A stretch of DNA of 64,000 nucleotides, from positions 1-64,000 of the IMG/VR virus record IMGVR_UViG_3300045911_000567; one strand, 5' to 3'. The position numbers and the translations under genes are program-made. Shown here in pieces: positions 1 through 64,000 of the stretch. Below the pieces are notes generated by a model. The model was not told the DNA's origin and made no database searches. It saw only the letters and a list, made by a program, of their open reading frames with translations. This DNA is from a virus. How positions within the stretch are numbered: the stretch's first letter is position 1; the number at the start of each line of letters is the position of its first letter.

Positions 1-249
1 GATCTCTCTCATGCGAATCTGTCTTATACTGTTCTGAGTCGTGCAGATCTGTCTCAGGCTAATCTGTTTTGTGTCACTCTAACTGGCGCAAGACTTCGCT
101 ATGCAAACCTGTCTTGCGCGAATCTGGCTGACGCAGATTTGTCAAAAGTCGATCTTTCTGGCGCTGATCTGACCGATGCCGATTTTTCTCGCACGATTTT
201 GTCTGGAGCTAAAATTATCAACCACAACTTAGAACTGGAACTTGCATGA
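1..249 (+). CDS. pentapeptide-repeat protein, 5' end cut by window edge
   Basis: The frame is open from the first base and reads as tandem A(D/N)LxX pentapeptides until a short tail NLELELA and a TGA stop. Such repeats fold into a right-handed quadrilateral beta helix; some family members mimic DNA and bind gyrase, but no function can be assigned here. The next gene starts inside its stop codon (ATGA) and ends in nearly the same tail, so the two look like duplicated, translationally coupled paralogues. The N-terminus lies outside the window. Confidence 0.8.
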   Translation, partial: DLSHANLSYTVLSRADLSQANLFCVTLTGARLRYANLSCANLADADLSKVDLSGADLTDADFSRTILSGAKIINHNLELELA

Positions 250-608
250 AAATTGTCATCAAAGATAGAACTGGAAAAAATCTCTTCGAAACAGAAGCAG
301 ACAGCGTTAAAGCTGCTGTCGAGCAAGCTGTTAGGCAAAAGGTTTCTTTGGCTGGGGCAGATCTGTCTGGAGCGTATCTGGTTGCAGTCCAATTGGCTGG
401 CGCAGATCTGTCTGGAGCGAATCTATACGCAGCAAATCTTTTGCGAGCTTGTCTGGTTGGAGCAGATCTGTCCGGAGCGTATCTGGTTGCAGTCCAATTG
501 GCTGGCGCAGATCTGACCGGAACAAATCTGACTGAAACAGTTCTAGCCAGAACAATCTTCACCGGAGCTAGAATCGTAGACGGCGATTTAGAACTTGAAC
601 TGGCATGA
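246..608 (+). CDS. pentapeptide-repeat protein
   Basis: 120 aa. Residues 1 to about 35 form a non-repetitive cap (MKIVIKDRTGK...), followed by about 13 pentapeptides of the type GADLS/GANLY, then DLELELA. The cap plus repeats is a common layout for phage and bacterial pentapeptide proteins. The ATG overlaps the upstream stop as ATGA, which fixes the start. A 55-bp DNA segment inside it is duplicated at a 105-bp spacing (seven pentapeptides), showing recent internal expansion. Function unknown; a beta-helix scaffold or DNA-mimic role is only possible by family analogy. Confidence 0.8.
   Translation: MKIVIKDRTGKNLFETEADSVKAAVEQAVRQKVSLAGADLSGAYLVAVQLAGADLSGANLYAANLLRACLVGADLSGAYLVAVQLAGADLTGTNLTETVLARTIFTGARIVDGDLELELA
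357..516 (+). repeat. 55-bp direct repeat within pentapeptide gene
   Basis: Copies at 357-411 and 462-516 differ at one base (tct/tcc) and lie 105 bp apart, an exact multiple of 15 bp, so the duplication keeps the pentapeptide register. Confidence 0.85.
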
Positions 609-762
609 AAAGAGCAAAATTTCTAAAGTTTTGCAAATCTCGCACAACTATTTTGTGAATCCTTGTCCTGATAACGCAACCTTATAATAGCAATAACTAC
701 ATTGCTTTTTTGATTGTCTGTTTTTCTTGTGTGAATCTTTTTCGATCTGAACTGATGCTATC

Positions 763-1191
763 TTATCTTGCATACAATTTCTTGGATGTTGCTCTTTCGT
801 ACTTGATTATGGCTTCTGGTGTTACTTCCAATTCGTGTGAATATAGCTGTCTGTCTACTACGACAAAAGCAGTTTTGTTCTTTGTTGTGATCTCGAAGAC
901 TTCATAGGTTTTCAGCAAGTTTTCCAATTTGGAGAAAAACTGAAAATCTTCCGATTTTAAATAATCTTCCAAGGCTTTCAATTCTTGCTCTGCATTTCTA
1001 AGATTGATTCTGAGATCGAGATAGTAGCAAGAACCTCTCACCTCAAACTCAGGCGGTCTTCTATGAGAGGTACTTTTTCGAAAAGAGAACTGAAGTTTAT
1101 TGTCCGGCAGCGGATGCACCGCAGTCACATTATACTTATCCAGCAAGGCTTTGAAATCGTCAACAAAGTTATCGGTAAATTTCTTGGTCAT
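763..1191 (-). CDS. hypothetical protein, alpha/beta
   Basis: 142 aa, no recognised family. The second half has a long charged helix (NAEQELKALEDYLKSEDFQF) followed by two strand-like segments (YEVFEITTKN, KTAFVVVDRQ). It is the last gene of a minus-strand run of small genes and overlaps the one upstream as ATGA, so it is probably made by coupled translation. Converges with the pentapeptide genes; the 154 bp between them shows no clear terminator. Confidence 0.6.
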   Translation of the reverse strand: MTKKFTDNFVDDFKALLDKYNVTAVHPLPDNKLQFSFRKSTSHRRPPEFEVRGSCYYLDLRINLRNAEQELKALEDYLKSEDFQFFSKLENLLKTYEVFEITTKNKTAFVVVDRQLYSHELEVTPEAIIKYERATSKKLYAR

Positions 1192-1460
1192 GGTGTTTCC
1201 TTTTTTTCGAAGAGTAAGAATAGAACAGGCTTGTTATCTGACGTTGACATATTGAACATCGTCTTGAAATTATACCCTCTTTCGGCAAAAAAATCAATCA
1301 GATTGTTTCTGAATTTCGAAAATATCGGCAAAAATGTCATTTTGTTCGAGATGTGCAAAATGCACTTATCGTCGTCGAGTTTGAAATTAATCATCTGCTC
1401 TGGATATTTCTGAGCAACCTCTTCTAGTTCGACGAAAATGGCGCTGGTTTCTTTCTTCAT
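1188..1460 (-). CDS. hypothetical protein
   Basis: 90 aa from ATG at 1460. A TTG six bases upstream would add two residues, but the ATG overlaps the stop of the upstream mini-gene as ATGA and is preferred. The layout is strand, strand (MINFKLDDD, CILHIS), helix (FSKFRNNLIDFFAERG), strand, strand (FNMSTSD, VLFLLFEKKE), similar to several neighbours (1604, 4574). No known family recognised. Confidence 0.6.
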   Translation of the reverse strand: MKKETSAIFVELEEVAQKYPEQMINFKLDDDKCILHISNKMTFLPIFSKFRNNLIDFFAERGYNFKTMFNMSTSDNKPVLFLLFEKKETP

Positions 1461-1600
1461 TTGCAATTGAACCAGAGAGTGAAGAAAACCGCGAAAAAAA
1501 TCACACCATAAAGAGGCGAATCGAGCGCGATCAGAAAAGATCCAGAGACGACCAAGAACAATTGAAACCAGATCAGAAAAGTGATGAATAACTGTATCAT
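1457..1600 (-). CDS. small membrane protein, 47 aa
   Basis: Two hydrophobic segments (residues about 3-28 and 32-45, IQLFITFLIWFQLFLVV and GVIFFAVFFTLW) make nearly the whole protein. It starts at ATG 1600, three bases after the stop of the 1604 gene, and its TGA overlaps the ATG of the next gene, so it fits the operon exactly. It lies in what would otherwise be an unexplained gap. Function unknown. Confidence 0.6.
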   Translation of the reverse strand: MIQLFITFLIWFQLFLVVSGSFLIALDSPLYGVIFFAVFFTLWFNCK

Positions 1601-1603
1601 CTT

Positions 1604-1870
1604 CTATCTATCCGGTTTTCTGATATAGATTTCTGTAAATGTAGGATGATTCGTGATAACGGCATATATTTGGTATTTTTCTTTCAGGTATTCTTCGATT
1701 CGTGCGACTAGTGCAGAATGTGTATCTGATTTTACAATGGGAACACGAATTACATAGCTATTTTCGGAGAATTTTTCCATGAATTTTATGCTGTTTATGG
1801 TCCAGATAGGATATTTTTGATCCATATGTTTGCGATAGCTCACGAGATCGTTTTCGAGTGTATCTTTCAT
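1604..1870 (-). CDS. hypothetical protein
   Basis: 88 aa. Predicted order is helix (LVSYRKHMDQKY), strands (IWTINSIKF, SYVIRVPIV), helix (HSALVARIEEYLKEKY), strands (IYAVITNH, FTEIYIRKP). This strand-helix-strand-strand core recurs in the genes at 1188 and 4574. Its ATG overlaps the stop of the upstream mini-gene as ATGA. Confidence 0.6.
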   Translation of the reverse strand: MKDTLENDLVSYRKHMDQKYPIWTINSIKFMEKFSENSYVIRVPIVKSDTHSALVARIEEYLKEKYQIYAVITNHPTFTEIYIRKPDR

Positions 1871-2022
1871 TTTAAGCCTCTCTGATGAAAATTTCGAAAT
1901 AATAACAACTCCACTGAATAATTCTTAGCCATATATTCGGCATAGGATTCGCAATCTTCTTCTATTTTCAAAGATTTGATTTTATTCATATTCACTCGAT
2001 AGTAAGTTTCACCAATTTTCAA
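1867..2022 (-). CDS. hypothetical mini-protein, 51 aa (TTG start) or 40 aa (ATG 1989)
   Basis: Too short for ordinary gene finding, but its stop forms ATGA with the start of the 1604 gene. The frame is open upstream of ATG 1989 to a TTG at 2022, and that TTG overlaps the stop of a 13-codon micro-frame (GTG at 2060, stop at 2019), which itself begins on the stop of the 2057 gene. The chain of overlaps suggests stop-start re-initiation. Sequence is charged and helical (KSLKIEEDCESYAEYMAKN). No family recognised. Confidence 0.45.
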   Translation of the reverse strand: MKIGETYYRVNMNKIKSLKIEEDCESYAEYMAKNYSVELLLFRNFHQRGLK

Positions 2023-2056
2023 TAAAAATCTTCTTTAAATTCTATTGCTATGTCGT

Positions 2057-2401
2057 TCACGGCTCCCTTTTTTTACAATATATGAAATAATTTTTACCTT
2101 CGTATTGTGCAAATTTCAGAGAAATAAATTTTCTCATATGTCTGCGTAGTCTTTTGATTTGCGAGTCAGACAAATTCGGTTCTATGAAAACAAGATTCAG
2201 AGAATGAAAATCTGGATGAGAGAACAATTGCATCCACTCTCCCTCTACCGTGGGCTTGCCGTTCTTCAGATGAAACTTGTATTGCTCCATCGTTTCTGTA
2301 GTTTTTTTATAGAGATAAATTGCAACATGTATCGCAAGCGAGGATTGCTCAGAACTTAGTTCCTGCAATTCTTTGCCAAGCCTAGAAATTGAATATTCCA
2401 T
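2057..2401 (-). CDS. hypothetical protein
   Basis: 114 aa, mixed alpha/beta with a C-terminal pattern of strand (HSLNLVFIEP), helix (SDSQIKRLRRHMRKFISLKF) and strand (NYFIYCKKRE), resembling other small proteins of this run. It starts directly after the TGA of the upstream membrane mini-gene with no intergenic base. Function unknown. Confidence 0.6.
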   Translation of the reverse strand: MEYSISRLGKELQELSSEQSSLAIHVAIYLYKKTTETMEQYKFHLKNGKPTVEGEWMQLFSHPDFHSLNLVFIEPNLSDSQIKRLRRHMRKFISLKFAQYEGKNYFIYCKKREP

Positions 2402-2557
2402 TCAGAATAAAAAAGCATGAAAAACGAAAGATAGAACAAACAATATACCCAACAAAACCATCGTAGCATAGATGAACAAGCCTATTGATAGAATAGTCTT
2501 GGTCAATAACCAAAGAGCTTTGAACGGCAACAATAAAATGGATTCTAAAAAATTCAT
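2402..2557 (-). CDS. small membrane protein, 51 aa
   Basis: Almost entirely hydrophobic with two likely transmembrane helices (residues about 5-27 and 30-51). It is the first gene after a sigma70-like promoter at 2581-2610, and its stop abuts the next start, so it heads the minus-strand run down to 763. A signal-anchored superinfection or host-envelope role is possible but nothing in the sequence proves it. Confidence 0.55.
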   Translation of the reverse strand: MNFLESILLLPFKALWLLTKTILSIGLFIYATMVLLGILFVLSFVFHAFLF

Positions 2558-2580
2558 ATCAAATAACCCCCATTACCTAT

Positions 2581-2610
2581 ATTATACCAAACTTACAATA
2601 GGATTGACAA
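2581..2610 (-). promoter_or_regulatory. sigma70-like promoter
   Basis: TTGTCA (2605-2610) and TATAAT (2581-2586) are separated by 18 bp, read on the minus strand, and lie 24 bp upstream of the membrane mini-gene at 2557. It fits host-type early transcription of the small-gene run. Confidence 0.6.
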
Positions 2611-2636
2611 AGGCTTTTTTTATTTAATCAAATCAA

Positions 2637-2954
2637 CTACTTAGAAAGCAAAATTTTGTTGATCGTGAGTGGTAAGTGTGACGATATGGCCTCTTTTGCT
2701 TTCTTGAGTAGTGTTTCTCCGGTAGGAGATTCCAAGAATTGCTTGAACTCGCTTGGACTATATCCATCATCTAGTCTATTCATACTAAAAACTATCAACA
2801 ACATATCGAGAGCCATCATTTCGACGCGGCTCTCGAAGGAGGGAATTTCGCTCTCGTCGAACGAATCGGTTTCTGTGATAGGAGAAAACGATTTCTTAAT
2901 TCCTAGTATTTTTTGATCGTATTGGTAAACTATTTCTTGGGTAGATCTTTTCAT
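2637..2954 (-). CDS. hypothetical protein
   Basis: 105 aa, mainly helical and acidic, with no recognised motif. Residues 45-58 (MMALDMLLIVFSMN) form a hydrophobic helix core. Its ATG overlaps the stop of the upstream gene as ATGA. Last gene before the 2581 promoter. Confidence 0.55.
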   Translation of the reverse strand: MKRSTQEIVYQYDQKILGIKKSFSPITETDSFDESEIPSFESRVEMMALDMLLIVFSMNRLDDGYSPSEFKQFLESPTGETLLKKAKEAISSHLPLTINKILLSK

Positions 2955-3541
2955 AATATAGACTCAAAATATGGCTTCAATTGTTCCGGTGTTTCGGGCA
3001 ATGGAAATAATGAAATTACTAAAACATCACAATAAGAAACCGAACCGAGCTTAGTGTGGTAGCCTTTATTTTCCAGGTCATTAATGATATTATTCAACTC
3101 TTTTTTCATTTCTGGATGAATCAAGAAAACAGAGTCAATTCTGACGGCGGTATAATTTCCTTCGAGGCGCTGCATTACTGACATGCCACTTATAATCATC
3201 TTTATCAAATCTTTCAGATTGTCTGCAAAAACATCTTTTGATTGACTTAATATTTCTGTCACCGAAGGAATACTGTTTTTCAATTCTTGCGGATCCAGTG
3301 ACGGCGGACAAGCAACTTCGATAGTATCTACAAATGAAAATTTTGTCTTTATTTCCTTTGATATGGTGTTTTTTTGTTCATTGTTTAGCTGGTCTTTGAA
3401 TTTTAGTGTTAGTTTTACATAAGGCTCACTGGAATAATTGAAATAATTAAAATTAATATCAGCAGAAATCAGAAGACCTGTGTTAATTAATTCGCCAATT
3501 TCTTTTTGTAGCTCGCCTATTTCTTCGTATGATGTTTTCAT
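2951..3541 (-). CDS. hypothetical protein, 196 aa
   Basis: Appears to have two alpha/beta halves: an N-terminal part with strand (YVKLTLKF), helix (NEQKNTISKEIKTKF) and strand (VDTIEVACPP), and a C-terminal part with strand (VFLIHPE), helix (MKKELNNIINDLENKGY) and strand (CDVLVISLFPLP). The halves echo the strand-helix-strand unit of the neighbouring small proteins. No known family recognised. Confidence 0.55.
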   Translation of the reverse strand: MKTSYEEIGELQKEIGELINTGLLISADINFNYFNYSSEPYVKLTLKFKDQLNNEQKNTISKEIKTKFSFVDTIEVACPPSLDPQELKNSIPSVTEILSQSKDVFADNLKDLIKMIISGMSVMQRLEGNYTAVRIDSVFLIHPEMKKELNNIINDLENKGYHTKLGSVSYCDVLVISLFPLPETPEQLKPYFESIL

Positions 3542-3543
3542 GT

Positions 3544-3894
3544 TTATGATATTAATTCATCGAGAATATGAACATTGAATTCTATCTTTCGTGTGACCTT
3601 GCCTAAGACTAAGGCTTTTTCTTTTTCGAGAGGCACAACAACTTTTGAATATGTATTTTTGCATAATGTATGCAATTTCATATATAAAATATGAAATGTA
3701 TCAAACTTAAGTGGCTTTGTCAAGACAGTAATATGAAATAACCTACATTTCCATTTTTGTCCTGCATCGAAGGTTAAGATACATTGGTCATTCACTAAAG
3801 ATCTTCTTACCGACTCTATTAAATCATCGGCAAAACAATCTGATAATTCTTTGAGAAATTTTTTACCACAAATTATATTCTGATCAGATGCCAT
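3544..3894 (-). CDS. hypothetical protein
   Basis: 116 aa with a helical N-terminus (FLKELSDCFADDLIESVRRSL) that resembles the helix before the second half of the 2951 protein (KDVFADNLKDLIKMI). Strands follow (CILTFDA, WKCRLFHITVL). It overlaps the upstream 3873 gene by 22 bp. Function unknown. Confidence 0.55.
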   Translation of the reverse strand: MASDQNIICGKKFLKELSDCFADDLIESVRRSLVNDQCILTFDAGQKWKCRLFHITVLTKPLKFDTFHILYMKLHTLCKNTYSKVVVPLEKEKALVLGKVTRKIEFNVHILDELIS

Positions 3895-4574
3895 AAAGCT
3901 GAAATTAAAATGAAAGCTATCATTATGTAATGCAGAAGAGAGAGTTTTATTTGTTTTATTCCGGGCTTATCTAGTGAAATGTGTAATGTTTTATTGTTCA
4001 GATGATCGGTTCCCCAATGATAAAAATATCCTTTCTCTCTCAGTTCTTCTAAGAGTGGTAAAATGTCTTTTTTAGAGAGAAAATTTAGCCATTTGTGAGA
4101 AATGGAAATATGGTTATTATACAAAAGATCATTCAATGATGATCTTATTTGTCTCCTCAGTTCGTCCAATTTTATTTTGGAATTGTCCTCTTTGGCTTTT
4201 TTTATCTTATCGACTGATGGAAAATCGTTGTCGATTAACGCACACAATAAAATTCTATCTGTTTTTTCTATTTCTTCTTGCACAAAGGTTATGTGATGAT
4301 AATCAGTTTCCAGCATAGATTTTAGTTTCTCGATTTTTGCCCAGAGAGTGGCACTATATGGAACTGTTATCTGATAAATTTTGATTACATCATTTTTGAT
4401 TTTATCGAACTGTGGCGTGCAGATAGGACTGCTTGCACCAGGAACATCCGGCTGATAAAAATAATCATAATAATTGATGATGGCGCCATCATTTTTTGCC
4501 TCTTCGAGAGATTCTAAGAAAAGAGAATCTTCCAGTCGATAATTTTTATTATCGAATTTATCAAAAAGTGACAT
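3873..4574 (-). CDS. hypothetical protein with C-terminal membrane anchor
   Basis: 233 aa. The last 25 residues (LLHYIMIAFILISALWHLI) form one hydrophobic helix, so the protein is probably tail-anchored with its soluble part in the cytoplasm. The soluble part again has helix (LWAKIEKLKSMLETDY) between strands (IKIYQITVPY, HHITFVQEE). It starts inside the upstream stop (TAATG). No family recognised. Confidence 0.55.
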   Translation of the reverse strand: MSLFDKFDNKNYRLEDSLFLESLEEAKNDGAIINYYDYFYQPDVPGASSPICTPQFDKIKNDVIKIYQITVPYSATLWAKIEKLKSMLETDYHHITFVQEEIEKTDRILLCALIDNDFPSVDKIKKAKEDNSKIKLDELRRQIRSSLNDLLYNNHISISHKWLNFLSKKDILPLLEELREKGYFYHWGTDHLNNKTLHISLDKPGIKQIKLSLLHYIMIAFILISALWHLIRI

Positions 4575-4888
4575 TACAATAAATTTTTGGATCTCACATA
4601 TAGAGTGACTTGAGTCAAGCCCGAACCATTGGTCTTAGTCTTACTTGCATACCTGAGGCTGAGAGTCTCGAACTTACTCAATTCCGCTTTAACCTTATCG
4701 ACGAATTTCTGTGCATTAGCTTCTGGAATGCTTCTCGTGACGATCTTAATGCCTTTTCTTGCGTCGTGAATTTCCCCAACTTCTACCTGAACCTCCTCTA
4801 CTGAGACATATTGGCCTGCTTGTAGTGCTTGATTGGCTGCATGTAAGTACGAATAGTATTCTCTTTCTTCTTTTGATTTCTGTTCCAT
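4574..4888 (-). CDS. hypothetical protein
   Basis: 104 aa. Helix (YYSYLHAANQALQAGQ), strands (EEVQVEVGE, GIKIVTRSIP), helix (NAQKFVDKVKAELSKF), strands (LSLRYASKT, QVTLYVRSKN). The order strand-helix-strand-strand matches the proteins at 1188 and 1604. TGATG overlap with the upstream stop couples translation. Confidence 0.55.
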   Translation of the reverse strand: MEQKSKEEREYYSYLHAANQALQAGQYVSVEEVQVEVGEIHDARKGIKIVTRSIPEANAQKFVDKVKAELSKFETLSLRYASKTKTNGSGLTQVTLYVRSKNLL

Positions 4889-5169
4889 CAGACGTCTCCA
4901 TTTTCTATAGATTTTATCACTTCATATGGTGTAATAGCAGTCCTATAAAATTCCTGCTTACAACATTCTAGCATACCTATGATTGCATTATAGTCTTCGT
5001 AGCGCAAATTATTTCCTGTTGCCTTTCTGTATGTATCTTTGATTAGCTTGGTCAGAATGAAATTTAAATTTCCTGGAATTTCATTTTTCGGCGATTGTGA
5101 TACGCTATCAGATAATTGATTCACTGAGTCGAGAAAGGGTTCTCTATTTTCTTTTCTTATATACGGCAT
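4888..5169 (-). CDS. DUF6899-like phage protein
   Basis: 93 aa from MPYIRKENRE. The pattern MPYI..E.R..F, GNLNFILTKLI, YRKATG, RYEDYNAIIGMLECCKQEFYRT..PYE is the one I associate with a small helical protein common in tailed phages (DUF6899), function unknown. Of three candidate ATGs, the one at 5169 has GGAG six bases upstream and gives the usual MPYI start. Overlaps the end of the upstream gene by 26 bp. Confidence 0.65.
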   Translation of the reverse strand: MPYIRKENREPFLDSVNQLSDSVSQSPKNEIPGNLNFILTKLIKDTYRKATGNNLRYEDYNAIIGMLECCKQEFYRTAITPYEVIKSIENGDV

Positions 5170-5836
5170 CATCGTCTCCATAATTATCTTTCAATGCTTC
5201 ACAGATATAATCGGCAATCGTCTTTTTTGCAGAATAGATATTTTTACTAGGCAGTCCTAGTCTATCCAACATCATTCTGGAATAATAAGTTGCCGATTCT
5301 TTGCCAGCAAAATCAACCGACTCAAACGTAAAGCTGCGGTGATTTTTCATTTTGGTGTAGTAATCGCCGATAGCGTTAGCTTTCCATTTGCCTATTACAA
5401 CTTCTACACCCAGTCCTGGATACCTTCCAGAGGCGGTTCCTAACAATACTGCGGTGTCACTATTATAAGATTTAAACAAGACTGAATCTTGATCATATTT
5501 TTTCCCTGCTTTGAATAGAAAATCTTTCAGTTTACCTGTTGATTCTGGATTGGCAGCAATCAAAAACGATTTTTCAGCAACAGGCCTCTTGTTTCCTTTT
5601 CCGTCATCCTCGATATAGTATCCAGCTACAGGAACAAATCCAAATCCTGCTGACCGAATGTCATTCGCGAGTGCTTTAGTATTAAATTCGTTGCGCCTCT
5701 TTGCTTCTTCTGCTGTCTCGGTATCTTTCTTTCCTCTCGAAGCAGAAATCATTCCTATACTCTTTTCTTGAGTATATTGGTACATCCTTGCCAGATTTAT
5801 TTCATTCAGTAAATGTTTTTTAAATTTCTTGAGCAT
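5144..5836 (-). CDS. late conserved phage protein with capsid-targeting-like N-terminus (DUF3293-like?)
   Basis: 230 aa from ATG 5836 (a TTG two codons upstream is less likely). The N-terminus MLKKFKKHLLNE resembles the capsid-targeting peptide of T4 internal proteins, with a possible prohead-protease cut after LNE. The middle (DIRSAGFGFVPVAGYY, EKSFLIA) recalls DUF3293-type proteins, seen in many phages without known function. A late-promoter-like AATAAATA lies 33 bp upstream inside the preceding gene. Inference: a virion or internal head protein. Confidence 0.5.
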   Translation of the reverse strand: MLKKFKKHLLNEINLARMYQYTQEKSIGMISASRGKKDTETAEEAKRRNEFNTKALANDIRSAGFGFVPVAGYYIEDDGKGNKRPVAEKSFLIAANPESTGKLKDFLFKAGKKYDQDSVLFKSYNSDTAVLLGTASGRYPGLGVEVVIGKWKANAIGDYYTKMKNHRSFTFESVDFAGKESATYYSRMMLDRLGLPSKNIYSAKKTIADYICEALKDNYGDDDAVYKKRK

Positions 5837-6212
5837 AATCAATTAAATTGAGAAAATTTTCGTCTTTATTATTTATTTGTTCTGGATGAACTATGATTAC
5901 ACTCAAACCCAACTTCCGGGCGTGTTCAATCTCTGCTTGAACACCAACAGATTCTTCCCATCCGTCTAGTGCAAGAACAATCAAACCGTCCATTCTCTCT
6001 ATAAAAGTCTCATCGAACGATTTCCAAAATTCCCAATCGCCCCTAATACCCAATTCAACCCATGAGCCGTTATATGCGATAGGAGAAAATACGAAAATTC
6101 CCATATTGAGCAATTTAATGCTATATTCTATGGCTTTATTTGTTCTTTCAATTTCGATATTTCGGTCTTTTGACGAAAAGGGACTAGCCAAATAATATAT
6201 CTTATGTTTCAT
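5820..6212 (-). CDS. DUF1937/nucleoside deoxyribosyltransferase-like protein
   Basis: 130 aa. YLASPFSS at the N-terminus, a DGLIVLALDGWEESVGVQAEIEHA-type segment (residues about 75-97) and GLSVIIV match the Rossmann-like family that includes DUF1937 and nucleoside 2-deoxyribosyltransferases. Family members act on nucleotides or their derivatives; the substrate here is unknown. Overlaps both neighbours by a few bases, consistent with one operon. Confidence 0.6.
   Translation of the reverse strand: MKHKIYYLASPFSSKDRNIEIERTNKAIEYSIKLLNMGIFVFSPIAYNGSWVELGIRGDWEFWKSFDETFIERMDGLIVLALDGWEESVGVQAEIEHARKLGLSVIIVHPEQINNKDENFLNLIDYAQEI
5870..5877 (-). promoter_or_regulatory. candidate T4-type late promoter AATAAATA
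   Basis: Minus-strand octamer 33 bp upstream of ATG 5836, one base from T4 TATAAATA. The same family of octamers precedes other genes with the M-K-F-type N-terminus in this window. Confidence 0.45.
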
Positions 6213-6421
6213 ATAGTTTTTAATAACATGCCAACAATCATTATCCCTATGATTATATAAAATATAGCACAGAAAAAACTAATATAAAAATATATTTTAT
6301 AATTATTGGTGGATGTCTCGTGCCAGCCGTCTCGCATCATTTTGGATAAAAGTGCGAAGTGAGCTTCAAATCCAAAAACCATCAGAATAAGTATAGTTAT
6401 ACCGAAAAGTTTCGCAAACAC
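6209..6421 (-). CDS. small membrane protein, GTG start
   Basis: 70 aa with two transmembrane helices (residues about 3-24 and 43-67), separated by a polar loop (MMRDGWHETSTNNYK). The GTG start shares its first base with the TAG stop of the upstream gene. Function unknown. Confidence 0.55.
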   Translation of the reverse strand: MFAKLFGITILILMVFGFEAHFALLSKMMRDGWHETSTNNYKIYFYISFFCAIFYIIIGIMIVGMLLKTI

Positions 6422-6588
6422 TATTTGTCCAATTTACTAAGTAATGCTAAAGTTTTCTCGTCTAGGTCTTCTTCCATTGCAGTCAATTCATCGATCCATG
6501 ATTGTTCTTGCAATGTTTCTTTGATTTCTTTTTTATGCTTTTTCTTCCTCAGATGAATATCCGAGGGCTTAATCTTTTCTTTATTCAT
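6421..6588 (-). CDS. small charged protein, 55 aa
   Basis: Open frame from ATG 6588 to TAG 6421 rich in Lys and Glu (HLRKKKHKKEIKETL, ELTAMEEDLDEKT), predicted helical. It overlaps the end of the 6581 gene by 8 bp and touches the next start, filling the only gap in this stretch. No family recognised. Confidence 0.5.
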   Translation of the reverse strand: MNKEKIKPSDIHLRKKKHKKEIKETLQEQSWIDELTAMEEDLDEKTLALLSKLDK

Positions 6589-6925
6589 GTTCCGGTAACA
6601 GCTCTATTTTCTCCTTTTGTTGCAATGTGTCTTCTAGTGCAATAATTCTGTCTCCCATTTGCATTATGACATCTCGCATTATCTCTACTTGTTTATATAT
6701 TTCTGGTTTGGTAACAAGTATATGAGGTATTATTTCTATTTGAAGTTCCTCGGGTATTACTAAAACATTCACCCCAATATCTTTTCCCCATTCTTTTGCT
6801 TGACTGGATAATATAGCAACCTCTTGTGAATTCAATTTAGCTGGATATCTGAAAACAACACATCCAGCTTCTTGGATCTTTAACAGATCCACTCCACACG
6901 ATTTCATCACTTCTTCAAATCTCAT
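6581..6925 (-). CDS. hypothetical protein with C-terminal coiled coil
   Basis: 114 aa. An alpha/beta N-terminal part (GCVVFRYPAKLN, VNVLVIPEE) is followed by a heptad-like helix (YKQVEIMRDVIMQMGDRIIALEDTL). It follows the hub gene by one base and is probably co-transcribed with the baseplate genes from the late promoter at 9755. A structural or assembly role is inferred only from this position. Confidence 0.5.
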   Translation of the reverse strand: MRFEEVMKSCGVDLLKIQEAGCVVFRYPAKLNSQEVAILSSQAKEWGKDIGVNVLVIPEELQIEIIPHILVTKPEIYKQVEIMRDVIMQMGDRIIALEDTLQQKEKIELLPEHE

Positions 6926-6926
6926 A

Positions 6927-8354
6927 TTACTTTATATTTTTATATTCTTCAACCGGATCTCTATGTTCTATATTACTAAAGAATGTATCTTTAATCAACT
7001 CTAAATTCATTTTATATGACGTGGGCTTAATTTCATGAGATACGCCGAGGACGAGATATTTTCCCTGAAAATATGCACTTAATTCTTCTGGATTTTCCTT
7101 ACTGGTTTTACCGAGCATTTCGGGCATCAGGAAATTTATCACATCTCCTGCCCTTATTCGCGGATCTCCAGACATTGTGACCTTGACTGAATTTTTTAAA
7201 ATTTGCGCTTTTTGCGAATCGCGAGCCAGTTTTACTTCTTCTAAAAAAGTGGGAAAAATTTCTTCATCTGCTGAGAAATTGGCATTGGTGTTTTGTTCGC
7301 TATTAGTTATAATAAGTTTTTGAATTGCCTGTTTAGCACCGGCATATCTACTATTTTCCGTGAATGGCTTTGACCGATCAATGTGAACTTGTTTATCGAA
7401 ATTATCCTTCAGGCTATATTCTGTCTTTTTATATTTTTTTCTCAGCGGATCTATAGTAATTAATGTTCCTCCTCCTTCGCCACTCTGAATCGAGGCAAGA
7501 ACATCAAAAGGCGACTCATTATGAAAATAATCTATATTATAGATATCTTTTTCTATTTGCTTGTCGCGAGGTCCTTGACCAGACCCATCATCAAAAGAAT
7601 TTTTTACATCAAAACGTATATCAATTTTCGGAGATCTTTGAAATAATTTACTGACGGTGGTGAAGTAATATCTGTCGGTATCTTCATAATAACAGAAAAA
7701 CGAACCATTAGGAATTCCATTGGTGCTCTCTGCACTCAGTGCTCGATGTGCAATTTTCTTGATTGCCGTTATTGGCCTTTCGTTCTGAATCAGATAATTC
7801 ATCTGATGCATTGTTTTTTCAACTTCAATCGGCTTATGTGTAATATATTGATTGTGAATTTCTTCAACAATGTCAGAGTATAGTTTTCCTTTGTATGCCG
7901 AAAATACTCTCTGTGTCGTGTTTTTGAACGCACCTTCCGAGATGTAGTTGAGAGTGTAAATTTGACGTTTTCTTGATCCCTGATCTTGATTTCTTCCGGT
8001 CATTGCATAGATCCACATCTCAAAATCTAATGAGGGCAATAACCGTCCTGCTTCGCCGGCTCGTGCGGTTTCGTCTTGTCTCGTAAACGATGCTCTTATC
8101 TTTTCTTCGCCTATGAGCGGCAGCAATGAATAATAATCTACCGCATCAACAACGGTGATCGATCCGTGAGGAAGGGTGAAAATCGACTCTTCGTATGTGA
8201 CCTTAGCAAAATGACCCAAGAAACTATATGTTTGTCCATTATATGCAATTATGTCGAGATAATTCAAGACATAATCATATTCTCCGCGAATTTCTTCTCC
8301 AGGAGTACCACGAGTGCTTCCAGTAAAAGATTGCTTTGAGTCAAATGCTACCAT
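6927..8354 (-). CDS. baseplate hub protein, T4 gp27-like by position
   Basis: 475 aa. The opening region (SFLGHFAKVTYEESIFTLP, then ITVVDAVDYYSLLPLIGEE) is typical of hub proteins of contractile tails, where a beta-barrel tube-like domain contacts the spike. It lies directly after gp53 and gp48-type genes, in the order expected for a hub subunit. I do not see a lysozyme domain; that activity is in the GH19 domain at 12719. The gp27 equivalence is inferred from size and neighbours, not from a clear sequence match. Confidence 0.5.
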   Translation of the reverse strand: MVAFDSKQSFTGSTRGTPGEEIRGEYDYVLNYLDIIAYNGQTYSFLGHFAKVTYEESIFTLPHGSITVVDAVDYYSLLPLIGEEKIRASFTRQDETARAGEAGRLLPSLDFEMWIYAMTGRNQDQGSRKRQIYTLNYISEGAFKNTTQRVFSAYKGKLYSDIVEEIHNQYITHKPIEVEKTMHQMNYLIQNERPITAIKKIAHRALSAESTNGIPNGSFFCYYEDTDRYYFTTVSKLFQRSPKIDIRFDVKNSFDDGSGQGPRDKQIEKDIYNIDYFHNESPFDVLASIQSGEGGGTLITIDPLRKKYKKTEYSLKDNFDKQVHIDRSKPFTENSRYAGAKQAIQKLIITNSEQNTNANFSADEEIFPTFLEEVKLARDSQKAQILKNSVKVTMSGDPRIRAGDVINFLMPEMLGKTSKENPEELSAYFQGKYLVLGVSHEIKPTSYKMNLELIKDTFFSNIEHRDPVEEYKNIK

Positions 8355-8356
8355 GA

Positions 8357-8872
8357 TTAGCGAAAGAGGTTTTTAAATTCGTTTGAAATTTGTCTTAGGT
8401 AAAAAGCATCAACAATAACGATATTTCTTTTGGCCTCATTTAAATTAAATTCGTGCTCATATACACTAACAGCTCTTTTTCTGGATGCGGGAATACTATT
8501 GTCCAAAAATGTAGTTTCATCTATTACATATGTATCATCTAAAAGGTAATGATGCGGTTTCTCGCTCAGGCTTTTAGTTTTACTAACACTGCCGTACTTA
8601 CTCATCAGATAAAAATAAAACTCGTCTGTTTTTTTAGGCCAGTCATGTACTGGATGAAAAATATTATTTGCGTAATATATTATCCATGTGTAGTCTGGAT
8701 TTCCATAATATTTGGTGGCTATTACGTCGGCTCGATCTCCATCTGCTATAGTGTATTGATAATAGAGAGCATTTTGACTCTTGACATAATCTCTTACCTT
8801 TCCTCTGACGAGAAGATTAACTGCATGATTATCAGAATATTCTATTCTAGGAAAATATTTGAAGTGTATCAT
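8357..8872 (-). CDS. 53: baseplate wedge subunit gp53
   Basis: 171 aa. The region YYQYTIADGDRADVIATKYYG followed by WIIYYANNI is the signature of T4 gp53, a LysM-like wedge protein that joins wedges in the baseplate. The length is close to T4 gp53 (196 aa). It starts on the stop of the gp48-type gene, and the hub gene follows after 2 bp. Expected to act in late baseplate assembly in the cytoplasm. Confidence 0.85.
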   Translation of the reverse strand: MIHFKYFPRIEYSDNHAVNLLVRGKVRDYVKSQNALYYQYTIADGDRADVIATKYYGNPDYTWIIYYANNIFHPVHDWPKKTDEFYFYLMSKYGSVSKTKSLSEKPHHYLLDDTYVIDETTFLDNSIPASRKRAVSVYEHEFNLNEAKRNIVIVDAFYLRQISNEFKNLFR

Positions 8873-9660
8873 TAGTAACCCTGTTCTACTCTTTCTCTTG
8901 TAAGAACTTCCATTTCTTTGAATTGTAGGTTCATATTAATTTGAACGGGCGCTCCGGTTTCATCGAAAAATACAGGTATTCCCGATCCTCCATATTCTAC
9001 TGTCATATCTGTTAATACTGATGTTGATATATTAAACATAGTATCAGCAGGCGTTCGTAGAACTATATCAAAGTTATCGGGATAATTCCACCATCTAGTT
9101 GGCTCTTGTTTGGGAACACTTGGATGCATAGCTTTTTTAAATTCATTTATAATTTTTTGAATTGTCACGCTCTCCTCTCGACTTCTGGCCATCATCTGAA
9201 AGTCAAATGAAAAGGTTCTAAACTGAACTCCCTTGAACATTAGTGCCATGTGCGGATTGACCGTGCGACCTTCTATTACTTGAAATTCTTGTCCGAAATT
9301 TGATCCGGCAACGTAATCAAGCGCGTCAAGAAGGTATTGCGGAGCTGACGTTTTCATTAGTGCACCAATATTCCTCTCGGCCATAGCAGAAAGAGCGTTG
9401 GATACATCATATCCGAAAGATTTATACTGTGCCAAAGTCATTTGAATGTCTTCCCACTGCGATCCATAATTAACTTTGATTGAGGGGGGCATGTATAAAG
9501 CAATCTTCGCTTTAGGCTCTTTGGCTCTAGCAACACCATCTTTGATAAAAAAAAGTATGTATGCTTCCGTACCAGGACTAAATAAGTCCTCTGGATATAT
9601 CAAATTGTTGTTTTTGGTTGGTTGTGCGACCAAATTTTTGAAAAATGTAAAGTAGCTCAT
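8872..9660 (-). CDS. 48: baseplate tail-tube cap protein, gp48-like
   Basis: 262 aa. The segment NPHMALMFKGVQFRTFSFDFQMMARSREE, then IINEFKKAMHP, is characteristic of the gp48/gp54 tube-cap family of T4-like phages, which caps the hub and starts tube growth. It is shorter than T4 gp48 (364 aa). Its ATG overlaps the ATG of the divergent gp4 gene as CATG, so its leader lies inside gp4, where a late-promoter-like TCTAAATA occurs at 9755. Confidence 0.75.
   Translation of the reverse strand: MSYFTFFKNLVAQPTKNNNLIYPEDLFSPGTEAYILFFIKDGVARAKEPKAKIALYMPPSIKVNYGSQWEDIQMTLAQYKSFGYDVSNALSAMAERNIGALMKTSAPQYLLDALDYVAGSNFGQEFQVIEGRTVNPHMALMFKGVQFRTFSFDFQMMARSREESVTIQKIINEFKKAMHPSVPKQEPTRWWNYPDNFDIVLRTPADTMFNISTSVLTDMTVEYGGSGIPVFFDETGAPVQINMNLQFKEMEVLTRERVEQGY
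9577..9584 (+). promoter_or_regulatory. candidate late promoter ACTAAATA for the gp4 operon
   Basis: Plus-strand octamer inside the gp48-type coding region, 74 bp upstream of the gp4 start. It sits in a small palindrome (GGACTAAATAAGTCC). No room for a promoter exists outside coding sequence here. Confidence 0.5.
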
Positions 9661-10102
9661 GAAAAGTAGATATAAGCCGTTAAACTACAAAAAATACATA
9701 GGCAATCCAGCTAACATATACTATAGATCAAGCTGGGAGTTTGCCGTCATGAGATATTTAGATACATCCTCGACGGTTGAACTCTGGTCCTCTGAAGAAT
9801 TTACAGTAAAATACCTATGTCCTACCGATAACCGCCTACATACATATTATATTGATTTTTTCGTAAAATTTTCTAATGGCACATCATGGCTCATTGAGCT
9901 AAAACCTAAAAATCAGGTAGAAAAACCCAAAAAAACCAAACGGAAAAGAGAGAAAACATATTTGACTGAAGTAAAAACATATCTCAAAAATCAGGCTAAA
10001 TGGTCAGCGGCACATCACTATGCAGAAAAGCAGGGTTGGAAATTTGTCATTTGGACCGAAGATACTCTAAAAAAGTTAGGTATATTGGTGATAAATAGCT
10101 AA
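9659..10102 (+). CDS. 4: head completion protein gp4 (gp50), TnsA-like nuclease fold
   Basis: 147 aa, like T4 gp4 (150 aa). KYIGNPANIYYRSSWEFAVM at the N-terminus, then YYIDFFVKF and WLIELKPKNQ match T4 gp4. The D and ExK residues fit a TnsA/PD-(D/E)XK-type active site. In T4 it completes DNA-filled heads before tail joining. Start fixed by similarity up to residue 3. The ATG overlaps the divergent gp48-type ATG; TAATG couples it to the next gene. Confidence 0.85.
   Translation: MKSRYKPLNYKKYIGNPANIYYRSSWEFAVMRYLDTSSTVELWSSEEFTVKYLCPTDNRLHTYYIDFFVKFSNGTSWLIELKPKNQVEKPKKTKRKREKTYLTEVKTYLKNQAKWSAAHHYAEKQGWKFVIWTEDTLKKLGILVINS
9755..9762 (-). promoter_or_regulatory. candidate late promoter TCTAAATA for the gp48-gp53-hub operon
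   Basis: Minus-strand octamer inside gp4, 94 bp upstream of the gp48-type ATG at 9660, mirroring the plus-strand octamer at 9577. Confidence 0.5.
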
Positions 10103-10704
10103 TGAAAAATCTTCAACTATTTCATAGACTGGTAGAAAAATCTATCAAGGAAAAAACCATCGATAAGCGAACAGAAGACAGCTTAAATTGGTATCGCAAG
10201 AAAGTTAGTGCTTTCTGGGGCGATAAGAATTATGTCAATCCGGCTTCGGTTTTTGGAAGAAAAGCAAAAGATAAATTTTCTGGAATTATGCCCGGAATGT
10301 TTTATGCGTTCAAATATGATCCTGTTGGTAAAACAACATTACCATATTATGATAAGTTTCCTCTAATTTTATGTTTAAAAAAAGTTGAGAGAGGTTTTTT
10401 AGGATTAAATTTTCATTATTTGAGTCCGAAGGATCGAGCATATTTTATGGATAAGTTATATAGATATCGACATTTTGACGAAGATCTCGGAGAGGTAATA
10501 AATATATCATATGAAGAACTCAAAAAAAAATTTTCTCTTCGGCACTACAAAGCGTGTATTAAACGATATAGATTCGGTCACATAAAAAATATGTTTATGC
10601 AAATTCATGGATATGAGTGGAAAGTCGCTCTATTTTTGCCTAGTGATGTTTTTAATGCTCCCAGATCTGTTGTCTGGAAAGATTCTAAAGAAATAAGTAA
10701 ATGA
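10102..10704 (+). CDS. conserved T4-type phage protein downstream of gp4
   Basis: 200 aa. The pattern MPGMFYAFKYDP, LPYYDKFPLILCL, GFLGLNFHYL (residues about 65-115) is one I recognise from marine T4-like phages, where the gene also neighbours head-completion and tail genes. The annotation DNA end protector (gp2) is sometimes attached to such proteins, but I see no clear match to T4 gp2 and leave the function open. TAATG overlap with gp4 and ATGA overlap with the next gene place it firmly in the late tail/head-completion operon. Confidence 0.6.
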   Translation: MKNLQLFHRLVEKSIKEKTIDKRTEDSLNWYRKKVSAFWGDKNYVNPASVFGRKAKDKFSGIMPGMFYAFKYDPVGKTTLPYYDKFPLILCLKKVERGFLGLNFHYLSPKDRAYFMDKLYRYRHFDEDLGEVINISYEELKKKFSLRHYKACIKRYRFGHIKNMFMQIHGYEWKVALFLPSDVFNAPRSVVWKDSKEISK

Positions 10705-11504
10705 CACTACCAATAAGCGTATTAAAAACCACTCTAAATGCTCTTGGCGGTCCGGCCCAGCCCTGTCATTATCAGGTTATAATTACTCCTCCATTGGGAA
10801 TGTTAGCGGGACTTTCTGGCATTTCTAGTTCTGGAGGTTTTCTCGGTTCTGTTGCTGGCGGTATTCTAGGTCTTGCTGGTGCTGCAAATGTTAGCATCAT
10901 GGCAACAGAAGTATCTTTGCCTGGCAGATCTCTAGCAACTCAGCCGTTTAGTATGTATGGAACAACTCGAAAAATGCCTTATGCTGCTATATATGATGAT
11001 TTAATGATCACCTTTTTATGTTCTAATAGTATGGTGGAGCGAGCGTTTTTTGATGTTTGGTTTTCGTATATTATGAACCCCAGACGACAATATATGCACT
11101 ACTACAAGGATTATGTTTCCACGATTGCAGTAATAAAATTGGCACCAGATCCGATATATTCTGGGGTATCGGCATCCTTGGCTAACTACGCATTTCTCGA
11201 AGCATATCCACTCAGCATCGAAACTCAAAATTTAAGTTATGATTCCGACGGATTGTTGACTGTTACTGTTAATTTCGCGTATCGTAGATGGACTACCGCA
11301 ATCGAAACGGCAGTGGGATTTTTTTCTGCTTCTCCTGCTGCCACTGATGCAACTCAAGCCTTTGAACAAGGATTCAAAGATACAGTTAATAACGATAAGA
11401 GTGTTGTGACTGATCTAAGAAAGAGTTATGATCAAATAAAATCATCACTGGGAAATTCTATTGGACAATTGGGAGATTTGATCACAAAATTCAATCCGTT
11501 TTAG
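10701..11504 (+). CDS. 54: tail-tube-fold baseplate protein, gp54-like initiator
   Basis: 267 aa. ATEVSLPGRSLATQPFSMYG, MPYAAIYDDLMITFL and FFDVWFSYIMNPRRQYMHYYKDY (residues about 73-140) are typical of T4 gp54 and tail-tube gp19 relatives. A Gly/Ser-rich hydrophobic stretch occupies residues 38-65. In T4 gp54 caps the baseplate and starts tube polymerisation. The position next to the gp48-type gene supports gp54 over gp19. The start overlaps the upstream stop as ATGA. Confidence 0.7.
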   Translation: MTLPISVLKTTLNALGGPAQPCHYQVIITPPLGMLAGLSGISSSGGFLGSVAGGILGLAGAANVSIMATEVSLPGRSLATQPFSMYGTTRKMPYAAIYDDLMITFLCSNSMVERAFFDVWFSYIMNPRRQYMHYYKDYVSTIAVIKLAPDPIYSGVSASLANYAFLEAYPLSIETQNLSYDSDGLLTVTVNFAYRRWTTAIETAVGFFSASPAATDATQAFEQGFKDTVNNDKSVVTDLRKSYDQIKSSLGNSIGQLGDLITKFNPF

Positions 11505-11531
11505 CACTATATATTGATGAGGTTATAGATT

Positions 11532-12263
11532 ATGGCATTACCGAAAATATCCACACCAACATTTGAGGCTGAGATTCCCTCTCTAAAAAGAAGGATAACC
11601 ATGCGTCCGTTTTTAGTTAAAGAGGAAAAAATACTATTATTAGCTGTAAAGTCTGATGATGTCGAAGAATACGTAAGGGCAACGAAACAAATTATCAGAA
11701 ATTGTATAATAGATGAAGATGTTGATGTTGAGAAATTTCAAATCTATGACATAGAATATCTTCTTCTTCAGCTTAGAATAAACTCTGTCGGAGAATTTCT
11801 CACATTAAAATTTCATCCACGAAAAAATACAGATTGTGTAGAGTGCTCCAAAGAAAGAGAGGTTAAGATCTCTCTAAAAGATGCCAAGGTCGAAGCGGAA
11901 GAAAATCACAGCAATAAAATTCAATTATCCGATAACCTCGGCATTATAATGAGGGCGCCAAGCATAAAGATATTAACTCAGATTGAAAAAGCAAGAATAG
12001 AAAATAATATAGATATACTATTTTCAGTTATCTGGAGTTGCATAGAGTCTTTTTATACATCCGATGAATTATATTCGACTGCGGACGAAAATGTAGAAAA
12101 AGGAATTGAATTTCTCGAAAGTCTATTGCCAGATCAGTTTGCAAAGATCGAAAATTTCTTCAAGACCATGCCTACTGTTAGGCAACATGTTTTGGTGAAG
12201 TGTTCGACATGTGATTTTCAGTTTACACATACACTATCAGGAATATCCGATTTTTTCGACTAG
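11532..12263 (+). CDS. 26: baseplate hub subunit gp26-like
   Basis: 243 aa. IPSLKRRITMRPFLVKEEKILL at the N-terminus, IYDIEYLLLQLRINSVGEFL in the middle, and FLESLLPDQFAKIENFF near the end are hallmarks of the T4 gp26/gp51 hub family. Two CxxC pairs (CVEC about residue 104, CSTC about 230) could bind one metal ion. It works in hub assembly before tube growth. A GAGG-type ribosome site lies 9 bp upstream. Confidence 0.75.
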   Translation: MALPKISTPTFEAEIPSLKRRITMRPFLVKEEKILLLAVKSDDVEEYVRATKQIIRNCIIDEDVDVEKFQIYDIEYLLLQLRINSVGEFLTLKFHPRKNTDCVECSKEREVKISLKDAKVEAEENHSNKIQLSDNLGIIMRAPSIKILTQIEKARIENNIDILFSVIWSCIESFYTSDELYSTADENVEKGIEFLESLLPDQFAKIENFFKTMPTVRQHVLVKCSTCDFQFTHTLSGISDFFD

Positions 12264-12439
12264 TGCTGAGTCACAACACGATTGAAAGTTATTACATAAA
12301 TCAATTCGTACTGGCTCAGCACCACAAATATAGCATAGCAGATATAGAAAATTTGATTCCATTTGAATTGGATTACTACATAACAATGCTACAGAATTAC
12401 CTAAAAGAACTCGAAGAACAATCCAAACAAAAGAGATAA
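12263..12439 (+). CDS. small protein, possible hub or tail assembly chaperone, GTG start
   Basis: 58 aa, starting at a GTG that shares one base with the TAG of the gp26-type gene. The part YSIADIENLIPFELDYYITMLQNYLKEL resembles short chaperones encoded between hub and tape-measure genes in contractile-tail phages. The assignment rests mainly on position: gp26-like gene upstream, tape-measure-like gene downstream. Too short for standard detection. Confidence 0.5.
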   Translation: MLSHNTIESYYINQFVLAQHHKYSIADIENLIPFELDYYITMLQNYLKELEEQSKQKR

Positions 12440-12447
12440 ATAAGCGG

Positions 12448-12735
12448 ATGACTTCGAAAAATTTAGAAAAAGCAAAAGAGCAATCAAAAATAGAAGCTAT
12501 TCTTGGCTCCAATCGCTGGCGGCATCGCAGACGCATGGCATACACATCACTGATTGCTATGTTGGTTGTAACATATTGGTGCATGTTTGAAGTATCAGAA
12601 GAGAGACTGAAATTACTCGATCAAATTATAACTTGGTTCTATACTATCATGGGAGCCATAGTCACCGGATATCTCGGTTTCGCAACTATTGACGATAAAT
12701 GGAAAGAATCTAAAAAAGATGGCCCGAGACAGTAA
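12448..12735 (+). CDS. two-helix membrane protein, holin-like
   Basis: 95 aa. A basic N-terminus with RWRHRRRMA, then two hydrophobic helices (residues about 31-47 and 57-78) and a charged tail. Proteins with a WRHRRR-type motif before a first membrane helix occur in marine phages and are often guessed to be holins. It overlaps the tape-measure/lysin gene by 17 bp, and the spanin genes are far away at 35 kb. Holin function is inference from topology only. Confidence 0.5.
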   Translation: MTSKNLEKAKEQSKIEAILGSNRWRHRRRMAYTSLIAMLVVTYWCMFEVSEERLKLLDQIITWFYTIMGAIVTGYLGFATIDDKWKESKKDGPRQ

Positions 12736-15217
12736 TTTAGAAAAAATTCTAGCTCAAGAAATGAGAAAAAATCTCGATGAACGAGAGGCTATCTATTATG
12801 GACTTGACAGTGAACTTAACCAAGGAAGCTCGGAAATAGGCAACCAGATAAATTCTATTCTAAAAGATGTGGTAAGGGGTGCCGATAAAACCACTCTTGA
12901 AGCTCTCAGGCTCAGAAAACAACGATTAGAGCAAGCAAGAAAAGTTTTAGATTCCGCAAATCTTCAAGAAGAAGAAATGCTAAAATTAAATGAGAATATT
13001 GCTAGGGTACAAGAAGCAATCACCCGAGACATACAACAACGAACCTCAATTTTCACAAAAGCTCGCGCTGCAATAACAAAATCTGCGTTTGGTTTCGGTG
13101 CATTACTGGTCGCAGTCAGCAAAGGAGATCCATTGGTAGCGTTCGGAGCTAGTCTTTTGGGAAATTATGTTAAATCCAGAAAAGAAAAAAAACTACAACA
13201 AGAATCGGAGAGAAGAGAAACACTAAGATCTGATTTAGAGGGATTTTCTGGAGCTGCCGCCAAAGATTTAATGTCAGAGTCAAAGCCATTATTAATTGAA
13301 CCATCTTCATACGGAGAAGATTTATTTGAACGGCCCCTAAGAAACAGATCAGAAGAAAGCGATAATAGCATTATTGAAATATTGGCTTTGCTGCTAACAA
13401 CAAATCAAAAAATGCTTACAGTGCAAGAAGATATTCTTGCGGCAAATGAATTGATGTTAGAAATGCAAAACCTCGATATTCAAAGAAAGCGACGAGGAGA
13501 TATAGAATCGGAACTAGAATCTAGGTATAGTAGCAGCGGCAAAATATTTGCGTTACCTACAGCAGAGACATCAAAAAAGGGCGGAATCCTAAAAAACATT
13601 GGCGGAGTAGTCCAAGCGATTGGGGGGGCGGTGGGAGGTATTGGTACCGGAATATTAGGCGGTCTTTTAGGAGTGCTCGGTTTAAAGGGTTTGGTATCTG
13701 GTGGTGCGGGATTAGCAAAAGTGCTGAAACTAAGCAATTTAGGAAAATTCGGAGGATTAGTTGCAAGAGGAGCAAGTGCCCCTGTTGCTCTTGCGACGCT
13801 CATATTGGGTGCTAGTTATGATATTTTTTCTTCTTTATTTTCAAAAGGAGATCTGAGCAAAAGCAAAATTTTTCAATTTATCAACGGAGCCGAAGATTTT
13901 CTCATAGGAAAGATGGGCGGCATATCTGAATCTGCCAAAGAAGAGGCTCAGAGAGCAAGAGGATTGTTGGGTTTTCCGTTTGTTGGTGTTTTGGTGGGCG
14001 GAGTAATCGGCGGCATCAAGGACATGTTAGTACACCTATGGACTGGCACCCAAGAAAAACTTAGCAACAGTCAATATGTACAGGATAGCGTTGGATTTAT
14101 ATTCGAAGATGTGGCGGGATTTTTTAAAGGTCTAATTGAAGGATTTTTTAATGGGGTAAAATCTCTCGCAGAGGGAGTTTTCGGATACATTCCCGGATTC
14201 AAAGAAAAAGTAGATTCTATAACTGTCCGACTAAAGGATGCCATTCTTCCCGATGCACTAAAGCCGTCAGATACTTTAACTGCGGATGAAATATATCGAG
14301 ATAGATTAATAAAAGAGATGGATAAAGCCGATAGTAATAAAGGAGAATATGCATCACTGAGTCAAGATGAAAAAGATGCATTGTTGCGACAAAAAAATCA
14401 AGAATTTCTTGCTCAAAAAGAAAAGATAAAAAATCGAATTAAGAAACTCAATTATAATACGAAAGAAAATCGTTCACAGCCGAGTTTAAGCAAACAAGAC
14501 AACGAAACTATATTGTTGAATGAGATTGCTGCCGCAGGAATTACAGATCCAGTAGAAATAGCAGCGCTTATGGCACAAGCAGCACACGAATCTGGTAACT
14601 TTAAGTACATGAAGGAAATTCCATCGGCAAAAAGCGGTCTTAATTTTGAAAATTATGATTTTAAAGGCAAGGGAAGTTTGGGTAATATGGGAGCGGGCGA
14701 TGGAGCAAAGTATCGCGGCAGAGGACATTTACAAATAACCGGCAGAGACAACTACACACGAATTGGAAAAATGATTGGCATTGATTTAGAAAACCACCCT
14801 GAACTATTAGAAGACCCCGTAATAGCAGCGAAAGCGTCTGTCGCATACTGGAAAATGCGAGTATCGCCTAATGTTAGCGATTTTTCCGATGTTGGTAGAG
14901 TCACTAAATTAATTCAAGGAACGAGCACCGATGCAATAGAGCGAAGAACTCGCAAATTTCGTGAATATTCAGCTAAACTAGGAGCCGATTCGCCTCTACA
15001 ACTCGCTGCAAATTATATGCCGGCGCTCAAAAGAAGTATTGATTTGAAAAATATGAGTTCCGGAAATAAATCATCGAATCAATCCGGACCAGTTACGGTG
15101 ATAGATAACAAAAAAATTGTTAATCAAAACATAAATCAAGCATCCGGCGGAGTTAATGCTCAAACTCCGCCGGTTGTCAGTTCTTTGTCGCCATCTGCTA
15201 TCGGTGCGATAAGCTAG
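12719..15217 (+). CDS. tape-measure-like tail protein with C-terminal GH19 (chitinase-type) lysozyme domain
   Basis: 832 aa from ATG 12719; an in-frame TTG 30 bp upstream is less likely. Residues 1-160 are charged helix, 285-365 a Gly/Ala-rich hydrophobic region, and 370-530 alternate hydrophobic and helical parts, as in tape measures. From about 600 to 800 the pattern AALMAQAAHESGNF, KYRGRGHLQITGRDNY and DPVIAAKASVAYW is the GH19 fold, with E of AHESG and RGRG..QxTG near the catalytic site. Probably sets tail length and degrades peptidoglycan at infection, combining T4 gp29-like and gp5-lysozyme-like roles. Confidence 0.7.
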   Translation: MARDSNLEKILAQEMRKNLDEREAIYYGLDSELNQGSSEIGNQINSILKDVVRGADKTTLEALRLRKQRLEQARKVLDSANLQEEEMLKLNENIARVQEAITRDIQQRTSIFTKARAAITKSAFGFGALLVAVSKGDPLVAFGASLLGNYVKSRKEKKLQQESERRETLRSDLEGFSGAAAKDLMSESKPLLIEPSSYGEDLFERPLRNRSEESDNSIIEILALLLTTNQKMLTVQEDILAANELMLEMQNLDIQRKRRGDIESELESRYSSSGKIFALPTAETSKKGGILKNIGGVVQAIGGAVGGIGTGILGGLLGVLGLKGLVSGGAGLAKVLKLSNLGKFGGLVARGASAPVALATLILGASYDIFSSLFSKGDLSKSKIFQFINGAEDFLIGKMGGISESAKEEAQRARGLLGFPFVGVLVGGVIGGIKDMLVHLWTGTQEKLSNSQYVQDSVGFIFEDVAGFFKGLIEGFFNGVKSLAEGVFGYIPGFKEKVDSITVRLKDAILPDALKPSDTLTADEIYRDRLIKEMDKADSNKGEYASLSQDEKDALLRQKNQEFLAQKEKIKNRIKKLNYNTKENRSQPSLSKQDNETILLNEIAAAGITDPVEIAALMAQAAHESGNFKYMKEIPSAKSGLNFENYDFKGKGSLGNMGAGDGAKYRGRGHLQITGRDNYTRIGKMIGIDLENHPELLEDPVIAAKASVAYWKMRVSPNVSDFSDVGRVTKLIQGTSTDAIERRTRKFREYSAKLGADSPLQLAANYMPALKRSIDLKNMSSGNKSSNQSGPVTVIDNKKIVNQNINQASGGVNAQTPPVVSSLSPSAIGAIS

Positions 15218-16131
15218 GATTTGGCAAGTTTCTTCAGATAAGAAAGATCATCATCCTCGTCTAAATCGGTATCAGGGAATGATTCCATATCTTCTTCGTC
15301 TTCTATCGATGAGGCAACTTGTCTGACATTAGAAGAAGCTATAGGCGGAACAGAAGAACCAACCGGCATGCCGCCCGACAATCCTAGAACTTTATCTAAT
15401 CTTGCTTTCAGTTCATCGTAGCTTTTAAATGTCTCAGGAGCAACCAATTCTTTCAGTGAATACTCAGTTTTCCATAGAGCATCAATCTGATCGTCATCGC
15501 CTCCAAACAGTGCAGATGGCTTTGAAAAAGACGAATCTGCATAAGAAATATACCCGTCAACTTTCGATGCTTTCAGTTTGAAATTTGCACCAGTCCACGG
15601 GCAGAAAGGATTAATCGGTTCAATTTCATCAATGCCGTCCGATTGAGGATACATAACTTGCTCAAGTTTATCAAAGATTTTCTTGCCAAACTTGAAAAGA
15701 AATACTTTTCCTTCGTTTTCAGGAGCGGCAGGATCTTTCACTACGAGAATATTAGCAATATAGCTTAACTTGCGTTTCTGTTTTCGCGCCACTTCTTTAT
15801 CAGCATCAGAACCTTTCCACAATCGTGCGTTTAACTCAGAAACAGGATCAGGAAGAGAAAGTGTGGTAAGAGATCGTTCGATATAATATCCACCCGGACC
15901 TTTGAAATGATGCTCGAATAGTCTAACGAATGGAAGGTTTTCCCCTTCGGGCGCAGGAAGGAATCGAATCACTGCTGCACCAACATCAGTCTTATCTCTT
16001 TTTAAAGACCAGAATCTATCATCTTGAAATTTATTATCTTCTCCGGATTTGCCCTTGATTTTTTCGAGTTGCTCTTGCAGCGCACTGATGCCTGCCAAAC
16101 CTTTTTGTTGCTTCAATTTACTTAATGACAT
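15214..16131 (-). CDS. 32: single-stranded DNA-binding protein gp32
   Basis: 305 aa, as T4 gp32 (301 aa). N-terminal basic cooperativity region (KLKQQKGL), OB-fold core with FWSLKRDKTDVGAAVIRFLP, VFLFKFGKKIFDKL and NPFCPWTGANFKLKA, and an acidic C-terminal tail (EDEEDMESFPDTDLDEDDD) used in T4 to dock replication partners. The loop at residues 83-105 that carries three zinc-binding Cys in T4 has none here; the only Cys is 177. It has a GGAG site and converges with the lysin gene, overlapping it by 4 bp. Confidence 0.9.
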   Translation of the reverse strand: MSLSKLKQQKGLAGISALQEQLEKIKGKSGEDNKFQDDRFWSLKRDKTDVGAAVIRFLPAPEGENLPFVRLFEHHFKGPGGYYIERSLTTLSLPDPVSELNARLWKGSDADKEVARKQKRKLSYIANILVVKDPAAPENEGKVFLFKFGKKIFDKLEQVMYPQSDGIDEIEPINPFCPWTGANFKLKASKVDGYISYADSSFSKPSALFGGDDDQIDALWKTEYSLKELVAPETFKSYDELKARLDKVLGLSGGMPVGSSVPPIASSNVRQVASSIEDEEDMESFPDTDLDEDDDLSYLKKLAKS

Positions 16132-16145
16132 ATGTATTCTCCATT

Positions 16146-16802
16146 CTATTGTTGTATAATATCACGTTCAGTTTCGCTTTGCAAAAAAATTTTTTTCATC
16201 ACCTCTTTCATTCTCTCAATTTCGTCGGATGAAAGATTTAAAAATGGCGTCAGTTTTAAACATTTATGTTTATATGATTTCCATAATTTACCGTTAGTTC
16301 CAGACAAGTTTTTGTCAAACTTAGGGAAAAAATTCAATATTTCATTCATGATGATAAAACTTTCAATTTTGATATTTCCGTGTTTTACCATCCAGAAAAT
16401 GGGAGGAATGTCATCATAGAAACTAAAGAGTGAATCAAATGTATCATACACTGTATGAGTATCCAAAAAATTCTTGATATACTGCATGTCTTGCTTGAAA
16501 CGATATAGTCTGGCTTGATTGTATTTGCGCCATAGTATCATATTATTGTGAGCATGTTCTTCTCTCAGTTCTGATATATAACAAGCTGGATGATACATGA
16601 AATTAGAAACAAATAAATCTAATATATCTTTTTTGCTATATTTTCTGGCAATTGCCTCGAAGTATCCTTTGTCATGTCGTTTTTCGTATGTTGATAGTTT
16701 AACGGGACGTAGACCGTTAGCAGTTTTGAAATGATCGTAGTGCTCCTTATTGAAATGGAGCTTTATTGAAAGATACATTCTATAGACATCATACCCTGTC
16801 AT
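16146..16802 (-). CDS. 59: helicase loader gp59
   Basis: 218 aa, matching T4 gp59 (217 aa). GYDVYRMYLSIKLHFNKEHYD, YEKRHDKGYFEAIARKYS and FVSNFMYHP correspond to the helical N-terminal part of gp59. In T4 it binds forked DNA and gp32 and loads gp41 hexamers. It lies between gp33 and gp32 as in T4 (33-59-32), and its ATG overlaps the gp33 stop. Confidence 0.85.
   Translation of the reverse strand: MTGYDVYRMYLSIKLHFNKEHYDHFKTANGLRPVKLSTYEKRHDKGYFEAIARKYSKKDILDLFVSNFMYHPACYISELREEHAHNNMILWRKYNQARLYRFKQDMQYIKNFLDTHTVYDTFDSLFSFYDDIPPIFWMVKHGNIKIESFIIMNEILNFFPKFDKNLSGTNGKLWKSYKHKCLKLTPFLNLSSDEIERMKEVMKKIFLQSETERDIIQQ
16156..16184 (-). promoter_or_regulatory. possible sigma70-like promoter for gp32
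   Basis: TTGCAA (16179-16184), 17-bp spacer, TATTAT (16156-16161) on the minus strand, within the end of the gp59 gene and 25 bp upstream of the gp32 start. Confidence 0.35.
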
Positions 16803-17035
16803 TTTAGTGGCAGTTTCGCGTGTTTTTTCCCTCGATTGATCAAATTTAATTCTGTTGCCTCAACTTCCAGTTTATGTTTTATTGGTTTCGATAGAAGTCT
16901 GCCTATCGTATCAACTTCTATTTTCGCTTCAGCGCAATAGTGCATTATGGCATCTAGATATGAAATATTTAATTTACTGACCAGTCTTTCTATTTCATCC
17001 GAAAAACTTTGTTGTGTGTGTAATTTTAGGGACAT
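16799..17035 (-). CDS. 33: late transcription co-activator gp33
   Basis: 78 aa. FSDEIERLVSKLNISYLDAIMHYCAEAKIEV followed by KHKLEVEATELNLINRG..AKLPLK fits the gp33 family of T4-like phages, which links RNA polymerase beta-flap to the sliding clamp for late promoters. The conserved order gp33-gp59-gp32 supports it. It would work with a gp55 sigma factor, not present in this window, at the CTAAATA-type promoters. Confidence 0.8.
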   Translation of the reverse strand: MSLKLHTQQSFSDEIERLVSKLNISYLDAIMHYCAEAKIEVDTIGRLLSKPIKHKLEVEATELNLINRGKKHAKLPLK

Positions 17036-17036
17036 C

Positions 17037-17273
17037 TTACGCTATTAGTGATTGCTCTTTCAACAATTTCAATAAATCTTCATCGCTCATATATCCTCCA
17101 AGATCGAATTCGTGCTTTTCGGTTTGAAAGATTGTCTGATCGTCTTTAATAAAATTTAGTTTACCATATCTATACGATAAAACAATTTTTTCTTCATTTG
17201 ATGTAAGAGCTGTCCATTCGCTCGGGAAGCCGATATTTGTCCTAGATATTGTTTCTAATTTAACTTTAATCAT
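17037..17273 (-). CDS. hypothetical protein, paralogue of the upstream gene
   Basis: 78 aa from ATG 17273, which has GAGGA 9 bp upstream; the longer frame (17318) lies wholly inside the neighbour. It shares with the upstream gene a PSxW element, Y..G.L strand, and a C-terminus of type YMSDEDLLKLLKEQSLI. The pair looks like a tandem duplication. Function unknown. Confidence 0.6.
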   Translation of the reverse strand: MIKVKLETISRTNIGFPSEWTALTSNEEKIVLSYRYGKLNFIKDDQTIFQTEKHEFDLGGYMSDEDLLKLLKEQSLIA

Positions 17274-17556
17274 GATAGAAATCGTCCTCAAGTAAATCTT
17301 CTTCTTTGAGTACAGCAACTAGATCTTCATGTGTCATAAAATTTGAAAAAGTATCTTGACTGATTCTGCCTGCAAAAATTATATGACCGTCATCTGGATT
17401 TTCTAGTCTGTTGTTTATTTCGTTAGAAAGATATATGATTAGGCTTCCGTGTTGATATATGATTCGTATAAAATGTCCAGTATGCACTTGGCCGAGCCAA
17501 ATACTAGGATTAGAGAAATTAATTCTCATCAATTTCTCAGGATTAATTCTAATCAT
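17266..17556 (-). CDS. hypothetical protein, paralogue of the downstream gene
   Basis: 96 aa; a second ATG at 17529 would shorten it by nine residues. NPSIWLGQV, IRIIYQHGSLIIYL and FMTHEDLVAVLKEEDLLED align with the downstream protein. Its first ATG overlaps the ligase stop as ATGA. No known family recognised. Confidence 0.6.
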   Translation of the reverse strand: MIRINPEKLMRINFSNPSIWLGQVHTGHFIRIIYQHGSLIIYLSNEINNRLENPDDGHIIFAGRISQDTFSNFMTHEDLVAVLKEEDLLEDDFYHD

Positions 17557-18428
17557 AGATCCAATTCTGATCTGAATCCAATAAAAACAGGGAATCTTGG
17601 CAAATCGAGCATACCAAGTTCCTGATACTTATACTTTATAATCTTATTTAGATATTTTTCTTTATTTGTCCATATCTCTTTACGAAGATCGTCGTCGAAA
17701 CCCGAACCTATATTAAAAACTTGTCCTGTTTTGATATTTTTCACAACGAGCGCGCCGAGCGTGTCAGATGCAACTAAGCCATCTTTTTTGCTGGATCTTT
17801 TTGACAATCCCAGTTCGTCTTTTTCTTTCTCGTTTGTGTTTTTGAATCTCTCTTCAAATCCAATTACTTCTGCTTCATCGTCTTTAAATCTTTTCAATTT
17901 AAGTAGTATCTGTTCACGAAGAGTCGATCTGCCGCATTTATATCTGCCCTTCGGACATCTAATCATAACTCCTTCATAGCCCATGGAAAGATATTTTTCT
18001 TCTATCTTCAGCAACTCTTCTTGGTTTTCTATCAGAACAGAAGGGACCAATTTGATCCTAGAGTCGGCAATCGAAGAATACCAGTTTTCTAATGACTTCA
18101 ATCTATTTTCATATGAAACATCGAGACTATCCTGAACATAATCAAAAGCATGAAATGTGAAATCTGGTTCTCCATCAAAACTCATAATTTTTGATTGTAT
18201 GTCTTGAAAAGATCCTGATGACATTACTTCGCCATCAATGCCATCGGGCAGTATAGTTTCTAACTGCTTTCTCACGAACCTATTCGGAAGGTCTTTGAAT
18301 TTTCTTGTGACTGCCTTTCCGTTTACTTTAAGGACTCTAATTCCATCTAACTTTGGTGTAACTATAACTGGAAATCTCAACAAACTTACATCTTCCAAAG
18401 TTTCTGCTAACAAGGGACGAGTTATCAC
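17553..18428 (-). CDS. ATP-dependent DNA ligase, short form
   Basis: 291 aa. Motif I KLDGIR (adenylated K26), VTRKFKDLPN with the conserved Arg, motif III FHAFDYV, motif IV YEGVMIR and motif V LLKLKRF, followed by a compact OB domain. It is shorter than T4 gp30 (487 aa) and closer in size to T7 ligase (359 aa). Seals nicks in replication and repair using ATP. The start is a GTG overlapping the upstream stop (GTGA). Confidence 0.9.
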   Translation of the reverse strand: MITRPLLAETLEDVSLLRFPVIVTPKLDGIRVLKVNGKAVTRKFKDLPNRFVRKQLETILPDGIDGEVMSSGSFQDIQSKIMSFDGEPDFTFHAFDYVQDSLDVSYENRLKSLENWYSSIADSRIKLVPSVLIENQEELLKIEEKYLSMGYEGVMIRCPKGRYKCGRSTLREQILLKLKRFKDDEAEVIGFEERFKNTNEKEKDELGLSKRSSKKDGLVASDTLGALVVKNIKTGQVFNIGSGFDDDLRKEIWTNKEKYLNKIIKYKYQELGMLDLPRFPVFIGFRSELDL

Positions 18429-18892
18429 GGCAGAAAAATCCCCCCTTTCGATTGCTTCAATTTTTTATTTTTAATTTTATCGGCAAATTCTTTTCTTTTT
18501 GCTATTTCACTGCTAGTAAAGTCTTTGTCTACTAGAAGTCCTGGCTGAGATTTTCTGTCTAACTCTTCGATTATTTTTTCTTCGGGTATGGGCGGCTCGT
18601 ATGTTGCATTTACCGACATCACATCTTCTACTATTTCTAAAACATCACACCTACCATCTTCTAGGTTAGATAATTCCTCTAAATCTTTTTTTTCGTCGAT
18701 TAATGTCCAGGGAACAAGCCAGTTTTTCTCTCCGTCAATTATTTCTACCAGAGGAAGATTCTTCTCCTTGAATCTCTTAATCTTTCTTTTTTTTACAAAA
18801 TCGAATATAAATTTCCATCTAGTTTCAAATAAAACTAATTCATCAGGAAAAAATGCCGAAATTTTATATGTTATAAGTCTATATTTTTTCAT
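18425..18892 (-). CDS. hypothetical protein
   Basis: 155 aa from ATG 18892 (a TTG two codons earlier is possible). N-terminal strands (YRLITYKISAFFP, LVLFETRWKFIF), a central acidic part and a Lys-rich C-terminal helix (EIAKRKEFADKIKNKKLKQ). No family recognised. It follows the tRNA gene by 14 bp and is co-directional with the ligase. Confidence 0.5.
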   Translation of the reverse strand: MKKYRLITYKISAFFPDELVLFETRWKFIFDFVKKRKIKRFKEKNLPLVEIIDGEKNWLVPWTLIDEKKDLEELSNLEDGRCDVLEIVEDVMSVNATYEPPIPEEKIIEELDRKSQPGLLVDKDFTSSEIAKRKEFADKIKNKKLKQSKGGIFLP

Positions 18893-18906
18893 ACTCAATT
18901 TTTAGG

Positions 18907-18978
18907 CTGGCAAGGTAGGACTCGAACCTACAACCGTCGCATTAACAGTGCGCTACTCTGCCATTGAGTTACTTGCCA
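18907..18978 (-). tRNA. tRNA-Asn (anticodon GTT)
   Basis: 72 nt cloverleaf: acceptor TGGCAAG/CTTGCCA, D stem ACTC/GAGT, anticodon loop CTGTTAA on a stem CGCA/TGCG (the outer pair is a G-A mismatch), T stem GTAGG/CCTAC with loop TTCGAGT, discriminator G. CCA is not encoded (the DNA continues CCT). Its 5' end overlaps the last codons and stop of the upstream gene by 10 nt. The only tRNA seen in the window. Confidence 0.9.
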
Positions 18979-19349
18979 ATAATTCCTTTAATATTTTTTG
19001 GTTGTTTCAATTTCATGGAGAGCTCACGATATCCATTGGCTGTCCATCCCAATAATTCTAATTCGTCTTTTACCCTGACCGTGAGCATGCCCTCGGCTCC
19101 CCGAAGATACCAATCCAAATAATCTTCATCATACTTCGGTTTTCTTAAATCCGCAACAAGTCCCGCTGCCGATCTCCAGGAAAGAGACGCTTGGTGAGTT
19201 TTTGGCAGATCTTTTCTCGTATATTGAATATTACACATAGCAGAATATAATTCTGCTGCAAATGTCTCATCAAGCACTAGTTTCCTGATTCTCTGAGAGT
19301 TAGTTAAATCCTCGATAAATTGCTGGGTGATGTCAAGAACGTCGCTCAT
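18969..19349 (-). CDS. conserved phage hypothetical protein
   Basis: 126 aa from ATG 19349; ATG 19379 would add ten residues. LYSAMCN, SLSWRSAAGLVADLR, YLDWYLRGAEGML and ELELLGW match a small helical family common in tailed phages, where the usual form is ALCN..W...SWR.AGG..A.LR...YxDxY..G.EG, function unknown. Its TAA stop is made of bases of the tRNA acceptor/D-arm region. It follows the terminator at 19385, so it must have its own promoter, which I cannot place confidently. Confidence 0.6.
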   Translation of the reverse strand: MSDVLDITQQFIEDLTNSQRIRKLVLDETFAAELYSAMCNIQYTRKDLPKTHQASLSWRSAAGLVADLRKPKYDEDYLDWYLRGAEGMLTVRVKDELELLGWTANGYRELSMKLKQPKNIKGIIGK

Positions 19350-19384
19350 ATCAATTATAGTATCATATAACATCAGCATTTAGC

Positions 19385-19462
19385 AAATAAAAAAGCACGA
19401 ACAACTAAAAACCCGAAAAGGAATTTATGCGCTACTTCCTGTCCCGTTTTAGTTGTTTGTGC
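19385..19462 (-). terminator. intrinsic terminator or structured RNA with long stem
   Basis: On the minus strand a 16-bp stem (arms 19395-19410 and 19447-19462, one G-T pair) is followed by six T. The 36-nt loop holds an inner AGGAA/TTCCT stem (19419-19423, 19436-19440). The long, partly structured loop is unusual for a simple terminator. Confidence 0.65.
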
Positions 19463-19497
19463 TGCGCTAAAGCTAGTTATTTACCATTATTTTTCTT

Positions 19498-20376
19498 TCA
19501 CGTCAACTTTTTATGATCGTCTAATGCTTTTTTTAAGACTTTAATCTCAGATTTGGATATTTCTCCATCGGAAATTATTTTATTGACAGTTTTCAATAGT
19601 TTAAGATAATGGTATTTTTCAAGAAGTTTATAAATTACATTTCCAGGAAGATAACTATTAGTTCCGTATGTTCTTATTTCTTCGGGTGTCAAAGTTTTAT
19701 TATATGCATCTTCGCGTTTGGTCTTTATGTCATCATAAATCGCACTAATTTCTTCTGCATTTAGTTCCATATCTTCGATTGTCTGCTTTAACCTCTGTTT
19801 CAGTTGTCTTGCATCTGCATCGGTCATATTTTTTATGGACTCGTAATCGAATAAAACATCATCTAATCGATCTGCAAGTAAATCGATTGCTTTAACTTTG
19901 TCGGCGTAATCTTGTAAATATAACTCTATCGAAAATTTTATATCTTTCGGTTTTTTGATAAACTCGTTATTTTTAATATCAAAAGATGCGTCAGCGGCTT
20001 CTGTTTTTCTTCTTTCATATTCTTTTGCATCATTCATAATAAAATAGTTAATGGGATAGGGCGTATTTTTATATTTTTTCCCTGATATTTTAGAAGTTAT
20101 TTTTTTACTCTTCTCTAAGTCTTTTTCGGCTACAAGAACCGTGACATCTATATCACTATTTTCATCATATCTAAGAGTTAATATACTTCCAAGAAGTACA
20201 TAGTCAAGTACCTTAACTTCAGCTACCAGCGGAGCCATTCTTTTAAGAATTTCATCACGTAAGTCGTCTTTTAATTTTGGATTAACCGCATTGGGGTCTT
20301 CGAATATATCAGGCGAAAGACTATCTTGCCTTTGACTTATTATAGACTCTTCGATGTAAGTACTAAATCGTTTCAT
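19498..20376 (-). CDS. nucleotidyltransferase-like protein with capsid-targeting-like N-terminus
   Basis: 292 aa from ATG 20376, which has CCGGA 5 bp upstream; the frame runs 20 codons further to a GTG but without support. N-terminus MKRFSTYIEE resembles the T4 internal-protein targeting peptide (possible cut after IEE). LLGSILTLRYDENSDIDVTVLV (residues 61-82) is the pol-beta nucleotidyltransferase signature: GS at 63-64, D75 and D77. The rest is helical. A late-promoter-like GCTAAATA lies 16 bp upstream. The substrate is unknown. Confidence 0.6.
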   Translation of the reverse strand: MKRFSTYIEESIISQRQDSLSPDIFEDPNAVNPKLKDDLRDEILKRMAPLVAEVKVLDYVLLGSILTLRYDENSDIDVTVLVAEKDLEKSKKITSKISGKKYKNTPYPINYFIMNDAKEYERRKTEAADASFDIKNNEFIKKPKDIKFSIELYLQDYADKVKAIDLLADRLDDVLFDYESIKNMTDADARQLKQRLKQTIEDMELNAEEISAIYDDIKTKREDAYNKTLTPEEIRTYGTNSYLPGNVIYKLLEKYHYLKLLKTVNKIISDGEISKSEIKVLKKALDDHKKLT

Positions 20377-20392
20377 TTTTCCGGTCGCACTA

Positions 20393-20400
20393 TATTTAGC
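20393..20400 (-). promoter_or_regulatory. candidate late promoter GCTAAATA
   Basis: Minus-strand octamer 16 bp upstream of ATG 20376, leaving a leader just long enough for its CCGGA ribosome site. Confidence 0.5.
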
Positions 20401-20500
20401 TAAAGGGGAGAGCGAGCTACGGGCACTTAAATGCACTATTGCGGCTGAATATCAGATGTCGATTTCTAAATGCTATATTACTAATAGGACATCTTCACAA

Positions 20501-21028
20501 TTATCTCAACTCTAATCTGCTATGTACATCTTTAACAACAATAAAATCTTTGCCCATAACTTTGCATGGGACCTCTATTCCATCAATAAAAGCAGTGAAT
20601 GACACGGATATTGGAGCCTTGTTTTCAAAATCTTTGGGAAACCCACCCGGCTTGAAATTGAATCTACCAAATTTATGATTGGGCAAACGATTGCCTCTGA
20701 GGTGACCTCCCTCATTGAAAGTTGTCTTGATCTTTATATTTTTGCCGTTTTTGTCAACGAACTTAATTCTTACATCGCGGGCTCTCAGCGTATCAGAACT
20801 CACAGAAACTACCACCCCCTTGGGAAAAGTATCAGAATCTGGCTTCCATAAAAAAGAAGTGATAACCGGAATGGTTGATTTTTCCGGCTCCTCTAACGTC
20901 ACCTCTGATTTTGGACTTTCGGTTGGTTTGACCGGTTCAGGCTTAGGCTTTGGTTCAGTAGCTTTTTCAGTTGATTTGCGAAAAAGTTTTTCTAACAATT
21001 CTTTAATTGCTGACAATATCTCGTTCAT
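20501..21028 (-). CDS. hypothetical protein with Lys/Pro linker
   Basis: 175 aa. A short helix (ILSAIKELLEKLF), a low-complexity linker rich in K, P, E and T (residues 20-55), then a beta-rich domain (VVVSVSSDTL, VRIKFVDKNGK, ISVSFTAFIDG) that looks like an immunoglobulin-type sandwich. No family named. A TATAAT-like sequence lies about 12 bp before the ATG, without a convincing -35. Confidence 0.5.
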   Translation of the reverse strand: MNEILSAIKELLEKLFRKSTEKATEPKPKPEPVKPTESPKSEVTLEEPEKSTIPVITSFLWKPDSDTFPKGVVVSVSSDTLRARDVRIKFVDKNGKNIKIKTTFNEGGHLRGNRLPNHKFGRFNFKPGGFPKDFENKAPISVSFTAFIDGIEVPCKVMGKDFIVVKDVHSRLELR

Positions 21029-21062
21029 AATTGCTCATTATAAATGCGATCCGAATACTATA

Positions 21063-21449
21063 TTATATATCAGTTGATGTAGATTGTTCTTTTGAAGTGA
21101 AATAATTTTTCATTGCATCTAGGCTCTCATCTGACAATTTCGGGCGGTCGTCTCGTCCTGTCTTTCTGAGGCTAAAAGCCAACAAAAAAAATATACAGCA
21201 GCCAGCATGAGCCAGATGGGATAATCCGGTTTCCTCGTCTTTGTCTTGACCCTGAAACCAGAGTGTTAAATGTCTCTGTAATGCACCAAAAACTCTGGAC
21301 CAATCAAAGCCCAATTCCCAGTTCCTGGCATTATATTTCTTTGCACCAAATGTTAATACTTTTGCAATTTCAGTTACAGAATCCCATGGAACCAGATCCA
21401 TCCTAATTTTATTCTGATCGTATTTTATTCCTTCTTTTTTATCACTCAT
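21063..21449 (-). CDS. dATP/dGTP diphosphohydrolase-like protein (DUF5664/MazG-like)
   Basis: 128 aa. KYDQNKIRMDLVPWDSVTEIAKVLTFGAKKYNARNW, then ALQRHL and DEETGLSHLAHAGCCIFFLLAF, match the phage all-helical NTP pyrophosphatase domain often named dATP/dGTP diphosphohydrolase. Such enzymes cleave dNTPs to dNMP and pyrophosphate; relatives act in modified-base phages (MazZ), but no partner genes for that are present here. ATGA overlap with phoH. Confidence 0.75.
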   Translation of the reverse strand: MSDKKEGIKYDQNKIRMDLVPWDSVTEIAKVLTFGAKKYNARNWELGFDWSRVFGALQRHLTLWFQGQDKDEETGLSHLAHAGCCIFFLLAFSLRKTGRDDRPKLSDESLDAMKNYFTSKEQSTSTDI

Positions 21450-22189
21450 ATCAATCCAGCTTTCATTCTAGCAAGCAAATACTCTTTTACAAATCCCGAA
21501 CGAACTATATCTTCTATATCAAAGTCGACTATATCAAAACTTTTCATATAATTAGCACAAATTAATAATGAAAGCAAGCCGGACGTCTGCGATTTTTTTC
21601 CCAGATGCTTTAGGTCGTCTTGATATGTATCACCACAAACAATAATTCTTGTATTATGTCCTACTCTAGTCAATACTGAGGATAACTCATGGTCACTGAG
21701 ATTTTGCGCCTCATCTATAATGATGACTGCATCATCAATCGTCAATCCCCGCAGAAAAGACGTGCTCATGAATTCGAGCGCATCTTTTTTCTGTAGCAAT
21801 TCATATGCATCTTTTCTATTGTTCATCAAATCTGAAACTATATTTTTGTATGGCTGTTCATACATCGACATTTTTTCGACTATTGTTCCGGGAAGAAAGC
21901 CCTGATCGCGAGTTGAAACCGCAGACCTAACAATCACTACTTTTTTTGCCAAGCCCTGCATTAAGTCATTCAGTGCAAGATAAAGTCCAACGAAAGTTTT
22001 TCCTGTTCCTGCACAGCCAGTCATTATCACGTTCTTTCCACTAAAATATGAGTGAAAGACTTTCTCTTGATTTTTCGTTAATGGTTTTAGTTCAGATAAT
22101 CTTAGATTATGATTCAATATTTTTTTCTGTCTTCTATTAGGTTCTTCTATATCTACTTGCGGGGCGGACTTTCGAGACCTTTTTCCCAT
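21446..22189 (-). CDS. phoH: PhoH-like ATPase
   Basis: 247 aa. KPLTKNQEKVFHSYFSGKNVIMTGCAGTGKT gives the PhoH N-terminal motif and Walker A (58-65); VIIIDEAQN is Walker B, and DQGFLPG and GDTYQ are further PhoH signatures. Common in marine phages; cellular PhoH proteins are linked to RNA metabolism. C-terminus ends at the typical YLLARM. Cytoplasmic. Confidence 0.9.
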   Translation of the reverse strand: MGKRSRKSAPQVDIEEPNRRQKKILNHNLRLSELKPLTKNQEKVFHSYFSGKNVIMTGCAGTGKTFVGLYLALNDLMQGLAKKVVIVRSAVSTRDQGFLPGTIVEKMSMYEQPYKNIVSDLMNNRKDAYELLQKKDALEFMSTSFLRGLTIDDAVIIIDEAQNLSDHELSSVLTRVGHNTRIIVCGDTYQDDLKHLGKKSQTSGLLSLLICANYMKSFDIVDFDIEDIVRSGFVKEYLLARMKAGLI

Positions 22190-22194
22190 ATATT

Positions 22195-22458
22195 TTAGTA
22201 ATCTTTTAATTTAACACTTTTAACGTTTTTATACCCATGTTTAATTTGTTGCATACGTTCTCTGAAATCGCTCTGTGGCTTTTTCAGACCATCTACTGCA
22301 AAGGGCGATATTAGCGACGATGCGCCAATGATTAGCTTTACTGACAGCTGCTTACATTTAGCACAAGGAGAATTTTCTGGGTCGAATCTTTTTGAAATAG
22401 AACAGAACTCAGTAAAAGTATGGTTGCAATTAGAACATTCATAATCATAAGTAGGCAT
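22195..22458 (-). CDS. FmdB-type zinc-ribbon protein
   Basis: 87 aa. MPTYDYECSNCNHTFTEF with a second pair CAKC (residues about 33-36) forms the FmdB zinc ribbon; C-terminal part includes FRERMQQIKHGYKN. Role in phage unknown; possibly a transcription or nucleic-acid-binding factor. Overlaps the upstream gene by 14 bp. Confidence 0.75.
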   Translation of the reverse strand: MPTYDYECSNCNHTFTEFCSISKRFDPENSPCAKCKQLSVKLIIGASSLISPFAVDGLKKPQSDFRERMQQIKHGYKNVKSVKLKDY

Positions 22459-22999
22459 TGATTACTCCTTCTTCATAATACCAATCCGGCTTAGATCTCA
22501 GTGACCATTTTGCCAAATGATTTTTTTCGTGTATGTAGTAATTGCGATATGCTTTTACTGCATCGGCGTCTTTATATTTATCCGGCATTGCCTGTGCAAA
22601 TGGAGTCAAACCTATATGAGGAATGTTTTTAGGAAGCGCAGATAGCAAATCTTTCAAGTCGATATATGTTTTATGATCTTTGTTTCGGCGATATCGAAAC
22701 TCTTCTCCTAATGAAATAAAAAGTTTGTTTAACCAGATGTAATTTTGTGCAGAGCTTCTTGTCCAGATCGCACATGGATGGTTGATGTGCGTAGCCTGAT
22801 AAAAGCTATCATTTTCTAGTTTATATCTGGTAACAAGTCTATTTGTTCGTGGATGTTTCTCTTGTATTTTTGTTCCATCCAGTACTCTATGAGCAGTAGA
22901 CAATAATTGTGCGGTTTCCAATATCATCTTGGTTAGATGAGCATCGTTGTGATAAATTGCAGCTATTCGTGGATTTATATCTAGTACAAATATATTCAT
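22445..22999 (-). CDS. conserved phage hypothetical protein
   Basis: 184 aa. The pattern FVLDINPRIAAIYHNDAHLTKMILETAQLL, THINHPCAIWTRSS, FTPFAQAMPDKYK-like and AYRNYYIHEKNHLAKWS is recurrent in T4-like and other lytic phages. Many His/Trp/Tyr residues are conserved, which suggests an enzyme, but no function is known to me. First gene after a sigma70-like promoter (23019-23046). Confidence 0.65.
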   Translation of the reverse strand: MNIFVLDINPRIAAIYHNDAHLTKMILETAQLLSTAHRVLDGTKIQEKHPRTNRLVTRYKLENDSFYQATHINHPCAIWTRSSAQNYIWLNKLFISLGEEFRYRRNKDHKTYIDLKDLLSALPKNIPHIGLTPFAQAMPDKYKDADAVKAYRNYYIHEKNHLAKWSLRSKPDWYYEEGVINAYL

Positions 23000-23018
23000 A
23001 AGTGCCTATTACTATTAT

Positions 23019-23046
23019 ATTATATAGTATAGCACAACTAAATCAA
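23019..23046 (-). promoter_or_regulatory. sigma70-like promoter
   Basis: TTGATT (23041-23046), 16-bp spacer, TATAAT (23019-23024) on the minus strand, 20 bp upstream of the 22999 ATG. It likely drives 22445, FmdB, phoH and the diphosphohydrolase. Confidence 0.55.
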
Positions 23047-23054
23047 TAAGAAAA

Positions 23055-23062
23055 GCTAAATA
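23055..23062 (+). promoter_or_regulatory. candidate late promoter GCTAAATA
   Basis: Plus-strand octamer 25 bp upstream of the ATG of the basic mini-protein at 23088, back-to-back with the minus-strand sigma70-like promoter. Confidence 0.5.
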
Positions 23063-23087
23063 ATTTGGTATTTCTATCAGGAATTTT

Positions 23088-23222
23088 ATGAAAAAATTAG
23101 TATCCAAAGTAAAATGTTTGCTGGCAAGAGTAATGGTCGCCCTGAAACTCAAGAAAGTTGAAGAATGTAAGGCTCCTGCTCTAAAGAAGACACCTAAGAA
23201 GGTAGTCAAGAAAAAGAAGTAA
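23088..23222 (+). CDS. lysine-rich basic mini-protein, histone-tail-like
   Basis: 44 aa, about 40% Lys, with no acidic residues except two Glu. An amphipathic helix (KKLVSKVKCLLARVMVALKLKK) precedes a tail of type APALKKTPKKVVKKKK, which resembles histone H1 tails. AGGA lies 5 bp before the ATG and a late-promoter-like octamer 25 bp upstream, on the strand opposite to its neighbours. Probably a DNA- or scaffold-binding protein made late, perhaps packaged with the genome. The longer antisense frame (23015-23251) is a shadow. Confidence 0.6.
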   Translation: MKKLVSKVKCLLARVMVALKLKKVEECKAPALKKTPKKVVKKKK

Positions 23223-23225
23223 ACT

Positions 23226-23858
23226 TCATTTGTCTGACAATACTGCACCAAGTATTTTTGTTTTCAGCGACGGTTTGTAGTATGGTCCCTCGCATTTTTG
23301 CCAAATATCTTGGTGGTGTCCGCTACCGGCTGTTGATGGATCATGTAGATGCAAAAACCAATGCTGCAATTCGTGCCTATATGTTTCATCCGCATCAATG
23401 TTTTCGACAATATAAACTGTCTGAGTCTCTGGATGATAAAAACCAACAACTGCGCCGATGCCGGTAAATGTTACAACTGGAACAAAATTATAAGCACTTT
23501 CCGTTGAAGCAACATCAAGAGATTCCGTGGATATCACGAAACATCTGGGCGGAACCAATTCTTCAGATAATGGATTATCAGCCCAGACTTTCGTATTGAC
23601 ACAACTCAACGCTTGTTTAAAATTTTCCTTTTCGTCGAAATAAACGCCACACGGCTTCAGATGTGCCCATTTGGTATTTGGTATTATTGGATGAATATCA
23701 GAATTCTTGGAAATCGTGGTTAGTTTGACAGGCGGATCTAAATTTATAGTGGGAGTAGTGAGTATTATTAGAACTAAAATTGATGGTAAAAAGGCAAAAA
23801 ATAGGTAACTAAACGATTTAACAGAAAATTTTATCGCTTCGATTATGATCTTTCTCAT
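23226..23858 (-). CDS. membrane-anchored HExxH metalloprotease
   Basis: 210 aa. One N-terminal transmembrane helix (residues about 14-35) then an exported domain. TYRHELQHWFLHLHDP holds the HExxH zinc site (H162, E163, H166), and GHHQDIWQKC supplies further His. It has a strong GGGAGG ribosome site and a late-promoter-like octamer 22 bp upstream. A periplasmic or virion protease acting on the host envelope is a reasonable inference; the substrate is unknown. Confidence 0.65.
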   Translation of the reverse strand: MRKIIIEAIKFSVKSFSYLFFAFLPSILVLIILTTPTINLDPPVKLTTISKNSDIHPIIPNTKWAHLKPCGVYFDEKENFKQALSCVNTKVWADNPLSEELVPPRCFVISTESLDVASTESAYNFVPVVTFTGIGAVVGFYHPETQTVYIVENIDADETYRHELQHWFLHLHDPSTAGSGHHQDIWQKCEGPYYKPSLKTKILGAVLSDK

Positions 23859-23880
23859 ATTTGCCTCCCGTGGATATTTT

Positions 23881-23888
23881 TATTTAGA
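23881..23888 (-). promoter_or_regulatory. candidate late promoter TCTAAATA
   Basis: Minus-strand octamer 22 bp upstream of the metalloprotease ATG at 23858; a GGGAGG ribosome site lies between. Confidence 0.55.
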
Positions 23889-23912
23889 AAAATCCACAAC
23901 GGAAGGCTGCCA

Positions 23913-24155
23913 TCACTCTAAGTCGTCAGCATTGTATAGTTTTACTCCTAGTTTAATAGATCGGTTTTCATCTAGGGAGATTTGCGGAAGGGTATCTTTT
24001 ATGTTTTTTAATAACAGTTCATTTATCTGATTCAAGATTCGACGAAATTCTGCCATTAAATTTTCGTCGGCTTCGGTCGTATCAAAAGACAAAATAAGAT
24101 TATACGCCCTGACTGTCGCTCTCGGTAGAATCTTTTTCTTCCTCGTCTTTTTCAT
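23913..24155 (-). CDS. hypothetical protein overlapping the DUF6433-like gene
   Basis: 80 aa from ATG 24155; the frame runs on to a GTG at 24170. A basic start (MKKTRKKKILPRATVRAYN) leads to a helix (ENLMAEFRRILNQINELLLKN) and strand-like end (IKLGVKLYNADD). It overlaps the C-terminal acidic tail of the upstream gene by 56 bp in another frame. The post-overlap part looks genuinely coding. Function unknown. Confidence 0.5.
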   Translation of the reverse strand: MKKTRKKKILPRATVRAYNLILSFDTTEADENLMAEFRRILNQINELLLKNIKDTLPQISLDENRSIKLGVKLYNADDLE

Positions 24156-24612
24156 CGCCTTTCTCCGCACTATTATCTATCAGTCCGGGAAAGGCTTCTT
24201 CTATCATTTTACGAGTAACTCCAATATCCAGTTTCTTGTCTTTAGCAAGAAGAAGGACTTGCGCCTCTTCTTTGTCGAGTGATTCTAATAATGAAGCAAA
24301 GAGAACTTCTCTTTTCTTTTGTCGCAGGCCAGGAGAGAATTTTTTGAAAAACACATACATGGATTTAGCACAAGTTTTTAGTGTTGCGTTTCCAAAACCC
24401 GGAATATTATTGTTGCCTCTATAATCTTCGGGTATTCCCTCGGCGAGATCAAAATTGCAATTTGGATCGAAATTCAGCTTCAAGATTTGTCGAAGTGACT
24501 GGGAATCATTTTCTTTGAGCAATTTTATTCTTGCTGATTTAGTTTTTGCCAGAGAAACCTGATGAAGAAGCTCGGCAATGGTTGGTGGCGGATTGTATGT
24601 TTTTGGTGTCAT
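24100..24612 (-). CDS. DUF6433-like conserved T4-type protein
   Basis: 170 aa. SLRQILKLNFDPNCNFDLAEGIP, KKREVLFASLLESLDKEEAQVLLLAKDKKL and KMIEEAFPGL fit a helical protein family widespread in marine T4-like phages (DUF6433), often near replication genes. A highly acidic tail (DEKDEEEKDSTESD) ends it. No known role. It starts one base after the RNase H stop. Confidence 0.65.
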   Translation of the reverse strand: MTPKTYNPPPTIAELLHQVSLAKTKSARIKLLKENDSQSLRQILKLNFDPNCNFDLAEGIPEDYRGNNNIPGFGNATLKTCAKSMYVFFKKFSPGLRQKKREVLFASLLESLDKEEAQVLLLAKDKKLDIGVTRKMIEEAFPGLIDNSAEKGDEKDEEEKDSTESDSQGV

Positions 24613-24613
24613 G

Positions 24614-25501
24614 TCAAAAATCTCCTATCGACTCCATTAAATATCTCAATTTATTCCTTATGAAATATGTCATCAGGTGTTTTGTGTTTCCCAGTTTAGC
24701 ATTTTCATATGTATATATAATTTTTTCTTGAATTTCGGCAGGAATCTTATCGAAATCAATCAGCGCTTCATTTCTTTTAAAATTTCTCAGCATATATTCA
24801 TCGCAAAATTCTTGTGGATTGCCACACTTAAGCCACTCTTCTAGTTTCTTGGATTGAATTGATTTCTGTTTCTTCCCTTCGACGAGGAATATATTATCTT
24901 CCGATAGAAAATTAGGAATTCCATCTCCGGAATCTCCTCTAATGATATGTTCAAGTAAAACCTTTTTTGGATTTAAAGTAACGAGAAATTTCTTCTGCAT
25001 AGGACTAAACTGCTTTACGTTTGCATATTTCTGTAGCTGTAAAAAATCCTTATCCGCAGAGAGAATCAGTACCGGCCTAGGTTCACGAACTAGCACGTTT
25101 TCTAGTAATTCATTATCCTGACTATATTTTGAAAGAACAGCTATTATGTCATCTGCTTCTGCTTTTTCGACTTGTAAAACCTTGTACGGAAAATATTCTT
25201 TCAATTCTTCTCTTATTTTATTTAATAAGGTAAAGATTACTTTCCAGTCATACTTTGAATCGTCTCTTGCTTTTTTTCTACCAGCCTTATAGTATGGAAA
25301 AATCTCCTTGCGCCAGTAGTCTTTATCGTCTACACATAACACGACATTTCCAAACTCACCTGAAAATTTTTTCTTATAGTATAGAATCGAGCTAAGAACT
25401 ATATGACGGATCAAATCTTCTGACACTTCCGTCGTTGGAGATGATCCTACATGAGACATAAAAGATGATATGAATGTTTGATGAAAATCGACTAATATCA
25501 C
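24614..25501 (-). CDS. rnh: RNase H / 5'-3' exonuclease (T4 Rnh, FEN-1 family)
   Basis: 295 aa, like T4 RNase H (305 aa). LVDFHQTFIS (metal-binding Asp), VLCVDDKDYWRKEIFPYYKAGRK (helical-arch basics), KAEADDIIAVLS and ILSADKDFLQLQKY, then IIRGDSGDGIPN (helix-hairpin-helix). Removes RNA primers and adjacent DNA from lagging strands. The start is a GTG overlapping the upstream stop as GTGA. Confidence 0.9.
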   Translation of the reverse strand: MILVDFHQTFISSFMSHVGSSPTTEVSEDLIRHIVLSSILYYKKKFSGEFGNVVLCVDDKDYWRKEIFPYYKAGRKKARDDSKYDWKVIFTLLNKIREELKEYFPYKVLQVEKAEADDIIAVLSKYSQDNELLENVLVREPRPVLILSADKDFLQLQKYANVKQFSPMQKKFLVTLNPKKVLLEHIIRGDSGDGIPNFLSEDNIFLVEGKKQKSIQSKKLEEWLKCGNPQEFCDEYMLRNFKRNEALIDFDKIPAEIQEKIIYTYENAKLGNTKHLMTYFIRNKLRYLMESIGDF

Positions 25502-25755
25502 TGTTTCATCTCCGTCTTAAAATAAAATTTCTGGAAATCTTCGAAATATTCCAATGCTCTTTTTTCGACATATGCTTCTGGATCATATTCGCCCAGAGCA
25601 TGAAAGAGAGAATCTTTCCATGCGGAAAGATATGCATGTTTTGCAATAGTGCGTTCTCGTGTTTTAATAATTTTATTGACTCGTATATGATACCAAATCA
25701 ATAATGCATATACCAGCAGTGCTCCAGTGCACAATCCCAAAAAGAACAAAATCAT
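25498..25755 (-). CDS. small membrane-anchored protein
   Basis: 85 aa. One N-terminal transmembrane helix (residues 2-24) followed by a charged, helical cytoplasmic part (IIKTRERTIAKH, YFEDFQKFYFKTE). Coupled to both neighbours by 4-bp overlaps. Function unknown. Confidence 0.55.
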   Translation of the reverse strand: MILFFLGLCTGALLVYALLIWYHIRVNKIIKTRERTIAKHAYLSAWKDSLFHALGEYDPEAYVEKRALEYFEDFQKFYFKTEMKQ

Positions 25756-25970
25756 TCGTCTCCGGTCGTCAGTCTTTTTGTCAACAGTTTTAAAAACTCT
25801 TCATCGGTTACTTTTTTTCCACTCAATTCAATTTGTTTTTGCAAACGGTCCGCTTCTTTTATGATTTTTTCGGCAAGTATAGGTCCGGTAGATATTCCTC
25901 TACTAAAGCCAAGATATTCCCCCCACAAAAAAGAAAGTAAGCACAGTATCAGTGTCAATATTGTCAACAT
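25752..25970 (-). CDS. small membrane-anchored protein
   Basis: 72 aa. Hydrophobic N-terminus (residues 1-22, LTILTLILCLLSFLW) then a helical charged part (AEKIIKEADRLQKQIE). It could be a signal anchor. It overlaps the phosphatase stop by 7 bp and the next gene by 4 bp. Possible paralogue of the following protein in layout only. Confidence 0.55.
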   Translation of the reverse strand: MLTILTLILCLLSFLWGEYLGFSRGISTGPILAEKIIKEADRLQKQIELSGKKVTDEEFLKLLTKRLTTGDE

Positions 25971-26722
25971 TTTATTCTTAAACTACTAATATCTATTTGT
26001 ATTATATCACTCTTTGCTGGCTCTGTCGAATTTAATTTGACGCACGTTAAAGCACGACCTTTTGCCGCTCCGGTATCTACATTTATTCTGACCGGCAGGT
26101 TCGATAATACTTCATTCCTTGGAATTGGTGTGTGTGCATGGACGACCAGTTTGCTCCACGGTTTAGTTTTAATGCGAGCGAAAAATGCGTTTCGATTGTC
26201 ATCCGCCCAAATAAGTGTAAATTTTGTCTGTTCTTCTAGGGCTAGGTGAGAATTAACAGCAGCATGAACAAATAATGCTTCTGGTGTATCGTGGTATAAC
26301 TTCAGAGAATTAAGAAAATCATAATGTTCCGGAAAATCTTCTCTAAATCGACTCGCAAAATTTTCTGCATAGTCTTTAAATTCTTTAGTAGAGTTCCAGT
26401 ATCTAAGGATTTCATTCGGATAAAAACTCTGTATAGTGGCATCGCCGCCATTTTGTATGAAGGCACTTCCAAACATGGCACCTTCTATGTTCATATACGA
26501 CATGAACATATCTTCGTGATTTCCTAGAAGGCATATTGTGGTATATGATTTCTTAAAATTTATTAGATGACTAATAACTTCCTTGGAATTTGGTCCTCTA
26601 TCAATGTAGTCTCCTAGAAAAATTACCACATCATCTCTACTTAATTGTTTGCTCAAATGTGCAGTTAATACGTCAAGAGGACGAATCAATCCATGAATAT
26701 CTCCTATAGCATAATAGTTCAT
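25964..26722 (-). CDS. serine/threonine protein phosphatase (lambda type)
   Basis: 252 aa. GDIHG (residues 8-12), GDYIDRGPNS (37-46), GNHED (about 67-71) and later VHAAVNSH and VVHAHTP give all metal-binding motifs of the lambda-type PPP family. Hydrolyses phosphoester bonds, in phages possibly on host proteins or Ap4A-like nucleotides (ApaH shares the fold). ATGA overlap with the exonuclease gene. Confidence 0.85.
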   Translation of the reverse strand: MNYYAIGDIHGLIRPLDVLTAHLSKQLSRDDVVIFLGDYIDRGPNSKEVISHLINFKKSYTTICLLGNHEDMFMSYMNIEGAMFGSAFIQNGGDATIQSFYPNEILRYWNSTKEFKDYAENFASRFREDFPEHYDFLNSLKLYHDTPEALFVHAAVNSHLALEEQTKFTLIWADDNRNAFFARIKTKPWSKLVVHAHTPIPRNEVLSNLPVRINVDTGAAKGRALTCVKLNSTEPAKSDIIQIDISSLRIKC

Positions 26723-28083
26723 TGGCGTATAATAGATTTTAAATGGGGAGCCACTTTCATGATATACGAATGATCGTAAAATTGTTTCAGTTTATTCAAC
26801 AATTCTCGATCATCTTTGTCTGTTGTTTTGTCTGCCAGTAGATTATCTATATCTCGATATAATTCTCCTAGTGTCGGATGAAAAGCTGGATTAAAAACGC
26901 CGTCAATTGGTTCTGTGATTGTGTCGGTTTTGTCTATTTTTAATTTGCCACCATACCTATATTCTGCATATTCTTTCAACTGCTCAAGATATTTGTCAGG
27001 CTGTTCGTTTATTTTGTGTCTAATATAGAGTTCTATTTCGTGCTTGTCTGCCCTCGACTCCATAGCTTGTCGAGAACGATTCCATATACTATTATTCAGC
27101 GATGTAATTCCATCAAAATCTAATAGATAAATGAATTGTTCAATATCACAATTTTTAGGAGGAAAGAAATTATCTAGGTTTATATCTGATAGATCTTTCA
27201 GTGCGTTTTTTGCAATATCTTTCCACTCATCCAATTGATTGGCGACATTATTGTCTACAAAGAATGGACTAGTTCTTGTATTATACCAAAAGACGCATCT
27301 TTTATCCGGTATCTCGCCTGCATCAATTAATTTTTGATACTCTAATAAATCTATCCATAGAGCTTGGGTCGATTTTTCAACCAATAACACCATAGGCGAC
27401 GTATCGTTATGGCTCTCCTCTTCTCTTTCATAGACACGAAGGAACTTAGGGCGAGTCCTTAAGACCAAAGATTTTCTAGGTTCATAACAATCAAAATCGG
27501 ACCAATTCATATTATAGCGTTTCTTAAATTCTTGCGCCACTTTGATTGTTAGTCGAACATCAAAAGAAGACTCGTGTAATTGTTTTCCTTCTAGTAGACC
27601 CAAACTTTTAGCGACTGATTCGAGTGTCATATTATCATGTTGATGCAATGAATCATAGAAATTGCGATCAATCAATGAGACTTTCTGTGCCATATAAAAG
27701 ACATCACAATAATTTAGGTTTTTATTGAAATAGGGGTTGAGTCCATTCCTAATCATGCTTGTTCTGAGAAAAGGAACATCGAATCTATTTGAATTATACC
27801 CAACCAACACAGTCGGGTGTTTTTCAACTATAGACCAAATATAACTATGAATTCTTTGCAACGAAGATCTTTCATCTTCTGAGGTATTCTGATGTGCGAG
27901 TACATCCACTTTATTTGCTAGAATCGCACGTGGAGTTGGTAGTTGAGTTGGATTTATTTTGATCTTGCCTGATAATTCAGACAAAGCCTTTCCTTCTTCG
28001 TTTGTTTCAATGAAACAATAATTGAGAATTTGTCCTACATATAATAGGTCTGTTGTTTCCAGATCGAAAAAAATGCTTCTCAT
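26719..28083 (-). CDS. DEDDh 3'-5' exonuclease, ExoI (SbcB)-like
   Basis: 454 aa, close to E. coli exonuclease I (475 aa). FFDLETTD (Exo I motif, D and E), GYNSNRFDVPFLRT (Exo II), and LHESSFDVRLTIKVAQ (Exo III, H and D) in the first 190 residues, followed by SH3-like and helical C-terminal parts. T4 DexA is a shorter relative. Probably degrades single-stranded DNA in repair or host DNA breakdown. Confidence 0.85.
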   Translation of the reverse strand: MRSIFFDLETTDLLYVGQILNYCFIETNEEGKALSELSGKIKINPTQLPTPRAILANKVDVLAHQNTSEDERSSLQRIHSYIWSIVEKHPTVLVGYNSNRFDVPFLRTSMIRNGLNPYFNKNLNYCDVFYMAQKVSLIDRNFYDSLHQHDNMTLESVAKSLGLLEGKQLHESSFDVRLTIKVAQEFKKRYNMNWSDFDCYEPRKSLVLRTRPKFLRVYEREEESHNDTSPMVLLVEKSTQALWIDLLEYQKLIDAGEIPDKRCVFWYNTRTSPFFVDNNVANQLDEWKDIAKNALKDLSDINLDNFFPPKNCDIEQFIYLLDFDGITSLNNSIWNRSRQAMESRADKHEIELYIRHKINEQPDKYLEQLKEYAEYRYGGKLKIDKTDTITEPIDGVFNPAFHPTLGELYRDIDNLLADKTTDKDDRELLNKLKQFYDHSYIMKVAPHLKSIIRQ

Positions 28084-29150
28084 ATGACACGAAGTAGTAT
28101 CGTATCTTTATTGATTCTTCCTGTCAACTTTTTCTCTTTAGTTTTCAGTGCGGGAAGTATTTTCTTGAGTGCCACTTTCCCGGCTTCTAGCACTTGAGGA
28201 AGCACCTCTTCTGGTTTTCGTAATACTTTAACGATGCTTTCTTTTACATCAAAATTTTGAATAGTGGAACCCTTCACGGTAAAGCCGTGATTGTTTGAAC
28301 ATATATAAACTCCTAATGTTTTATATCTCACATTATAAACCCATAACTGTGTCGCTCCAACTATCTTAGATGGCAGCACACTTTTCAGATTCTCGTATTC
28401 CTTGAGATAATAAAGTTTCGCGACTTGAACGCCGGCGGGTTTTTGCTTTCTTGTCTGTGTGCGTTTGGATGCTAATGCTATGGTCTTAGCATCATATAAC
28501 CAAGACTCAGCACTTTTAATTAATTGCTGTAGCGTAGATATGGTGTGTTTAACTCTCTGGCGGGATAAATGTTTGTATGCTTCTGTGAGCTGTTCATCTT
28601 TTTCATTCAGAAGATCGACAAATTCATTTAATTGTTTTTTGTATGTTTTGATGATTGGTGGAATATACTGATGCTTGATATTGTTTTTTCTGAAGAATAA
28701 ATCGAAATCATGCGATTTTCCTGAATCTATAGATTCATCTAATTTTTCGTCGATCTGCGAACAAATTCTATACAATTCATTTTTTATATTTTCTTGAACA
28801 TTCTGCTTCGGAAGCACTTTTGATGTTATAACATTCTCTTTATTTTTCTTCTGGAGTTTTTGTTTTTTAATACGAAGAACCTCTTGTTCGATGCGAGGCA
28901 AAAACCTGTCTCTTAGATCTTCATTTAAGGTTATAATTCTCGATAAAAATCCTATAGTTAATGGAGTCGATCTTAATTCAGCTGCGGTTAAATCTAGTTT
29001 AAATTCTCGCTTGATTAATTCTGCAAGATATTTGTATGCATCTGAGTTTTCTTTATTAGCGTGGTACCACGACAACAGATATATCAGGTCGGAATCTTTT
29101 TTTATTGATGTTGCAGATGGTTCGGAGGGTAGTTTTGCAGTTTTTCTCAT
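28080..29150 (-). CDS. conserved T4-type phage protein of unknown function
   Basis: 356 aa. Charged, helical N-terminal two-thirds with coiled-coil potential (FVDLLNEKDEQLTEAYKHL) and a C-terminal domain with VAKLYYLKEYENLKSVLPSKIVGATQLWVYN, VKGSTIQNFD, VLRKPEEVLP and LTGRINKDTILLRVI. I recognise this C-terminal pattern from marine T4-like genomes, function unknown. A near-consensus promoter (29156-29185) ends only 5 bp before the ATG, so the mRNA may be leaderless. Confidence 0.65.
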   Translation of the reverse strand: MRKTAKLPSEPSATSIKKDSDLIYLLSWYHANKENSDAYKYLAELIKREFKLDLTAAELRSTPLTIGFLSRIITLNEDLRDRFLPRIEQEVLRIKKQKLQKKNKENVITSKVLPKQNVQENIKNELYRICSQIDEKLDESIDSGKSHDFDLFFRKNNIKHQYIPPIIKTYKKQLNEFVDLLNEKDEQLTEAYKHLSRQRVKHTISTLQQLIKSAESWLYDAKTIALASKRTQTRKQKPAGVQVAKLYYLKEYENLKSVLPSKIVGATQLWVYNVRYKTLGVYICSNNHGFTVKGSTIQNFDVKESIVKVLRKPEEVLPQVLEAGKVALKKILPALKTKEKKLTGRINKDTILLRVI

Positions 29151-29155
29151 GACTC

Positions 29156-29185
29156 ATTATATCACATCAATCAATGACTTGTCAA
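29156..29185 (-). promoter_or_regulatory. near-consensus sigma70-like promoter
   Basis: TTGACA (29180-29185), 18-bp spacer, TATAAT (29156-29161) on the minus strand. The -10 box ends 5 bp before ATG 29150. It probably drives the block from 29150 down to 23913. Confidence 0.7.
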
Positions 29186-29236
29186 TTCCCTATTTTGCGC
29201 CCAATAATATCAGCTAGTTATATGACGAAAAAAATC

Positions 29237-29821
29237 CTATTGAACGAAGTGATGTTCGTGTATATATTTCGCTATAAAGTATGAATCCACTATATCTGCG
29301 AGAGGACTGGCACCCGCCTTAATGTCGAATATCGCCAATGGATCGAATCCAGTCTGAGAAACAAAAGATTCGAGCATTTTTATCTTATCTGCGCTTCCTT
29401 TTCCACAGGCATATTTTTTTATTACTGTTGGCGGTATTGTGTGAAACGCGCGCCCTGATTTCCATAAATTATACTTTAAAATGCCAGCACATTCGGCTAT
29501 ATGAAAAACTCTGCCTTTCGATCCCATAGAATAATCTTCTATGGCTATCAGTGCATTTTTGTTTATTATTGATTCTGCCCAACAGGATAATTTATCGAAT
29601 CTTTCCATACTAGTTTCGTGAACATCAAATGGTTGTTTATCATATCCAATGAATTGATTGCTGGGGAAAAGACATTTTTTCTTGTCTGTGATATAATAAA
29701 ACTTACAGTTGGAAAAGTGCCAAACTTTTCCTTTATGTATTGTTATTGCCGGAGACGACATAGACCAGTCTATTCCGACCGTTACACTATTCTTCGTCTT
29801 CATCTTGTTCTGAGTCATCAT
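29237..29821 (-). CDS. RuvC-like Holliday junction resolvase
   Basis: 194 aa. VGIDWSMSSPAI (first catalytic Asp), ALIAIEDYSMGSKG (Glu) and SPLADIVDSYFIAKY (DxxD-type end) trace the RuvC/RNase H fold. T4 uses gp49 (endonuclease VII) instead; a RuvC-type enzyme is usual in marine T4-like phages. It resolves branched DNA before packaging. A second Met (29803) is an alternative start. Overlaps the zinc-ribbon mini-gene by 35 bp. Confidence 0.8.
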   Translation of the reverse strand: MMTQNKMKTKNSVTVGIDWSMSSPAITIHKGKVWHFSNCKFYYITDKKKCLFPSNQFIGYDKQPFDVHETSMERFDKLSCWAESIINKNALIAIEDYSMGSKGRVFHIAECAGILKYNLWKSGRAFHTIPPTVIKKYACGKGSADKIKMLESFVSQTGFDPLAIFDIKAGASPLADIVDSYFIAKYIHEHHFVQ

Positions 29822-29945
29822 GCTCTAAAATATCGGATTCGCCGCAAAATGGACAAACCTCAACATAAAAAGCCGCTGGGTGAGTGATTGTAAAAACAAC
29901 ATCACAATCCACACATTTCAATTTATGTTTTTTTGCTCTCGCCAT
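29787..29945 (-). CDS. zinc-ribbon mini-protein, 52 aa
   Basis: CVDC and CPFC pairs (residues 11-14 and 31-34) in a basic-then-acidic protein: MARAKKHKLK at the start and a DDSEQDEDEE tail. The frame starts at ATG 29945, five bases after the RNR stop, and runs into the RuvC-like gene in another frame. Probably a nucleic-acid or transcription accessory factor; no function known. Confidence 0.6.
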   Translation of the reverse strand: MARAKKHKLKCVDCDVVFTITHPAAFYVEVCPFCGESDILEHDDSEQDEDEE

Positions 29946-29950
29946 GCTTA

Positions 29951-31855
29951 TTATATATCACATGAGCCTGCTGTACATGCCAATTCATGACTTGCAGCAG
30001 TATTATCTGTGGATTCATATTGTTGAAGTTTACTCCAATCTATGTTCTTGGGCATCTTGTCGCTCAATTCGATATATGTTTTCTCGTCTATTTTCGTGTA
30101 TGGAGCTTGTCTATATATATGTTCCGTGTAAGGAAGAAATGAGACTCCTGCTATCTCGTCAAAATGTTTATATACAAATGCCGCAACCGATAACCACTCA
30201 TCTTCTCTCACATAAACTGTGATGGAAACCATATGTTCAGTCCAGTGTTTTCTGTATAATAGATATAACTCAAGCTGTTCAAGAGCGGATACATCATGCG
30301 CTTTTTTAACATCAAGCGGAGATTTCATCGGAAAGGAAAACACCGTCGTGTGTTCTGGTTTAGTTACATCTGGTTCGTTTGGAAAACCAGCATCTTTCAT
30401 AAAAACACATAAAGGATCTTTATTATCGGATCTAACAGTTCTGATGTAATAATCAGAAAATCTGGGATGAATTCCCGGCGCCGAATTTACCAAAGAAGAA
30501 ACTGTTCCCGAGGGCTTTATACACGTAATCGCAACCGAAGGATTTATATTCAGTTTTTTCGCCCACTTTTTATTTACTGCGATTGCATGTTCTCTTATTT
30601 CCGTTAAGAACGATGCAAGCTCTTTGCTCGGCGTTGACATGAAAACATTATCATAAATTCCTGTAAGAGAAACTCCAAGTAATCTTTCTTCTTCGCAATT
30701 TTTCTGCCAATCTTTAGAAAGGTATCTAAACTCGGTTAGTGTAGATTGAAACGTGCCCAATATTGTTGCTATTTCAACTTTTTGTTTAATTGTCTTTTTT
30801 GTATCTTCTGGTCGAATTACAACTTCACTTAAATTGCAGGTCTCCTTCGATCTCAGACTTATCTCCCCGCAAGGGTTGGTTCCGGCTATTTTATCTGCGT
30901 CTCTTCTGCCAATACTCTTTACGAATTTTTTAAGTCCGTGCAAGTTGAAAATGCCTCTCTCTCCCGACTTAGAATCGTATAATGATTTCCATTCATCCAT
31001 AAAAATTCCCATGTCCGGATGTTCGGTATAACAAGCAGAGTTATTGGCTAATGCTCTCTGTGGATGAATTTCCCACCAGTTTCCTGATTTAGCATGTCTC
31101 ATTCTATCATCTGAAAGATTGGACAGCGATATCAGTGCTGATCGTCGGACTCCGCCTACGACAATCGTATCTGCTACTTTACACACAATATCGTGACACT
31201 CTACACTTTGAAGTTTTCTACCAGATGCTGATTTGAAGGTTTTTATACAAAAATTACACAGGTCAATAAATGGTTCTGGACCTGATGCTCTCCCGCCGAA
31301 AGTCTTTAGTGGGGTTCCCGCCGGTCTGACCTCTGAAACATCTATTTTAGGAATCATGCCCTGATATAGCATACCTATTAATTCCTTCAGAGCTTTTGCC
31401 CATCCAATTCTAGAATCTTTTACTTTGATTGTAGTTTCAGTCTCATAGAAAGTTTCTGCGATCTCGGGCAATTTTGAAACGTATTGACGCTCAACAGAAA
31501 ATCCTACTCCGGTGCCACACGAAAGAATATATAAAATTTCATCAAAAGCTCTAGGCGAATCTATAGCTATAAATGAACAGTTGAAGCCAGACATTTCATC
31601 GCGTTCTAATGCCTTGCCGGCAGTCATCAGGCATCGCATAGAAGGCATGACATCTAATCGTAAAACAGCATTTTCTAATCTGTTTCTTGTCTTATTGTCT
31701 AATTTATACGATGTTCTTTTCTCTAAATGTTTCTCAAAAAAATCAAAATATCTTTTTACTGTTTCCTCCCATGTCTCTCTTCTCTTTTTATCCTCCAACC
31801 ACCGAGAATATCTGCTGAGATGAATGTATGACTGGTATTGTGTGGGTAATGACAT
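29951..31855 (-). CDS. nrdJ: class II (B12-dependent) ribonucleotide reductase
   Basis: 634 aa, a single-chain reductase of the adenosylcobalamin type. GFNCSF (first redox Cys), LSCGTGVGFSVE, TNPCGEISL (radical-site Cys loop), and a C-terminal CTAGSC pair (627, 632) that recharges the active site. No small-subunit gene is adjacent. T4 and most cyanophages use class I NrdAB, so this phage relies on host cobalamin. Supplies dNTPs for replication; transcribed from its own promoter (31878-31906). Confidence 0.85.
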   Translation of the reverse strand: MSLPTQYQSYIHLSRYSRWLEDKKRRETWEETVKRYFDFFEKHLEKRTSYKLDNKTRNRLENAVLRLDVMPSMRCLMTAGKALERDEMSGFNCSFIAIDSPRAFDEILYILSCGTGVGFSVERQYVSKLPEIAETFYETETTIKVKDSRIGWAKALKELIGMLYQGMIPKIDVSEVRPAGTPLKTFGGRASGPEPFIDLCNFCIKTFKSASGRKLQSVECHDIVCKVADTIVVGGVRRSALISLSNLSDDRMRHAKSGNWWEIHPQRALANNSACYTEHPDMGIFMDEWKSLYDSKSGERGIFNLHGLKKFVKSIGRRDADKIAGTNPCGEISLRSKETCNLSEVVIRPEDTKKTIKQKVEIATILGTFQSTLTEFRYLSKDWQKNCEEERLLGVSLTGIYDNVFMSTPSKELASFLTEIREHAIAVNKKWAKKLNINPSVAITCIKPSGTVSSLVNSAPGIHPRFSDYYIRTVRSDNKDPLCVFMKDAGFPNEPDVTKPEHTTVFSFPMKSPLDVKKAHDVSALEQLELYLLYRKHWTEHMVSITVYVREDEWLSVAAFVYKHFDEIAGVSFLPYTEHIYRQAPYTKIDEKTYIELSDKMPKNIDWSKLQQYESTDNTAASHELACTAGSCDI

Positions 31856-31877
31856 TCAGAAGTTCCTTATTATCTCG

Positions 31878-31906
31878 ACTATAACAAAAAAAGAGCAAAC
31901 AGTAAA
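31878..31906 (-). promoter_or_regulatory. nrdJ: sigma70-like promoter for nrdJ overlapping a terminator
   Basis: TTTACT (31901-31906), 17-bp spacer, TATAGT (31878-31883) on the minus strand. The spacer covers part of the upstream terminator stem and its T-run, 22 bp before the nrdJ ATG. Confidence 0.5.
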
Positions 31907-31918
31907 TTCTTTTTGCTC
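31884..31918 (-). terminator. intrinsic terminator
   Basis: Stem GAGCAAA/TTTGCTC (arms 31912-31918 and 31893-31899) with a 12-nt loop, followed on the minus strand by seven T. Ends the 33788-31943 transcript. Confidence 0.75.
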
Positions 31919-31942
31919 GATCATATTTACATTTTCAAAAAT

Positions 31943-32437
31943 CTAAATGTGCCACTCCTTCGGCGAAGAAGGATCAACAATTACTATATTTGCCTCATCG
32001 GATAATTTTGTTTTAATTGAAACGGGAGAAGTAGTGCCGTTTATGGTTGCATAAAAATATAGTTTCAGAGGGGAACAATTTATCAGATGTCTTTTATTGA
32101 TATTGAGGCGAAAAACTAATCTGGCATATCTATCTTTTATGTGTTTCTGTGATCTGCATGTGGGAAAAAATGTTCCGACTAGATCATTTTTATAATCATA
32201 TATGTTCATGTGTATTTGAGTTCTGCAAATGCCATCTAAAGAAACCAGTAGATAGGGAGTGTTGTTTTTGATTTTCCAGGAATATCCCTTCACGAACATT
32301 TCAGAAAAATTTATTTGTTTTGGCTCATAGTTGAAATATTGATTTCCAACCAACCTCAATCCAACATATTCCCCCGAGTGCGAAGATAAGCCTCTAATCG
32401 TTTCTAATGCGCGGATTATCAACTTTATAACAAACAT
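31943..32437 (-). CDS. hypothetical protein, beta-rich
   Basis: 164 aa. Many alternating strand segments (PYLLVSLDGI, QIHMNIYDY, RLVFRLNIN, LKLYFYATING) suggest a beta-sandwich, perhaps a carbohydrate-binding module. It overlaps the exported protein upstream by 44 bp in another frame. If the N-terminal helix (MFVIKLIIRALETI) is not exported, it is cytoplasmic. No family recognised. Confidence 0.5.
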   Translation of the reverse strand: MFVIKLIIRALETIRGLSSHSGEYVGLRLVGNQYFNYEPKQINFSEMFVKGYSWKIKNNTPYLLVSLDGICRTQIHMNIYDYKNDLVGTFFPTCRSQKHIKDRYARLVFRLNINKRHLINCSPLKLYFYATINGTTSPVSIKTKLSDEANIVIVDPSSPKEWHI

Positions 32438-33788
32438 TATTAGAGAACCTTAATACTACCTGAAATGGGTATGATAGCGGCGTTTTAGTTGATCTATAGA
32501 TGGGTCTTCCGTCTGTGAAATTTCCACTTCTATTATATGTATCTATAACTCGTCCGCGATGAATAACTCTAATATGTTTGCTTCTTGCAAGATCGCTCGG
32601 AGCAATAACGACTCCGCCCCTATTCGAGAACTCCGACTGCTTTAACAGAAAACCTTTCTTAAATCCATCATTTGGTTTTCTTACAGAAGAACACCCACGC
32701 AATGATATATTCTCCATTTCAGTCCAAATGAATTGAGCTGGAAATCTAACTCCATTTCTTCTAATTCTTATTAGCTCTTGTCTGATTTTAGAATGAATTG
32801 ATCTATATTTTGAGCATTGACGCTTCGTGGGACCAATAAAACCTTTTCTATCTGGATCGAGACAGTTATATTCATCTACCCAAAAATAGGCAGTTTCGCA
32901 CCTATTAGCAAACTCCTCGAAGTATTGTTGTAATGGACGGCCGCTGTTTATCCAATTCTTCGATACGTTTGGCACACCCAACGCTCTGAGTCGTCTATAT
33001 TCTTTTTCCCAGAATGATTTTCTTTCAGGAAACCCTATATCTAATCCATCTGTGTTTACTATACAAGGGGCTTTAACTAATGGAAATAATCCATGATCTT
33101 CTATATAATCTGCTCCAGTTCTGCGCCGATTGATGCTATTTCCTCCCAAAGGATTCCAGATTACTCTACAATTAGGAAACAATTCTCTCGTCCAATTCAC
33201 CAAAATTTTTCCAGATTGCCAGGATAAATTGCTCTCTAATACCGGAGAAATTCTACATTGAGTGTGCGCTGGCAAATGCTTAGCCAAAAATTTTCTAAGA
33301 TTAGCTGTGTATTTGATGAAGTCTCGCTTCAGTTGTACATTATTTCTCGATTTAACTGCGGAATCAAAATCTTTCAGAGATTTGAACCTCCATAAAAATT
33401 CATGATTTTCCAGTCTATTATTTCTTAGTCCTGGGTTATTCATTAAATGAATATCGAGATATTCAACTATATTTTGGTTTAATGTTTTCTTTAAACAGTC
33501 ATATCTTCTATCATAGCTGTCAGATTTCAATTCGGACTCTTTACCAAAAGTATTATAAAGGAATGCAATTTGAATTGGAGTTATGCCTTGAATAGATGAC
33601 AAAAACTCTCTGCATCTAAATCCAGGATGGGCAATGGCAAATGGAGCTACACCGATGTTTGGAAGTGAGTCTTTGCTGTCCAACGCGGTATTTGCATATG
33701 TATATATGTCGGTTTTAATATCTGGTCGATTGACTGCAAAAAAAGCTGCAACCAAAATAAGAACAAATGCTGATATCCATTTAATCAT
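32394..33788 (-). CDS. exported or membrane-anchored protein, possible TIM-barrel hydrolase
   Basis: 464 aa from ATG 33788 (a TTG three codons earlier exists). Signal anchor IKWISAFVLILVAAFFAV (residues 2-19). The following domain has alternating strands and helices (VEYLDIHLMNN, CRISPVLESNLS, CRVIWNPLGGN, TAYFWVDEYNC, FIWTEMEN), with acidic residues at strand ends as in glycoside hydrolase barrels, and eleven Cys that fit an oxidising compartment. Function not recognised; a glycan hydrolase is only a guess. Confidence 0.5.
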   Translation of the reverse strand: MIKWISAFVLILVAAFFAVNRPDIKTDIYTYANTALDSKDSLPNIGVAPFAIAHPGFRCREFLSSIQGITPIQIAFLYNTFGKESELKSDSYDRRYDCLKKTLNQNIVEYLDIHLMNNPGLRNNRLENHEFLWRFKSLKDFDSAVKSRNNVQLKRDFIKYTANLRKFLAKHLPAHTQCRISPVLESNLSWQSGKILVNWTRELFPNCRVIWNPLGGNSINRRRTGADYIEDHGLFPLVKAPCIVNTDGLDIGFPERKSFWEKEYRRLRALGVPNVSKNWINSGRPLQQYFEEFANRCETAYFWVDEYNCLDPDRKGFIGPTKRQCSKYRSIHSKIRQELIRIRRNGVRFPAQFIWTEMENISLRGCSSVRKPNDGFKKGFLLKQSEFSNRGGVVIAPSDLARSKHIRVIHRGRVIDTYNRSGNFTDGRPIYRSTKTPLSYPFQVVLRFSNNVCYKVDNPRIRND

Positions 33789-33809
33789 AATTGCCACACT
33801 TAATATATA

Positions 33810-34799
33810 TCAAACTTTTGCCCATGACGCCAGACGCAATTTCGCTTCCAATCCTGAATATGTTCGATTTTCGATTTCGGCGAGGATTTCATTCTCTGTA
33901 AGTCCAGACAATATCATATCATTAATATCCTTTGCTTGATTTTTTTCGTTCCATATGCAAATCGAAAATCCATGATCGATTGCCTTTCTCATTAGTGCTA
34001 TGATTTGTTTGTTTCTTGGTTCGTTGTCAAATATGTAAGTTACATTATATTCAGAAAAAATGCTCTTAACTTTTTCTAAATTCGAACCAATTGCAGCAAC
34101 GCAATTGGGTAAAAACAAACTATCTATCGGTCCTTCGACCACGTATATTTTTTTATTAAAATCTATCGTCTCCAGCCCGAAAATCAATTCTTCGTTTGTT
34201 TTATTTTTTACTGTAATATACCTCAAATTACTGTTACCAAGTGCCCTGCCTTGCAATCCTATTAAATTTCCAGAGCGACTAAAAATTGGAAAAACGATTC
34301 TGGGTTCTTTTCTGAGAGAATATTCTTCTTGAAATAAATCCTCTACTAATGCTGCAAAATTTTCTGTATAATATATGCGTTCTTGATTTATTATTTTACG
34401 CGAGTCTAGATATTGTCTGGCTGGATGATTGTCGGTCAAATCGACAATTTTTTTGATTAGAATACTCGATAGTTCAATAGAAGGGGATTCTGTTTTTTCT
34501 GGTTCTGAAGTAGACTGAATGGAATTGTTAGCTCCAAACTTTTCAAAAATATATTCTTTATAGATGTTATGAAAATTGTTTTTCAGAAAAGATGCAAATG
34601 TCGTTCCTACTCCGCAATTATGACACCGATAAAATAATGATTGATTTTTCTCGTATATATAGCCCCTTGCCTTCGTTGAATTAGTTTTGCTATCTCCGCA
34701 AATAGGGCAAGAAAAATTATATAAATGACTTTTCTTTTGTCTGAAATTTCTTACATACGGAGAAATGTAAGAAACATATTTTAAGTCAATATAAAGCAT
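33810..34799 (-). CDS. 61: DNA primase gp61
   Basis: 329 aa, like T4 gp61 (342 aa). N-terminal zinc ribbon with CPIC (31-34) and CHNC (59-62), then RIVFPIFSRSGNLIGLQGRAL, TOPRIM motif VVEGPIDSLFLPN and YIFDNEPRNK. It makes RNA primers on the lagging strand with gp41. It lies apart from the replication cluster at 46-57 kb. Confidence 0.9.
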   Translation of the reverse strand: MLYIDLKYVSYISPYVRNFRQKKSHLYNFSCPICGDSKTNSTKARGYIYEKNQSLFYRCHNCGVGTTFASFLKNNFHNIYKEYIFEKFGANNSIQSTSEPEKTESPSIELSSILIKKIVDLTDNHPARQYLDSRKIINQERIYYTENFAALVEDLFQEEYSLRKEPRIVFPIFSRSGNLIGLQGRALGNSNLRYITVKNKTNEELIFGLETIDFNKKIYVVEGPIDSLFLPNCVAAIGSNLEKVKSIFSEYNVTYIFDNEPRNKQIIALMRKAIDHGFSICIWNEKNQAKDINDMILSGLTENEILAEIENRTYSGLEAKLRLASWAKV

Positions 34800-34819
34800 C
34801 GATCTAATATATCAGATCT

Positions 34820-35095
34820 TTATGTTTTTACCAAATCGCTAATTTTTTCCTTTAACTCTTCAACCGCAAGTTCAAGATGTATAATTCTTGATAATAAGTC
34901 ATGTTTTTTCAGTGGACGAATTTGAGGCTTATCTACCACTGGCTTTGGTTTTTCTTTCTTTGCTTTTTTCAATTCTTTTGATTTCTCATTAACTCTGCGA
35001 GCTTTTGATAAATCTAAGTGCTGAACAATCTCTTCAGCATTATCGTCAAACTTCTTATCTAATTCTTTAGATGTTAGTTTATTCTTTTTAGGCAT
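34820..35095 (-). CDS. charged hypothetical protein
   Basis: 91 aa, about one-third Lys/Glu. FDDNAEEIVQHLDLSKARRVN recalls CopG/BrnA-type antitoxin tails, followed by a Lys-rich linker and a short C-terminal coiled coil (LLSRIIHLELAVEELKEKISDL). The similarity is weak, and no toxin gene is adjacent. Precedes primase by 20 bp. Confidence 0.5.
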   Translation of the reverse strand: MPKKNKLTSKELDKKFDDNAEEIVQHLDLSKARRVNEKSKELKKAKKEKPKPVVDKPQIRPLKKHDLLSRIIHLELAVEELKEKISDLVKT

Positions 35096-35097
35096 AA

Positions 35098-35448
35098 TTA
35101 TTCTCCATAATGTTCTTTATATGTATCTAGTGATTTTCTAAGAAGAATAATGTGCTGTTTAATCTCTTCGATATTTATCGCAAGATTCTCATAATTTGAA
35201 CTTGTTAATCCAAAAACAACAGGATCTATATTCTTATCTCGTAAACTCTGAAAAACCTGATCTGCATTATCTTCATGTATGACGACAAATGAAACATCCC
35301 TCAGTTTCAACTCAGGAGGGTAGGGCAAATTCAGCGCAAATTTTTTATTACACGGGGGACATGGAAGTTTTGTTGCTGAGCAAGAAGTCATAAGCAACAT
35401 AATGCAAATTGCACTCATGATGTGTTTTATTTTCTTTACAGAATTCAT
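35098..35448 (-). CDS. lipoprotein, second o-spanin-like protein
   Basis: 116 aa. Lys-rich N-terminus, hydrophobic helix and lipobox MTSC (residues about 20-23), then CPPC and Pro-rich start, as in outer-membrane spanins. The remainder is helical (NIEEIKQHIILLRKSLDTY). It overlaps the other lipoprotein gene by 101 bp in another frame. Would be lipid-anchored in the outer membrane if the host is Gram-negative. Confidence 0.6.
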   Translation of the reverse strand: MNSVKKIKHIMSAICIMLLMTSCSATKLPCPPCNKKFALNLPYPPELKLRDVSFVVIHEDNADQVFQSLRDKNIDPVVFGLTSSNYENLAINIEEIKQHIILLRKSLDTYKEHYGE

Positions 35449-35608
35449 TTCTATCCTTCAAGTCATACACTACATTTATCGGTCTAATGATAGGTTCCAT
35501 TATCGTTACTATCATTCTATCTATTTCATGTATTGTCGAACATCCAAACAAACATATTGCTGTTAATATTATGAGCAATCTTTGCCCTTTGAAATATCCT
35601 TGAAACAT
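35348..35608 (-). CDS. lipoprotein, o-spanin (Rz1-like)
   Basis: 86 aa. Hydrophobic helix LLIILTAICLF followed by lipobox LFGC (about residues 20-23), then a short exported part. The start lies inside the i-spanin gene in a different reading frame (40-bp overlap), the layout of lambda Rz/Rz1. Expected to act with the inner-membrane spanin to fuse membranes in the last step of lysis. Confidence 0.65.
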   Translation of the reverse strand: MFQGYFKGQRLLIILTAICLFGCSTIHEIDRMIVTIMEPIIRPINVVYDLKDRNEFCKENKTHHECNLHYVAYDFLLSNKTSMSPV

Positions 35609-35976
35609 TTAAATACTTCTTTAGTTGCTAAGTTAGCTTTCTTTTCGATTAAAGAAGACTTTTTTAGCGCAAGCTCTCCCAGTGACTTCTTTCCTCTCGC
35701 TTTTCTATTTAGCTTATCTTCTAACTCTTTAATTTTCTCGCCTGCTTTTCGTTCTGCTAATTGAAAAGTTAGCAGTCTTTGTCGAACTGCTTCTGACTCT
35801 TTAATCAATAATTCTATTGCTTTCTCTTGAGAATGAACTAAAATAGTCAACTCCGCATTTTCTTTGGATAATCTTTCTATCTTTGCGCTTGTGCGATAAT
35901 AGTAAACACCGGCAGTAGACAAAACTGATGCTATTAGTAAAAATCCTATAACATATCTATTTGCTAATAGTGACAT
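35569..35976 (-). CDS. i-spanin (Rz-like)
   Basis: 135 aa from ATG 35976; the longer frame starts at a TTG inside the terminator hairpin. One N-terminal transmembrane helix (residues about 8-27) then a long periplasmic coiled coil (AKIERLSKENAELTILVHSQEKAIELL...). This topology and the overlapping lipoprotein genes indicate the inner-membrane spanin. The ATG lies right after the T-run of the upstream terminator and has no obvious ribosome site. Confidence 0.7.
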   Translation of the reverse strand: MSLLANRYVIGFLLIASVLSTAGVYYYRTSAKIERLSKENAELTILVHSQEKAIELLIKESEAVRQRLLTFQLAERKAGEKIKELEDKLNRKARGKKSLGELALKKSSLIEKKANLATKEVFKCFKDISKGKDCS

Positions 35977-36003
35977 AAAAATGCGGGGAGACAAGCTCCC
36001 CGC
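35977..36003 (-). terminator. intrinsic terminator
   Basis: Perfect 8-bp GC stem GCGGGGAG/CTCCCCGC (arms 35996-36003 and 35983-35990), 5-nt loop, then ATTTTTA on the minus strand. It ends the transcript of the Cys-rich protein and abuts the i-spanin start. Confidence 0.85.
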
Positions 36004-36010
36004 TCCATTA

Positions 36011-37513
36011 TTATTTTAAACACACCTTCTTTTTATCTGGACACTTAGAAATTTCGGTTTGCACCTTGTTTCTAAGTTTTAGGGTATCGGGAGCAGTTTT
36101 TTCGCGATTGCGGCAAGCTAATCTAGCTCCTCTTTGGGCATCACTTGCTTGTTTATACAATCTTTCTGTTAACCGTCGCAGCTTTCTCAACTTAGCTGTA
36201 TTGACTATGTTAGCGCACTCTCCCGGACACAGAAATACTGTTGTTTCTAGTGAGTCTACAGTTAGAAGATATTCTTCCAGTAGTTTTTTTACTGTTCTAA
36301 TAGATTTTTTGGATCTATTAGTTAGTCTTCTGTCGCACTTCGACTGTTTTTGAAAATAAGGAACACTCCTATTACTTAGTTGTCTTCCCAGTCTTTTCAA
36401 ACTAGGCTTATTGATGTATATCTCAGTCGGAAGATCACATTTTGGGCTCTCCGGTGTGGGAGTTGGCTCCGGTGTGGGAGTTGGCTCCGGTTCTGGCTCT
36501 TGACAAGAAGAACCATCGCCGCCACAGACGCCGCACGAATCGACTACGGAAGAGCCGTTAGGAACTCCGGCGCAATCTAAACATGTCGAGTTATTTCCGC
36601 CACAGACGCCGCACGAATCGACTACAGAAGAGCCGTTAGGAACTCCGGCGCAGTCAGCACAAGTGGAACCATCACCACCACAGACACCACACTCGTCTAT
36701 TAGTTTATCTCCGTTTGGTGTTCCTGCACAATCCTGACAAGTCAACCCATCGTTTGATTTGTCGTTGTCACAAACACCACAAACATCGATGCTATTGTTT
36801 CCGTTAGGAACTCCAGCACAATCGGCACATGTAGAGCCATCGCCACCGCAGACTCCGCAAGCATCAACCACCGATACCTTATCAGGAGGAGTCAATTTGA
36901 TGAGCTTTCCTGCGCAATCCACTTCACATGCTTTGCTATTTGAACTGGCTGTTGCAGTTTTACCCGTCAAAGACCAGACCAAATTACTTCCATTAAATGG
37001 AACTGAGAAAACAAAAGTTTGTCTGCCGACCAAAAATTGTGTTGGCTGTCCTCTGTTTTCTGGGCTAGGAGTAAACTTATTTCTGCTTCCTACAGGAACA
37101 TTAACTGTTACTCCATTAGTATTATTTGTTCCGAAAAAAGCCACAAATTCATTATCTCCCTTTTTCTGAACACACTCTAAAACAGGAGAAACCTGAAGTT
37201 CCGGTTCTGGTGTAGGAACTACACACTGCCGATAAAACCACTTACCGTCACAGCCCGCTTTCACATATACCCCCGAGAGCTGTTTATTTTTTGTGAAGGT
37301 TCCGGATTTTCCTTGTTTTAGATTATCAAATTTAAACTGAGAGTTATCGCAAAATTTCAATATGACATGCGACAAGTCCTTAGATGAAGAGACAGAAACA
37401 GAGTTTCCGTCTCCTGAGAAATTAGCTATAAAAGGTGCGCCACTGGGGTTTGTAGCATTACTCGTAGAAAGACAACAAGCAAAGATCAATAAAACAAACA
37501 CATTTTTTTTCAT
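36011..37513 (-). CDS. secreted Cys-rich protein with CGVCGGDGSTC-type repeats
   Basis: 500 aa from ATG 37513; a GTG four codons earlier is less likely. A signal peptide (MKKNVFVLLIFACCLSTSNA) is followed by a beta-rich domain (residues about 25-200), five repeats of about 26 aa of the form D.CGVCGGDGSTC.DCAGVPNG (about 205-340), a Pro/Glu/Thr linker (PTPEPTPTP), and a basic helical C-terminal domain with six Cys. Disulphides and export are implied. Such repeats occur in secreted proteins of bacteria, eukaryotes and giant viruses. It has its own promoter and terminator. Confidence 0.7.
   Translation of the reverse strand: MKKNVFVLLIFACCLSTSNATNPSGAPFIANFSGDGNSVSVSSSKDLSHVILKFCDNSQFKFDNLKQGKSGTFTKNKQLSGVYVKAGCDGKWFYRQCVVPTPEPELQVSPVLECVQKKGDNEFVAFFGTNNTNGVTVNVPVGSRNKFTPSPENRGQPTQFLVGRQTFVFSVPFNGSNLVWSLTGKTATASSNSKACEVDCAGKLIKLTPPDKVSVVDACGVCGGDGSTCADCAGVPNGNNSIDVCGVCDNDKSNDGLTCQDCAGTPNGDKLIDECGVCGGDGSTCADCAGVPNGSSVVDSCGVCGGNNSTCLDCAGVPNGSSVVDSCGVCGGDGSSCQEPEPEPTPTPEPTPTPESPKCDLPTEIYINKPSLKRLGRQLSNRSVPYFQKQSKCDRRLTNRSKKSIRTVKKLLEEYLLTVDSLETTVFLCPGECANIVNTAKLRKLRRLTERLYKQASDAQRGARLACRNREKTAPDTLKLRNKVQTEISKCPDKKKVCLK
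36450..36491 (-). repeat. 18-bp tandem repeat encoding PTPEPTP linker
   Basis: The unit ctccggtgtgggagttgg occurs twice in tandem and begins a third time, within the linker of the Cys-rich protein. Confidence 0.7.
36519..36655 (-). repeat. 59-bp direct repeat in the Cys-rich gene
   Basis: Copies at 36519-36577 and 36597-36655 differ at one base and are 78 bp apart, exactly 26 codons, the length of one protein repeat. Degenerate copies continue to about 36870. Confidence 0.85.
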
Positions 37514-37545
37514 AATAAGTCTCACTCCTATATGTATATATTAAA

Positions 37546-37574
37546 ATTTTAACACACCACTCTTTCGAAGTCAA
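37546..37574 (-). promoter_or_regulatory. sigma70-like promoter for the Cys-rich secreted protein
   Basis: TTGACT (37569-37574), 17-bp spacer, TAAAAT (37546-37551) on the minus strand; an AGGAG ribosome site lies before ATG 37513. Confidence 0.65.
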
Positions 37575-37579
37575 TAATA

Positions 37580-37912
37580 TCAGTGCATAATAATATCTTT
37601 TGGTGGATATGGAAGTGAATCTATTTCCATCTGACCCAACAGATAAACATCCATAGCATCCTCTTGAATCATCTTGGATTTCTGATAAAACCGATTGATC
37701 ATTAGTATGGTGTCTAATGGATCGTTTTCCAAGTATGCTTTTTTTAATCTTTCCAATTCCTCAAACATAGTGGCCATCATGGATAGATACAAATCAATAC
37801 GAGAATCCATTACCGAGCCTTTTTTACTTTTATTCTTGGCTTTGAGTATTTCTTGATACAAAGACTCTAGACTTTCTGGTAAAACTTTTTCTATGAGATC
37901 CTTTAAATTCAT
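37580..37912 (-). CDS. hypothetical helical protein
   Basis: 110 aa from ATG 37912, one base after the upstream stop; the longer frame overlaps the neighbour heavily. Entirely helical with MNLKDLIEKVLPESLESLYQEIL at the start and AMDVYLLGQMEIDSLPYPPKD at the end. No recognised family. Last gene of the late 46-37 kb block. Confidence 0.55.
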   Translation of the reverse strand: MNLKDLIEKVLPESLESLYQEILKAKNKSKKGSVMDSRIDLYLSMMATMFEELERLKKAYLENDPLDTILMINRFYQKSKMIQEDAMDVYLLGQMEIDSLPYPPKDIIMH

Positions 37913-37913
37913 A

Positions 37914-38246
37914 TTAATGAACCTGCGATGATTGGTGTTTTCCAAAAATAACACCCCTACAGAAAGCATGTAAGTCTTTGCCGTTTTCTGTTATTGCACA
38001 TATGAATATCGCAGTTTCGAATATTCTCGATTTCAATAAATCAACATCAGATTCATGCCCGAATGTTTTTCTAAATGTCACGGATATTAAATCATTGAGG
38101 CGAAATGTTAGGGTGTCTAGATCTTCTGATATGATTGATGTTATTGCTGCCACAAAAGGATAAATTTTTCCAACTTCCAGGCCACCGGCTTCTATAAGTT
38201 CAGTTGAAAGGATTTTTGTTAATTGCTTACTCATTTTTTTTATCAT
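37914..38246 (-). CDS. hypothetical helical protein
   Basis: 110 aa from ATG 38246; TTG 38255 and ATG 38234 are alternatives. Helical with moderately hydrophobic segments (IYPFVAAITSIISEDLDTLTFRLNDLI, FETAIFICAITEN). No ribosome site stands out. Follows the DUF5661-like gene directly. Function unknown. Confidence 0.5.
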   Translation of the reverse strand: MIKKMSKQLTKILSTELIEAGGLEVGKIYPFVAAITSIISEDLDTLTFRLNDLISVTFRKTFGHESDVDLLKSRIFETAIFICAITENGKDLHAFCRGVIFGKHQSSQVH

Positions 38247-38255
38247 AGCTAACAA

Positions 38256-39014
38256 TTATCTTTCTAGCAAATAATCTTTAAATTTCTTTTTAGGAAGTTT
38301 CTTAACTATCGGTTCTTGCAAACCAGCAACGCCGCCGGCGCCTACTGAATTAGCAGGAATATCTTCTTCAACTTTTTTGAGTCTTGTATAATAATCCGGC
38401 TTTTCTTTCAGGTGTGCCAGCACTATTTTGGCTAAATCTTCTTTTGTATTCGCTACACGAAGTTCTGGATCTGTGCTATGTTCTTGTTCAACCTCCAGCC
38501 CTTGTCTAAATTGATTCAAATCGACTTTGGTCCAATCCACGCCCAATCTATTGCCTATTTCCTGTGCTTCCTGCTTTGAAATTTTTTCTATCTTTTCTTC
38601 AAGTAGTGCTAAATGATTAAGAGCAGAAATATTTTCTTGTAGTAGTTGCAGTTGATTTGTAAAACTGGAATATAATAGATCAATGTCTTCATATTTTTCG
38701 AGATTATTCTCTTCTTTCAGCAAAAATAGTGCGGCGGCGAAATTTGCAAGACGAGTCCTGCCAGCCGGTAGTTTAGATATGATTTTCTTGAGGTTGAGAA
38801 TTATCACATCAAAAATAGTAAATGATAATTTTTCTTCGCTTTTGGTGAGAGTGCTGCGTTTTCTGAGTATATTTCCTTCGGCATCTATAATACCAAATTT
38901 ATATGCCTTCCAATTCGAAAAAGGCGTAGCAAGTCGTTTTATAAACTGATAAATCAAAAAAGAATCGAATACAACCGACTCGTTAATTAATTCCGATTTG
39001 AGTTTATTCCTCAT
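38256..39014 (-). CDS. conserved T4-type protein with DUF5661-like domain and possible capsid-targeting N-terminus
   Basis: 252 aa. N-terminus MRNKLKSELINES could be cut after INE. Residues 15-110 (FDSFLIYQFIKRLATPFSNWKAYKFGIIDAEGNIL, then LPAGRTRLANFAAALFLLKE) are a pattern from marine T4-like phages. Residues about 155-215 (DWTKVDLNQFRQGLEVEQEHS, AKIVLAHLKEKPDYYTRLKKVEE) match DUF5661. Ends in KKFKDYLLER. Function unknown; a virion protein is likely. Confidence 0.65.
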   Translation of the reverse strand: MRNKLKSELINESVVFDSFLIYQFIKRLATPFSNWKAYKFGIIDAEGNILRKRSTLTKSEEKLSFTIFDVIILNLKKIISKLPAGRTRLANFAAALFLLKEENNLEKYEDIDLLYSSFTNQLQLLQENISALNHLALLEEKIEKISKQEAQEIGNRLGVDWTKVDLNQFRQGLEVEQEHSTDPELRVANTKEDLAKIVLAHLKEKPDYYTRLKKVEEDIPANSVGAGGVAGLQEPIVKKLPKKKFKDYLLER

Positions 39015-39427
39015 TAGATTTGCCTCAGTGCAGCAGCAATTTTCATGTCTATGGGTATATCACTACTAATAATTGGTTTATCGTCTATTCCATAAATTAC
39101 CGAAGGCATATAATTTAGAAAAACCAAAAAAGTCTTTAGCTGCACCCAGAACTTTTTGTTCACTTTATAAAACAAAATTTTGGTTGCGGCTTCTGGACCA
39201 AAGACATTATAAAGCACAATGATATGATTTAGAATCAATCTCTCTTTCAGTTCGCCGTCCATAACATAACGATTCAATAGTCGTTTGATGTATTTAATTC
39301 TGGTCAGATCATCATGAAATTCTTTAATATCAAGACAGCCAGGATTATTGTATGCCTTCATCGCATACATCATGAAACTATCTTCTGTTAGACACTCAAA
39401 TCTTGGATCGAATCCCATAGCAAACAT
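39014..39427 (-). CDS. DUF7207-like conserved T4-type protein
   Basis: 137 aa. CLTEDSFMMYAMKAYNNPGC, KYIKRLLNRY, LILNHIIVLYNVFGPEAATKILFYKV and FLVFLNYMPS form a helical pattern conserved in T4-like phages (DUF7207), with no known function. TAATG overlap with the next gene. Its position among late genes suggests a virion or assembly role. Confidence 0.65.
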   Translation of the reverse strand: MFAMGFDPRFECLTEDSFMMYAMKAYNNPGCLDIKEFHDDLTRIKYIKRLLNRYVMDGELKERLILNHIIVLYNVFGPEAATKILFYKVNKKFWVQLKTFLVFLNYMPSVIYGIDDKPIISSDIPIDMKIAAALRQI

Positions 39428-39434
39428 TTATTGC

Positions 39435-40256
39435 TTACGGAACTACTCTGGTTCCAGCTCCTTGTGCCAACGCAGCCGTAATAGTCAATATCGCCGATTG
39501 TGCTGTATTTGCAGTTCTAACAATTGTACCAGAGATTGACTGTGCATCAATTGATAGTTCTGCGCTTTCGGCAGGAACGGTTCCTGCAAAAACAACTTCA
39601 GTTGTGTTCAATTGCTGCGATGCTGTTAGAATTATTGGACCTAGTGTTCCATCTGTAGTGAGTTGCAAAGTTGCTCCTGCCGAAGCATCGACCTCCTCAC
39701 TAAATGTAACTGCTACGCTCACAGGATCGTTTTGTTGCAAGGATGCTTGTACGAATTGAACATCTTCGATAGAAACTTCGACTAACGGTATTATCCTGGT
39801 TCCAGCTGCCGTAATTGCAGATACAGGAACAACCAAGTTAGTAGCAGTATTGTCGGTTGCATCTTGAATTGCTCCTGTTAAGGGAGATGTTACAGCTAAT
39901 GTTACTTCTTCGCTTTCTAGTGGAACTGTTCCACTAAATACTGCCTCGTTCGTATTCAGTTGCTGTAGGGCGGTTAATGTAATTGGACCTAAAGGACCTG
40001 TGTTCGACAATGTTAAAGTTGCTCCAGCAGGAACATTAACCCTTTCATTGAATCTAACGGTTACAGAGATTGGATCTCCTTGTGCATATGATGTTGCATC
40101 GAAAGCTACTGATAATACATCGCCAGGACCAGCTTTTGTTGTGAGCTTTCCTATGGCAACGAAGATTTCTCCGGTGTCAGGATCGACCCACCCCTGATCT
40201 GTTGCTACTGCGTTTGGTGCAAATGCTGGTGGTCCGTTTAAAGTCCATAATGGCAT
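39435..40256 (-). CDS. virion protein with two Ig-like domains, possible head decoration
   Basis: 273 aa. An N-terminal domain (MPLWTLNGPPAFAPNAVATDQGWVDPDTGEI...) of a type found in T4-like structural proteins is followed by two repeats of about 95 aa (VSVTVRFNERVNVPAGATLTL / VSVAVTFSEEVDASAGATLQL) typical of bacterial Ig-like adhesion domains. Almost no Cys or Lys in the repeats. A late-promoter-like GATAAATA lies 39 bp upstream. Probably exposed on the capsid or tail and glycan-binding. Confidence 0.65.
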   Translation of the reverse strand: MPLWTLNGPPAFAPNAVATDQGWVDPDTGEIFVAIGKLTTKAGPGDVLSVAFDATSYAQGDPISVTVRFNERVNVPAGATLTLSNTGPLGPITLTALQQLNTNEAVFSGTVPLESEEVTLAVTSPLTGAIQDATDNTATNLVVPVSAITAAGTRIIPLVEVSIEDVQFVQASLQQNDPVSVAVTFSEEVDASAGATLQLTTDGTLGPIILTASQQLNTTEVVFAGTVPAESAELSIDAQSISGTIVRTANTAQSAILTITAALAQGAGTRVVP

Positions 40257-40272
40257 GGTATGTTACTCCTGA

Positions 40273-40830
40273 TTAAAATCCTAATTTTCTTAACTTATTT
40301 ATCACTTCCGATGCCGATGTCCTTTGTATTGCTAGACCGCCGGCTGTTCTCCATTCATTGCAATTCTTATCGTAATCATCTATCAGTAGGTTTGGTTCGC
40401 CCTTGACATTTTTTGCAAATAACTGTTTTTGTGAGCGAGAAACCAAATGAATATTATCTACATTATTTATTCCAAGATGATCCTTAACCCATTGAAGTTT
40501 GTCGCGTTCGCAAATGTCTCTATTCATTGAAGTTGTTGCACTCAAGATGTTTGGTTTGTATTTTTTGACTGCTTCCCATAATTTTTTGCCGTCTCTTAAC
40601 CATCTCAAAGTCTGCCAAAAGTTTGGTTGTTGATATATGATTGACCAGCGAATATCATTAGCTTCGGTTTCGGAATATTCCTTAAGCCAAAATGAATGAT
40701 GAAATTTCGGATAACCAAATTTTTCTAAAATTTGATCTGCGCCTCTAGTAAAATCAACCAAGGTTTCGTCTAAATCCAGATATATTGTGGGCAAAGATTT
40801 GTCAATAATATAAGATTTCAAACTTTTCAT
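40273..40830 (-). CDS. HAD-superfamily phosphatase, 5'(3')-nucleotidase-like
   Basis: 185 aa. Motif I YLDLDETLVDF (residues about 17-27, nucleophile and acid Asp), motif II SATTS, and motif IV LLIDDYDKN give a complete HAD active site. The cap is small and helical as in deoxyribonucleotidases. The N-terminus MKSLKSYIIDKS resembles the targeting peptide of neighbouring genes but has Asp where a prohead-protease Glu is expected. Confidence 0.7.
   Translation of the reverse strand: MKSLKSYIIDKSLPTIYLDLDETLVDFTRGADQILEKFGYPKFHHSFWLKEYSETEANDIRWSIIYQQPNFWQTLRWLRDGKKLWEAVKKYKPNILSATTSMNRDICERDKLQWVKDHLGINNVDNIHLVSRSQKQLFAKNVKGEPNLLIDDYDKNCNEWRTAGGLAIQRTSASEVINKLRKLGF
40296..40303 (-). promoter_or_regulatory. 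candidate late promoter GATAAATA
   Basis: Minus-strand octamer 39 bp upstream of the Ig-like gene; an AGGAG ribosome site follows. Confidence 0.5.
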
Positions 40831-40844
40831 TATCTTAAATCAAA

Positions 40845-41444
40845 CTAATCTCTGTCATTTCCTTTGAATTGAGGCTGCTCATGCGGAAGATCGCCCATAG
40901 CATCAATTAATAAAGGAAGTAGAACAGATTCATAATTTTCATACACACTTAATATATCATATAGATCCTCTTTTCTCTTTGCTCCCGGAAGGTGAGGCGC
41001 AGGAATTATTTCAGGCATTCCTGTAGCATATGTCACTAGTGCTCTATAGGCTGTTCTTTCTGAATCGGGTCTAATATCGTCCGCTGCTCGTTGTGTCAAA
41101 TCTATATCGGAAATAATGTCGATGTGTTTCGGTAGATTCCTATCTCTCATTGTCACAGCAGATGCCGGTTCTTTGGAAGCGACCTGACACGATTCATTTA
41201 CTGATGCTAGTTCGGATTCTTTTTCCTGTTCTGACTCAAGCTGCTCGTTTTCTTCTGCCTCATCTTTTGCTTCGGTTTCTCCTAGTGTAGGTAAGCCAGA
41301 ATGGGCTGCGGTTTTTTTTGCTTTGCTAGTGCAGTCACACCCTTGTTCGTGCACAGTGCACGTTTGTTCGGATAAACTTTTGTTCAATATACTGGAAACC
41401 GCATCAATTAATGATTGTGATATACCTAAATCTTTGAATGACAT
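40845..41444 (-). CDS. late acidic protein, unknown
   Basis: 199 aa. MSFKDLGISQSLIDAVSSIL start, a Cys/acidic middle (CDCTSK, EAEENEQLESEQEKESELA), and a C-terminal part (DLYDILSVYENYESVLLPLLIDAM). The short N-terminal helix followed by an acidic linker is seen in several marine T4-like phage proteins of unknown role. AGGAG ribosome site and ACTAAATA 24 bp upstream of ATG. Possibly a scaffold or core protein. Confidence 0.55.
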   Translation of the reverse strand: MSFKDLGISQSLIDAVSSILNKSLSEQTCTVHEQGCDCTSKAKKTAAHSGLPTLGETEAKDEAEENEQLESEQEKESELASVNESCQVASKEPASAVTMRDRNLPKHIDIISDIDLTQRAADDIRPDSERTAYRALVTYATGMPEIIPAPHLPGAKRKEDLYDILSVYENYESVLLPLLIDAMGDLPHEQPQFKGNDRD

Positions 41445-41468
41445 ATTTCTCTCCTTGCAGTAGTATAT

Positions 41469-41476
41469 TATTTAGT
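41469..41476 (-). promoter_or_regulatory. candidate late promoter ACTAAATA
   Basis: Minus-strand octamer 24 bp upstream of ATG 41444. Confidence 0.55.
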
Positions 41477-41480
41477 TATT

Positions 41481-41681
41481 TTAATCATCTGGCGATTTTT
41501 TCTTAGATTTATAATCGGTTTGATAAAATCCCGATCCCTTGAAAATTGGGGCAGATACGACTGAAAGAACTTTAGCTATCTCAGATTGACAATACGGACA
41601 ATTTTTGATCGCGGCGTCTGAGATTTTTTGCTGTATCTCAAGAATTCCACAGGACTTACATTCGTATTCATATAACGGCAT
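41481..41681 (-). CDS. FmdB-type zinc-ribbon protein
   Basis: 66 aa from ATG 41681 (MPLYEYECKSCG); a GTG four codons upstream is less typical for the family. CKSC and CPYC pairs form the zinc ribbon, followed by APIFKGSGFYQTDYK, a standard FmdB ending. A second FmdB-type gene is at 22195. Role in phage unknown. Confidence 0.75.
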   Translation of the reverse strand: MPLYEYECKSCGILEIQQKISDAAIKNCPYCQSEIAKVLSVVSAPIFKGSGFYQTDYKSKKKSPDD

Positions 41682-41689
41682 ATTGTCAC

Positions 41690-42115
41690 TCACATCACTT
41701 TTTTGACGGATCCGTTCGGTAGATAATGATATACTGCAACTTTTTGATTGAATCTTAATGCTTTCCTAATATTATTAGCTTTCATCACCGCACCAAGTTT
41801 CGTTTTTTCTTTTTCTGAAAAGAGTTGCTTTCCTCCTGCATCGTATACCACAACCACGAACAGATCGGATTGTTCTTGTACTACACTACCTAATTGTTCT
41901 GGATCGGCTTGCTCATTTGCTCTCTTCTCTGCATCTTTTCGTGCTTGATCCTGCTTGCGCTGTGCTTCTTTGGCGGCGAAATCTGCTCGTCGAGCTTGTT
42001 CTATCTCTCGGGTGTGTTTTTTTTGTAGTTGTTCTTTCTCTCGTTTCTGACGTTCCCGTACTTTTTGAGCTTGGGACTCAAACTCTTCTTGTAAGTATTT
42101 TCTAAATCGTTTCAT
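41690..42115 (-). CDS. coiled-coil protein with capsid-targeting-like N-terminus
   Basis: 141 aa. MKRFRKYLQEE fits the targeting-peptide pattern with a possible cut after LQE. Residues 12-75 are a very charged Ala/Lys/Glu/Arg helix (KKHTREIEQARRADFAAKEAQRK), then a small beta domain (LFVVVVYDAGGKQLF, KVAVYHYLPNGSVKKVM). A late-promoter-like TCTAAATA lies 57 bp upstream within the preceding gene. Candidate internal head protein. Confidence 0.6.
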   Translation of the reverse strand: MKRFRKYLQEEFESQAQKVRERQKREKEQLQKKHTREIEQARRADFAAKEAQRKQDQARKDAEKRANEQADPEQLGSVVQEQSDLFVVVVYDAGGKQLFSEKEKTKLGAVMKANNIRKALRFNQKVAVYHYLPNGSVKKVM

Positions 42116-43112
42116 AAATTTTTTTTCTAGTGCTATAACGAGATTTCTTTGCTAGATTCAATAATTCTCTTATATTTAGAGAAACGACATGAGCTATAAC
42201 TTTTTGTTTTTCATCTATATTTCTGAGTGCAAATAGTTGATGATGACCATCCAGAATATAATCATCTGACGAAACTACAAACGGCTTTTTAGCATCTGGA
42301 TGTTTTTTGAAATGCTCATATTTCTGTTTAACTTTTTGTAGATTTATTTCTGATTGAGTTGGCTTCAATTTGTCCAGTCGAATGTATTTTTTCGAGACTA
42401 AAATGCCCTGTTCTTTCAGTTCATCCAAAAAAGAGGATATGTCCCTCTCCGCAATCTGTGGCATCTCATTTCTGGTAAAACCTAATCCTTTTATTTTATG
42501 AATAATAGACTCGGCGATTTTCATACTCTTTTTCAATTCGTCGAACATTTCTCTGGCAAATCTTTCTGATAGACCAGATAGAGTCATCGAATAAAATGAT
42601 GCAAAATCATTTCGTTTGACTGCATCTCGCACTCTGGAAGCCGAAAACCCTTCCACTCCTTCGGCATCGGGATCTCTCAAACCAGCCGAGATAACCGCAA
42701 AATTTTTAATCGGCAGTCTTTTACTCTTATCTGGATGGTTTATGTATTTCTTTATCAAAGTATCGAATTCGGATACTCTATCGGCTCCAACTACCATCAC
42801 CAAATTTGCGTAGCCAATTGAATGTAGATATTGTATCACATCGAAGATTGTTTTGATTTGACTATTTGCTACGATATATTTCTTATGATTCGAAATTCCC
42901 ATAGCCAGATATTTTATTTTCTGTTGATATGATAGGGGATTCTTTCTAATATCTTGAGTCTGACTTAAAAAAATAAATGGTGTGGCATTTTCTTTTCTGG
43001 AAACCAACAGCATATTTTCAATAACTTTCTCATGTCCTCTATGAGGAGGATTCATTCTACCGAAGGTAAATACTGCTTTTTTACCCGATAAAATTTCACT
43101 TAAAAATTTCAT
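42102..43112 (-). CDS. NMNAT/cytidylyltransferase-like protein fused to ParB/sulfiredoxin-like domain
   Basis: 336 aa. Residues 12-165 are a nucleotidylyl transferase: FTFGRMNPPHRGH has the HxGH-type site (24-27), and GFSASRVRDA matches the ISxTxVR motif. Residues about 225-320 look like a ParB/Srx domain: IRLDKLKPTQSE, then VSSDDYILDGHHQLFALR with the DGxHR-type core (288-292). The first domain would transfer a nucleotide to NMN or a similar phosphate; the second binds or cuts nucleotides in relatives. N-terminus MKFLSE may be a weak targeting peptide. Confidence 0.7.
   Translation of the reverse strand: MKFLSEILSGKKAVFTFGRMNPPHRGHEKVIENMLLVSRKENATPFIFLSQTQDIRKNPLSYQQKIKYLAMGISNHKKYIVANSQIKTIFDVIQYLHSIGYANLVMVVGADRVSEFDTLIKKYINHPDKSKRLPIKNFAVISAGLRDPDAEGVEGFSASRVRDAVKRNDFASFYSMTLSGLSERFAREMFDELKKSMKIAESIIHKIKGLGFTRNEMPQIAERDISSFLDELKEQGILVSKKYIRLDKLKPTQSEINLQKVKQKYEHFKKHPDAKKPFVVSSDDYILDGHHQLFALRNIDEKQKVIAHVVSLNIRELLNLAKKSRYSTRKKIYETI
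42173..42180 (-). promoter_or_regulatory. candidate late promoter TCTAAATA
   Basis: Minus-strand octamer 57 bp upstream of ATG 42115, inside the end of the NMNAT-like gene. Confidence 0.4.
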
Positions 43113-43114
43113 TA

Positions 43115-43657
43115 TTAATCTTTTACTATCGCGTCGTAATAGTTATGTCTTAGTTCGTGTTTTAGTAGATCGCTGTCTCTGATAATATCTCGTAAAACTA
43201 ATTCAGCATCGCCGTTCTGGAGAGAAAATAGTAAAATTTTATTCGAATCTTTAGTTTGTTTAAGCATCTTGTTTATTGTTGAAAGGTCGAATCCATATTC
43301 TCTCAACTTATCTTTCTTGATTGCAGGAAGATTGGGATAAATTTTTACAGATTCTTTGAGTGAAACATCATTGGACTCGGAGAAACTCGCCGATGCTAAA
43401 TCTGATACATTATATAATATATGAGATGGTTCAACGCCGTGCGATTTTACTATATGTTCTACTGCGGCTCTCAACGAAGAAAATCTTTCATTCTTATTGG
43501 TTACATAACGTCCCGATGGTCTGTGGTATGCTACTGCACCAACACGGGCTTTATTAACGTAAACTGCTGCAAATGCAACAGAACGATTTGATGCCAGCCT
43601 TTCTAGTTTGACCACTGCACCTGACGACTCTTTAAGGTATGTGTTAAATTTTTTCAT
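43115..43657 (-). CDS. putative internal head protein, unknown
   Basis: 180 aa. MKKFNTYLKES gives a targeting-peptide match with a possible cut after LKE. The first half is beta-rich (VAFAAVYVNKARVGAVAYHRPSGRYV), the second helical. No known family. ACTAAATA ends 6 bp before the ATG, and its TAA is the stop of the upstream SprT-like gene. Confidence 0.55.
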   Translation of the reverse strand: MKKFNTYLKESSGAVVKLERLASNRSVAFAAVYVNKARVGAVAYHRPSGRYVTNKNERFSSLRAAVEHIVKSHGVEPSHILYNVSDLASASFSESNDVSLKESVKIYPNLPAIKKDKLREYGFDLSTINKMLKQTKDSNKILLFSLQNGDAELVLRDIIRDSDLLKHELRHNYYDAIVKD

Positions 43658-43663
43658 ATACTA

Positions 43664-43671
43664 TATTTAGT
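43664..43671 (-). promoter_or_regulatory. candidate late promoter ACTAAATA
   Basis: Minus-strand octamer 6 bp before ATG 43657; contains the stop codon of the SprT-like gene. Confidence 0.5.
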
Positions 43672-44398
43672 TTGCTTGTTGCTTATATAAAACTTTGCTT
43701 ATTTTACCTAAATCTTCAATATTCGACGTTTTTGTGTCGTAGTTTGCCACAGTTTTATATGACCACTTCATATTAACTTTAAATCTATGGTGTAACTTAG
43801 TATCAATAACAACAATCATGCCTTCTTTTAGTTTAGGAATAACCTTGCCAGATGTAAATAAATTTATGTGCTCAGAAGCGGGCTGCATGATTTCATTTTG
43901 TTTAGATAAAGGAAATAATGCTATAAAGTAATTGTCTATGTTCTCTTTTCTATAAATGAAGGCAATCATTGTTTTACTTGGAAGATGGTCATATTCATCG
44001 GGGTGGCCTGTATGATCTATTGGAATATCCATCCCTAGTTTTTGACTAAACTCTTTTCTATATTTCTGAAATACAGGACCATGCATACCATAATCACTAA
44101 TGCTATTTTTAGCGATAAAGGCATGTATCATTTCATGAGCCACAATCTTAGTCAAAGTTTCTTCTGTAAAATTCAGGGGAGCGATCACGATTTCGATTGT
44201 TTCAGGCAAAACAACTCTGCTCTGTTTGTATATTTTATATGTAGTCAATCCCATTTGTTGTTTAGGAAGTTTACCGAATTTGATAGGGATTTCTTTGAGG
44301 GCACCATTAAAAAGTTTAGCATCAAGCTCTCGGTAAATCTTCTGAAGAGTAGCATTATCTTGGACTTTTTCTGTTATGAATTGCTTGAATTTTTTCAT
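43667..44398 (-). CDS. SprT-like zinc metalloprotease with capsid-targeting-like N-terminus
   Basis: 243 aa. MKKFKQFITEK matches the targeting peptide, possible cut after ITE. LFNGALKEIPIKFGKL and IVAHEMIHAFIAKN (H88, E89, H92), then GMHGPVF (H106 as third zinc ligand) give the SprT/SPRTN protease site. A C-terminal small beta domain follows. If packaged, it would enter the host with the DNA and could cleave DNA-bound or chromatin-like host proteins. ACTAAATA lies 7 bp before the ATG, which also overlaps the upstream stop (ATGA). Confidence 0.75.
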   Translation of the reverse strand: MKKFKQFITEKVQDNATLQKIYRELDAKLFNGALKEIPIKFGKLPKQQMGLTTYKIYKQSRVVLPETIEIVIAPLNFTEETLTKIVAHEMIHAFIAKNSISDYGMHGPVFQKYRKEFSQKLGMDIPIDHTGHPDEYDHLPSKTMIAFIYRKENIDNYFIALFPLSKQNEIMQPASEHINLFTSGKVIPKLKEGMIVVIDTKLHHRFKVNMKWSYKTVANYDTKTSNIEDLGKISKVLYKQQAN

Positions 44399-46401
44399 AA
44401 TAGTCTATTTAGTACCTCTGGTACTGCCAAACCTTCGTTTCTTAGTGCTTCATCTGTTCCTTTTAGGATAGATTTAACCGCCTCTGGATAGATAAAATCT
44501 GGAGACAACACCGCCGAGAGAACTTTTTCGAATACCAGTAAATCTGAAGGAGAAAATTTAGGACCAAATAATAATTCTGTTATGATTTTTGGTGTAGTAG
44601 ATATGAAAGCCGACGATTTTGTCTGAAAATTTTTTGTTATGCCTCTTTTACCTTCTCTGGACTGGGTGGAAAAGAATAATCCCTTAGAATAATCTAATAG
44701 TAAGCGCTGTTGCTCAATTGGCTGTCCAGAATTTGATTTTGTTATTCTGAGTGCCACAAACTTTGCTATTTGATTCAATAATATATTTCTATAAATTCCT
44801 TTAAATTCACTTTCTGATGTTGCCGGACCATAATAAATCCATTCGCTATAATCCAAATTATTAACTAACATCAAATCAACCTGTACCGATTTATTGTGTT
44901 GTTTTTTATTTATGTTTACAATCGGAAATGCGAAAGACACGATTCCAAGACCTCTACTATCTTTAACAGAAGCAGAAATTCGTTTAATCTTAGAAACAAC
45001 AAAATCAAACAACTCTTCTCTATTAAAGGATTTTGTACTCAAAATAGATTTAGCTGATATTGCTATGTCGATGTCACCAGAAGATTCTCCTGGCAATTTT
45101 TTTCCCGCCGAACCCAGTACCCTGAGATCGCTTTTTTCTATATTTAAAACAGAAGAAACGGCGGATATGGCTGCTTTTATCGTCTCGGCTGCATTCTCTT
45201 GATCTAATCGCGAGACTCCTATTATTGCGTTTCCTCCTTCATTGAGTGAGGCATGGAAAGAAAAATTCAGTCGAGAGAATTCAAGTCTATCCACCAATTT
45301 TATCACACGACCAGATCTGCTATTAAGAGCAACAAAACCTTCCTGTCCCGTAACTCTGAAACCATCGCCGGTTTGAATGAAGGTGCTCATAGAAGATATT
45401 TGATTTAATTTTTTAAGAATGATCGATTTTAGTTCTACTATGTAAAGTTGATATTTTAACAACTCTACCAAACTTGATTGATTATCAACGAGAAATTTTA
45501 TATGTCTTTCTTTTCCGTATGCAGACCTATACTTTGATGAAACATACTCAATCAGGCCAGGAATATCGGAAACTGTCATTTGCTTGCCCGTTCTCACTAA
45601 TATATTGCTATACGCCTTGACGTGGGTAGATATAGGAGAGTTAGATAATTCATCTGCGAATGACCGGATACTTTTTAGTGATTGTTTTGCCTTTTCTATT
45701 AATGAATTTAAATACGAAATTTCGGTTTTATTAAATTGAACGCCGGAACTTACATTTTTTAATGTTGCATCGTCAAACCAAACATCTTTTATTTTTTTCA
45801 GTTTGGTTATATCAGGGCTGAAGCTGGCTTTCATTTTGCTCATCTCGGAACCCTTATATTCGGTGTGCCATACTATTCCCAACTGGGCAGAGAGTATGTC
45901 TTTTGCTAAGGGACTGTTGAGTGGAACGCCATACGTTAGGGTATTTGGTTTAAATAGCACCATTTCTTGACCATCTATTGAGTCCAGAAAAAGACTACTT
46001 TTAGTGAAGATTACATCACCCTGTAGGACCCCTTTTATTCCCAGAGCCGGAAGAGTTGCCAGAGCAATTTTTAATATCTCTTGTACCCTGTCACTATTAG
46101 CATGATTTAACTCTATATCTTTTGGCGTAAAATTCAATTTTGGATTATTAGATAAAACAGCTTTTGTTCCAACAAAAAATTTCTTTGTTTTGGGATCAAT
46201 TCCGGCAAAGATAGCAAGGGAGCCATCCCATTTAGTTGTAATCTTCGAATCAGAAACAGATCCCTCTAAATTTTTAATGATATCTGATAGAACATCGAGA
46301 GCATATTTTCCTCCTCGGGCACCATCATTAATGATGTAGTCCTCTACATGCTCAATGTGGGTATTTTTTGCTTCCGAGATGTATTGAAAAAACTTTTTCA
46401 T
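44395..46401 (-). CDS. DUF6267-like protein: RNA-ligase-like domain fused to pol-beta-type nucleotidyltransferase
   Basis: 668 aa. MKKFFQYISEA is the best targeting-peptide match, cut expected after ISE. KNTHIEHVEDYIINDG, TTKWDGSLAIFAG (KxDGS, K57), GVLQGDVIF and VLFKPNTLTYGVP resemble DUF6267 proteins of marine T4-like phages and the ligase/capping nucleotidyltransferase core. From 428, VLGSAGKKLPGESSGDIDIAI (G430-S431, D443, D445) and VQVDLMLV (D509) form a pol-beta nucleotidyltransferase site. Predicted to modify RNA or nucleotides, perhaps after injection. Confidence 0.7.
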   Translation of the reverse strand: MKKFFQYISEAKNTHIEHVEDYIINDGARGGKYALDVLSDIIKNLEGSVSDSKITTKWDGSLAIFAGIDPKTKKFFVGTKAVLSNNPKLNFTPKDIELNHANSDRVQEILKIALATLPALGIKGVLQGDVIFTKSSLFLDSIDGQEMVLFKPNTLTYGVPLNSPLAKDILSAQLGIVWHTEYKGSEMSKMKASFSPDITKLKKIKDVWFDDATLKNVSSGVQFNKTEISYLNSLIEKAKQSLKSIRSFADELSNSPISTHVKAYSNILVRTGKQMTVSDIPGLIEYVSSKYRSAYGKERHIKFLVDNQSSLVELLKYQLYIVELKSIILKKLNQISSMSTFIQTGDGFRVTGQEGFVALNSRSGRVIKLVDRLEFSRLNFSFHASLNEGGNAIIGVSRLDQENAAETIKAAISAVSSVLNIEKSDLRVLGSAGKKLPGESSGDIDIAISAKSILSTKSFNREELFDFVVSKIKRISASVKDSRGLGIVSFAFPIVNINKKQHNKSVQVDLMLVNNLDYSEWIYYGPATSESEFKGIYRNILLNQIAKFVALRITKSNSGQPIEQQRLLLDYSKGLFFSTQSREGKRGITKNFQTKSSAFISTTPKIITELLFGPKFSPSDLLVFEKVLSAVLSPDFIYPEAVKSILKGTDEALRNEGLAVPEVLNRLL
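44406..44413 (-). promoter_or_regulatory. candidate late promoter ACTAAATA
   Basis: Minus-strand octamer 7 bp before ATG 44398, inside the last codons of the upstream gene. Confidence 0.5.
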
Positions 46402-46410
46402 ATAACATAT

Positions 46411-46418
46411 TATTTAGT
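46411..46418 (-). promoter_or_regulatory. candidate late promoter ACTAAATA
   Basis: Minus-strand octamer 9 bp before ATG 46401 in the short gap after the helicase gene. Confidence 0.55.
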
Positions 46419-46430
46419 TCGCCCTGATGT

Positions 46431-47876
46431 TTATATGTCATCGTCATAATTGAAAGATCTAAATCTGCTGATCTTTTCGGCTTTCATTCGCAAACCGAAC
46501 TGAGATTTATCAAATGCTGGTGTATCTTTCTCTGCCTTGCGGTCGGATTGTTTTTTTTCTAAAAGATCACTTTGAGCACTTTCTTCTACATCATATAACC
46601 TCATTTTCGACCTATCTATTCCTAGAATAAATCGTTTGTTAGACATTACATTATTATATCTATTCTTGAGTTGTTTTACTAATATCTGCCCCATCTTCTC
46701 GAGGTCTTCTGTAGAAATCAATGCTGCCATGAAATCTGCTGTTGCTGGCAATCCCCACGATTCTGATGTATGATCGAGATCGACATCATTGTTTGAAAAC
46801 CCCTTGCGAGAAGTTTGGGTTGCCGACCAAATGGGAACATTCTGTTCTTGTGCAAGTCCTCTAAATTCTTCTGCTATCGCTTTAATATAAAGATAAGAAT
46901 TGCTGCTTGCATCCGAACTAAGCCTTGATGATGCGGCTATATTCAAATAATCGACGAGAATAACATCGGGTATGAAATTCTTTTTGATCTTTAATTCATG
47001 AAGCAGTGCCCTAAAGTGCGTAACGGTTGCTGATGCCGTAGGATATTCTTTTATGATAATCTTACCTTTTGTTTTCGATCTAATTGCTTCTATTTTCTTG
47101 TCGTACACATCTTTAGGAAGAACTGCCAGGTCAACTATAGGAACATCTAAAAGGTTGGCATCAATTCTTTCTGCAATTCTTTCTTGTGACATTTCAAGCG
47201 TGATATACAAAACATTATAGCCGCGCATCATGTATGCACCGGCAAGATGGCATAAAGTCAGAGATTTGCCAATTCCGGTACTCGACATAAAGATATTAAG
47301 GGTTTTTCTCGGAACGCCACCCCCAGTAATCTTATTCATATAATCTAAGTCGAATGGAAGTTTATCCTCGATATTACGATAAGATTGAAATCTTTCGTTG
47401 AAATCTTCCAAATAGTTATGCCCGACACTGTTGTCGAATGTCACGGCAAGAGCATCCGAAAATAACTGTGGAATAACTGCTTTGCTCTTTTTGCCAGATT
47501 TGTCTTGCATAATCTCTACCGTTGCCTGTGCGGCTAGATTAAATGCACAAAACTGGCACCATTTTTCTGTTTCTTTTATTAGAAAATCAAGATCACTGAA
47601 AATATCAGGTTTGGTCAATTTTGATATTGTGTCTTTTATACTCTTAAATGACGAAGTATCTGCGGTGGTATTATTCGAGAGTTTAATCATCAATCCTTCG
47701 ATGGTAGGATTGACATCATATGTATCTATGAAACTCTTTATTTCGTGAAAGATCGTTCGTTCGGCATAATCAAAAAAGTAATCTTCTTTGATATAAGGTA
47801 TCACCCGTTTCATGTATTCGGGATACCATATCAAATTCGTTAATATTACTAATTCAATCCTTTCATTCAGAAGCAT
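46431..47876 (-). CDS. 41: replicative DNA helicase gp41 (DnaB family)
   Basis: 481 aa, like T4 gp41 (475 aa). N-terminal helical domain, then GGGVPRKTLNIFMSSTGIGKS (Walker A 198-205), LYITLEMSQERIAERIDANLL, and VILVDYLNIA (Walker B), ending in IDRSKMRLYDVEE. Forms the 5'-3' helicase hexamer loaded by gp59 and partners primase gp61. Overlaps the upstream gene by 14 bp. Confidence 0.9.
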   Translation of the reverse strand: MLLNERIELVILTNLIWYPEYMKRVIPYIKEDYFFDYAERTIFHEIKSFIDTYDVNPTIEGLMIKLSNNTTADTSSFKSIKDTISKLTKPDIFSDLDFLIKETEKWCQFCAFNLAAQATVEIMQDKSGKKSKAVIPQLFSDALAVTFDNSVGHNYLEDFNERFQSYRNIEDKLPFDLDYMNKITGGGVPRKTLNIFMSSTGIGKSLTLCHLAGAYMMRGYNVLYITLEMSQERIAERIDANLLDVPIVDLAVLPKDVYDKKIEAIRSKTKGKIIIKEYPTASATVTHFRALLHELKIKKNFIPDVILVDYLNIAASSRLSSDASSNSYLYIKAIAEEFRGLAQEQNVPIWSATQTSRKGFSNNDVDLDHTSESWGLPATADFMAALISTEDLEKMGQILVKQLKNRYNNVMSNKRFILGIDRSKMRLYDVEESAQSDLLEKKQSDRKAEKDTPAFDKSQFGLRMKAEKISRFRSFNYDDDI

Positions 47877-48249
47877 CTGATTTATTCAAAAATGGATTTT
47901 CGAGATCGAGTATCATTTTTCCTGAGGGAGATTTTGTCAATCTATCAGAATATTTTTCAATAATAGAAATCAGTATATCTCCGACTAATTTTTTAAAATC
48001 TTTCTCATCTTCTTCTGAAAAATCTACACCTCTAAATCTATCAGGAACATACCATATATCCTGTTCAAATGACATAGTTGGGTTTGGCTTTAGCAATGAA
48101 GGCTCTTTGATTTGAATTTTGCCATAAGAATACACTATGCCTTCCCATTTTCCTGCGGAGGCGGTTAATTTTACACACCACCTCTTATGTTTCTTCGCAC
48201 TCGGAGATGGATCGTGGATTATCTGATATTTCGATTCTAAATCACTCAT
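47863..48249 (-). CDS. hypothetical protein between uvsX and gp41
   Basis: 128 aa. Beta-rich start (WCVKLTASAGKWEGIVYSYG, KIQIKEPSLL) and a C-terminal helix (KDFKKLVGDILISIIEKY). No family recognised. It overlaps both uvsX and gp41 (8 and 14 bp), so is probably translated with the replication genes. Confidence 0.55.
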   Translation of the reverse strand: MSDLESKYQIIHDPSPSAKKHKRWCVKLTASAGKWEGIVYSYGKIQIKEPSLLKPNPTMSFEQDIWYVPDRFRGVDFSEEDEKDFKKLVGDILISIIEKYSDRLTKSPSGKMILDLENPFLNKSDASE

Positions 48250-49303
48250 TTTCTAATATTTCATCAACTAAAGATTCAGGCGAGGAAATTCCATATTCAA
48301 ATTTACTCTTAACAAAAGCGTCGAGTTGTTTTAAAACATCTTCAGTAAAATACTTTTCGGGATTTTTAATAATAGCATTACCAAAAACAGAAGTGCCGTC
48401 AGGCAAAACAATTTTGGTGGAACTTTTTTTAAATATATTAGCTTCTATAGCAAGTTCGAGTAATCCAAAATACCTGTCGAGGCCCTTATCAAAAGATAAA
48501 GCAGTGAAAATTTCGGAACCCTCTCTGGTCAATCTGCCTTTTACTGTCTTGCATCTAATCTTAACACCTTTCTGAACTCCCTCTGTGTCTTTATCTTTAC
48601 TCTTGCCCAGAGCAACAATAATACTTGCTGAATATTTCAATCCGGAACCTCCTGCTAACTCTTTTGTGGGAAACATTCCCATTGTTTGATACACATGATT
48701 CGTTACAAGCATGGGGATTCCTGCTCGAGCTAGTTTTAGAGTTAGAACGCGAAAAGCTGCCTTAATTTCTTGCGTTCGTGTCATGTCTTTCACTTCTTTG
48801 CCTGACTCAGTATCTGCCATTTCCTTTGAGGTCGATAACATTCCCAGAGAGTCCAACAAGAACATCATGTTTCTTCTGTCTTTTTCGTTTTTATTGAGGT
48901 GGTTGTCAACAATTTTCAGTGCTTGTGTTTTGAATTGTTGAACCGTTTCAACTGGAACAACCAACACTCTAGAAACATCAATTTGCCTATCAATAAGGAG
49001 ATCTTTTGTAATAGCTCCTTCTGATTCAAAAATGATTCCGAGGTTCTTTTTATCCAGCGATAGAAAATGCTTTAATACAGACAAGACGAAGTAGGTTTTT
49101 CCTGTTGCTTCCTCGCCGGCAAAAGCCACAATTTTATTCGATGGAATTCCTTTATAGATAGATCCTGATAAGAGGGCATTGAGTGTATAAGAACCGGTGT
49201 CAATAAAACCTGCAATATCTGCATAGGTTCCATCTTCTGCGACGGAAGCATTTTCATTTGCTATTAATGATATAATTTCACCTAAATCATTATTCTTCGA
49301 CAT
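48242..49303 (-). CDS. uvsX: UvsX recombinase (RecA family)
   Basis: 353 aa (T4 UvsX 391 aa). DTGSYTLNALLSGSIYKGIPSNKIVAFAGEEATGKT with Walker A at 62-70, NMMFLLDSLGML (Walker B), and AGGSGLKYSASIIVAL (loop L2 region). Forms presynaptic filaments for recombination-dependent replication. AGGAG ribosome site directly upstream; co-directional with gp43 eight bases away. Confidence 0.9.
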   Translation of the reverse strand: MSKNNDLGEIISLIANENASVAEDGTYADIAGFIDTGSYTLNALLSGSIYKGIPSNKIVAFAGEEATGKTYFVLSVLKHFLSLDKKNLGIIFESEGAITKDLLIDRQIDVSRVLVVPVETVQQFKTQALKIVDNHLNKNEKDRRNMMFLLDSLGMLSTSKEMADTESGKEVKDMTRTQEIKAAFRVLTLKLARAGIPMLVTNHVYQTMGMFPTKELAGGSGLKYSASIIVALGKSKDKDTEGVQKGVKIRCKTVKGRLTREGSEIFTALSFDKGLDRYFGLLELAIEANIFKKSSTKIVLPDGTSVFGNAIIKNPEKYFTEDVLKQLDAFVKSKFEYGISSPESLVDEILENE

Positions 49304-49311
49304 ATGTACTC

Positions 49312-51867
49312 CTATCCAAAAAAATATTCTAGTGATGTTTCTTGTTCTGCCTTCCAGTTGATCGCGGCAAGAATGTGTTGCATCGGTTCTAGGAACGCCT
49401 TTTCAAACTGTTTATCGTAATCGACATACTTATGTAAGTTTAATTCTTGCGGAAGTCCAGTTTCAGGAACAGCTATTACATGTGATTGAACGGGATTTGG
49501 CTCTCTTAAATACATAAACTTAATCTTATCACCATCACGAATCAAAGGCAAAATTTTATCTAATCCTTTTGAATTAACAAAATGATTGTATAATAAAGCC
49601 CCTCGAACATGAATTGGAGTTCCTCCCTTAAAAAGTTCGACCTCATCTGTATATTTGACTAATCCATTCATGCCACGAGGAAAAGCTACATCTGCCGGAT
49701 TTAAGGTTCTAAATTCCTCTTTTTTTTCTGATATAAATTTTTGTAGGGTTGCTTCATCTGTATCAAATATGAGCTGGGTTGCCTCAGTAATATACCTTCG
49801 ACATATTTCTGGAGTTGATGATCGAACCGCTTCAATGCCCATGATCTTTAATTTTTTCTTTCGTATGCCTTCAATATCATATGTGTTGAGCATATATCTC
49901 TTCTTGGCAGTCCATACCCCTTTGTTGGCAATGACTTCTCGTTTCATGTTGATTGACTGAGAATAGCAATTCAAATATTCACTAAGCGCAAAAGCGGATT
50001 TTGATATAACTGGCTTTATCTTATTTTCAGAGAATTGATCCAATACATCTACTATTTTATCATTAGAATCTAATTTTAATTGCTTGATCAAATCTCCTAA
50101 AGTAATATAGATGGAGTCTGTGTCTATGGCAACAATTCGATTCTTATTATCTTTCATCAGAGAGGATAGATATAGATCAACGTCTTTTGCAATCCACTTA
50201 ATAGCAAGTTGACCAGATAGGGTTACGGCTTCGGCAAGTCGAGTGTCATAAAATCGAAAATAATTGGTTCCCATTGCTCCGTATGCCGAATTCAATTGAA
50301 TCTTTTTCGTCAATTGAAAATTGTTGTATTTAGAAACATCAAATTCGAGTTGTTTAACTTTATTTTTAAGATTAATGTCGTCTGGTCGTATTTGAAGTAT
50401 CTTCAATGTTTCTTCTAATTCCCGCTTTGCCTCTGCAAGTTTTTTCTTATATAACTTTCGATCTTCTATCATTCGGTTTAATATGTCAGGTAAAAACCCT
50501 CTTTTTTCTTTACTGAAAGTAAACCCATTGACCGCTAGAGTTTCGTCTTTCTCGTTCAAAAACTTGGTATCAATTTTTTTATTGAGTAGGTCGTCTACAT
50601 TATATTCATCTCTCTCTTCGATGTATTTAAATGTATCGGAAACAAAAGTTCCTGTAATTGTTTCAGGAGAAATATTAAACTGAACAATAAGGTGTGGATA
50701 TAATGAATCTATGTCAAAAGAAACTATCCAATCATACATACCGGGAATAACATCCTTGACATAGGCTCCTGCGTATTTTTCTAATTTATTTTTATGTTCA
50801 TGCTGGGGTAGAACTAGATTGTGCTGTTTAAAATAGTTGAAGATAATCGAATCCCACAATCTTACTTGAGTGAAAACGTCTGTGTAATTAGTCTTTGCAT
50901 CATATGCAATATTGATACTCATTTCTATCAACTTCAATTTTTCTTCGAGGCGATATACTAACTCAACATCTTTGATGTTATAATCGATGAACTTCTGATA
51001 ATTTTCATGATATAAGTTATGCAATGAACCATATTCATCATACGATAACTTATGTTCATTCAGTTCGACATATGCAATATAATTCAACTTTTCGCTTTCT
51101 TGTTTTGGTTGAAACTTTCTATACAACTCATAATAATCAAGAACTGCTATCCCAATCAACTCCACTACGTCTTGTTTTTTTCCTTTGTGTATTACTTGTC
51201 TTATGCCGATCTGCCTCCACGGAGATAACTTTGATGCGGTCTTTTCATCTAAGACTCTAATAATTCTGTTCACTAGATAAGGAAGATCGAAAAATTGAAT
51301 ATTCCAGCCTGAGACGATATCTATTTCCTTGGAACGCCACAGTTCTATAAATTTTTTCAATAAGTCTTCTTCACTTTCACAGAAAATAAATTTGACATTA
51401 TTTCTGGTATTTTTATATCTATTAAGACCAAAAACAAAATAGCAACCATTAATTAACATAGTAATGGCTGTTATTTTTTGCCAAGGATTTTCGGGAGAGG
51501 CATAACCATTTGCTGTATCAACTTCTATATCAATATATGCGGTATTGATATATTTAAAATCATAGTCTATCTTTTGCTCTTTGTGGTAATCTGCTATGAA
51601 TGCATAAATGAATTTCGTGTTACCAAAAAAGGATAAATTTGAGATGTCCTTGGTTTCCCGTATGAACCTATTTGCATCAGAGATCGATTCGAATTGAATT
51701 CTTTCTACTGGCTCGTCTTGTAATGTTTTATAGTCAGTGGGCTTGTTTGTTTTGACGAACAATGATGGTTTGTATTCAATTTTTTTCTTGACCCGTTCTC
51801 CGTTTGAAACGCCACGGTATAAAATATTATTCCCCAATAGGGATACATTAGTATAAAACTCAGACAT
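49312..51867 (-). CDS. 43: DNA polymerase gp43 (family B)
   Basis: 851 aa (T4 gp43 898 aa), single intact frame without intron or split. Exonuclease motifs YIDIEVDT (111-118), FDLPYLVNR (193-201) and YNIKDVELVY (296-305); polymerase motif A SFDIDSLYPHLI (383-394), motif B KKIQLNSAYGAMG (521-533), motif C DTDSIY (582-587), and KKRYMLN. The replicative polymerase, tethered by gp45. It lies upstream of uvsX as part of the replication operon. Confidence 0.95.
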   Translation of the reverse strand: MSEFYTNVSLLGNNILYRGVSNGERVKKKIEYKPSLFVKTNKPTDYKTLQDEPVERIQFESISDANRFIRETKDISNLSFFGNTKFIYAFIADYHKEQKIDYDFKYINTAYIDIEVDTANGYASPENPWQKITAITMLINGCYFVFGLNRYKNTRNNVKFIFCESEEDLLKKFIELWRSKEIDIVSGWNIQFFDLPYLVNRIIRVLDEKTASKLSPWRQIGIRQVIHKGKKQDVVELIGIAVLDYYELYRKFQPKQESEKLNYIAYVELNEHKLSYDEYGSLHNLYHENYQKFIDYNIKDVELVYRLEEKLKLIEMSINIAYDAKTNYTDVFTQVRLWDSIIFNYFKQHNLVLPQHEHKNKLEKYAGAYVKDVIPGMYDWIVSFDIDSLYPHLIVQFNISPETITGTFVSDTFKYIEERDEYNVDDLLNKKIDTKFLNEKDETLAVNGFTFSKEKRGFLPDILNRMIEDRKLYKKKLAEAKRELEETLKILQIRPDDINLKNKVKQLEFDVSKYNNFQLTKKIQLNSAYGAMGTNYFRFYDTRLAEAVTLSGQLAIKWIAKDVDLYLSSLMKDNKNRIVAIDTDSIYITLGDLIKQLKLDSNDKIVDVLDQFSENKIKPVISKSAFALSEYLNCYSQSINMKREVIANKGVWTAKKRYMLNTYDIEGIRKKKLKIMGIEAVRSSTPEICRRYITEATQLIFDTDEATLQKFISEKKEEFRTLNPADVAFPRGMNGLVKYTDEVELFKGGTPIHVRGALLYNHFVNSKGLDKILPLIRDGDKIKFMYLREPNPVQSHVIAVPETGLPQELNLHKYVDYDKQFEKAFLEPMQHILAAINWKAEQETSLEYFFG

Positions 51868-51890
51868 ATGTGATTATATAGCACGTATTT

Positions 51891-52196
51891 CTAGCGTGGA
51901 CTAATAATTTGGGACGACGGCGTAATTATTTTACTGTGTATTTTCTGATAATGTTGAACTATCGAGGATGCCGGCTCATATGTAAAAAGTACCTTATCTT
52001 TACTAATCACAAAACTTGTTTCGGCAGCAAAAGGCAAAAAGGGATGAAACTGGACACCGATACTGCCTCTGTCATTCGACGGAGTTGGAATTATTACAGT
52101 AGGATTTATTAATCTATAACTTGAACCGAGATCCTCAAATTCTGCTAACACCTCAACCGATGTTTGTAGAGCAAATATCATTATCTTCTGAGCCAT
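51891..52196 (-). CDS. conserved T4-type small beta-barrel protein (Sm-like?)
   Basis: 101 aa. MIFALQTSVEVLAEFEDLGSSYRLINPTVIIPTP, then FHPFLPFA and VLFTYEPASSIVQHY, resemble a small family in marine T4-like phages whose pattern is Sm/Hfq-like: two strands, a loop, and a Y-x-L-x-N-P-x-x-I signature. RNA binding is inference. GAGGAG ribosome site 4 bp upstream. Confidence 0.55.
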   Translation of the reverse strand: MAQKIMIFALQTSVEVLAEFEDLGSSYRLINPTVIIPTPSNDRGSIGVQFHPFLPFAAETSFVISKDKVLFTYEPASSIVQHYQKIHSKIITPSSQIISPR

Positions 52197-52705
52197 CGTC
52201 TCCTCTTGCTTGGTTGTTCTGCGACTTCTTCGGGTTTTGTTTTCGGTTCCTCAACTCTAATCGGCGTGTCGAATAATCTCTTTTCCGCTTCTCTTCTTCT
52301 AACCAGACCCGGCAGCACTTGACCGTTAGCTCTTGTCCATCTCAATAATTGTTCGCTTGCGCCCTCATAGTTTCCACTATTCAATAACTTCAGTAAAGTG
52401 GATGATCGAAAATTACCTTCTCCTACATTATACACAAAAGACACTAATGCGTCAAATTGATTTTGATTTAATTCAACTGTTGTGTGTCTTGTAACCGCTG
52501 CCTCAAATGCTTTTAAATCCTCCTTCAATAGACGTTCGGCCTCTTCGACTGTAATTTTTGTGCCCAAGTTAATGGGCTTTCCATTAATTCTGGTAGTTCC
52601 ATATCCTATTGTTACCACTTTTGCAGGACACAGATACGCTTCGAGTTTTAGTCCCTCGAAGTGTTTTATTATACTAAGACCATTATTACTTGTCTTCATG
52701 CTCAT
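52181..52705 (-). CDS. endolysin, GH24 lysozyme
   Basis: 174 aa. FEGLKLEAYLCPAKVVTIGYGTT contains the catalytic Glu (E17) and the E-C-T form of the GH24 triad; FDALVSFVYNVGEGNFRSST and RREAEKRLF complete the fold. No signal peptide, so a holin is needed for release. The C-terminus carries a basic tail (PSKRRRWLRR). Cuts peptidoglycan at lysis. Unusually placed among replication genes. M3 is an alternative start. Confidence 0.9.
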   Translation of the reverse strand: MSMKTSNNGLSIIKHFEGLKLEAYLCPAKVVTIGYGTTRINGKPINLGTKITVEEAERLLKEDLKAFEAAVTRHTTVELNQNQFDALVSFVYNVGEGNFRSSTLLKLLNSGNYEGASEQLLRWTRANGQVLPGLVRRREAEKRLFDTPIRVEEPKTKPEEVAEQPSKRRRWLRR

Positions 52706-53360
52706 GTGAAAATCCCTTCTTATTTACTTCAATTATTATAGGATCATTAACTAGTGCATATCTATGATCTAACATCGAAACATTATAAAAACTTATGCCA
52801 TCGACTGATGTGTGTCCATATGCCTCATGTATATGACCAAAAATATGAAACTTCGGCTTAATCTTCAACACCCGTTCCAATAGTGCTTGACATCCCACGG
52901 ATTGTCCGGAAACAGTTTTATCGAGTATTCCTTTCGGAGGACCGTGTGTTATTAAAAAGTCTATATCGTCGGGTATTAAATCCCAATAATAATGCATTTC
53001 ATCGCGGGAAGCCATAAATGCCCAATTATAAAATTCCGGAGTCATCGGAGACCCCCAGAATTTCACTTCATCTATTATATAACCAGAATTTTCCAAATAT
53101 ACAATACCACTCGATTCTAAAATGGCTATAGCTTCATGTTTTGGAATTTTTGCACGAGGATGTCTGTCGAAAGATAAATCATGATTACCAGCTATAACTA
53201 ACTTATGTTGATATTGTTTCTTTGAGAGAATTTCAGCAAATTTTATTATGTCTCGCTTCTCTCCCACGGACGAAAGATCGCCTGCGAAAACTAAAACATC
53301 CGCATCAGGAAGTTCAAAATTGCTGATGCCATGCGTATCGCTGAACGCTAAGACTTTCAT
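52686..53360 (-). CDS. calcineurin-like metallophosphoesterase
   Basis: 224 aa. AFSDTHG, VFAGDLS, VIAGNHD, LITHGPPKG and HIFGHIHEAYG are the five metal-binding motifs of the family. In this compact form they often act as phosphodiesterases or nucleotide phosphatases; substrate unknown. ATGA overlap with dUTPase upstream and 20-bp overlap with the endolysin. Confidence 0.85.
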   Translation of the reverse strand: MKVLAFSDTHGISNFELPDADVLVFAGDLSSVGEKRDIIKFAEILSKKQYQHKLVIAGNHDLSFDRHPRAKIPKHEAIAILESSGIVYLENSGYIIDEVKFWGSPMTPEFYNWAFMASRDEMHYYWDLIPDDIDFLITHGPPKGILDKTVSGQSVGCQALLERVLKIKPKFHIFGHIHEAYGHTSVDGISFYNVSMLDHRYALVNDPIIIEVNKKGFSHEHEDK

Positions 53361-53824
53361 GATTTTCCTGTGCTGCCAAAACCACCGGTCCGGTTGCCTT
53401 TCAAAGCCGGTTTTTGTTTTGTTTCCTTAATAGTGAATCGTAAATCTTTTACAATTTCTCCTTGAGCAATTCTATCACCATGCTGAATTATCGCAATTTT
53501 TTCTGGATGAAGATTTATCAATGCAACGAAAATTTGATCCACATAATCAGCGTCAATAATACCTTGACCATTAATTAAAGTCAGTCCATCTCTGGCTGCA
53601 AGACCGGATCTGGCATGAATTCGTAAGGAATATCCTTCGGGTAAATCTACAAACAGCCCAGTAGGAACTAGAAACTTTTCTCCTGGGCGTAGGGTAATTG
53701 TTGAGTCTCTGTTGTCGAAGTGTGCTCTAATGTCAAAACATGCAGACTGTAGTGTTGAATATTCTGGCAACCTTGCTCCTTCGGCAAGATAAAATTTTAC
53801 CTCATTTTTTCTTTTTGCTTCCAA
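53357..53824 (-). CDS. dut: dUTPase
   Basis: 155 aa trimeric type. All five motifs are visible: SACFDIRA, RSGLAARDGL, GIIDADYVDQI, GDRIAQGEI and RTGGFGSTG. It hydrolyses dUTP to dUMP and keeps uracil out of phage DNA. The only plausible start is a TTG at 53824, inside the end of regA. Confidence 0.9.
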   Translation of the reverse strand: MEAKRKNEVKFYLAEGARLPEYSTLQSACFDIRAHFDNRDSTITLRPGEKFLVPTGLFVDLPEGYSLRIHARSGLAARDGLTLINGQGIIDADYVDQIFVALINLHPEKIAIIQHGDRIAQGEIVKDLRFTIKETKQKPALKGNRTGGFGSTGKS

Positions 53825-54215
53825 TGTTATATTTTGCCTCTAATTGCCATTCATTTTTTTCCTTGAAGGATAGTATTTTTAAATTCCCCACGGGAATTGT
53901 TTTTTCTACCCGGTTCTTGTCACGAATAACCAATAAATTCCATTCTTCAAGAATTTTTACAATAGTGTTTCTTCGTGCTATGTCGTCGTCTGTTAGAGTT
54001 GCTTGCTTTCCATCAAGTTTGAATAACTCCTTGAAATGTAGTATAGCATATTCTCCGCGCTTATGCAAGATATGGCAACTCTGAAAAAGTTTTTTTTCTT
54101 TTGCCGAAGATATTCCAATGCGAGTGAGTGTCTCGCGGATTTTAAGGAAATCCTTCTGATCTATAAGATTTATGCGAACGCCCAAACCTAGAAAAACATC
54201 ATTATCTACAATCAT
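53802..54215 (-). CDS. regA: translational repressor RegA
   Basis: 137 aa (T4 RegA 122 aa). DFLKIRETLTRIGISSAKEKKLFQSCHILHKRGEYAILHFKELFKLDGKQATLT aligns closely with T4 RegA, as does ILSFKEKNEWQLEAKYNIG. It binds start regions of early mRNAs, including the clamp and clamp-loader genes in T4. Placed after gp62 as in T4. ACTAAATA lies 29 bp upstream. Confidence 0.9.
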   Translation of the reverse strand: MIVDNDVFLGLGVRINLIDQKDFLKIRETLTRIGISSAKEKKLFQSCHILHKRGEYAILHFKELFKLDGKQATLTDDDIARRNTIVKILEEWNLLVIRDKNRVEKTIPVGNLKILSFKEKNEWQLEAKYNIGSKKKK

Positions 54216-54244
54216 AATAATCCACCGATAAAATATTACTATCT

Positions 54245-54252
54245 TATTTAGT
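54245..54252 (-). promoter_or_regulatory. possible late promoter ACTAAATA before regA
   Basis: Minus-strand octamer 29 bp upstream of regA. T4 regA is mainly early/middle, so this site is less certain than those before virion genes. Confidence 0.3.
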
Positions 54253-54257
54253 GGATA

Positions 54258-54422
54258 TTAAATTCTAAATAATCGTTTCCATAGAGATTTTTTCGGAGGA
54301 TATAGCTTTTTAAATATGGGCAATAGCAATTTTTCACAGTCTTTAAGAGACTGTTTATTATCTTCAAGTTGTTTTAATATCTCTAAAAGAAGTTTATTTC
54401 TTTCTGCTTCTTCTCTGTTCAC
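54258..54422 (-). CDS. basic coiled-coil mini-protein, 54 aa, GTG start
   Basis: Open frame from GTG 54422, inside the end of gp62, to TAA 54258. NREEAERNKLLLEILKQLEDNKQSLKDCEKL is a good heptad helix, then YPPKKSLWKRLFRI. It fills the 136-bp gap between gp62 and the sequence upstream of regA. Unrecognised; a small regulator or partner of the clamp loader is speculative. Confidence 0.45.
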   Translation of the reverse strand: MNREEAERNKLLLEILKQLEDNKQSLKDCEKLLLPIFKKLYPPKKSLWKRLFRI

Positions 54423-54858
54423 TAACTCCACCCGTTTCGTATGTCTTTTTTATTGCTGCTATCTGATCTTCATTATGCAAATGGAGAACTTCTTTGGCTC
54501 TCCTTCTACTGTATGTATAATATTTCATCAATAGTTCTACTGTTTCGTCCTTGGGAGACTTATGCCACTTTAGGTATCTTTTACTAGGTCTAATTGAATG
54601 TAAATAATAATCATATTGTAGTCGTATTGGTGCCCTATGGTGACAATTCATCTCCTCAGCATATAATATCGTGGAAACATCGGCTGAAAGAAATCGATTG
54701 ATTAGATAAGGAACATACTTACTCTGATTCTCTTCGGTAAGAATATCTTTCTTCTCTTTAGTTATGTCATTGAGAAAATCGAAAAGCTCTGTTCCTTTCT
54801 CTTTAAGTGAAGGCTCTTCTGACTCAGACTCATTCTTTAAAAGATCAAAAATGTTCAT
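54394..54858 (-). CDS. 62: clamp-loader small subunit gp62
   Basis: 154 aa (T4 gp62 187 aa) from ATG 54858, which overlaps the gp44 stop as ATGA; the longer frame begins at TTG. YVPYLINRFLSADV, MNCHHRAPIRLQYDYYLHSIRPSKRYLKWHKS and KYYTYSRRRAKEVL correspond to gp62. With four gp44 subunits it loads the clamp. Confidence 0.85.
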   Translation of the reverse strand: MNIFDLLKNESESEEPSLKEKGTELFDFLNDITKEKKDILTEENQSKYVPYLINRFLSADVSTILYAEEMNCHHRAPIRLQYDYYLHSIRPSKRYLKWHKSPKDETVELLMKYYTYSRRRAKEVLHLHNEDQIAAIKKTYETGGVSEQRRSRKK

Positions 54859-55793
54859 GCGAATTCGCAATCAACCATGATTCTGATTAGACATGCCATT
54901 AGTGTAATTTCTTGATCTGCACTTCTCGAACTTCTGTCGAGAGCATCATCTATATGAATAACAGCAGCAGGAATAGATTGTGGTTTTAGTACACTCTTCA
55001 ATGAGTCGTATATCTTTCGATATATCCTAGCAGGATCATTGTCGCTATTTTCTATTACCCACTCGTGAACTTTATTATATTTCTGCTCCTTAAGTGCCGT
55101 TATAAGTTTACTCAATGAGATATCCTGAACTGCTGAAAGTATCGCTTCGGAAATTTCCCCATTCCTCTGTGCAAATGTTTGCAGTTCATTAACGGTCCGC
55201 CTAAAATCGGGAAAAAACTTCATCACAACATGAGCGAGGACCTTAGAATCAAAAGTCACCGACTCCTTCTTTAGTATCATGGCAACTCTTTTATAGAATT
55301 CTTCTATGATTGCTTCTTTATCTTCGCTTGGAATTTTAAAATCTTTAACAGCACATCTAGATTGTAGCGGAACAATTATTCTATCTTTATAATTACATGT
55401 TAAAATAAAAGCACAATTCGAAGCGCATTGTTCCATTACTCCTCTAAGACCCGCTTGAGCATTGGGAGAGAGAAAATCTGCTTCGTCATAAATCAAAACT
55501 CGTCTTCCGCCAGAAAATGATAGAGCAGATGCAAATGTAGTTATAGTGTTTCTAACATCATCAATGCTGTTATCTGTAGAACCATTCAGCATCATCCACT
55601 CAAGACCAAGCTCATTACATATAGCTTTTGCTACTGTCGTTTTTCCAGAGCCTTGTTGACCAACTAGCAGTAAATGTGGAACATCACCAGATTTGACAAT
55701 CCCTCGAAAGATTTCTTTGAGAGATTTTGGTAATATGCACTCATCAATAGTAGCTGGACGGTATTTCTCCGTCCATAAAATATGCTCTCTCAT
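54855..55793 (-). CDS. 44: clamp-loader ATPase subunit gp44
   Basis: 312 aa (T4 319 aa). LWTEKYRPATIDECILP, Walker A GQQGSGKT (45-52), Walker B LIYDEADF (100-107), SRC box (145-147), RTVNELQ sensor 2 region. AAA+ ATPase that opens gp45 rings and places them on primer ends. Coupled to gp62 by ATGA. Confidence 0.95.
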   Translation of the reverse strand: MREHILWTEKYRPATIDECILPKSLKEIFRGIVKSGDVPHLLLVGQQGSGKTTVAKAICNELGLEWMMLNGSTDNSIDDVRNTITTFASALSFSGGRRVLIYDEADFLSPNAQAGLRGVMEQCASNCAFILTCNYKDRIIVPLQSRCAVKDFKIPSEDKEAIIEEFYKRVAMILKKESVTFDSKVLAHVVMKFFPDFRRTVNELQTFAQRNGEISEAILSAVQDISLSKLITALKEQKYNKVHEWVIENSDNDPARIYRKIYDSLKSVLKPQSIPAAVIHIDDALDRSSRSADQEITLMACLIRIMVDCEFA

Positions 55794-55805
55794 TGAAATA
55801 TCGGA

Positions 55806-56159
55806 TTACTTTTTTTCTTCTTCTGATTGTAAGCGATTTTTGGTATCTAAGTCAAGTTCTTGCATCAATTTATTTGTCGTTTCTGCTGCCAAAATCAGTA
55901 ATTCATCTGCACTATGTTTCCTTCCCACCAATCGGTTATCTTTTTCGAGAAGAACTGTTGTTATAGCAGAGAATACTACACTTTTCGAGAGAAGATAGAG
56001 ATTATATTTAATATAATCTGCTATAATCAATCCTTGCTGTACTGCGGCATTATTAAATTTAACCGACTCTGATAAAGCATCAACTCTCATTGAAAGCTCA
56101 GCAAGACTTATCGGTGCATTCTGTGTTGTCTTATTTTCCGCCTGTTTCGCTTTTTTCAT
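55806..56159 (-). CDS. hypothetical protein between clamp and clamp-loader genes
   Basis: 117 aa, helical, with a hydrophobic middle (GLIIADYIKYNLYLLSKSVVFSAITTVLL) that is probably a buried helix. Charged ends. In T4, gene rpbA separates 45 and 44 here in some relatives, but I see no clear match to RpbA. Function unknown. Confidence 0.55.
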   Translation of the reverse strand: MKKAKQAENKTTQNAPISLAELSMRVDALSESVKFNNAAVQQGLIIADYIKYNLYLLSKSVVFSAITTVLLEKDNRLVGRKHSADELLILAAETTNKLMQELDLDTKNRLQSEEEKK

Positions 56160-56334
56160 TTTCTTTCTCCTGTAAAATTTCTAAAGTTGTTTTCCACTGT
56201 GATAGTTTTTGTTCTAGCTTGACTCTTCGCTTAGAAGATTTCACAGAGGCTAATTGTTTTTCCAAAGATTCTATTGCTCCTTGTGCATATAGAACCGGAA
56301 ACGCAAGTAACTTGATGTGGTTTGGCAATGTCAT
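56131..56334 (-). CDS. hypothetical coiled-coil protein
   Basis: 67 aa from ATG 56334, which overlaps the clamp stop as ATGA; a longer frame starting inside gp45 is unlikely. MTLPNHIKLLAFPVLYAQGAIESLEKQL, then a Lys-rich coiled coil (KRRVKLEQKLSQWKTTLEIL). No family recognised. Overlaps the next gene by 29 bp. Confidence 0.55.
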   Translation of the reverse strand: MTLPNHIKLLAFPVLYAQGAIESLEKQLASVKSSKRRVKLEQKLSQWKTTLEILQEKENEKSETGGK

Positions 56335-57011
56335 GAAAACCGACTCTCCTTTTCGAGTGCCACCCAATATTGAATCGGACATGAAAGGTTCTTAAAATTG
56401 CCAACTATGACACCCGATTTTCCTTCTGCTTTAGAAAATGCTACTTCATAATCGCCATCGACAATCTTTAAGTTCTCTACCTTGATGACAAGCCGAAAAT
56501 TTTTGTTGGGATTGACTGATACATCAACTTTAAACGCATCTGTCGCGCTGTTGTTAATATCTTGTACGTTTACCCTGATACTATCTCCAGAAGATTCCAC
56601 AACTAGATGCGGAGCTTTCAATATCAATGCGGCTTTCTGTAGTATAGATAATTCTTCTTTCTTGAGAGTGAATTTAATCTGCGCTTCAGGCACCTCGATG
56701 TTTTTGGACAAACCCTTGACGGTGCTAGGATCCGCAAAACCATAGCGAATTGATTTATTTCCGGCTTTAACTAATAAATGATCATCTTTAATTTCAAAAT
56801 CAGGATCATTAAATAAGCTCTCTATTGCCAGAAATTTATTCAAATCATATATCGTAAAGTCTCTTGGTATTTCCTCTTTGATTACCGCCTCTGCAACAAT
56901 CGAACTCTTCGGACTGATAGTTTTTAAAACCGTGCCCTGTTTAAAATGCAGACCAGTATTAATCTCTGCAAAATTTTTTAAAATAGCAAATGTGTCTTTT
57001 GAGAATTTCAT
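56331..57011 (-). CDS. 45: sliding clamp gp45
   Basis: 226 aa (T4 228 aa). MKFSKDTFAILKNFAEINTGLHFKQGTVLKTISP at the N-terminus, then TIYDLNKFLAI and GFADPSTV match T4 gp45. Trimeric ring giving processivity to gp43 and, with gp33 and gp55, activating late promoters. The ATG follows a terminator T-run and has no clear ribosome site. Confidence 0.9.
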   Translation of the reverse strand: MKFSKDTFAILKNFAEINTGLHFKQGTVLKTISPKSSIVAEAVIKEEIPRDFTIYDLNKFLAIESLFNDPDFEIKDDHLLVKAGNKSIRYGFADPSTVKGLSKNIEVPEAQIKFTLKKEELSILQKAALILKAPHLVVESSGDSIRVNVQDINNSATDAFKVDVSVNPNKNFRLVIKVENLKIVDGDYEVAFSKAEGKSGVIVGNFKNLSCPIQYWVALEKESRFS

Positions 57012-57014
57012 AAT

Positions 57015-57049
57015 TAAATTAAAAATAAGGGGCGGCGCTCGGCCGCCCC
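57015..57049 (-). terminator. intrinsic terminator
   Basis: Perfect 8-bp stem GGGGCGGC/GCCGCCCC (arms 57042-57049 and 57029-57036) followed on the minus strand by TTATTTTTAATTT. Ends the 57056 transcript just before gp45. Confidence 0.85.
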
Positions 57050-57055
57050 ACTGAA

Positions 57056-57301
57056 TTATGCCAATGCGTTAGTGTTGAGTCTGTAAGCTGTAACCTTACG
57101 CTTAACGAAGCGATTGCCCTGCTTACGAACTACATTAACCTTATTGGTATAAATCGGAAAACCATCTTCCCTCAACTCAAAAATTCTTGCTGAGAGTCGA
57201 TTGATTCCTAGCTTTTGCTTTGCTTCATCAACAGGAAGGTTCTTTCCCGTTAGAAGTCTGTTTAACAGTCTTTTTGATTGTGTTTGTGTTTTGCGTGCCA
57301 T
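57056..57301 (-). CDS. winged-helix/HTH DNA-binding protein
   Basis: 81 aa, basic. LLNRLLTGKNLPVDEAKQKLGINRLSARIFELREDGFPIYTNKVNVV is a helix-turn-helix with wing, of a small family common in phages, followed by KRKVTAYRLN. Probably binds DNA as a regulator. It has its own promoter, a GGAG ribosome site and terminators on both sides, so it is expressed as a single-gene unit. Confidence 0.75.
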   Translation of the reverse strand: MARKTQTQSKRLLNRLLTGKNLPVDEAKQKLGINRLSARIFELREDGFPIYTNKVNVVRKQGNRFVKRKVTAYRLNTNALA

Positions 57302-57336
57302 GTTTCTCCTATAATAATATTATGCAAGGCTCTGTT

Positions 57337-57364
57337 ACTATATCATACCTCTTATTAAAATCAA
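57337..57364 (-). promoter_or_regulatory. sigma70-like promoter for the HTH gene
   Basis: TTGATT (57359-57364), 16-bp spacer, TATAGT (57337-57342), minus strand, just after the upstream terminator. Confidence 0.5.
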
Positions 57365-57395
57365 ATAAAAAAGAGGGAGGCGATTGCCTCCCTCT
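57365..57395 (-). terminator. intrinsic terminator
   Basis: Perfect 10-bp stem AGAGGGAGGC/GCCTCCCTCT (arms 57386-57395 and 57372-57381), 4-nt loop, then six T on the minus strand. Ends the MoxR transcript. Confidence 0.9.
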
Positions 57396-57427
57396 CCAAA
57401 CTACTTCTTCGATGTGGGGAATATGGA

Positions 57428-58378
57428 TTAAGAAGAAGTTGCTTGTTCGAATATGTCCTTGAGCGAATTGGTTCGCTTCTCTTCCTTTTTCTTTAATGCT
57501 TCGAGTTCCTCTTGCTGTAATTGCTTTGCTCTAAGTACACTTTCATCTAGTATAGATTCATCAAACTTTTCATATAATTCCATAAACGCTTGCTTATTAT
57601 GTGAATCAAACCTAGATATACACAACTCAATTGCCTTTCGTTTATCTTTCAATATAGAAAATGCTTTCACAATATGAACTAATCTACGAGTAGTAATGAT
57701 TTCCGAAGAGACATCAGCATAAAAATTCTGTCTGGATTGAGCTGCCCAATCAAGAAGAGCACGCACAAAAGCAGGATCTTTGATTCCTTCGTGCTCTAAA
57801 ACTAAATTGAGTATTTTTTCTTCAACCCTAGAATCGGGATAATTATGTTCAAATGTTACAGGAAATCTTTCCAAGAACGCTTCGTTCATTATATTAGTTC
57901 CAATAAACTTTCCGGACTCGGATCCTTGTCCCTTAGTGTTTGCTGTGGCTACTATATTAAATCCTTTTGCTGGTTGAATATATTGATTGATTTTCTTCAA
58001 AAAAATGCCCTTGCCTTCTAATACGGGCTGTAAACACATGATTTTCGTTGAAGCAAGATCCACCTCATCTAACAGTAATACTGCACCAGATTTCATCGCT
58101 CTGATTACTGGTCCATCAAACCACTTAGTAGAATCGTTAATTAGTCTAAATCCTCCCAATAAATCGTCCTCGTCAGTTTCAATCGTGATATTCACTCTAA
58201 TTAATTCTCTGTTAGCATGAGCACAAGATTGCTCAATCATAAATGTCTTACCATTTCCGGACAGTCCAGTTACAAACAAGGGATAGAATAGCTTCGACTC
58301 TATAATCTTTCTAATATCCTCGAATGGTCCGAATTGTACAAAAAGCGGATCTTTAGCCGGTATTGTATTTGTTTCCAT
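57428..58378 (-). CDS. MoxR/CobS-like AAA+ ATPase
   Basis: 316 aa. FVTGLSGNGKT (Walker A 38-45), VLLLDEVDLAS (Walker B 100-107), IVATANTKG (sensor 1) and EAFLERFPV are typical of the MoxR/CobS group, often called cobS in cyanophages. MoxR ATPases remodel or metallate proteins together with a VWA partner, here the gene directly upstream. It has its own strong promoter. No other cobalamin-synthesis genes are present, so cobaltochelatase activity is doubtful. Confidence 0.8.
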   Translation of the reverse strand: METNTIPAKDPLFVQFGPFEDIRKIIESKLFYPLFVTGLSGNGKTFMIEQSCAHANRELIRVNITIETDEDDLLGGFRLINDSTKWFDGPVIRAMKSGAVLLLDEVDLASTKIMCLQPVLEGKGIFLKKINQYIQPAKGFNIVATANTKGQGSESGKFIGTNIMNEAFLERFPVTFEHNYPDSRVEEKILNLVLEHEGIKDPAFVRALLDWAAQSRQNFYADVSSEIITTRRLVHIVKAFSILKDKRKAIELCISRFDSHNKQAFMELYEKFDESILDESVLRAKQLQQEELEALKKKEEKRTNSLKDIFEQATSS

Positions 58379-58411
58379 GATTATTCCCCCACTATTTTAA
58401 TTACTATTATT

Positions 58412-58441
58412 ATTATACTTTATAACATCAGTTGGTGTCAA
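58412..58441 (-). promoter_or_regulatory. near-consensus sigma70-like promoter for the MoxR gene
   Basis: TTGACA (58436-58441), 18-bp spacer, TATAAT (58412-58417) on the minus strand. The -35 box includes the stop codon of the VWA gene. Confidence 0.75.
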
Positions 58442-60450
58442 GAGATTAAATCTATGAATGTATTCAATAACTTACGTGAATTTTTGATATTTCTATAAAA
58501 CTCTCGCAATGAACTTTCGATTTCTGATTTGGCAATTCCGTCAATTTTTTTATTTTCTATCTCTAGCGACTTGCCGCCTTTGATTAGAAAAAATGCATCG
58601 TATGCTTCGTTGGTGATTTTGATTATTCCATCAGCATTAAATTTCTGTTCATTGTATTCTTCTGATATTCCCTCTATCTCGTGCGTAATATAAAATCCAA
58701 TAACATTGCAGTCAAATCTCTCTTTCAATGTTTTTAGAAAAAAATCGGAAGTTTTCTTTGTATTATAATCTAGGCTCGACCATGTTATCTGATACTTATT
58801 ATCCCTGAGAATTATTTCGGCATTTTTAACCAAAGACTCACCTAGAATCTTTTTTTCTTTGCCAGTTTTAACTTTATTAATAACCGAAGGGGCACTTGTA
58901 GCATCTCCATCAGTTAAGGTTATTAAATTCACAATCTGAAGGTTGTGTTTATTTTTGAAATTCTCGAATAAGTAATGAGCACAATAGGTTGCTTCAATCA
59001 GCGGAGTGCTACCCAATTTATCTGTTATGGGCATATACGATTGATCACGCAAAAGCATCATATGTTCGAGCATAGCATTAAATTCATTCATCTTCATAGA
59101 AGATGTGAAGTATTGTCTAAGACTGAATCCTTCGTTTTTGAGATCTGGTGTATATTGAATATACGTACTCTTCGGCAAAGATGCGGCCGAGTAATGATTA
59201 TCAGTAAATCCATAAACTTCAAATGGAATCCCCACTTGCTTGCAGAATAAAACAAGGACCAATAATTGTTCGATTGCTCCTTTCATATTTGGTGACATAC
59301 TAGCCGAAAGATCCAATAGCATTAAAAGTCCATGATTTTTGCCCGTTGGCACTTCGGTGGATTTAAAAAATACATCCTCGTTATATCTATAACTGTAGAG
59401 TTTATTTACATCCAATTTGCCGGTGGAAGCTGTTTTAGCTTTAAGTAATTGAATTGCCCTCTTCTTCTGTTCAAAAAGCTGAGCCAATAAACCAACAGAG
59501 GACTTATTTTCTGCTCTAAACTTTCTTAGGCTCTCGGATGCTTTAATTCGCAGAGTACTAAGATTCTGATAGAATTCTTGAAAGTCAGACAAAATTCTCT
59601 CGTATGGAACCACATAATCCTTCACATTAAAATTCTTAGTAATTTCTACATATATTTTATTCTTCAGTTTTTTCGATCCGGTTTTTGAGAAATAATCTGA
59701 AAGTGCCTTCTGTAATTTCGACATCAGTTCTATCTCTTTATCACCATTGTCGCAGTTTCCTTTTGAAGCCGGAACGGAAAATGGTTGGGGTGGATATTTG
59801 TCCGGGTGTTTTTGTGCCTCTTCTTTAGCGAACTCATATAAAATTCTGGCTACTTCTATTGCATCTTGTTGGGTTTTACATGAATCAACGAGTAGTAGAT
59901 ATTTTTGCTGCTCTTCTGTAAACTCAATCTTAGTATTTTTGAATGGTCTTCCTGAAAGTTTAAAGAAAAGATTAATTTTATCTAAGATAGAAAGATTATT
60001 CTCATCTATCTTATCTGATATGAAAGGCATATCAAATAACTCTTGTGTGCCGTAGTGATATGCCTTTAGGGTGCCTGGATATCTCTTCTGCATCAGCTTG
60101 TCGATTCTTGCATCCTCGACCAGATTCCATACATTGAAAAATCCTGGCTTATCTTCTGCTTCTTTTTTAATTTCGCTGAGATCGTTTTGACTGAATAGAG
60201 CATGACCTATTTCATGAGTCACTAGCATTGCCGATACATCATAAGATATATCTCCCCAATCTGGAAGAAATAGTTTTCTATTTTCAGTATCAAATGCAGC
60301 TATTGGTGCTACCGAATTCTGTATTAAAACATCATTAACAAAATCCACCGAAATATTCTCGGTTGCCATTAGTCTAGCAAGGGTGGCCTGTAGCTCTTGC
60401 TTTCGTCTGATTTCTCTGTCTTGTATGATTTTATTTGTGTCTGTCCCCAT
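58438..60450 (-). CDS. VWA-domain protein with HExxH peptidase-like domain (CobT-like partner of MoxR)
   Basis: 670 aa. N-terminal zinc-peptidase-like part: LVTHEIGHALFS (HEIGH 79-83) and NLVEDARID (111-117, possible third ligand). Residues about 370-560 are a von Willebrand A domain with a MIDAS motif DLSAS (380-384) and LTDGD. The middle is helical. Similar proteins in cyanophages are listed as cobT-like or peptidase. With the MoxR ATPase it probably forms a chaperone or metal-insertion machine; its target is unknown. Confidence 0.75.
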   Translation of the reverse strand: MGTDTNKIIQDREIRRKQELQATLARLMATENISVDFVNDVLIQNSVAPIAAFDTENRKLFLPDWGDISYDVSAMLVTHEIGHALFSQNDLSEIKKEAEDKPGFFNVWNLVEDARIDKLMQKRYPGTLKAYHYGTQELFDMPFISDKIDENNLSILDKINLFFKLSGRPFKNTKIEFTEEQQKYLLLVDSCKTQQDAIEVARILYEFAKEEAQKHPDKYPPQPFSVPASKGNCDNGDKEIELMSKLQKALSDYFSKTGSKKLKNKIYVEITKNFNVKDYVVPYERILSDFQEFYQNLSTLRIKASESLRKFRAENKSSVGLLAQLFEQKKRAIQLLKAKTASTGKLDVNKLYSYRYNEDVFFKSTEVPTGKNHGLLMLLDLSASMSPNMKGAIEQLLVLVLFCKQVGIPFEVYGFTDNHYSAASLPKSTYIQYTPDLKNEGFSLRQYFTSSMKMNEFNAMLEHMMLLRDQSYMPITDKLGSTPLIEATYCAHYLFENFKNKHNLQIVNLITLTDGDATSAPSVINKVKTGKEKKILGESLVKNAEIILRDNKYQITWSSLDYNTKKTSDFFLKTLKERFDCNVIGFYITHEIEGISEEYNEQKFNADGIIKITNEAYDAFFLIKGGKSLEIENKKIDGIAKSEIESSLREFYRNIKNSRKLLNTFIDLIS

Positions 60451-60456
60451 ATTTCT

Positions 60457-60486
60457 ATATTACAACAAAAACCGACTTAATGTCAA
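60457..60486 (-). promoter_or_regulatory. sigma70-like promoter for the VWA gene
   Basis: TTGACA (60481-60486), 18-bp spacer, TAATAT (60457-60462) on the minus strand, 6 bp before the ATG at 60450, so the leader would be very short. Confidence 0.6.
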
Positions 60487-60513
60487 TAGTATCATTATAA
60501 TGAATATTATCAA

Positions 60514-60768
60514 CTACTTATTATAGATCCTATATAATAGGTAGTTGAACGTGGAAAGAAATGATGTCACCGAGTAATTTAAAATCAATGGAAACCCAGA
60601 TTTAACTAAGAGTGAATAAACAATCATTATTGAGCTTCCGATCATTAGAAGAATTAACATCAATTCGCTGATGCCGGAAGTTTCTTTAGTCACAATAAAC
60701 TTAATTGTCTGAGGAACCGCCGATAGAATCAAACAGGCCGATCCGATATATCCAAAAAACTCGATCAT
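60514..60768 (-). CDS. SemiSWEET/PQ-loop membrane transporter
   Basis: 84 aa with three transmembrane helices (about 3-23, 33-54, 60-80). GYIGSACLILSAVPQTIKFI has the PQ motif (19-20) after helix 1, and LILNYSVTSFLSTFNYLLY closes the triple-helix bundle. SemiSWEETs dimerise and carry sugars; a phage copy could alter sugar export during infection. ATGA overlap with the methyltransferase gene upstream. Confidence 0.75.
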   Translation of the reverse strand: MIEFFGYIGSACLILSAVPQTIKFIVTKETSGISELMLILLMIGSSIMIVYSLLVKSGFPLILNYSVTSFLSTFNYLLYRIYNK

Positions 60769-62366
60769 GGTTTTCTAAAAATAAAAATCGGCTCATATTT
60801 AAAATATCCTTCATCTCCAGAACCAGACAATTTCACCTTACAGAAATTTTTCATCATAGGATCTCCGGTCTCTGGGTCAAGTCTGTTGCGTCCAGGCATT
60901 CTAGACAATACCATTTTTAGTGTTTCAATATGCTGCATACCCAACGATTTTAGGTAATCTATAGAATCTTGTTCTAATGGAAGAATATCCTTCTTACCAA
61001 ACTTAACATCGGCTATATTCCAAGCGATATAGCCTCCTGGTTTTAACCAATCAAAAGCGGTTTTTAGTGTTCGTTTTAAAAAATTATCTCTCCATGAATC
61101 ATATGTATCAAACTTAATCGCACTCTGTGCAGGATCGTCACTATACAGTTCCTTACAAAAATAGGCTGGACTCGTAAACACTAAATCTAGATTTCCTTTG
61201 TATTTTTGAAAATTGTCTTGAAGATGCATTTCTTCCGAACCACATTGATAGATTTCATATGTATTAAGTGGCGCACAGAATGGACCAGATCTATATGTTT
61301 GAGTATTATAAAAATCTGCAAGCTCGTGATATTTTGTTCTTCCTGGTGTCGTTGTATGATCTGGATTAGGATCGGTTCCTATATAATGAATTCCCCTGTC
61401 TTGACTTACTGCCATGGCTCCTAATATTCTTCCTCCCCAGCCAGAAGAAGGATCCCAGACTATAGCTTTTGTATTTGGCTTAGTGTATCTTTCGTAAATT
61501 AACTTTGCCGTAAGTGGAGGAAAGTTAACTGCTTGCTGACATACCGAAACTCTAAATGCTCTGAGTCCTGCTGGAAAAATTCGCTGACCTTTCTTAAAAA
61601 GTCTTATTCTATATTGGGTTGCCTCCGGAAAATATTCAAGAATTGTTTTGCATCTGGGTCTAATCAAATCTCCGCTAGTCTCTAATTCTTCTTTACTTAT
61701 AGATAGACATGTTATTTCTCGCAATTCATCAATATACCCAGAATAAAAATTTTCTTCGGTTTTTGGCTCCAAGAAATAATCGTATTCACCTCCTGAATAA
61801 TACCGTTCAAAAATTTCAATCCATCTGAGACCAATATTTTCATGTTCGGCTATGAGATATGTTTTCTTATATTCATGTAAATCCGTTTTATCAGGATGAA
61901 AAGTTCTAACGGGAGAAGCATAAACATAAAAAGAATCTCTCTTGAAATGTCTCCTAGCATAAGTAATCATCTTGTTGAGTAGGGCGGGATCCTTAAAGTG
62001 GTCATATATAGATAAACCCGCATTTACTTGAGTTGTATAATTTATTTTTGTTTTCATCATAGTAGGAAACCATTCGTTAGCGGCATTACCTACTATGCTC
62101 GTGTTCCGAATACAATCTATAGTATTGGTTAATTCGTCTTTAACCAAAAACTTATGAACAGGAAAAGATTCTAACTGATTAAATTGGTCAATTATCTCGG
62201 GTTCATCTAATCCTAATCTAGGAGGAAGACCATAGTTATCCCATAGATCAACTACAACAGCTCGCATTTCTGCGACCCATGCACAAAATTCTGCATCTGA
62301 CATCCACAACAATTCTTCAAATGTTTTATTGACAGAATGCTCTATGAGTCTATTGTTTCTTGGCAT
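60765..62366 (-). CDS. DNA methyltransferase-like protein (TSPAY motif)
   Basis: 533 aa. AIVWDPSSGWGGRILGAMA (motif I, AdoMet binding, about residue 295) precedes LDLVFTSPAYFCKELY (motif IV, about 395) and WLKPGGYIAWNI; this order fits beta-class N4-cytosine or N6-adenine enzymes. TSPAY replaces the usual (D/N/S)PPY. A large N-terminal region (1-290) has no recognised domain and may determine substrate. No cognate restriction gene is seen, so it probably protects phage DNA. Confidence 0.75.
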   Translation of the reverse strand: MPRNNRLIEHSVNKTFEELLWMSDAEFCAWVAEMRAVVVDLWDNYGLPPRLGLDEPEIIDQFNQLESFPVHKFLVKDELTNTIDCIRNTSIVGNAANEWFPTMMKTKINYTTQVNAGLSIYDHFKDPALLNKMITYARRHFKRDSFYVYASPVRTFHPDKTDLHEYKKTYLIAEHENIGLRWIEIFERYYSGGEYDYFLEPKTEENFYSGYIDELREITCLSISKEELETSGDLIRPRCKTILEYFPEATQYRIRLFKKGQRIFPAGLRAFRVSVCQQAVNFPPLTAKLIYERYTKPNTKAIVWDPSSGWGGRILGAMAVSQDRGIHYIGTDPNPDHTTTPGRTKYHELADFYNTQTYRSGPFCAPLNTYEIYQCGSEEMHLQDNFQKYKGNLDLVFTSPAYFCKELYSDDPAQSAIKFDTYDSWRDNFLKRTLKTAFDWLKPGGYIAWNIADVKFGKKDILPLEQDSIDYLKSLGMQHIETLKMVLSRMPGRNRLDPETGDPMMKNFCKVKLSGSGDEGYFKYEPIFIFRKP

Positions 62367-62985
62367 CTTTCTTTTCTATTTTCTTTTTAAGAGTCGGCTT
62401 TTTTTCTTTCTTCGGTGCTGGGAATTGAAGAAGTCCTAATGTTTGCATTTCAGAAAAATAAGGAATACCTACATGATCTACTATTTTGTGTTTTCGTGCT
62501 TCTTCTGCCGAAAGAAACCAGTCGATGTGTTTTCTTTTTTCAACTTCTTTTTTGAAATAATCTGTGGGTTGATTGCATTTTTCTGATAGAAGTTTATATA
62601 AAACTTCGTTTAGTCTCTCGGCTTCTCTGACATCTGCTTTAAGATCCTCAATTTTTCCCCACGACACCTTACCTGCATCATGAATCATCACAGTAGAATA
62701 TTTCCCTATAAATCTCAAGCCAGGATTTCCGCTGGCAAGAAGTATACTACCGCATGACATTGCTTTTCCTAATGCTATGGTGGCTTTTGGTATTTCAACA
62801 CTTTCCATTATGTCGAGCATTGCCATCAGTGAATATATTTCTCCACCAAAAGAATCGATGAAAATTGGGATGCAAGGAAGATCGGAATGTTTCAGACGAT
62901 CAAAATCTTCTTTGAATTTCTTAACGGCATCCTCTGTAAATTCATTAACAAGAATATATGGTTGATGTTTTCTGGGGTCTTCCAT
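62350..62985 (-). CDS. clpP: ClpP-like serine protease
   Basis: 211 aa. IFIDSFGGEIYSLMAMLDIM, GKAMSCGSILLA (Ser77), TVMIHDAG (His102) and HIDWFLSAEEARKHKIVD (Asp155) give the ClpP triad and handle region. A Lys-rich tail ends it. Phage ClpP proteins may replace host ClpP or act as head maturation proteases; no capsid genes are adjacent. A GGAG site lies upstream, and a promoter at 63007-63035. Confidence 0.85.
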   Translation of the reverse strand: MEDPRKHQPYILVNEFTEDAVKKFKEDFDRLKHSDLPCIPIFIDSFGGEIYSLMAMLDIMESVEIPKATIALGKAMSCGSILLASGNPGLRFIGKYSTVMIHDAGKVSWGKIEDLKADVREAERLNEVLYKLLSEKCNQPTDYFKKEVEKRKHIDWFLSAEEARKHKIVDHVGIPYFSEMQTLGLLQFPAPKKEKKPTLKKKIEKKDAKKQ

Positions 62986-63006
62986 TCAAATCTCCATTTA
63001 TTCATT

Positions 63007-63035
63007 ATAGTATAATATTAAATATCAAATGTAAA
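63007..63035 (-). promoter_or_regulatory. sigma70-like promoter for clpP and downstream genes
   Basis: TTTACA (63030-63035), 17-bp spacer, TACTAT (63007-63012) on the minus strand; an overlapping TATAAT at 63004-63009 would give a 20-bp spacer. Confidence 0.5.
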
Positions 63036-63037
63036 GT

Positions 63038-64000
63038 TTATTTTTCTGAATACAAGAACACCAGATTGCCGCTATCATATAGGCGATAGTATCCATTCTT
63101 TTTCATATTTTCCTCTTCTGATAATAATGGATCATAGTTCTGTAGCTTGAATGTAAGTTTCTTCTTTTGGTATTGGTATCTACTAATAAGTTTTCCTCCA
63201 ACGAGATATTTGTAATTTGGTTGAGTTTTTCCTAATAATTTAAATCCCAATTTTTTATATAAATTTCCATCTGAATATGTTCTGTCTGCATAAGACACAA
63301 CGGTCGATGGCTGCCTTCTGATAAAGGTTTTAAACAACCTAGACGCTCCTGCAATGACTCTATATCCGCATTTCGTTGAGAATCTAGTCAACTCAAAATC
63401 GGCATCTTTATTCCACCTAGACTTAGAAAACGTCATTACTGCATAAATTTCTTCGCTATCATCTACCAGAGCATAAGCAAATCTATATCCAAGGGAACCA
63501 TATAGATGATTTTCGCGAAGAAAATTCTGTATTTTAAGAAAATCTAGGTCATCTCTGACTGTTAGGTTTCTTGCATAGATGGGTTTAGTTTTTCCTAATT
63601 TATTCAGGATCATTGATTTTATGATATGCTCTTTGCTGCGCCAGTCATGGTCAAAAATATGAATTAGTTGAATATTCTTGTTCTCACATAGTTCAGTCTT
63701 ATTCATATGCATAAATTTGCTTCTGAATTTTGTGGTATGATAATACACACCGTTACACTCTATTGCAAGATTCAAGTCAGGAAGATATATGTCCAATTCT
63801 TTTGGTGGTATTATATTGCGGGCATTTCTAAGGATTTTTCCGCTATAGTTATCGGCAATAAATTCAAATACTTCAACTTCGAATCCGTTCGTTCTTTCTA
63901 TTTTTTCTATACCGAAATAATTTTTCAGTTTGCTTCCTAACCAAGAATCCGATACTTCATATTCTCGTGCTATTCTACTGATCGATTTTCCATTTTTTAT
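63038..64000 (-). CDS. homing endonuclease (Hef/Vsr-like), 5' end cut by window edge
   Basis: At least 320 aa. The frame stays open to base 64000, so its true start lies outside the window. An N-terminal HTH (SISRIAREYEVSDSWLGSKL) leads to the nuclease core PKELDIYLPDLNLAIECNGVYYH, then HIFDHDW. This pattern belongs to free-standing homing endonucleases common in phages, with a Vsr/EDxHD-like fold. The C-terminal part (YAVMTFSKSRW, TYSDGNLYKKLGFKLL) is its usual second domain. A selfish element is likely. Confidence 0.75.
   Translation of the reverse strand: MKNGKSISRIAREYEVSDSWLGSKLKNYFGIEKIERTNGFEVEVFEFIADNYSGKILRNARNIIPPKELDIYLPDLNLAIECNGVYYHTTKFRSKFMHMNKTELCENKNIQLIHIFDHDWRSKEHIIKSMILNKLGKTKPIYARNLTVRDDLDFLKIQNFLRENHLYGSLGYRFAYALVDDSEEIYAVMTFSKSRWNKDADFELTRFSTKCGYRVIAGASRLFKTFIRRQPSTVVSYADRTYSDGNLYKKLGFKLLGKTQPNYKYLVGGKLISRYQYQKKKLTFKLQNYDPLLSEEENMKKNGYYRLYDSGNLVFLYSEK

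Follow-up and report, generated by a model that had tools for sequence, protein, structure and literature searches.

The window analysed here (positions 1 to 64,000 of IMG/VR record IMGVR_UViG_3300045911_000567) comes from a T4-like water phage whose 76.9 kb record carries 104 genes. Five genes encode proteins that begin with one kind of decapeptide and continue into different bodies (Table 1). The capsid-targeting sequence (CTS) pattern was defined as an aromatic residue at positions 4 and 7, a hydrophobic residue at 8, and Glu at 10. Four of the five genes form one cluster adjoining gp41; gene 19498 and gene 5144, which carries a degenerate CTS, are located far from it. The nine N-termini quoted in an earlier note on this DNA were all present, on the minus strand, where they had been placed.

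Table 1. Features of the window related to the CTS. The slash marks the predicted cut.
Feature	Position	Strand	Description
CTAAATA element	46411..46417	-	Late-promoter-like; 9 nt ahead of CTS gene 1 ATG
CTS gene 1	44395..46401	-	MKKFFQYISE/A; DUF6267 and a C-terminal half with Pol-beta-like motifs (GS..DID..D)
Putative capsid-targeting peptide of CTS gene 1	46372..46401	-	MKKFFQYISE
CTAAATA element	44406..44412	-	7 nt ahead of CTS gene 2 ATG
CTS gene 2	43667..44398	-	MKKFKQFITE/K; SprT-like metallopeptidase (HEMIH); Pfam PF10263, E=3.5e-9
CTAAATA element	43664..43670	-	6 nt ahead of CTS gene 3 ATG
CTS gene 3	43115..43657	-	MKKFNTYLKE/S; unknown domain; HELRH close to the C-terminus
Cytidylyltransferase/NMNAT-like and ParB-like protein	42102..43112	-	Shortened N-terminus MKFLSE misses the motif
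CTS gene 4	41690..42115	-	MKRFRKYLQE/E; highly charged protein without family; no late element
NT5C/HAD nucleotidase	40273..40830	-	MKSLKSYIID; Leu at 4 and Asp at 10, misses the motif
DUF5661 protein	38256..39014	-	N-terminus MRNKLKSELINE misses the motif; C-terminal end KKKFKDYLLER
CTAAATA element	20393..20399	-	16 nt ahead of CTS gene 5 ATG
CTS gene 5	19498..20376	-	MKRFSTYIEE/S; Pol-beta superfamily nucleotidyltransferase; sub-threshold Pfam PF18765 hit (E=2e-4)
Predicted SAM lyase/hydrolase gene	5144..5836	-	Degenerate CTS MLKKFKKHLLNE; Pfam PF23780, 43.5 bits (curated cut-off 28)

Phe at position 4 and Phe or Tyr at position 7 were found in all five tagged genes, as were Ile or Leu at 8 and Glu at 10, that is, the (L/I)xE cut site. 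Residue 3 is Lys or Arg. Residue 11 is A, K, S, E, and S, which only partly matches the preferred small residues. The CTS of T4 IPI, IPII, and IPIII is MKTYQEFIAE (PMC9026906, reviewing Mullaney and Black, 1996). Genetic mapping of T4 IPIII assigned residues 4 and 7 to targeting and residues 8 and 10 to cleavage (PMC9026906), and the conserved positions of the tag coincide with these. Glu10 by itself is not diagnostic, because some homologues of the Pol-beta nucleotidyltransferase (L055-L057) keep the Glu and lack the tag.

The downstream domains had been called unrelated, and this was confirmed at two levels. Pfam and PHROG assigned different bodies to the five tags (DUF6267 with a Pol-beta-like half, SprT, a Pol-beta nucleotidyltransferase, and two unknowns), and the DNA of the five genes was alike only in the tag (matches at 17-23 of 30 nt in the tag codons, at 5-13 of 30 nt directly after). 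The DUF6267 part of CTS gene 1 was matched by Pfam PF19782 over residues 13-382 (E=4e-91). K45, D47, G48, E342, G343, V345, and K356 were invariant in 23 homologues, and the motif residues were also invariant in a set of nine. By its KxDG, EGxV, and K motifs, this part appears to fit the ligase-type (covalent) nucleotidyltransferases. Its predicted structure (pLDDT 85.5) gave weak PDB matches in a fold search that were often ligases, none at E≤0.001. For the C-terminal half, no more than a weak match to DNA_pol_B_palm (E=0.14) was obtained. A PDB sequence search returned no match for DUF6267 or the SAM lyase, and few relatives turned up in IMG/VR when the DUF6267, SprT, cytidylyltransferase, and SAM lyase genes were each used as a single-protein query. 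CTS gene 5 has homologues in another 37 viral contigs, and several of these homologues bear a CTS.

The earlier note had suggested looking for further tagged genes across the genome. The full CTS pattern was found at 5 of the 104 gene starts, against 0.054 expected, and five or more were reached in 0 of 20,000 column permutations. A related 145 kb record (G001) had 4 tagged starts against 0.02 expected, again with 0 of 20,000. Very improbably, the shared N-termini could be due to chance, or to functionally meaningless 5' cassettes (late promoter plus gene start) copied before genes; the tag codons are indeed 57-77% identical between genes at the DNA level. The permutation test speaks against this, as does the variation of positions 5, 6, and 9 while 4, 7, 8, and 10 stay conserved in many contigs, on domains that are unrelated.

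A T4-type late element was located within 32 nt upstream of 4 of the 5 tagged genes and of 4 of the 99 other genes of the record (p=7e-5). gp22 and gp23 of the record carry TATAAATA as a late-type element. CTAAATA alone showed no excess in the whole window (16 occurrences, 17.6 expected), and is significant only by its position relative to the tagged genes. On this basis the tagged genes are predicted to be expressed late.

IMG/VR was scanned with the pattern MKTFxxF[ILM]xE, which leaves residue 11 outside. The loci read contained 84 matches, 79 of which begin open frames; the matches sit on many unrelated domains, and 109 of 120 contigs carry relatives of T4-like-phage proteins. Ala or Ser occupied residue 11 in 47 of 75 pattern matches (63%, against a background of 12.9%; p=1e-23), and a late-type element preceded 50 of 114 tagged starts versus 130 of 992 other starts on the same contigs (p=8e-14), p-values that overstate independence because the counted sequences share ancestry within families. 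The Ala/Ser excess is the expectation from gp21 cleavage. When the tag was trimmed from the query, 27 of the 38 distinct N-termini recovered for SAM lyases and 45 of the 73 for DUF6267 proteins still bore it. A Peptidase S77 search did not find gp21 on the 76.9 kb record, whose end adjoins gp22; the five cultured relatives that were searched all have gp21, and a T4-like cleavage site, LLTE/AVP, is retained in the record's gp23.

The earlier note had also proposed a suite of packaged enzymes, which was partly supported, the five full-motif genes being candidate members. The NMNAT/ParB protein (43112), the HAD protein (40830), and the DUF5661 protein (39014) fail the motif here. Their N-termini had already been called weaker, and that at 5836 carries a degenerate tag. 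Elsewhere, relatives from all three families do carry the full motif. The cytidylyltransferase-ParB protein has relatives with a full CTS in other phages, and a protein similar to the nucleotidase (L129) begins MKTFLEFITE. The C-terminal end of the DUF5661 protein is a mere curiosity, because counts of a C-terminal version of the tag were close to expectation in seven genomes. In gene 5144, whose enzyme the earlier note had left unnamed and which we predict to be a SAM lyase, His replaces the second aromatic residue of the tag and there is one extra residue. Homologues of this protein bear a full tag, MKTFQEFMVE, and it shares 33% identity (E=1e-11) with S-CREM2 gp6, a virion SAM hydrolase. 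By analogy, it would be the best-supported candidate for injected cargo.

Purified S-CREM2 virions contain a SAM hydrolase, an APH/ChoK-like kinase, a cytidylyltransferase, and a Cas9-like nuclease, whose packaging was reported without a mechanism (PMC10665884). The first three begin MKDFDSFLEE, VKRFDAFLTEE, and MKNFSSFLTEA, respectively. The S-SZBM1 cytidylyltransferase (MRFRQFIIEA) and the S-SCSM1 NMNAT (MKSFLQFLKEA) are likewise listed in published virion mass spectrometry. All three strictly tagged S-CREM2 genes encode virion proteins (p=0.012); a looser motif adds gene 17943, undetected in the virion. S-SZBM1_191, a small protein with a perfect tag, is absent from the S-SZBM1 virion list, and the strict tag was not found in Pelagiphage HTVC008M. 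The S-CREM2 authors warned that virion-associated enzymes are possibly carry-over (PMC10665884). Because similarly tagged enzymes occur in purified cyanophage particles, the tag probably marks proteins injected as infection starts. No N-terminal tag came up in word searches of the S-CREM2 paper (PMC10665884), and no paper describing it in cyanophages was found in the open-licence literature.

It is improbable that the tag leads to the prohead core for head assembly only, with scaffold-like internal proteins that do nothing once injected. For T4 IPIII, the choice between a head-assembly role and one in host take-over was left open (PMC9026906), and some tagged proteins (41690; L103) are small or lack a recognised domain. 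Most recognisable cargo, however, consists of soluble enzymes whose motifs are intact (SprT HExxH, SAM lyase, cytidylyltransferase, kinase) and for which a scaffolding use is not obvious, and the cargo differs between phages. Still less probable is a non-capsid address (host membrane, replication complex, or tail) or a translation-enhancing leader. Lys codons following the start can help translation initiation, and four of the five genes are clustered beside gp41; but the pattern positions are the T4 targeting and cleavage determinants, Ala or Ser follows the Glu, tagged enzymes are present in virions, and genes 19498 and 5144 are distant from the cluster.

The motif and its significance, the late elements, the post-cut residue, and the tags on virion-detected homologues agree with the earlier note in pointing strongly to a T4-type capsid-targeting peptide on unrelated enzymes. 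We infer, with a probability of about 0.82, that the shared N-terminus is such a peptide and that the tagged proteins are cut by gp21 in the head and injected with the DNA. Late in infection, they would be made from gp55-type late promoters, some of which would start almost at the AUG. The tag, chiefly residues 4 and 7, would dock them on the prohead scaffold core, and gp21 would cut after Glu10 to leave the mature proteins free inside the head, from which they would enter the next host along with the DNA. The cargo may comprise the SAM lyase, ligase-like and Pol-beta nucleotidyltransferases, and the SprT protease, to which relatives would add the cytidylyltransferase, the kinase, and others. 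Acting ahead of phage gene expression, it would likely block methylation-dependent restriction or another defence, and reprogram host metabolism.

The kind of tag was already known; the wide set of cargo is new. It is rather likely that the T4 tag is a portable address defining an injectable enzyme arsenal across aquatic T4-like phages, including SAM lyases, ligase-like proteins, nucleotidyltransferases, kinases, RelA/SpoT-type HD, GNAT, and J-domain proteins, and perhaps Cas9-like ones. If so, the first ten residues alone would predict which of the many unannotated marine phage proteins enter hosts. Cyanophage proteomics lists virion enzymes but cannot separate cargo from contamination; a tag common with T4 would supply a mechanism and a prediction rule. 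Many hypothetical genes of marine T4-like phages would become candidate injected effectors, among them SAM lyases potentially able to overcome restriction while the phage genes are still unread.

T4 Alt and phage P1 DarA/DarB are likewise head proteins delivered with the DNA, and their targeting signals differ from the CTS. The record's tagged proteins resemble T4 IPI-IPIII in their first ten residues (aromatic at 4 and 7, hydrophobic at 8, Glu at 10), in predicted late expression, and in unrelated bodies. Unlike those small basic proteins, the cargo here comprises recognisable enzymes, the phage is Kyanoviridae-like rather than T-even, and residue 3 is Lys or Arg where T4 has Thr. The T4 anti-GmrSD proteins Ip1-Ip3 also join a single leader to non-homologous bodies and are injected as infection starts (PMC12373910); no homology was seen between their bodies and those of the record's tagged proteins. 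The S-CREM2 virion enzymes include homologues of the window's SAM lyase and cytidylyltransferase, and the S-CREM2 SAM hydrolase, kinase, and cytidylyltransferase carry the full N-terminal tag (PMC10665884). Polyvalent proteins, predicted to be injected with DNA, share the Pol-beta nucleotidyltransferase, metallopeptidase, and ParB-like domain classes (Iyer et al., 2017; PMC5512222). They combine many domains in one polypeptide, whereas here there are two each in 42102 (cytidylyltransferase and ParB) and 44395 (DUF6267 and Pol-beta-like) and one in the other proteins, each protein mostly being separately tagged.

The N-terminal decapeptide (the tag) resembles the T4 capsid-targeting sequence: aromatic residues at positions 4 and 7, a hydrophobic residue at 8, and Glu at 10. 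In T4 IPIII, truncation and suppression experiments assigned targeting to residues 4 and 7 and cleavage to residues 8 and 10 (PMC9026906). The nine N-terminal peptides quoted in the earlier note were all found as quoted; as tags, five stood, three did not, and one is degenerate (see table). Shuffling columns across the record's 104 genes gave an expectation of 0.054 tagged genes, and the five observed were not reached in any of 20,000 permutations. Tagged genes resemble one another at DNA level only within the tag, where 17-23 of 30 bases match; behind it, 5-13 of 30 do. The claim of unrelated bodies was borne out: a DUF6267 protein whose C-terminal half has Pol-beta-like motifs, a SprT-like peptidase, a Pol-beta nucleotidyltransferase, and two family-less proteins. 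In DUF6267, the KxDG, EGxV, and K residues are invariant, as expected of ligase-type nucleotidyltransferases; its structure model is confident and had no significant match among solved structures.

Window genes by start position, late elements ending 5-9 nt before the ATG, and further features
Feature	Position	Strand	Tag	Late element	Observation
Gene 46401	46401	minus	all four positions fit	46411-46417	
Gene 44398	44398	minus	all four positions fit	44406-44412	
Gene 43657	43115-43657	minus	all four positions fit	43664-43670	HELRH zincin-like motif 9 residues from C-terminus; may be a truncated metallopeptidase
Gene 42115	42115	minus	all four positions fit		
Gene 20376	20376	minus	all four positions fit		
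SAM lyase (predicted)	5836	minus	degenerate		
Cytidylyltransferase/ParB	43112	minus	no		start shortened
HAD nucleotidase	40830	minus	no		Leu at 4, Asp at 10
DUF5661 protein	38256-39014	minus	no		N-terminus off pattern; tag-like KKKFKDYLLER at C-terminus
gp2-like end protector	10102			GATAAATA immediately before start	
Open frame, left end of window	218-562				SAPANWTATRYAPDRSAPTR-type repeats; probably a DNA repeat
S-CREM2 gp12, Cas9-like	L071:7704-10313				tag-like RFASFMAEA about 18 residues in
S-CRM01 g128, same place	L378:2922-3145				tag-like LSLDSFIKEA about 18 residues in

CTAAATA lies 6 to 16 nt upstream of the ATG in four of the five tagged genes, and any late-type element within 32 nt was found in 4 of the 99 other genes (p=7e-5 for the difference). 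TATAAATA stands upstream of the record's gp22 and gp23, and the late promoter of cyanophage S-PM2 was reported as NATAAATA (PMC2984593). The short spacing tabulated also occurs in G001, a related 145 kb record; late mRNAs of several tagged genes and the gp2-like gene would then have almost no 5' leader.

IMG/VR was scanned with a DNA pattern for MKTFxxF[ILM]xE, and all counts refer to the matches listed. In the loci read first, which held at least 84 sites, 79 of 84 lay where an open frame begins, and relatives of T4-like-phage proteins were encoded in 109 of 120 contigs. A late element lay within 32 nt of 50 of 114 tagged starts versus 130 of 992 other starts on the same contigs (p=8e-14), although family members are related by descent and such p-values overstate independence. 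Residue 11 lay outside the pattern, and 47 of 75 distinct proteins have Ala or Ser there (12.9% among all genes), which fits a protease cutting after Glu10. Among 70 tagged proteins, Pfam assigned SAM lyase (6), DUF6267 (4), cytidylyltransferase-like (4), DUF5661 (3), and single HD, GNAT, HNH, HicA, and Cpn10 members; these families are largely those of the window, though its sequence was not used in the query. By eye or Pfam, tagged L114, L136, L151, L102, and L112 resemble ADP-ribosyltransferase, RelA/SpoT-type HD, and APH-kinase relatives. With queries lacking the tag, it was still present on 27 of 38 distinct SAM lyase and 45 of 73 DUF6267 N-termini. G001 has six tagged genes, including two for J-domain-like proteins and one for a Pol-beta nucleotidyltransferase beginning MKTYLEFISE, which differs from T4 MKTYQEFIAE at 5 and 9 only. 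Because tagless homologues of this enzyme exist (L055-L057) and HTVC008M has no strict tag, the tag must be gained and lost, or take other forms. In many marine contigs (L035-L038, L041-L046, L048, L051-L054), open sequence, about 230 codons in most, runs in frame into the Pol-beta nucleotidyltransferase from upstream, and the tag's end (FKES, KLNES) is retained at the junction. Three SAM lyases (L225, L237, L287) have the tag without ATG and with other sequence ahead (GKTFEQFMVE), possibly an internal tag.

Gene 5836 was assigned to S-adenosylmethionine lyases by profile (43.5 bits, cut-off 28); homologues start MKTFQEFMVE and similar. Proteins similar to those of 43112 and 40830 carry the full tag elsewhere (L106, MKTFNKFLTEAKDKGAVFSFGRFNPP; L129, MKTFLEFITEAPV...IYLDMDET). 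Since Asp10 in T4 blocks cleavage and retains targeting (PMC9026906), the 40830 product might be packaged uncut. C-terminal tags showed no genome-wide enrichment.

Of the 52 virion proteins listed for cyanophage S-CREM2, a SAM hydrolase, an APH/ChoK-like kinase, a cytidylyltransferase, and a Cas9-like nuclease were remarked on, and the authors left cargo versus carry-over undecided (PMC10665884). In its genome, the first three begin MKDFDSFLEE, VKRFDAFLTEE, and MKNFSSFLTEA; no other gene of that genome matches the motif, and the virion list contains all three (p=0.012). The S-CREM2 SAM hydrolase and the window SAM lyase share 33% identity (E=1e-11). Looser fits among the virion proteins are the Cas9-like stretch and the start of small gp13 (MKDLHSFLTEQ). 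A common SRW..W start precedes the tag-like stretch in gp12 and S-CRM01 g128. The single virion enzyme of S-SZBM1, a cytidylyltransferase (PMC9146016), begins MRFRQFIIEA, and the virion NMNAT of S-SCSM1 (PMC9602691) begins MKSFLQFLKEA. The S-CRM01 kinase, a virion protein according to the S-CREM2 paper (PMC10665884), begins MISFDQFLSEK. Two results count against packaging: fully tagged S-SZBM1_191 is missing from that phage's MS list, and a looser motif adds one S-CREM2 gene undetected in virions. 'N-terminal' occurs nowhere in the S-CREM2 paper (PMC10665884), and the open-licence literature yielded no mention of the tag for these phages.

The window, the first 64,000 of the record's 76,913 bases, carries T4-type replication genes, and gp22 and gp23 are encoded at the record's end (L001). 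The nearest cultured counterpart of gp23 (60.8% identity) is that of Methylophilales phage Melnitz, filed, as are cyanophages, under Kyanoviridae. This gp23 retains a T4-type cleavage site, LLTE|AVP. The prohead protease gene gp21 was not found on the record, which ends just upstream of gp22; its place by T4 gene order would lie beyond that end, so this absence is uninformative about the phage.

Capsid targeting as in T4 is the best account of the tag, given the motif, the late elements, the residue at the cut site, and the virion presence of tagged homologues. In the window phage, tagged proteins would be made late and docked by the tag onto the prohead core; gp21 would cut after Glu10, and the proteins, freed within the head, would be delivered along with the DNA. 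Early delivery of a SAM lyase would draw down SAM, which methyltransferases and some restriction systems need as a cofactor. The S-CREM2 authors likewise proposed protection against restriction (PMC10665884).

Follow-up and report, generated by a model that had tools for sequence, protein, structure and literature searches.

A T4-like phage protein fusing a DUF6267 ligase-like domain to a family-X-polymerase-like domain behind a putative capsid-targeting leader

Gene and Fused Protein

The window analysed here is a stretch of 64,000 nucleotides from a T4-like virus of bacteria, taken from a 76.9-kb virus record with T4-type replication genes. On its minus strand it encodes a protein of 668 aa (44395..46401, ATG start), in which a short leader is followed by a DUF6267 ligase-like domain and a family-X-polymerase-like domain, two unrelated nucleotidyltransferase cores. 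Both cores are intact and their catalytic residues are conserved, and the polymerase-like family is recurrently linked to ligase-like and NMNAT-like partners in other phages. Our preferred reading, tentative and given less than an even chance, is a head-packaged end-repair enzyme or polyprotein with RNA as the likeliest substrate.

The fused ORF is also encoded in a second contig, L001 (residues 86–668, 100% identical). The initial annotation of the ORF had drawn on short motifs, and these were located at KWDGS 57, GDVIF 128, FKP 150, GSAG 430, Asp 443/445 and D509; they are not matches by chance. Sequence-only searches of the PDB, using the whole protein or a profile of either half as query, yielded nothing significant and relevant, and a literature search on DUF6267 and on phage family X polymerases in virions found nothing. 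Fold prediction, suggested at the outset as a check for both nucleotidyltransferase cores, recovered the ligase superfamily, with RNA ligases first, for one half and family X polymerases for the other. All coordinates within the fusion gene given below are on the minus strand.

DUF6267 Ligase-like Half

Residues 13–382 match PF19782 (DUF6267) with an E-value of 4e-91 and 306.6 bits against a curated cut-off of 27, covering 374 of 376 positions. The domain, with a covalent-nucleotidyltransferase-like core according to the model and VIA-align, extends over about aa 12–385 (45247..46368). DUF6267 relatives are encoded in 476 phage records, mostly of T4-like cyanophages; none of the 476 covers 80% of the query, and the cultured members lack the polymerase half.

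Residues expected of the ligase superfamily were invariant across 73 DUF6267 sequences. They include K57, D59 and G60 of motif I (KWDGS, aa 57–61, 46219..46233), with Lys57 presumed to be nucleotidylated; the motif III counterpart G128-D129 (46015..46020), where Asp replaces the usual Glu; the motif IV counterpart E354-G355 (45337..45342); and K368 and R372 of the motif V counterpart K368-L-V-D-R372 (45286..45300). These residues and the VIA-align results uphold the original placement of this half in the ligase/capping superfamily. The FKP element then cited is instead part of a conserved F-x-P-N stretch and not motif V. Motifs IV and V had been overlooked because a helical insertion of about 100 residues (~aa 225–333) separates motif III from motif IV.

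The AlphaFold2 model of the N-terminal half reached a pLDDT of 90.1 and a pTM of 0.85. Foldseek alone gave no significant match (best E 0.13), so the fold was assigned from VIA-align and the motifs. The best 45 rows of the VIA-align comparison were all ligases, led by Naegleria RNA ligase with a Z-score of 8.5 (184 aa, 3.8 Å), modestly above the chance level stated for the tool, and including fungal Trl1 (7.5), T4 Rnl1 (7.3), T4 Rnl2 (7.2) and human DNA ligases (about 6.5). Motifs and modelled fold together make the superfamily assignment solid; the Z-score alone would be insufficient. Neither the window protein nor the record matched PF09414 (RNA_ligase) at E ≤ 1. In the model, motif V is closely followed by the start of the polymerase part, so that an OB domain of the kind most DNA ligases have would not fit in between.

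Family-X-Polymerase-like Half

Residues 389–668 (44398..45237) matched nothing in Pfam and PHROGs, and stand-alone relatives of this half have at best marginal matches there. The AlphaFold2 model (pLDDT 95.7, pTM 0.89) was matched by Foldseek to family X DNA polymerases with an E-value of 7e-6, with 141 matches below 1e-3. VIA-align gave a Z-score of 11.0 over 191 residues for Pol lambda and 10.9 for Thermus PolX, with similar values for Pol beta and TdT. Palm and thumb are present in the model and the lyase domain is absent.

The catalytic Asp pair D443/D445 (SSGDIDI, 45067..45075; SGDIDI starts at 441) and the third catalytic Asp D509 (VQVDLML from residue 506, 44875..44877) are invariant in 38 sequences, as are the Gln-x-Asp and the Gly of the GS motif. 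LPGESSGDIDI and the Asp of VQVDLML fit the polymerase X signature. A second, unrelated nucleotidyltransferase had been postulated for this half, and the model agrees with its palm, thumb and three catalytic Asp; the anticipated likeness to tRNA nucleotidyltransferases gives way to a resemblance to family X DNA polymerases. At the profile level the family is nearly silent: the PF14792 palm profile did not match the window member at E ≤ 0.1 and reached 0.042 in the best of 38 members, the Pfam palm model being marginal in 2 of 38, and the RlaP profile (PF10127) matched none of the 38 at E ≤ 0.1. Stand-alone relatives occur in Lak megaphages, Agrobacterium phage Atu_ph07, Sinorhizobium phage Phosso, Flavobacterium phage immuto and about 80 IMG/VR contigs; a scan of a genome collection found no bacterial relatives.

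Leader and Head Packaging

The N-terminal leader MKKFFQYISE (46372..46401) aligns, up to MKKFFQYISE|A, in register with MKTYQEFIAE|A of T4 IPII/IPIII. In T4 IPIII, residues 4 and 7 direct targeting and residues 8 and 10 processing, and gp21 cleaves after L/I-x-E (PMC9026906). The targeting-type N-terminus noticed in the initial annotation therefore has the T4 capsid-targeting register, which is found in 4 of the 123 window ORFs of at least 80 aa, all within 41690–46401. A leader-like start is present in 55 of 78 DUF6267 ORFs versus 108 of 1590 other ORFs (6.8%), a count that includes related sequences; with a looser pattern and dereplicated sets, the figures were 44/59 and 97/709. Methylophilales phage Melnitz and Stenotrophomonas phage DLP6 are examples of cultured phages whose DUF6267 protein bears a leader.

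No prohead protease was found in the 77-kb record of the window phage, which is possibly a fragment; the records of relatives L095, L131 and L003 contain one. The NMNAT-like partner was detected by mass spectrometry in virions of cyanophages S-SZBM1, S-SCSM1 and S-CREM2, and the DUF6267 protein of S-SZBM1, which has no leader, is absent among the virion-proteome rows listed. Virion protein 90 of S-SCSM1, suspected to be a DUF6267 member, is not one.

Throughout two other loci, L118 and L133, consecutive genes in long runs share a capsid-targeting-like leader (MKHIQTFGEFINES, MKNIPTFEDFVNE) and have the appearance of operons of candidate injected cargo.

Domain Junction

The two halves meet at LNE|G (aa 386–389, 45235..45246; LNE|GGNA over residues 386–391), a sequence compatible with the prohead-protease motif L/I-x-E, and stand-alone homologues begin exactly there (E|GG or M|GG). 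In 31 of 53 polymerase-like copies, a hydrophobic-x-Glu triplet directly precedes the conserved (G/S)G start, against about 2% expected at any position, and seven leaderless copies have Met directly before it. These patterns in the polymerase-like family are an independent sign of leader removal. Since the junction has this form, a head protease could separate the two domains, and two enzymes might thus arise from the fusion within the head; alternatively, the junction may be a relic of a former leader. A wider version, in which polymerase-like, ligase-like and HxGH modules in varying order form a head-packaged polyprotein of repair enzymes, taken into the capsid behind a single leader and cleaved at L/I-x-E|GG by the prohead protease before injection, we regard as rather doubtful.

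Recurrent Module in Other Phages

The polymerase-like protein recurs beside ligase-like and NMNAT-like (HxGH) proteins, or is fused to them in either order. Of 34 non-redundant polymerase-like loci flanked by at least 6 kb, 18 had a ligase-like partner (DUF6267 or LIG3) within 5 kb, 21 an HxGH partner and 13 both. DUF6267 and LIG3 occurred together at none of the 34, a suggestive pattern of alternatives; profile comparison of the two gave a probability of 1% and so did not show common descent. DUF6267 usually adjoins, or is fused with, an NMNAT-like gene. Further ligase-like neighbours overlap or abut the polymerase gene in L096, L108, Atu_ph07 and Phosso, each matching PF09414 below the cut-off. 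Ligase-like partners of the stand-alone polymerase gave PF09414 E-values of 2.4e-5, 0.002, 0.085, 0.11, 0.13 and 0.004, all likewise sub-cut-off, and none of the ligase-like partner proteins had a DNA-ligase Pfam match.

Fusions follow the orders DUF6267-polymerase (window, L001), polymerase-DUF6267 (L112, L171–L173), LIG3-HxGH (L100, L130, L137, L140), DUF6267-HxGH (S-PM2) and HxGH-polymerase (L131, L150). In the nearest relative, L095, each of the two domains has its own gene, with four bases between them. This reshuffling in several orders indicates one shared pathway. The initial annotation had called two such activities in one chain unusual; the fusion is real, but the pairing is a recurrent phage module and not a one-off.

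Several members show further architectures. The L112 fusion runs on into an apparently degenerate HxGH domain, by reading. In L131 (4959–11717 of a 434-kb IMG/VR contig), and also in L150 and L151, an in-frame run of ORFs split by single stops comprises several polymerase-like copies, a ligase-like stretch and an HxGH domain; such a run may represent a giant fused protein with an alternative stop-codon meaning. The ligase-like part of these three was assigned by motif reading, and their iterated ligase-profile matches, which partly overlap the HxGH region, were not counted. An open ORF of 1416 aa in L139 (1–4251) contains PF12627 (PolyA_pol_RNAbd) and HD regions as in CCA-adding enzymes, a possible GNAT stretch and a polymerase-like domain, and is followed by a ligase-like gene. 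Flavobacterium phage immuto gp088 (L179 6914–9637, 907 aa) combines a second copy of the polymerase-like domain with an HxGH domain and with metallopeptidase motifs of zincin-like type (HEMIHH, HEIEH) that echo the SprT-like neighbour in the window; the adjacent gene encodes an NT5C-type nucleotidase, as at window 40273–40830. Synechococcus phage S-CREM2 gp156 (L176 6013–6726), a virion protein by published mass spectrometry, is a Pol-beta-type nucleotidyltransferase (NTP_transf_2, E 3.4e-4) located two genes from an NMNAT-like gene, and Lak-A1 encodes a similar protein (L006 6172–7050).

Genomic Neighbours in the Window

The fusion ORF lies directly downstream of a DnaB-like helicase gene in a DNA replication cluster, with genes reading as RecA/UvsX-like and family B polymerase upstream of the helicase. 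On the same minus strand, and overlapping the fusion gene by 4 bases, is a SprT-like metalloprotease gene (43667..44398; PF10263, E 3.5e-9) with the leader MKKFKQFITE. It is accompanied by a protein without known family with the leader MKKFNTYLKE (43115..43657, minus strand), by the third module member, an HxGH (NMNAT/cytidylyltransferase-like) nucleotidyltransferase with a ParB-like C-terminus (42102..43112, minus strand; PF01467, PF08857, phrog_3041, phrog_455), and by a further protein without known family with the leader MKRFRKYLQE (41690..42115, minus strand). A separate ATP-dependent DNA ligase is encoded at 17892–18413 on the minus strand (PF01068, E 7e-12), so the fusion is not the replicative ligase of the phage. 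No tRNA genes were found beside the polymerase gene in 35 related loci.

Proposed Role and Alternatives

Conservation of the catalytic residues in both halves argues for two active enzymes, and the combination of a polymerase-type with a ligase-type domain on a single polypeptide agrees with add-then-seal repair. Packaging, cleavage, activity and substrate are each things we infer. In the proposed mechanism, leader residues 1–10 would target the fusion to the prohead core, and the prohead protease would cut after Glu10 and perhaps after Glu388, releasing free ligase-like and polymerase-like enzymes. The enzyme or enzymes would be injected along with the phage genome; the polymerase-like domain would put nucleotides back at a damaged 3′ end or in a small gap, after which the ligase-like domain, adenylated through Lys57, would seal. 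The likeliest substrate would be RNA, notably tRNA that defence nucleases of the host cleave in the early phase of infection.

Add-and-seal repair overall is somewhat more likely than not in our estimation, because this assessment takes in both the RNA and the DNA version, and RNA is somewhat favoured as the substrate. RNA ligases come first in the ranking of the N-terminal half, which has no room for an OB domain; the partner proteins match RNA_ligase, if below cut-off; the relative L139 is fused to a CCA-adding-type region; the published RlaP system is a precedent (PMC7824862); and the phage has its separate DNA ligase. Several observations count against RNA: the solved folds closest to the modelled C-terminal half are DNA polymerases and not RNA-acting enzymes, the window protein itself has no RNA_ligase sequence match, tRNA genes were absent from the 35 loci, the gene sits in a DNA replication cluster, and for the N-terminal half Foldseek was not significant and the VIA-align Z-score modest. 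With the same delivery, an injected gap-filling polymerase and nick ligase might instead mend the incoming genome in the manner of base-excision repair or end joining. The fold of the C-terminal half, with the palm and thumb of Pol beta, Pol lambda and Thermus PolX, the position behind the replicative helicase gene, and the SprT-like neighbour, whose family includes DNA-protein-crosslink proteases, all speak for DNA, and an NMNAT-like partner could recycle NMN from an NAD+-dependent ligase. Since the ligase-like core is nearer to RNA than to DNA ligases and lacks OB-domain room, the phage already has its PF01068 enzyme and the partner proteins lack DNA-ligase matches, we consider repair of DNA rather unlikely.

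Nucleic acid need not be the target. The two domains, with the NMNAT-like partner, might transfer nucleotides to a protein, a small molecule, an NAD-like metabolite or a nucleotide signal and so act against host metabolism or signalling. The third recurrent partner is an HxGH nucleotidyltransferase, and cyanophage virions include NMNAT-like proteins for which NAD+ synthesis has been proposed (PMC9602691, PMC10665884); a polymerase-like palm and thumb would, however, be unexpected in a small-molecule nucleotidyltransferase, and the HxGH site looks degenerate, by reading, in some module members (L112, L124). We judge such a role unlikely, and simple NAD+ supply as the common role of the module is disfavoured, the HxGH site reading as degenerate in several members. 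Internal proteins packaged in T4-like heads often have no enzymatic activity, and the fusion might accordingly be head cargo kept for a binding or scaffolding role, its catalysis being of secondary importance or lost in the lineage. That is improbable given that the expected catalytic residues are all invariant in 73 and 38 relatives.

The analysis provides a testable identity for DUF6267, a family without assigned function in hundreds of cyanophage genomes, and for an unannotated polymerase-like family common to T4-like phages, jumbo phages and Lak megaphages. Phages would, if the enzymes are injected, bring their own add-and-seal repair kit as host nucleases strike; capsid-protease-processed polyproteins, if real, would represent a novel means of loading several enzymes by a single tag.

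Comparison with Known Systems

Pairings of a ligase with a Pol-beta enzyme and injected head enzymes are already known kinds. To these the present analysis adds an assignment for DUF6267, a polymerase-like family with a thumb, the joining of that family to DUF6267, a module of three parts and a junction that resembles a protease site. DUF6267 (PF19782)/phrog_455 is common in T4-like cyanophages and pelagiphages, and fusion residues 13–382 constitute a full-length member; the family has no assigned function, and the polymerase half of the fusion is missing from its cultured members. With RNA ligases (T4 Rnl1/Rnl2, Trl1, Naegleria Rnl) the N-terminal half shares the KxDG, EG and K motifs and the core fold, but it differs in its lack of a PF09414 match, its motif III Asp in place of Glu and the helical insertion between motifs III and IV. 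With family X DNA polymerases (Pol beta, Pol lambda, Thermus PolX) the C-terminal half shares palm and thumb, SSGDxD and the third Asp, but it lacks the 8-kDa lyase domain and has little if anything of the fingers; the minimal viral form of family X is African swine fever virus Pol X. RlaP proteins, ligase-associated Pol-beta enzymes proposed for phage RNA repair, likewise have a Pol-beta fold and travel with a ligase (PMC7824862), whereas the family described here bears a thumb, is fused and not merely adjacent, and has no RlaP Pfam match. Finally, the T4 internal head proteins IPII, IPIII and Alt carry, as the fusion does, a 10-residue leader with hydrophobic residues at 4, 7 and 8 and Glu at 10, but the putative cargo here consists of two fused enzymes and has, where they join, a further motif resembling a cleavage site.
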